Shown in pieces: positions 1 through 13,292 of a stretch of 13,292 nt of DNA (positions within the stretch are counted from its first letter, which is position 1; each line of letters starts with the position of its first letter). The stretch comes from Deltaproteobacteria bacterium (GTDB lineage: Bacteria > Bdellovibrionota_F > JAHFAK01): contig JAHFAK010000065.1 of the NCBI GenBank assembly GCA_023250585.1, positions 1 to 13,292 of the forward strand. Reading direction: 5' to 3'. The position numbers were made by a program, and so were the translations under genes. The notes under the pieces are model-generated. The model saw nothing but the letters and a program-made list of their open reading frames with translations, was not told where the DNA came from and did no database searches.

Positions 1-1
1 T

Positions 2-673
2 GATTTTGCCGGGCCAAATGCATCGATGACTATTGATGCAGGTTCAGATATTCAGGTAAATACATCAATAACAGTAGCAAATTTAACAGTTGCTACAGGT
101 GCTAAGATCAATGCAGATGCAGATGGGTCAAGTGGGAATTCAGGAAGTGGTGCAGGGGCTGGTTTGAACTCAGCTGGAAGATCAGGATCTGGTGGCGGTT
201 ATGGTGGTGCAGGAGGTAATGGCAGACTTAATTATACTATTGGTGGTGGTACTTATGGATCACCATCGGGACCCATTGACCTTGGCAGTGGAGGAGGATT
301 TGGCGATGGGACGAATACTGGGGCTCAAGGTGGAGGAGCGATTCGTATAAATGCAAGCGGCACTATAACTCTTAATGGATCTATTACAGCTAACGGAGGT
401 ACAACAAGTTCTTGTGGTGGGTATGCTAGTAGTGGAGGAGGAGGTTCTGGAGGAAGTATATATGTTACTACTTCTATTTTAAGCGGGAGTGGAACATTTA
501 ATACAAATGGAGGTAGTGCAGTTTCATGTACTTATACTGGAGGCGGTGGCGGGGGAGGAAGAATTGCAATATATTATACCGATAAAAACGGTTTTAGTGG
601 TTCATTGAGTTCGAGTGGAGGAAGCGGCTATAATAATGGATCCACAGGAACTTCAAATTATTATTCTCAATGA
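2..673 (+). CDS. Glycine-rich repeat surface protein, 3' end only
   Basis: The frame is open from the window edge (codon 1 at base 2) to TGA at 671-673, so the start lies outside; the first internal ATG is at 26. The 223 visible residues are dominated by Gly, Ser, Asn and Thr, with few charged residues. At least three approximate repeats are visible: a G-x-I-x-I/Y strand, then a segment ending near L/F-x-G-x-x-x-x-GG, then a poly-Gly turn (GAIRINASG, GGSIYVTTS, GGRIAIYYTD). This suggests a beta-solenoid or filamentous extracellular protein, perhaps an adhesin. Two cysteines (SSCGG and SCTYT) lie in matching places in adjacent repeats. No sorting or anchoring domain is visible. The protein stops abruptly a few residues after a repeat, exactly where the palindrome at 672 begins, so the C-terminus may be truncated. 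Function is inferred only from composition. Confidence 0.7.
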   Translation, partial: DFAGPNASMTIDAGSDIQVNTSITVANLTVATGAKINADADGSSGNSGSGAGAGLNSAGRSGSGGGYGGAGGNGRLNYTIGGGTYGSPSGPIDLGSGGGFGDGTNTGAQGGGAIRINASGTITLNGSITANGGTTSSCGGYASSGGGGSGGSIYVTTSILSGSGTFNTNGGSAVSCTYTGGGGGGGRIAIYYTDKNGFSGSLSSSGGSGYNNGSTGTSNYYSQ

Positions 674-791
674 CTGAAACGTGCCCGGCAACTTTCGGTC
701 GAAAAATCAACCAAAAGGAACTCTCATATTTTAAAATGGGTGTACCTTTTTGTCAGTTTTTCGACCGAAAGTTGCCGGGCACGTTTCAGTC
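672..791. repeat. 120-bp long palindrome between convergent genes (hairpin 1)
   Basis: The outer arms are a perfect 35-bp inverted repeat (672-706 against 757-791, beginning GACTGAAACGTGCCCGGC). Inside them pairing continues imperfectly (AAAAGG against CCTTTTT, then a CAT..TTTT/AAAA..ATG tip), so the whole 120 bp folds on itself. The left end overlaps the TGA stop of the glycine-rich gene by two bases. The right end directly abuts the TAA stop (792-794) of the minus-strand lysine-rich gene. It could act as a bidirectional terminator, since both arms end with A5/T5 toward the loop, or it could be an inserted palindromic element. No flanking target duplication is seen. Confidence 0.9.
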
Positions 792-1220
792 TTACGTAAA
801 AATGCGTTCGAGTTCTTTTTTTGCGAAGTTTTTTCGAAAAAGACCGAGTTTGAATTCGATGTTAACTTTAAGTTTACCAAGCTCATGCGCAATAGCATCA
901 AGAATTTCATAGTCATTAAATTCATGTAATGAAAGAATATGCGCATTGAGTTCTGTAATATGTTCTTTTAGGTGTTGTATTATTAATTGAATTTCTTGAA
1001 TATCTTTTTTGATAATCTTTGCTTTTTTGTTTTTCTTTTTCAAATCTTCAAATTTAGATTGAATGAATGCAATTTTGTCTTGTGATAATTGACGTTGCTC
1101 AGCCATAATACTTCCCGGGCGTATAACTTCTCTCTTTTTTTTCGGTGGAAGTTTCTTCTTCGTAAATTTTTTCATAATTTTTTTTGCTGGTTTTTTTGCT
1201 TTTTTGAATTTCTTAGGCAT
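792..1220 (-). CDS. Small lysine-rich protein with helical C-terminal part, unknown function
   Basis: 142 residues. The first 35 or so are mostly Lys with Pro, Ala and Phe (MPKKFKKAKKPAKK, PPKKKRE), resembling bacterial histone-H1-like or nucleic-acid-binding tails. From about residue 40 (MAEQRQLSQDK) the protein looks alpha-helical and amphipathic, with coiled-coil character (FEDLKKKNKKAK, IQLIIQHLKEHI, LDAIAHELGKL). I do not recognise a family. The ATG sits inside the last codons of proS (8-base overlap), with AAGGAG seven bases upstream, also inside proS, so the two genes are translationally coupled. A shorter start at the internal Met near residue 39 would remove the basic tail, but no good ribosome site supports it. 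The stop abuts hairpin 1. A DNA- or RNA-binding role is inferred from charge alone. Confidence 0.72.
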   Translation of the reverse strand: MPKKFKKAKKPAKKIMKKFTKKKLPPKKKREVIRPGSIMAEQRQLSQDKIAFIQSKFEDLKKKNKKAKIIKKDIQEIQLIIQHLKEHITELNAHILSLHEFNDYEILDAIAHELGKLKVNIEFKLGLFRKNFAKKELERIFT

Positions 1221-2940
1221 GAGATAACTCCTTAGCGATAATAGAATGAATTTTTTCTATAGCTTCAGATAAGGACAGTTCACTGATGTGTTTATCTTTT
1301 CGAATAACTAATTCTACGGTGTTATTTTCAATATATTTTTTTCCAATACGAATGTGAATGGGAATACCAATTAAATCAGCATCCTTAAATTTAAAGCCAG
1401 GACGAAGTTCTCGATCATCATACAGTACGTCGCATTTTGCTTGAAGCAGCTTATGATAGAGCTCTTCTGCGGCACGATTTATTTTTTCTTCTTGTGTGCC
1501 AAGATTGAGGATAATGACTTCAAACGGGGTAACACCCATGGGAAAAATTATTCCATCATTGTCGTGATTTTGTTCAATCGCAGCTTGCGCTGTTCTGCCA
1601 ATTCCAATTCCATAGCAGCCCATAATGGGATGAGTTGGTTTTCCCTGTTTATCTAAAATAGTAAGATTCATATTTTTTGAATATTTTGTGCCAAGTTTAA
1701 AAATTTGGCCGACTTCAATTCCACGTTTGAACATGAGCAATGCACTACATTTTGGACATTTATCTCCTTCAGTGACAATGCGAAGATCAGTATATGTAGG
1801 CTCTTGGAAGTCACGTGTGAAATTTGTATTTTTAAAATGATAATCAGCTTTATTCGCGCCAATGATAAAATTTTTCATGCCAGAGATTGAATAATCAGCA
1901 ATAACTTTACACGTAAGTCCAATTGGTCCAGAAAAACCAACCTGCCCACCGGTGACTTTTTTAATTACTTCTTCTGACGCCATAGTTATTTCATTTGCGC
2001 ATAAATAATTTTTTAATTTAACTTCATTGAGGTTTTGATCCCCACGAATAAGTGCTGCAACAGGTTCATTATCCGCCACATAGATCAGTGTTTTAATAAG
2101 TTCATTCGGTGTTACGTGAAAAAAGCGCGCAACATCTTCGACGGCATGAAGATTTGTCGTCAATACTTCTTCTCGTTGTTTTTCTTCAGTGCCCGTGGAA
2201 TTTTTTTGTACAAATTTTTCTTGAGAGCTTGTCGCTTTTTCTAAATTAGCCGTATAATTACATGTGGGACATGTTACAATAGTATCTTCACCGGTATCAG
2301 CAAGTACATGAAACTCATGCGTTACATCGCCGCCAATGGCACCTGAATCAGCCTCAACTGGACGAAAATTAAGCCCACAGCGAGTGAAAATTCGTGTATA
2401 TGTTGCATGCATAATTTCATAGTGTTCATGAAGTGATGATTCATCGGCATGAAAACTATACGCATCTTTCATGATAAATTCTCGACCACGCATGAGACCA
2501 AACCGTGGCCGAATTTCGTCACGAAATTTTGTCTGAATTTGATATAAGTTAAGTGGTAATTCTTTATATGAACGAATATCTTTGCGAACAAGATCAACAA
2601 TAACTTCTTCGTGTGTAGGACCAAAACAGAAATCACGATTGCTACGGTCTTTAATACGCAGGAGTTCTTTGCCATAAAATTTCCATCGTCCACTTTCTTC
2701 CCAAAGTTCTGCGGGTTGAATAGCAGGAAGCAAAACTTCATGCGCCCCACTGCGATTCATTTCCTCTCGAACAATTGCTTCAACTTTTCGTATAACGCGT
2801 AAACCATAGGGAAGAAGATCATAAATGCCTGCTGCAACTTTACGTATCATGCCCGCACGAATCATAAGTTTGTGACTTATGTTCTCTGCTTCTTTTGGTT
2901 CTTCTTTTAATGTTGGTAAATAATACTGTGAAAATTTCAT
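1213..2940 (-). CDS. proS: Prolyl-tRNA synthetase (bacterial type, with editing insertion)
   Basis: Charges tRNA-Pro with proline in the cytoplasm, using ATP. At 575 residues it matches the usual length of bacterial-type ProRS (about 570). The class II signatures are present in order: motif 1 near residues 63-85 (GAHEVLLPAIQPAELWEESG), the GPTHEEV loop near 107, motif 2 near 138-163 (FRDEIRPRFGLMRGREF), and motif 3 near 437-460 (GCYGIGIGRTAQA, then FPMGVTPFEV). Between motifs 2 and 3, roughly 225-400, lies the YbaK-like insertion that hydrolyses Ala-tRNA-Pro (ELIKTLIYV, ALIRGDQNLNEVKL). The C-terminal part (HIRIGKKYIENNTVELVIRK) is the anticodon-binding domain. The start ATG is followed by the typical MKFSQYYLPTLKE. 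No Shine-Dalgarno is evident. It is first in a unit with the lysine-rich protein and divergent from the symporter gene. Confidence 0.97.
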   Translation of the reverse strand: MKFSQYYLPTLKEEPKEAENISHKLMIRAGMIRKVAAGIYDLLPYGLRVIRKVEAIVREEMNRSGAHEVLLPAIQPAELWEESGRWKFYGKELLRIKDRSNRDFCFGPTHEEVIVDLVRKDIRSYKELPLNLYQIQTKFRDEIRPRFGLMRGREFIMKDAYSFHADESSLHEHYEIMHATYTRIFTRCGLNFRPVEADSGAIGGDVTHEFHVLADTGEDTIVTCPTCNYTANLEKATSSQEKFVQKNSTGTEEKQREEVLTTNLHAVEDVARFFHVTPNELIKTLIYVADNEPVAALIRGDQNLNEVKLKNYLCANEITMASEEVIKKVTGGQVGFSGPIGLTCKVIADYSISGMKNFIIGANKADYHFKNTNFTRDFQEPTYTDLRIVTEGDKCPKCSALLMFKRGIEVGQIFKLGTKYSKNMNLTILDKQGKPTHPIMGCYGIGIGRTAQAAIEQNHDNDGIIFPMGVTPFEVIILNLGTQEEKINRAAEELYHKLLQAKCDVLYDDRELRPGFKFKDADLIGIPIHIRIGKKYIENNTVELVIRKDKHISELSLSEAIEKIHSIIAKELSHA

Positions 2941-2978
2941 TAGATTATTTTACTAAAAATTTTTACTATTAAAAAATC

Positions 2979-3008
2979 ACTATAACCAATACAATAGTGC
3001 TCTTGCAA
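2979..3008 (-). promoter_or_regulatory. Candidate sigma70 promoter for proS
   Basis: Read on the minus strand: TTGCAA (3003-3008, four of six consensus bases), an 18-bp spacer, then TATAGT (2979-2984, five of six). Transcription would start about 30 bases before the proS ATG. Assigned by eye from hexamer match, spacing and position only. Confidence 0.4.
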
Positions 3009-3033
3009 TAAAAAAAGGTAATAGCTGGAGTTA

Positions 3034-3152
3034 TCGAGAAGTGTGTCTAAGTTCTTTTTCTGTTTTCTATCGAGCGCGCTTTCCTGTTCTTAATAGTATT
3101 ATGGAAGCGACGTCGATAGAAAATACAAAAAGAACTTAGACACACTTCTCGA
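3034..3152. repeat. 119-bp long palindrome in the symporter leader (hairpin 2)
   Basis: The outermost 26 bp pair perfectly (3034-3059 against 3127-3152, starting TCGAGAAGTGTGTCTAAG). After a short interruption a further 11-bp run pairs (TTTTCTATCGA, 3063-3073 against 3113-3123), followed by CGCTT(T)CC against GGAAGCG. An AT-rich loop (TGTTCTTAATAGTATTAT) is at the centre. The element lies between divergent proS and the AGCS gene and ends 17 bases before the symporter's Shine-Dalgarno. If the symporter promoter lies to its left, the mRNA leader would carry this long stem; the loop also holds TATTAT-like -10 sequences. Confidence 0.88.
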
Positions 3153-3182
3153 GTCATTTCAATTTTAACAAAGGAGGAATGC

Positions 3183-4508
3183 ATGGAAGACATTTTAAAT
3201 AGTATCAGTAGCTTCATATGGGGTACGCCATTAATTATTTTATTATTTGGAACGCATCTCTTTCTTACCTTTCGTTTGCGTTTTATTCAACGATACATTT
3301 TTAAAGGAATAAAAATTTCCTTCTCAAAGAACAAAGAAGGAGCGGGCGATATTAGCCAATTTGGCGCATTGATGACCGCGCTTGCCGCAACCGTAGGTAC
3401 CGGAAATATCGTTGGCGTTGCAACAGCCGTTGCTGCAGGCGGGCCAGGAGCAGTCCTTTGGATGTGGCTTACCGGTGTTTTTGGTATTGCAACAAAATAT
3501 TCTGAAGCAGTGCTTGCGGTAAAATATCGAGTTACCAAAGAAGATGGAAGTATGGCCGGTGGGCCAATGTATGCTCTTGAGCGTGGACTCAAGCAAAAAT
3601 GGCTTGGTGTTCTTTTTGCTATTTTTACCGCCATTGCAGCATTTGGCATTGGCAATATGGTTCAAGCAAATTCTATTACTAATTTATTACATGAAACACT
3701 CCATATTTCTCCGTGGATTTCAGGAATGGTTATTACGCTCTTGACCGCAATAGTAATTTTAGGAGGAATAAAATCTATTGCAAAAGCTTGTGAATTCTTA
3801 GTGCCATTCATGTGCATTTTTTATGTTCTTGGATGCATCGTTCTTCTTATCCTCAAATATGATACAATTCCTGATACAATTTCTCTCATTCTTACCACCG
3901 CATTTTCTGGGCAAGCAGCCCTTGGTGGATTTTTGGGAGCTTCCATTAAAGAGGCAATGCGCTTTGGAATTGCCCGTGGACTTTTTTCGAATGAATCGGG
4001 GCTTGGAAGTGCGCCAATCGTTGCTGCTGCTGCGCAAACAAAAAATCCAGTGAGGCAAGCATTAGTCTCTTCAACCGGAACATTTTGGGATACGGTTGTT
4101 ATTTGCTTACTTACCGGGCTTGTTATTGTTAATTCTGGATTTTGGAGAGAAGGCCTAACCGGGATCGCATTAACCCATACAGCTTTTTCTGGAATTCCTA
4201 CTATCGGCCCATTGATTTTAGTCGTTGGCCTTGCGACATTTGTATATTCAACAATTCTTGGCTGGGAATATTACGGTGAAAAAGCAATGGAATATCTTTT
4301 TGGATTTAAATCAATTAAAGTGTATCGCGTTTTATGGGTTTTAGGAGTCATGGTTGGCTCGCTTCTTTCTTTGAAATCCGTTTGGGCGTTCGCAGATATT
4401 GCTAATGCGCTTATGGCACTACCAAATTTAATATCCTTAATTTTATTGAATAAAGTAATTATAGAAGAAACAAAAACATATTTGTGGGAGGGGAAAGAAG
4501 CAGTGTAA
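3183..4508 (+). CDS. AGCS-family alanine/glycine:cation (Na+) symporter
   Basis: 441-residue inner-membrane transporter that imports small neutral amino acids (Ala/Gly type), usually coupled to Na+. Family signatures are clear: GDISQFGALMTALAATVGTG near residues 55-75, GPGAVLWMWLTGVFGIATKYSE, EDGSMAGGPMYALERGL, then RGLFSNESGLGSAPIVAAAA near 270-290 with GTFWDTVVICLLTG shortly after. About ten hydrophobic segments alternate with short loops; length is usual for the family. The start has a textbook ribosome site, AAAGGAGG at 3170-3177, five bases before the ATG. It is divergent from proS, with hairpin 2 immediately upstream. A bulged hairpin (4489-4524) overlaps the stop codon. The exact substrate cannot be read from the sequence. 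Confidence 0.95.
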   Translation: MEDILNSISSFIWGTPLIILLFGTHLFLTFRLRFIQRYIFKGIKISFSKNKEGAGDISQFGALMTALAATVGTGNIVGVATAVAAGGPGAVLWMWLTGVFGIATKYSEAVLAVKYRVTKEDGSMAGGPMYALERGLKQKWLGVLFAIFTAIAAFGIGNMVQANSITNLLHETLHISPWISGMVITLLTAIVILGGIKSIAKACEFLVPFMCIFYVLGCIVLLILKYDTIPDTISLILTTAFSGQAALGGFLGASIKEAMRFGIARGLFSNESGLGSAPIVAAAAQTKNPVRQALVSSTGTFWDTVVICLLTGLVIVNSGFWREGLTGIALTHTAFSGIPTIGPLILVVGLATFVYSTILGWEYYGEKAMEYLFGFKSIKVYRVLWVLGVMVGSLLSLKSVWAFADIANALMALPNLISLILLNKVIIEETKTYLWEGKEAV

Positions 4509-4524
4509 ACATTCCTTCTCCCCT
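4489..4524 (+). terminator. Weak terminator-like hairpin at the symporter 3' end
   Basis: AGGGGAAAGAAG (4489-4500) pairs with CTTCTCCCCT (4515-4524), leaving a two-base bulge. The stop codon TAA (4506-4508) sits in the loop. No T tract follows, so factor-independent termination is doubtful. Confidence 0.3.
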
Positions 4525-4584
4525 AACTCACCCCAGAAACTGAGCTATTACAGTGTAGATATATTTCTGCTGGTAATTCGTAGA

Positions 4585-4596
4585 TTAGTATACTAA
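4585..4596. promoter_or_regulatory. 12-bp perfect palindrome overlapping a -10 box upstream of the MNT/HEPN pair
   Basis: TTAGTATACTAA is a perfect palindrome and contains TATACT (4589-4594), a good sigma70 -10 hexamer, 14 bases before the MNT start codon. No strong -35 box is visible. The placement suits an autoregulatory operator, common for two-gene toxin-antitoxin-like units; this is inference. A start site about seven bases downstream would give an almost leaderless mRNA, which agrees with the lack of a Shine-Dalgarno before 4609. Confidence 0.35.
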
Positions 4597-4608
4597 AATA
4601 TTTTTGTT

Positions 4609-4929
4609 ATGAGATTAACTGTCCAGCAAAAAGATGAAATAAAGCAGCAAATCATTACATATTTAACACTATGTAATGAGATCCAAAGAATAGTCATTTT
4701 TGGGTCATTCATAAAATCAGAAAATCCCCATGACCTTGATATCGCTGTTTTTCAAGATAGCTATGAATCTTATTTATCTCTGGCTTTAAAGTATCGCAAA
4801 AGCATGAGAAGCATAGCTCAGAAGATACCTGTTGATGTTATTCCTCTCAAATCAGTGAATAATAAGACTGAGAGTTATTTATTGTCTGAAATTGAATCAG
4901 GGGAGATTATCTATGAAAGAAGATACTGA
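4609..4929 (+). CDS. MNT-type minimal nucleotidyltransferase
   Basis: 106 residues. The polymerase-beta-like active site is intact: IVIFGSF (Gly32-Ser33), DLDIAV with Asp42 and Asp44, and a third acidic residue in PVDVIP (Asp76). Such small MNT proteins pair with HEPN proteins. In characterised pairs the MNT protein is the antitoxin and transfers AMP to the HEPN partner; that role is transferred here by family. The ATG at 4609 has no clear Shine-Dalgarno but follows a palindromic -10 region closely. Its 3' end overlaps the HEPN gene by 17 bases, so the two are translated together. Confidence 0.88.
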   Translation: MRLTVQQKDEIKQQIITYLTLCNEIQRIVIFGSFIKSENPHDLDIAVFQDSYESYLSLALKYRKSMRSIAQKIPVDVIPLKSVNNKTESYLLSEIESGEIIYERRY

Positions 4930-5299
4930 GCGTTGGATTGCCTATGCAGAGGAGAATGTAAGAGCCGCTGAGATACTGAAAGATAATAATCTTTATAATC
5001 CATGCCTTCATAATATACAACAATCTGTAGAAAAGACTCTCAAAGCGTTATTAATCGAAAAAGGGCTTAAACTCAAAAAAACTCATAGTATTAACGAATT
5101 AAAAATTCTTCTTTTTCAAAACAATGTCATCATTGCTCTGTCAGATGATGATATTGAACTTTTGGATTCCATTTATCTCCCCTCAAAATATCCTTTGAGT
5201 AGTGCTTTACCGGATTTCTATCCTGATAAGAACATCTGTCAAACATGTATTGATATTGCTCATCGTGTTTTAGAAGCGGCAAAAAAAATTTTATTTTGA
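4913..5299 (+). CDS. HEPN domain protein, partner of the MNT nucleotidyltransferase
   Basis: 128 residues. The helical HEPN signature is clear: WIAYAEENVRAAEIL at the N-terminus, HNIQQSVEKTLKALLIEKG at about 33-51, KKTHSINEL at 54-62 and KYPLSSALPDFYPD near 90-103, ending in a helix (IAHRVLEAAKKIL). ATG at 4913 is chosen over an upstream in-frame TTG (4892) because AGGGGAG lies seven bases before it. The classical RNase motif R-x4-6-H of HepT-type toxins is not obvious; the closest is KLKKTH. Catalysis is therefore uncertain and the protein may be a substrate- or nucleotide-binding HEPN. It could act in a toxin-antitoxin or stress module. A strong hairpin follows the stop. Confidence 0.87.
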   Translation: MKEDTERWIAYAEENVRAAEILKDNNLYNPCLHNIQQSVEKTLKALLIEKGLKLKKTHSINELKILLFQNNVIIALSDDDIELLDSIYLPSKYPLSSALPDFYPDKNICQTCIDIAHRVLEAAKKILF

Positions 5300-5300
5300 A

Positions 5301-5334
5301 ATGACTAATTTTCCCTAGAGGCAAAATTAGTCAT
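5301..5334. terminator. Hairpin after the HEPN gene, possible terminator
   Basis: A perfect 12-bp stem, ATGACTAATTTT (5301-5312) with AAAATTAGTCAT (5323-5334), closes a 10-base loop in which two further C-G pairs can form. It starts two bases after the HEPN stop. No downstream T run exists on the plus strand, so it may stabilise the 3' end rather than terminate. Confidence 0.5.
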
Positions 5335-5411
5335 AAAGAAAATACGTATTATTTCTGCTGATCGATTTTTAAGTAATATCTTATACTTATTTGACGTCAA
5401 ACAGAGTAAAG

Positions 5412-5484
5412 GCCATTCCGCGGCTTGACCACGGAATCCAGTCTCACAGACTACATGGATCCCGCGATCAAGTCGCGGGATGAC
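5412..5484. repeat. Inverted pair of GC-rich palindromes
   Basis: Two related palindromes face each other. One (5415-5437) is ATTCCGCGG-CTTGA-CCACGGAAT with one mismatched pair. The other (5459-5481) is ATCCCGCGA-TCAAG-TCGCGGGAT with a perfect 9-bp stem. The reverse complement of the second aligns to the first over about 30 bp (CAT-Y-CCGCG-R-CTTGA core), so the 73-bp block is itself an inverted repeat. A small GTCT-CAC-AGAC stem is at 5441-5451, between them. The GC content stands out from the AT-rich surroundings. Similar CCGCG-CTTGA-CGCGG palindromes are known to me as dispersed repeats in alphaproteobacterial genomes, but I cannot confirm the relation. Confidence 0.82.
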
Positions 5485-5502
5485 ACAAAGGAATACTACA
5501 TA

Positions 5503-5526
5503 TTTGATGAAGAATTTGATGAAGAA
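5503..5526 (+). repeat. Two tandem copies of a 12-bp unit
   Basis: TTTGATGAAGAA occurs twice without a gap. As the unit is a multiple of three, the plus-strand frame reads Phe-Asp-Glu-Glu twice and runs to TAA at 5536-5538. That frame is open from 5410 through the palindrome pair but has no ribosome site. Confidence 0.7.
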
Positions 5527-5548
5527 ATAGTATTATAAGCCTCCTGAC

Positions 5549-5623
5549 TTAATCCTTAAAAAGTAAAAAGGTATACAAAAGTGCTCCCATGAATACAATG
5601 GTTTTAATAATATAATTCCACAT
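5549..5623 (-). CDS. 24-residue single-helix membrane peptide
   Basis: A short gene found by eye: ATG at 5621-5623 (minus strand), stop TAA at 5549-5551. The product is hydrophobic with a charged end at each side, starting MWNYIIKTIVFMGALLY and ending in Lys-Asp after a Phe/Leu-rich stretch, so one membrane helix is likely. The main support is the ribosome site, AGGAGGAGA (complement of 5631-5639), seven bases before the ATG, one of the two best in the window. Just upstream is TATACT as a -10, overlapping the interrupted palindrome TATAC-N-GTATA (5639-5649). It could be a small transporter- or stress-associated membrane protein, or a type I toxin-like peptide. Neither role is shown; length and sequence do not identify a family. 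Confidence 0.6.
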   Translation of the reverse strand: MWNYIIKTIVFMGALLYTFLLFKD

Positions 5624-5638
5624 CTGAAACTCTCCTCC

Positions 5639-5649
5639 TATACAGTATA
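5639..5649. promoter_or_regulatory. Interrupted palindrome over the -10 of the 24-residue peptide gene
   Basis: TATAC-A-GTATA is a perfect 5+1+5 inverted repeat that touches the strong ribosome site. On the minus strand it overlaps TATACT (complement of 5644-5649). Its GTATACT core also appears in the palindrome before the MNT gene (4588-4594), so one regulator could see both; weak evidence. Confidence 0.3.
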
Positions 5650-5816
5650 CCATATCTTTTTCTATATTCCTAGCTAGTGTTACATTTTTTCATAGCATGA
5701 TGCTCAATCTCCGTGTATCAGCAGTGGTAGCATTCATAAGCCTTGGCGGATGATATTTATTTTCTTTAGATATCAATAAGTTAAGTTCTTATAAAAGAAT
5801 ATTAAATTCTCTAAAT

Positions 5817-5833
5817 TTGGCATGTAACTTGTA
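5817..5833 (+). promoter_or_regulatory. Sigma54-like (or sigma70 -35) promoter element for the pilus operon
   Basis: TTGGCATGTAACTTGTA matches the sigma54 consensus TTGGCAcG-N4-TTGCA except for T in place of C at two positions, with correct -24/-12 spacing (GG at 5819-5820, TTG at 5829-5831). One mismatch is in the important GC of the -12 box, so the call is tentative. TTGGCA could instead be a sigma70 -35, but no good -10 follows. The start site would be near 5845. The next gene's ribosome site is GGAGGG at 5868-5873. Confidence 0.35.
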
Positions 5834-5879
5834 TTTCTTTTAGTAATGAGAAGAAACGTATATTTCTGGAGGGTTTAGT

Positions 5880-7277
5880 ATGAAGAAATATGGAAGCCTA
5901 TTTTTAGTTATTGTATTCATAATGACGAGCTGCGGAGGTCCATCAAAGCCGAGTTCCAAAGGTGGCTCTACTGGTGGATTTCAACAATCGACACAACCAG
6001 GATTGACACCCGATACTTATAAACCATGTCGTGATAAGCAGTCTCCGGATGACTTAGATGGAGATTGCGTTCGTAATGAAAATGATGCAGATCCTAATGA
6101 TCCAAATGTGGGGCTTAAGCTTCCTGAAAATATCAGTGATATGACTGAAGATGATTGGTCTAAATGGGAAGAGCTGATGAAGGCCTATCAAGAAAATGCG
6201 GGATTAGAACCAGTTGATACATCTGCACTAACTACCATGGCATATCTTGGAATAGGGCTAACCTTAGCAGCCGGTCTCTATGCAGCTTTTACCGGCGATT
6301 CAAAAGGAGTAACCCAAGCAACTCAAAATGCTGCAGATCATCTCGAGAAAGGCCTTACGCAAACTACACAGGCACGAACTGAATATGCAGATAAACTACG
6401 TCAGGAACGTAAGGATGAATTAGAACGTGAGAAAGAATTGTTAGAGAAGATGGACGAGGAAAGAAAATCTACAGAAAAACAAAAAAAATATACAGTATTG
6501 AAAAATACTACCTATAAAGAAGAACCCGCCATCTTTATTGGTACGAGCTTTTTGAATGATAAACCAGTTAATGATAAGGTAAGTTTAAAGCTCTATTTTC
6601 CTACTGATGATCAGCAACAAGGGACAGGCCATGTGTGGGTTAAATATGAAACACAAAGTACGGTAACTATTCAAGATGGAGATCAACCACAATCAGTTAC
6701 TACAAATGATGCTGGAATCATGTTAATTTCGATGTACAAAGATTACAGTCTCATCTTTCAATTCCAATCTGTTGATCTACTCCGACCAGTGGCGGCATAT
6801 GGAGTTCAAATAACTCAACGAGCATGCAGAGAAGGAGAATATGTTAGTGAAAACTTCTGTTCTGATTCAGGTGGACTTACTATAAGTGATGACAAAAAAT
6901 TTTGTGACATAGATAAAAATCAAACATGTAACGAGGCTTTAGTAGCTACTGCTATGAAGTATTTCAGACAAGGGTATGCGGATACCTTTCACTTGCATGC
7001 ATGGGGATATAATTTTGATACGAAAAGCTCTTCTAATGCGATAAGAACTGAGTTTACCAGAGATTCAGATTATAAAGCGAATAATCGACCCGTATGCAAT
7101 GCTTATTATGATAAAGAAAAGGGAATCTATGTTGGTTTTTATGATGAAAAAAATGCACTCTTTACAACCAAAGATGCATATACAAATCAAGGAGTAGAAT
7201 TTTTAGAAGAGAATGAATGTCGGTTTTCAGATACAAATAGTGGAGATGGTAATAATGATACAGAAGTTGCTTTCTAA
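5880..7277 (+). CDS. Lipoprotein A of the pilus operon, with Asp-rich motif and coiled coil
   Basis: 465 residues, not a family I recognise. Visible parts: a lipoprotein signal peptide ending IMTSCGG (lipidated Cys18); a Gly/Ser/Gln linker; an Asp-rich segment at 57-76 (DDLDGDCVRNENDADPNDPN) like a thrombospondin type 3 calcium loop; a hydrophobic helix at about 117-137; a long charged helix at about 145-205 (ELEREKELLEKMDEERK) likely to form a coiled coil; and a C-terminal domain with six cysteines. Start: ATG at 5880, with GGAGGG six bases upstream. It is first in a six-gene operon and its end overlaps the prepilin gene. Residues 117-137 could be a second membrane anchor. A role in pilus assembly, anchoring or outer-membrane attachment is inferred from neighbours only. 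Confidence 0.78.
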   Translation: MKKYGSLFLVIVFIMTSCGGPSKPSSKGGSTGGFQQSTQPGLTPDTYKPCRDKQSPDDLDGDCVRNENDADPNDPNVGLKLPENISDMTEDDWSKWEELMKAYQENAGLEPVDTSALTTMAYLGIGLTLAAGLYAAFTGDSKGVTQATQNAADHLEKGLTQTTQARTEYADKLRQERKDELEREKELLEKMDEERKSTEKQKKYTVLKNTTYKEEPAIFIGTSFLNDKPVNDKVSLKLYFPTDDQQQGTGHVWVKYETQSTVTIQDGDQPQSVTTNDAGIMLISMYKDYSLIFQFQSVDLLRPVAAYGVQITQRACREGEYVSENFCSDSGGLTISDDKKFCDIDKNQTCNEALVATAMKYFRQGYADTFHLHAWGYNFDTKSSSNAIRTEFTRDSDYKANNRPVCNAYYDKEKGIYVGFYDEKNALFTTKDAYTNQGVEFLEENECRFSDTNSGDGNNDTEVAF

Positions 7278-7440
7278 CCGTGGCCAAACAACAACTGAGT
7301 TTGCTCTTGGTTTATTAATATGTCTGATTCTTGCGATTATTTTGAATTCATTTTTTGAATATAAAGAAAACAATAGTCTGACACTGAGTCAGCAAGCATT
7401 TTACAATGTAGAATATACGGTAACAAAACCATATCCATAA
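7255..7440 (+). CDS. Flp-like small prepilin
   Basis: 61 residues. A short basic leader (MIQKLLSNRG) is followed by a perfect type IV prepilin processing site, G|QTTTE with Glu at +5, and a hydrophobic helix (FALGLLICLILAIILNSFF). A short polar tail of about 30 residues follows. Size and motif fit Flp/type IVb pilins, whose leader is removed by the TadV/PilD-type peptidase and which polymerise through the helix. The start is set at ATG 7255 because GGAG (7242-7245) precedes it and the leader is then typical; ATGs at 7213 and 7246 would give an overlong leader. It overlaps lipoprotein A by 23 bases; lipoprotein B follows after three bases. It may be the major pilin or a minor pseudopilin. Confidence 0.8.
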   Translation: MIQKLLSNRGQTTTEFALGLLICLILAIILNSFFEYKENNSLTLSQQAFYNVEYTVTKPYP

Positions 7441-7443
7441 TAT

Positions 7444-8307
7444 ATGAACAAACAAACTATAAAAACATTATTTCTTATTTTCGCGCTTGCAGCCCTTTCG
7501 ACATTTTCGTTAACCTGTGCTGGCGGAGGTAAGAGTGTATCATCGACCGGGGGTAAAGGCGGAAGTGAAGTTGATGAGATTAATGCCCAAGATTCTGACG
7601 GAGATTTTATTCCTGATTATGAGGAAGAACTTTGGGGAACTGATCCAGAAGACCCTAATGATTTTCCTATGGAAGCTGAACAACCTTCAGATGTTGATGA
7701 TCCAGCTTTGCCAAACTTAGATGATACATTTGCAGACGATTTAAATACTCCGAATGGCCAAGACTTACTCGATTACTTGCAATTACTTGCTACAGGTACG
7801 AGTACTATCGCAGGAGTTGCCGGACTTATTCCCGGTAAAGTTGATATTTGTTTTGAACCTGATAGTCCGGGCAATGCAATGAATGGAGATGAGATAGAAT
7901 TGCAAGGCGGACCATTTACGGGAGCGCAAGGATCTACATTAACTTTTAAAGGGAAGAAATTTTCGTTTACCAGTGCAGAAGCAGGATTACCAGGATCTGG
8001 GACATTTTATATTCTTGGACAAAATATTGCCATGGTGAGAGATCCATTTCCTGGATGCATTGAAGTTTTTTCATTGAAGATAATCAGCGAGACATGTATC
8101 TGTCATGAAGAACCTCCTAACTGTCCTGATATTTATGCTCCTCCAAAAACATCGGGGTACATTACCTCATTTAATTTATCGGGAACGAATATCAAGAGTT
8201 TACAAAAATATTCGGATTCATTCACTCGAGTTCCGACAGTTCCATGCACACTCTGTGAATCTACATCAAGCCGAGTACCAAAAACTGAAGGAAAATGTTC
8301 TGAATAA
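7444..8307 (+). CDS. Lipoprotein B of the pilus operon, with Asp-rich calcium-loop-like motif
   Basis: 287 residues. The signal peptide ends at Cys25 (FSLTCAGGG); Thr at -1 is unusual for a lipobox, so lipidation is likely but not certain. Then come a Gly/Ser linker, an Asp-rich stretch at 50-73 (DSDGDFIPDYEEELWGTDPE) resembling a thrombospondin type 3 or dockerin-like calcium loop, a Leu/Ala/Gly-rich hydrophobic stretch at about 108-132, a probable beta-rich domain at about 133-215, and a cysteine-rich tail (TCICHEEPPNC, PCTLCES, GKCSE). The order of parts mirrors lipoprotein A, suggesting paired or distantly duplicated components. There is no ribosome site; the ATG is three bases after the prepilin stop, so translation is probably coupled. 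Exact function unknown. Confidence 0.78.
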   Translation: MNKQTIKTLFLIFALAALSTFSLTCAGGGKSVSSTGGKGGSEVDEINAQDSDGDFIPDYEEELWGTDPEDPNDFPMEAEQPSDVDDPALPNLDDTFADDLNTPNGQDLLDYLQLLATGTSTIAGVAGLIPGKVDICFEPDSPGNAMNGDEIELQGGPFTGAQGSTLTFKGKKFSFTSAEAGLPGSGTFYILGQNIAMVRDPFPGCIEVFSLKIISETCICHEEPPNCPDIYAPPKTSGYITSFNLSGTNIKSLQKYSDSFTRVPTVPCTLCESTSSRVPKTEGKCSE

Positions 8308-8318
8308 AGGGAGAGACA

Positions 8319-8888
8319 ATGCATGCACAAAGAAACACACACCAGAAAGGGCAAACACTCCTTGAACTAACGCTTATTCTTCCCGTCCTGTTTCTTTTCA
8401 TCTATTTCTTCATCGACATGTGTCTCTATATGATTGAACATGATGTGGCCAAATATGCAGCATTCACCGCCAGTCGTTCATATCAAGTCTATGGCAATGC
8501 TAAAATGGAGAATGAAGAAGCACTCGTTTATAAAGAAGCAGGCAAACAAGTTGTAGAGCTTGCAACTCCCATGATTCGCAAAAAAGAAATCGAAATAATT
8601 GCTGATAGCTATTATAAACGTAATCCGGGGGAATTTATGGATCGAACTGAATATGAGCCGCTTGAAAATCGTTATGGATTTAGCAATCAAGGCCTTCTTT
8701 ACCATACGAAAACAGATGAAGAACTTTATAAACCGGCTTTTGGCCTCGTGAAAGTAAAGTATAAACGTGTGCCACTTTTTCTCTCGGGCTTGAGTATTCC
8801 CGGACTCAACAAAGAAGGTTTATTCGACACATTGGAAGTTACGGCTCCGTATAGACTTGAGGAAAGGAAACATGAAGATAGAAGATAG
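8319..8888 (+). CDS. TadE-like pseudopilin (first copy)
   Basis: 189 residues. The N-terminus has the TadE-type arrangement: a short polar leader (MHAQRNTHQKG), a G|QTLLE processing site with Glu at +5, then a hydrophobic helix (LTLILPVLFLFIYFFIDMCLYM, about 17-38). TadE-like proteins are minor pilins required for Flp/Tad pilus assembly and are processed by the prepilin peptidase. The periplasmic remainder is mixed and charged, with no other domain I recognise. ATG 8319 is preceded by AAGGGAG five bases away. The gene follows lipoprotein B after 11 bases and overlaps the TadG-like gene by 17. Its TAG stop (8886-8888) shares its G with the first base of the heptamer palindrome. Confidence 0.85.
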   Translation: MHAQRNTHQKGQTLLELTLILPVLFLFIYFFIDMCLYMIEHDVAKYAAFTASRSYQVYGNAKMENEEALVYKEAGKQVVELATPMIRKKEIEIIADSYYKRNPGEFMDRTEYEPLENRYGFSNQGLLYHTKTDEELYKPAFGLVKVKYKRVPLFLSGLSIPGLNKEGLFDTLEVTAPYRLEERKHEDRR

Positions 8889-10287
8889 GTTAGCGGTTAG
8901 AGGTGAGCGGTTAGCGTCTGAAAATATCTTAAAAGCGCACACCGCACACCGCTCACCTCTAACCAAATTTATTCAAAAAACAAAATCGGAAAATGGCCAA
9001 GTGCTTCCCCTCTACGCTCTCATCGTTGCTACCATGATGATGCTCTGGGCATTTGTAATTAATACAGGCGAGATTGTTTCTCATAAAATTAAAGTGCAAA
9101 CTGCGGCGGATCTTGGAGCATACGCCGGCGCGTCAGTCATGGCATATCATATGGCGAATGATGAAGAGTACTTGGGAGCTTTAAGTGATTCGATCGCCGA
9201 ATTGAATACATATTTAAAAGGAGAATATTACAATCTTATTTCTAATATATCTCTTGCTCAGTGCACAACAAGTGGAATATCTGGGCGAGGGGTTAACTGC
9301 AGTTATTATGATCGAAATGGAGTGTTCTGCGATGTTTCGGGTTATCGCGCACGATATGATCAAATCGATGGAGCGCTGACTTCTTATCGGACTATTGTCA
9401 TTCCTCAAGTTGAAGCCCGATTTATGCGAATCCTCGAAGAGTCCCAGAAACTTGCAAAGAAAAAAGTGATTGAAACCGTTAAGAAAAATATTCCAAATAT
9501 TTCTGAGGAAGAAATTTTTGTCGATATGAAAGATATCGCGAATGATTTTGAGTTATTTGAAAAAAAATTCGTCACTCCATCCTATTATTCTTATAACCTT
9601 AATCCACCTCAATTTACGTGTTATTATGAAACTTCACCTCGGACACTATCACCCATAGAAGTGCCGTATCAGATTGGAATTAAACCATCATTTAGTGGTC
9701 ACGTTGTTGTAGGAATTCTCCAGAAAAGTTTTACCGAAGGAGTTTCTCATAACGATCGTAATGTGGATTACAAACCATCAAATCGTTATATGAATTGGGA
9801 TAAAAGTTTTGGCAAGCATCGCTTTCCTTCATTTGCGGCTTTTAGCGCAGCAGCTCCAATTCGCAATTTAAAAACAATGCGAGACGAATATGAATTATCC
9901 CTGAGCGATACTCTGACCGGTGTTACTGATTATCTGCGACATGTTGAACCCGCAAATGTCAATGCATCTCATGTCCAAGATAATTTAACGTTACCGAATG
10001 AAAAATACTATGACTATGAATCTCTTATGTTTCCAAATCCTGGCCTTGCAGTATGGTTTATTCCATTGGCAAAAGAAAAATTTATTCGCGAGGAAATAGG
10101 CGGCGTAGAAAATAATTATTATGGGGAAGGAAATCCTTTTAAAGGGAAACTTTCTCAAGCAATTTTTACTCATGATTTTAATTTAGGAATTGGCAGTCCT
10201 AAACAAGGATTTCCAGCAATGTATCGAGAAGCATTTAGAAATAAATTACAGGGTGCACAAGATGCATATAAATTATTTTTACATTAG
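8872..10287 (+). CDS. TadG-like protein (N-terminal Tad domain) with palindrome-encoded leader
   Basis: 471 residues. The Tad-domain N-terminal signature is clear: NGQVLPLYAL at 41-50, a membrane helix about 44-64, and VQTAADLGAYAGASVMAYH at 75-93, matching the usual QxAADxAALAGA form. Such proteins occur in Flp/Tad pilus loci and are thought to act with TadE/F in the periplasm. The rest is a large soluble domain with no von Willebrand motif that I can see. ATG 8872 is chosen because GGAAAGGAAAC precedes it and no usable in-frame start lies closer to the helix. This means residues 6-31 or so are encoded by a palindromic element (8888-8964), making the leader about 40 residues, far longer than usual. 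It overlaps the TadE gene by 17 bases. Confidence 0.82.
   Translation: MKIEDRLAVRGERLASENILKAHTAHRSPLTKFIQKTKSENGQVLPLYALIVATMMMLWAFVINTGEIVSHKIKVQTAADLGAYAGASVMAYHMANDEEYLGALSDSIAELNTYLKGEYYNLISNISLAQCTTSGISGRGVNCSYYDRNGVFCDVSGYRARYDQIDGALTSYRTIVIPQVEARFMRILEESQKLAKKKVIETVKKNIPNISEEEIFVDMKDIANDFELFEKKFVTPSYYSYNLNPPQFTCYYETSPRTLSPIEVPYQIGIKPSFSGHVVVGILQKSFTEGVSHNDRNVDYKPSNRYMNWDKSFGKHRFPSFAAFSAAAPIRNLKTMRDEYELSLSDTLTGVTDYLRHVEPANVNASHVQDNLTLPNEKYYDYESLMFPNPGLAVWFIPLAKEKFIREEIGGVENNYYGEGNPFKGKLSQAIFTHDFNLGIGSPKQGFPAMYREAFRNKLQGAQDAYKLFLH
8888..8964. repeat. Heptamer-built palindrome inside the TadG-like coding region
   Basis: A perfect 17-bp inverted repeat, GGTTAGAGGTGAGCGGT (8895-8911) against 8948-8964, extends inward by GCG/CGC. 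Each side consists of four 7-bp units: GGTTAGC, GGTTAGA, GGTGAGC, GGTTAGC on the left and, as reverse complements, GGTTAGA, GGTGAGC, GGTGTGC, GGTGTGC on the right. It lies wholly inside the frame of the TadG-like gene and supplies an arginine/alanine-rich leader segment without introducing a stop. Confidence 0.88.
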
Positions 10288-10289
10288 AC

Positions 10290-10406
10290 GCTTGCGCCTT
10301 TTTCCGAATAGCGGCGTTGGCTACAAAAAAAACTCCTCGGCGTATTATCATATACGTCTGCGTCGTTTTTTTCTTGCCGCCTTGCTCTTCGAAAAAATGC
10401 GCAGGC
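10290..10406. repeat. 117-bp palindrome covering the start of the second TadE-like gene (hairpin 3)
   Basis: The ends pair (GCTTGCGC at 10290-10297 with GCGCAGGC at 10399-10406). Pairing continues imperfectly through TTTTT/AAAAA, CGAA/TTCG, a C/G-rich block and an A7/T7 block to a CGTAT-tatcat-ATACG tip. I estimate about 70 percent of positions pair. It begins three bases after the TadG-like stop codon and contains the ATG (10397) of the following gene. Its length is a multiple of three and the downstream gene's frame is open through it. Confidence 0.75.
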
Positions 10407-10933
10407 TTTTTTTATTCGCTTCACGTTCTTCAGGCCAGGCTGTTCTTGAATTCGTATTCTTCGTACTCTTTCTCATGGTATTCATTTCGGGAGTTTCATT
10501 TACTCATCTTATTTTTCAAGGTTCGAGTGAAGTTAATCTTGTCGCGCGGTCGCGAATTATGGCACGAATGAGTAGCCAAAAATTTGAGATTATTCATGAA
10601 CCAGAATCTGGAAGACAAGAACGTGTGGATAATTCCATTGGATATCGTGATGAAGAGCGAGAAGAAAGAGATCGAGAATATGTTGTTAACGATAGTAATG
10701 AAGCCGATACATCTCACATGGCTGTTATAAAACTTGAGGATCCTGAGCAAACGCTTGAGCAGCGAATCTATGCAAAAACATATGTTGGCTTTGGAAGGAT
10801 AGACGTTCAGGAAAATTCTCCACAAAATATGAGTCTTGATCCTGCTCGCCTTCTTAAAGAACCAAAGGATATTGAAGAATTTATGCAAAGTGAATTTACT
10901 TCAGCTGCCGAAGGATATAAAGGGAACCTCTGA
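10397..10933 (+). CDS. TadE-like pseudopilin (second copy)
   Basis: 178 residues from ATG 10397. A basic leader (MRRLFLFASRSSG), processing site G|QAVLE with Glu at +5, and a hydrophobic helix (FVFFVLFLMVFISGVSFTHLIF) mark a TadE-type minor pilin. The rest is charged, with an Arg/Glu-rich stretch (DEEREERDREY). The chosen start gives an ideal leader length but has no ribosome site and lies in the right arm of a palindrome. An in-frame ATG at 10262 overlaps the TadG-like gene by 26 bases and has GGG eight bases before it; using it would add 45 residues, mostly encoded by the palindrome. The stop (10931-10933) lies inside the next palindrome. Last gene of the operon; convergent with the DUF218 gene. 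Confidence 0.78.
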   Translation: MRRLFLFASRSSGQAVLEFVFFVLFLMVFISGVSFTHLIFQGSSEVNLVARSRIMARMSSQKFEIIHEPESGRQERVDNSIGYRDEEREERDREYVVNDSNEADTSHMAVIKLEDPEQTLEQRIYAKTYVGFGRIDVQENSPQNMSLDPARLLKEPKDIEEFMQSEFTSAAEGYKGNL

Positions 10934-11048
10934 AAAAGGTCCATCTGTGTCGTTGCACACAAATTCACAATCCTCACATACTATCTGAGTATGCTCCGGT
11001 TGTGACTTTGCGTGCGCCTTACATCTGGACCTTTTTGAAAGGTTCCCT
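10921..11048. repeat. 128-bp palindrome at the end of the pilus operon (hairpin 4)
   Basis: AGGGAACCT (10921-10929) pairs with AGGTTCCCT (11040-11048), then AAAAAGGTCCA (10933-10943) with TGGACCTTTTT (11026-11036). Pairing continues inward with bulges (GCAC, CAAA, TCACAA blocks) to a CATACT-atctg-AGTATG tip. The stop codon of the second TadE-like gene (10931-10933) is inside the left arm, so that gene's last few codons belong to the palindrome. It may be a bidirectional terminator between convergent operons. Confidence 0.82.
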
Positions 11049-11073
11049 CAAATGTGAGTTTTTCAGAGAGTCT

Positions 11074-11673
11074 TTAACCGATTAATTCTAACCAAAATTT
11101 ATACCAACTATATTTGATAAATTCTGAAAGTATAATTTTTCGTGAATTGGCATCTTCCCACCAAAGTTCGAGCTGTACATCTGGTGCATTAATTGGATAG
11201 GGATAAATAGTTATATTTTTTGGGAATACTTTTTGAAACATATATAAGGCTCTAACCATATGATAATTTGACGTGAGAAGAATAATTGAATGGTATCCTT
11301 CATTTTGTAGATAGAGAAGACTTTGTTTTGCGTTATCGTAGGTGTTTATGGAACTTTTATCGATAACAATATTTTTGAGCATATCTTCGGGAATATTCAT
11401 CGTAAGAATTTGTAAAATGTCATCAAGGCTCACTTCTTTATTCACACCTGAGAGAAAAAGTTTTTCAGCTTTTCTTGTGTCCAAAAGCTGGAATGATTCT
11501 GGAATTCTTTTACTATCACCGGTTAGGCAAATAATGACATCAGCTCGCGGTGGGTTATGAGGAGCTAATGTTCGGATAGTTTTTACGAATTCATTAAGCA
11601 GATACATTTCAAGAGTAACGATTGATGAAATAAGAAGTAATACAATAAAAAAAGTAAGTTTAAGTTTTCTCAT
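11074..11673 (-). CDS. DUF218 (YdcF/SanA/ElyC-like) membrane protein
   Basis: 199 residues. One N-terminal membrane helix (about 7-27, FFIVLLLISSIVTLEMYLL) is followed by the DUF218 fold: ADVIICLTGDSKRIPESF near 44-61, INTYDNAKQSLLYLQNEG near 108-125 and IILLTSNYHMVRALYMF near 129-145. These match the conserved G-D, E-x-x-N/D and S-x-x-H-M-x-R positions of the family. Family members are linked to envelope and peptidoglycan precursor homeostasis, without a settled reaction. The ATG lies inside the 3' end of the PpiD-like gene (14-base overlap), so both are in one operon. The ORF stops 26 bases outside the palindrome at 10921-11048. Slightly shorter than many relatives. Confidence 0.85.
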   Translation of the reverse strand: MRKLKLTFFIVLLLISSIVTLEMYLLNEFVKTIRTLAPHNPPRADVIICLTGDSKRIPESFQLLDTRKAEKLFLSGVNKEVSLDDILQILTMNIPEDMLKNIVIDKSSINTYDNAKQSLLYLQNEGYHSIILLTSNYHMVRALYMFQKVFPKNITIYPYPINAPDVQLELWWEDANSRKIILSEFIKYSWYKFWLELIG

Positions 11674-12838
11674 TATCTTGGTACATGTATTTTTTTACTG
11701 TTGCATGCTTTTCAAGATTCTTTTTGTAGCTTGTAAAGAAAGAATCCTTTTTTCTTGTTTCTACATAATTTTTACCAAAATAGGTGTCATTTTCTTCTTG
11801 AGGAGCGTCTTCTTTTTTATCTATTAACCATATCAGATAGTGTTTCCCTGAAATTTCTTTTATCTCATTCATGCAAGGATTTTCTTTTGATAACATGAAA
11901 AGATCTTTCATCGTTTCGAAGTCGGTGCCAATTTTTGGAATATAGCCCGAGGGATTACGTCCAAGATAGTCGGTATTTTCTACCGTGAGATTATTCTTCT
12001 TGGCTGCTTTCTGGATCGTTTCAATTTTTTTTGAATTCATGCATTCGGCAAGTAATTCTTTACCAGTATTCTTTGCATATTTTTTCGCTTCGTCTTTTTT
12101 ATAACTTTTTGAAACTTCATCCGCGATGCTATCAAAATTAGGAGTTTGTCCGGTTGGAGTGGTAAAAAATGATGTATGCTCTTTGAAGAATTGTTTAACT
12201 TTAGCGGGATCAACCGTAACTCTATCTTCAAAGCTCGTTGGGTCCAAGGCAATAAAACCAAGTTTTATTTTTTCTTTTTTAAAAGTTGTTTCAAACTCCT
12301 TGTCCTCTGTTCCTAAGAGAACGCTGTTTTTTACAATCCATTCAAGGCGACTCACTCGTAAGTCTTCATATTTTTCTTGTTCAAAAGCTTCGGGAGTTTT
12401 TCGAAAATATGAGCGAACAATATTGATATATTTTTCGTAATCAAATGCGCCTTCTTCATTTTGAAAATAGGGCAATTCTTTAATACTCTCTTTTGTTTCT
12501 GTAGAAGAAATGGGAACCTTAAGCTCTGCTGCTTTTTGTTTCAAAATTATTTCATCAATGAGATTGGTAAATACAATTTTTCGATAGCTCTCTTCATCGG
12601 CTGCGGTGAGGTCTTTTTTAAAGTAGAGGCGCATTTGTTCGCGATACAGATTAAGTTGTTGATCAGCAATAACATGAAAGTTTGCCATTGATATGACTTC
12701 ACCATTTACTTTTGCTGCGACATCTTCATTGCAACCTGAAATTCTTCCGGAACCCCACAGTATAAAAGTTGATGCAAGCACTATCATGAGACCTTTAATC
12801 ATCCATGAACTTGAATAATCGCGTAATTCTTTGAGCAT
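11660..12838 (-). CDS. PpiD/SurA-like membrane-anchored folding factor lacking a visible parvulin domain
   Basis: 392 residues. Architecture: short cytoplasmic N-terminus (MLKELRDYSSSWMIKG), one membrane helix (about 13-31), then a SurA/PpiD-type chaperone domain starting VAAKVNGEVIS near 41 and rich in long helices. The region FDSIADEVSKSYKKDEAKKYA resembles the segment of PpiD-type proteins that returns to the chaperone core. No parvulin signature (R-A-x-H-I-L, G-x-L-G-x-x) is visible, and the protein is much shorter than E. coli PpiD (about 620), so isomerase activity is unlikely. The start is set at 12838 because AGGAGA lies six bases upstream; a longer frame from 12874 would begin inside the palindrome. 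First gene of an operon with DUF218. Probable role: folding of exported proteins, possibly including the surface proteins nearby. Confidence 0.82.
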   Translation of the reverse strand: MLKELRDYSSSWMIKGLMIVLASTFILWGSGRISGCNEDVAAKVNGEVISMANFHVIADQQLNLYREQMRLYFKKDLTAADEESYRKIVFTNLIDEIILKQKAAELKVPISSTETKESIKELPYFQNEEGAFDYEKYINIVRSYFRKTPEAFEQEKYEDLRVSRLEWIVKNSVLLGTEDKEFETTFKKEKIKLGFIALDPTSFEDRVTVDPAKVKQFFKEHTSFFTTPTGQTPNFDSIADEVSKSYKKDEAKKYAKNTGKELLAECMNSKKIETIQKAAKKNNLTVENTDYLGRNPSGYIPKIGTDFETMKDLFMLSKENPCMNEIKEISGKHYLIWLIDKKEDAPQEENDTYFGKNYVETRKKDSFFTSYKKNLEKHATVKKYMYQDNEKT

Positions 12839-12850
12839 ACAGTTTCTCCT

Positions 12851-12978
12851 ATACACAACGCCATAACTTCGCATACCTTCGTTACTCCTCGTCTCGTCAT
12901 TGCAGCGTAACTAAAAGTACGCCTCATTCCTCGACTTCGTCGTGCCTTGGTCTGCTTGCTCGTTCTTGCGTCGTGTAT
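12851..12978. repeat. 128-bp weak palindrome in the PpiD-like leader (hairpin 5)
   Basis: The ends pair (ATACACAACGC at 12851-12861 with GCGTCGTGTAT at 12968-12978, one mismatch), and the centre forms GCGT(A)ACT-aaa-AGTACGC. The part between pairs poorly, so this is the weakest long palindrome of the set. On the minus strand it ends directly at the AGGAGA ribosome site of the PpiD-like gene, and a candidate promoter would start transcription at its far end. Confidence 0.55.
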
Positions 12979-12983
12979 GTTCA

Positions 12984-13012
12984 AATATATCTATCGTTAT
13001 GTTTAAAAACAA
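12984..13012 (-). promoter_or_regulatory. Candidate promoter for the PpiD-like/DUF218 operon
   Basis: Minus strand: TTGTTT (13007-13012), a 17-bp spacer, then TATATT (12984-12989, five of six consensus). Transcription would start near 12977, at the base of hairpin 5, giving a leader of about 140 bases consisting almost wholly of the hairpin. The -35 match is poor. Confidence 0.33.
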
Positions 13013-13206
13013 AATGTACCAAAATATACTAAGGTAAGTAGCAGATAAAATCAAAATAAAATTATATGATAAAATTCCAAATAAAGTTATCATTACTGAG
13101 ATTTTTTAGTTCTCAAGAATATTATAATTTACAAGGCAGGGCGCCCAATAATTTTATTAATAATATCAGTGCGTTACATTTTTTTCATTTTATGTCTATT
13201 TTTCGG

Positions 13207-13236
13207 TTGACATTAGGAGTTATATTGTGGTAGAAA
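13207..13236 (+). promoter_or_regulatory. Candidate sigma70 promoter near the right edge
   Basis: A perfect -35 TTGACA (13207-13212), an 18-bp spacer and TAGAAA (13231-13236, four of six). A short stem, CCTT-ttatg-AAGG (13238-13250), and a T6 run (13254-13259) follow at once, so an early terminator or attenuator is possible before the AGGGGG ribosome-site-like run at 13283. Confidence 0.35.
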
Positions 13237-13292
13237 GCCTTTTATGAAGGTGGTTTTTTAAGTATAACTATTTAACATAAGTAGGGGGTTAA

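Follow-up and report, generated by a model that had tools for sequence, protein, structure and literature searches.

The window, i.e., the whole 13,292-nucleotide stretch of DNA that was analysed, carries five long palindromes, and hairpin scoring confirmed all five at or very near the coordinates given in a preliminary description. The first (672–791), of the CGAAACGTGCCCGGCAACTTTCGGTC family, fills the space separating two convergent ORFs, whose stop codons are at 671–673 and 792–794. The second (3034–3152, forward strand), which belongs to what we call family A, sits between proS and an alanine symporter gene, which are divergently oriented; its core, TATCGAGCGCGCTTTCC...GGAAGCGACGTCGATA (3068–3118, forward strand), forms a bulged stem with an A/T-rich tip, is identical or nearly identical in at least 40 copies genome-wide, and is flanked by private arms at 3034–3067 and 3119–3152 (34 pairs, 2 mismatches). 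The third (10290–10406), a diverged copy of the family 2 palindrome, follows the stop of a Tad-like ORF and precedes the probable start of the next one, and the fourth (10921–11048), of family C (GGAACCTCTGAAAAAGGTCC...), provides the final codons and the stop of the ORF ending at 10933. The fifth (12851–12978), of family D (ATACACAACGCCATAACTTCGC...), is found upstream of a SurA-like gene. A remnant of a family A-carrying MITE, consisting of a single end (CCCTAACTCACCCCAGAAACTGAGCTATTAC) without the core or the other arm, is located at 4520–4552 on the forward strand. At 4609–5299, adjacent small ORFs resemble by eye a pair of a nucleotidyltransferase (GSF...DLDIAVF) and a HEPN protein, which is a common toxin–antitoxin type, and at 5880–10933 there is a one-strand run of lipoprotein-like and TadE/TadG-like genes (Pfam TadE, Tad) with palindromes between the genes. 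The Tad-like ORF at 8857–10287 contains a further palindrome (GGTTAGAGGTGAGCGGTTAGCG..., 8895–8964), in frame, in its N-terminal region; the repeat type of this palindrome (GGTTAGCGG) is found elsewhere in the genome.

The window palindromes are real and far above chance. The ungapped hairpin scores of 672–791 and 3034–3152 are 45 and 38, respectively, compared with 15 or less in 20 first-order Markov shuffles of the window; 10921–11048 scores 20 and 10290–10406 scores 15, and the outer arm of 12851–12978 is merely 17 nt long (82%). The wider genome was sampled over 967 kb, i.e., 43% of the 2.24 Mb of an assembly in 164 contigs (96.7% complete). Palindromes are denser in this sample than in shuffled sequence, with 183 hairpins (score at least 15, length at least 50) compared with 16 in second-order Markov shuffles, although the sample is skewed partly to contigs with known family A copies and its densities are not genome averages. 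Scores reach 49 in the real sequence versus a maximum of 18 in the shuffled sequence, and the hairpin length distribution peaks at 110–130 bp.

By BLAST, the 967-kb sample contains 12 places for 672–791, 60 for 3034–3152 (family A), 19 for 10921–11048 (family C), and 18 for 12851–12978 (family D). The palindrome at 10290–10406 falls in a cluster of 17 detected hairpins with paired outermost arms, for which BLAST with the window copy gives just 4 places. The five palindromes, which had been described by eye as not alike in sequence, indeed differ because they represent five different dispersed families, and the alternative raised at that time, that they are single members of several dispersed palindromic families, is right for all five. 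The window palindromes are dispersed, largely intergenic repeat elements; the placement at gene boundaries extends to family A as a whole, where simple ORF calls put 52 of 54 copies between genes or at a contig edge. The single design proposed for them, in which pairing is best at the outside and decays inward, describes the families with paired outer arms and is not equally valid for every family: private co-varying arms are absent from families C and CGAAACGTG. The proposal that long palindromes are kept by structure is supported for families A and B, whose arms match within a copy and differ between copies, and less strongly for several others. The window palindrome at 5414–5482 resembles a family of repeats (ATGGATCCCGCGG...GTCAAGCC) that has 12 sampled copies and in which, unlike in family A, arm mismatches are common to the copies.

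A total of 58 family A copies were examined, 54 of them with arms of 27 bp or more, and 53 were used for pair counts. The core is about 51 bp long, asymmetric, and nearly identical between copies, and that of the window copy has at least 40 further matches elsewhere in the genome. From the core, the arms pair outward for 27–41 bp, mostly 31–34 bp. Within a copy, the two arms mismatch at only 12 of 1756 pairs (53 copies); this count omits a copy near the end of contig L065, in which 7 of 28 pairs mismatch, and becomes 19 of 1784 when that copy is included. The same arm compared between copies, however, has a mean identity of 46% and a median of 42% without gaps, and a median of 55% with gaps. 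Family B, which is smaller (4 copies) and has a different core, exhibits a median own-arm identity of 1.00 versus 0.72 between copies. Arms that match within a copy and differ between copies are not expected of a plain transposed repeat. The earlier expectation of shared sequence in a transposed family breaks down instructively in family A, whose core is common to the copies while the arms alone are not.

The arms follow a loose grammar across copies, beginning on the outside with a purine-rich stretch, which is followed by ATGTTCT or a similar motif and finally by A/T-rich sequence. This common grammar rules out that the arms were taken from the target site. A peptide encoded from the arm, where a purine stretch resembling an SD sequence precedes an ATG, is ruled out as well, the frames and lengths varying between copies. 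Copies that lack MITE ends nevertheless retain a purine-rich 5′ arm, which hints at some constraint. The core stem is bulged, with GAGCGCGC on one side and GCGACGTC on the other, and is imperfect in nearly all copies. In the copies at L097:1089 and L062:6290, the normally asymmetric core stem is now symmetric, one toward each side. Core variants such as TTACCCC and GATCGC are seen with both arm types, which fits exchange between copies, and the core may be either a protein site or homogenised between copies. The family A core gave no match in viral contigs or in 40 relatives.

How the arms change was followed by pair-state parsimony on a tree of 21 alignable copies, itself built partly from the arms, which yielded 47 paired-to-paired changes versus 6 paired-to-unpaired changes. 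The 47 paired changes comprise 26 transversions and 21 transitions, and a G·U intermediate is not open to transversions. Indels are paired as well, e.g., GAATGGTTC/GAACCATTC in the copy at L085:6016 versus the one-G form at L086:2199. One explanation for such co-variation is that each copy is a functional folded RNA or DNA hairpin, such as an RNA regulator or a structure-recognised protein site, whose arms co-vary by compensatory mutation. A conserved tip on a stem conserved only in structure is typical of a functional hairpin family, and the narrow range of arm length (mostly 31–34 bp) and the conserved core point the same way. Compensatory evolution would, however, give many unpaired or G·U states, so that copying at the DNA level would be the simpler reading: only 6 half-way states were found, transversions outnumber transitions among the paired changes, and the 12 arm mismatches show no preference for G·U. 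In addition, a single mismatch in a 33-bp stem should hardly matter to such a hairpin.

The gene context of the copies likewise speaks against a folded functional molecule. Family A copies are found next to divergent, tandem, and convergent genes alike, and the core has the same orientation as the neighbouring genes in 12 cases and the opposite orientation in 11. No Rfam match above the gathering threshold was obtained in the window. An RNA regulator is ruled out by orientation, context, and mismatch type, and the RNase III or structured-RNA processing sites suggested in the preliminary description are not supported, given the same lack of gene orientation, the occurrence in every gene context, the absence of a G·U excess, and the lack of an Rfam match. 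Taken together, we consider a functional hairpin with compensating arms quite unlikely. Integron attC sites were rejected on separate grounds, as the integrase matches lie far below the cut-off (85 vs. 265 bits) and the copies are scattered next to ordinary genes.

Roughly 21 family A copies are located inside a MITE, as indicated by GTAATSSCTCAGTTA-like ends and direct repeats of about 8 bp at the borders, while such end evidence is absent for about half of the family A copies. No pair of these ends 0.3–4 kb apart, which might mark an autonomous partner transposon, was found in the 43% of the genome sampled. These MITE-borne copies provide an internal control for arm copying. On one side only, they contain an extra stretch of about 10 nt between the inner palindrome and the outer ends, and the outer 13-nt terminal inverted repeats beyond this spacer are unmatched, differing at 80 of 273 positions (an upper-range value, as a few alignments are poor) versus 0.7% inside. 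Relative to the one-sided spacer, the core orientation is 10:8, and the copies at L071:3309 and L015:3763, at different loci, have the same arms and core with the core in opposite orientation. The copies at L099:8382 and L018:191 are short deletion derivatives of the family A MITE without the core and one arm; that at L099:8382 is bordered by a direct repeat, suggesting that the ends alone are enough for movement.

The same copies bear on whether the arms are instead regenerated at each transposition: only one arm would move together with the core, hairpin-primed synthesis would supply the second arm, and each insertion would be born perfect. This would explain why perfect arms stand beside an uncorrected, conserved, asymmetric core, and it agrees with the lack of a detectable target duplication in the non-MITE copies (score 2.33 vs. 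2.29 for the null). However, the roughly 21 MITE-borne copies have moved inside a MITE that has its own ends and duplications of about 8 bp, and yet their arms diverge in concert; moreover, the core flips relative to the MITE, and no partner enzyme was found nearby, the four Y1-transposase matches having no adjoining family A palindrome. Regeneration of the arms with each move is regarded as unlikely. It is similarly improbable that family A is a mobile hairpin in which the conserved core is the mobile and recognised part, with arms rewritten at each move or by very frequent copying in place, no fixed terminal sequence, and recognition by shape and core alone.

The perfection of the arms could also originate in the assembly, if near-identical inverted arms had been collapsed by the assembler. 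The assembly is a 164-contig draft, palindromes are hard to assemble, and in several cases a contig ends within a few hundred bases of the copy. With a length of about 33 bp, however, the arms would leave too little matching sequence flanking a mismatch for bubble merging at usual k; in addition, the outer repeats remain different, unpaired differences survive, and the cores retain their asymmetry. Such an artefact is thus highly improbable.

We therefore favour, with a probability of roughly 70%, the reading that the arms of each family A copy (and of family B) are kept identical by copying at the DNA level, most likely by template switching during replication, i.e., quasipalindrome correction. 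The nascent strand would stall after passing the tip of the hairpin and fold back, its 3′ end would copy the arm already made and then return to the template, and a point mutation or indel surviving in one arm would thereby become a paired change. Copying would end where the two sides lose complementarity, and a template switch would occasionally invert the core. Template switching between inverted repeats is reported to lead to arm homogenisation and spacer inversion (PMC8604942; PMC7202029), and the arm homogenisation and core flips of family A match this signature, which supports template switching; it would be the probable process, rather than recombination between the arms. What is expected of quasipalindrome correction, i.e., simultaneous paired changes that include transversions and indels, together with spacer inversion, is what family A exhibits. 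However, the imperfect core stem counts against this reading, since frequent correction might be expected to perfect it. If the 3′ end were obliged to pass the tip first, the core stem would be spared from correction. On the same tree of 21 copies, the arms accumulated 1.61 changes per site compared with 0.58 in the core, which thus evolves about 3 times slower; this is not explained by arm copying alone, and the core would be either selected or homogenised between copies.

The mechanism is already known; what looks new is the architecture, i.e., a conserved core with private matched arms, and how many replicates evolve in parallel alongside an internal control. Quasipalindrome correction by template switching has been described by Ripley 1982, Lovett, and van Noort 2003 (as cited in PMC10434271) and in PMC7202029 and PMC8604942. 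The known cases, in E. coli and yeast, share with family A the arm homogenisation, spacer inversion, and paired multi-base changes, whereas they mostly concern single sites with short arms, in contrast to more than 50 dispersed copies with 27–41-bp arms evolving in parallel beside an uncorrected internal control. The perfect inverted repeats of Nematomorpha mtDNA, for which template switching has been proposed, are also long and almost perfect with arms changing in concert, but they lie in mitochondrial coding genes (PMC6649704), whereas family A is dispersed, intergenic, bacterial, and equipped with a common core. RNA hairpins attributed to template switching similarly combine instant compensatory change with loop inversion, although they were inferred for rRNA and microRNA stems and are mostly short (PMC8794818), whereas family A is a non-genic repeat with much longer arms. 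REPINs, too, are hairpins of about 100 bp scattered between genes, and their changes are paired across the hairpin; REPINs conserve the ends (REP), vary inside, and accompany a RAYT (PMC3116915). Family A is arranged inside-out, with a conserved inside and varying ends, no RAYT with flanking family A copies was found, and the four loci with Y1-transposase matches contain no family A palindrome, which rules out a REPIN/RAYT system. The inverted repeats of MITEs are normally more alike between copies than within a copy. Family A resembles bacterial MITEs in that about 21 copies form part of a unit bounded by GTAATSSCTCAGTTA-like ends and flanked by target duplications of about 8 bp, and it is unlike a typical MITE in that arm identity is higher within a copy than between copies.

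We note that the genome background may be permissive for such palindromes. No match to SbcC was found in this genome, whereas 14 of 14 control genomes have matches; SbcD has a single weak match below the cut-off, and the AAA_23 matches look like RecN, SMC, and RecF upon inspection of their starts. Since SbcCD cleaves long hairpins in E. coli (PMC4245961; PMC3315005), its absence is a plausible reason for the survival and persistence of the palindromes, here a correlation in one incomplete genome. The sole other genome of the class (61% GC) lacks palindromes of this kind over the 386 kb that were read, and no empty sites or orthologous copies were found there or in the 40 relatives. The lineage is isolated, with no close relative for comparing orthologous sites.

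Perfect inverted repeats and co-varying stems are usually taken as a sign of selected structure. Based on the dozens of parallel copies and the uncorrected outer repeat, we argue that DNA-level arm copying alone can give near-perfect co-variation, transversions and indels included, which calls for caution when co-variation in repeats of this kind is read as a sign of RNA function. Family A also offers a natural system in which to measure quasipalindrome correction against mutation: the roughly 0.7% of unpaired positions would imply, under a simple balance, that correction proceeds at roughly 300 times the per-site mutation rate.
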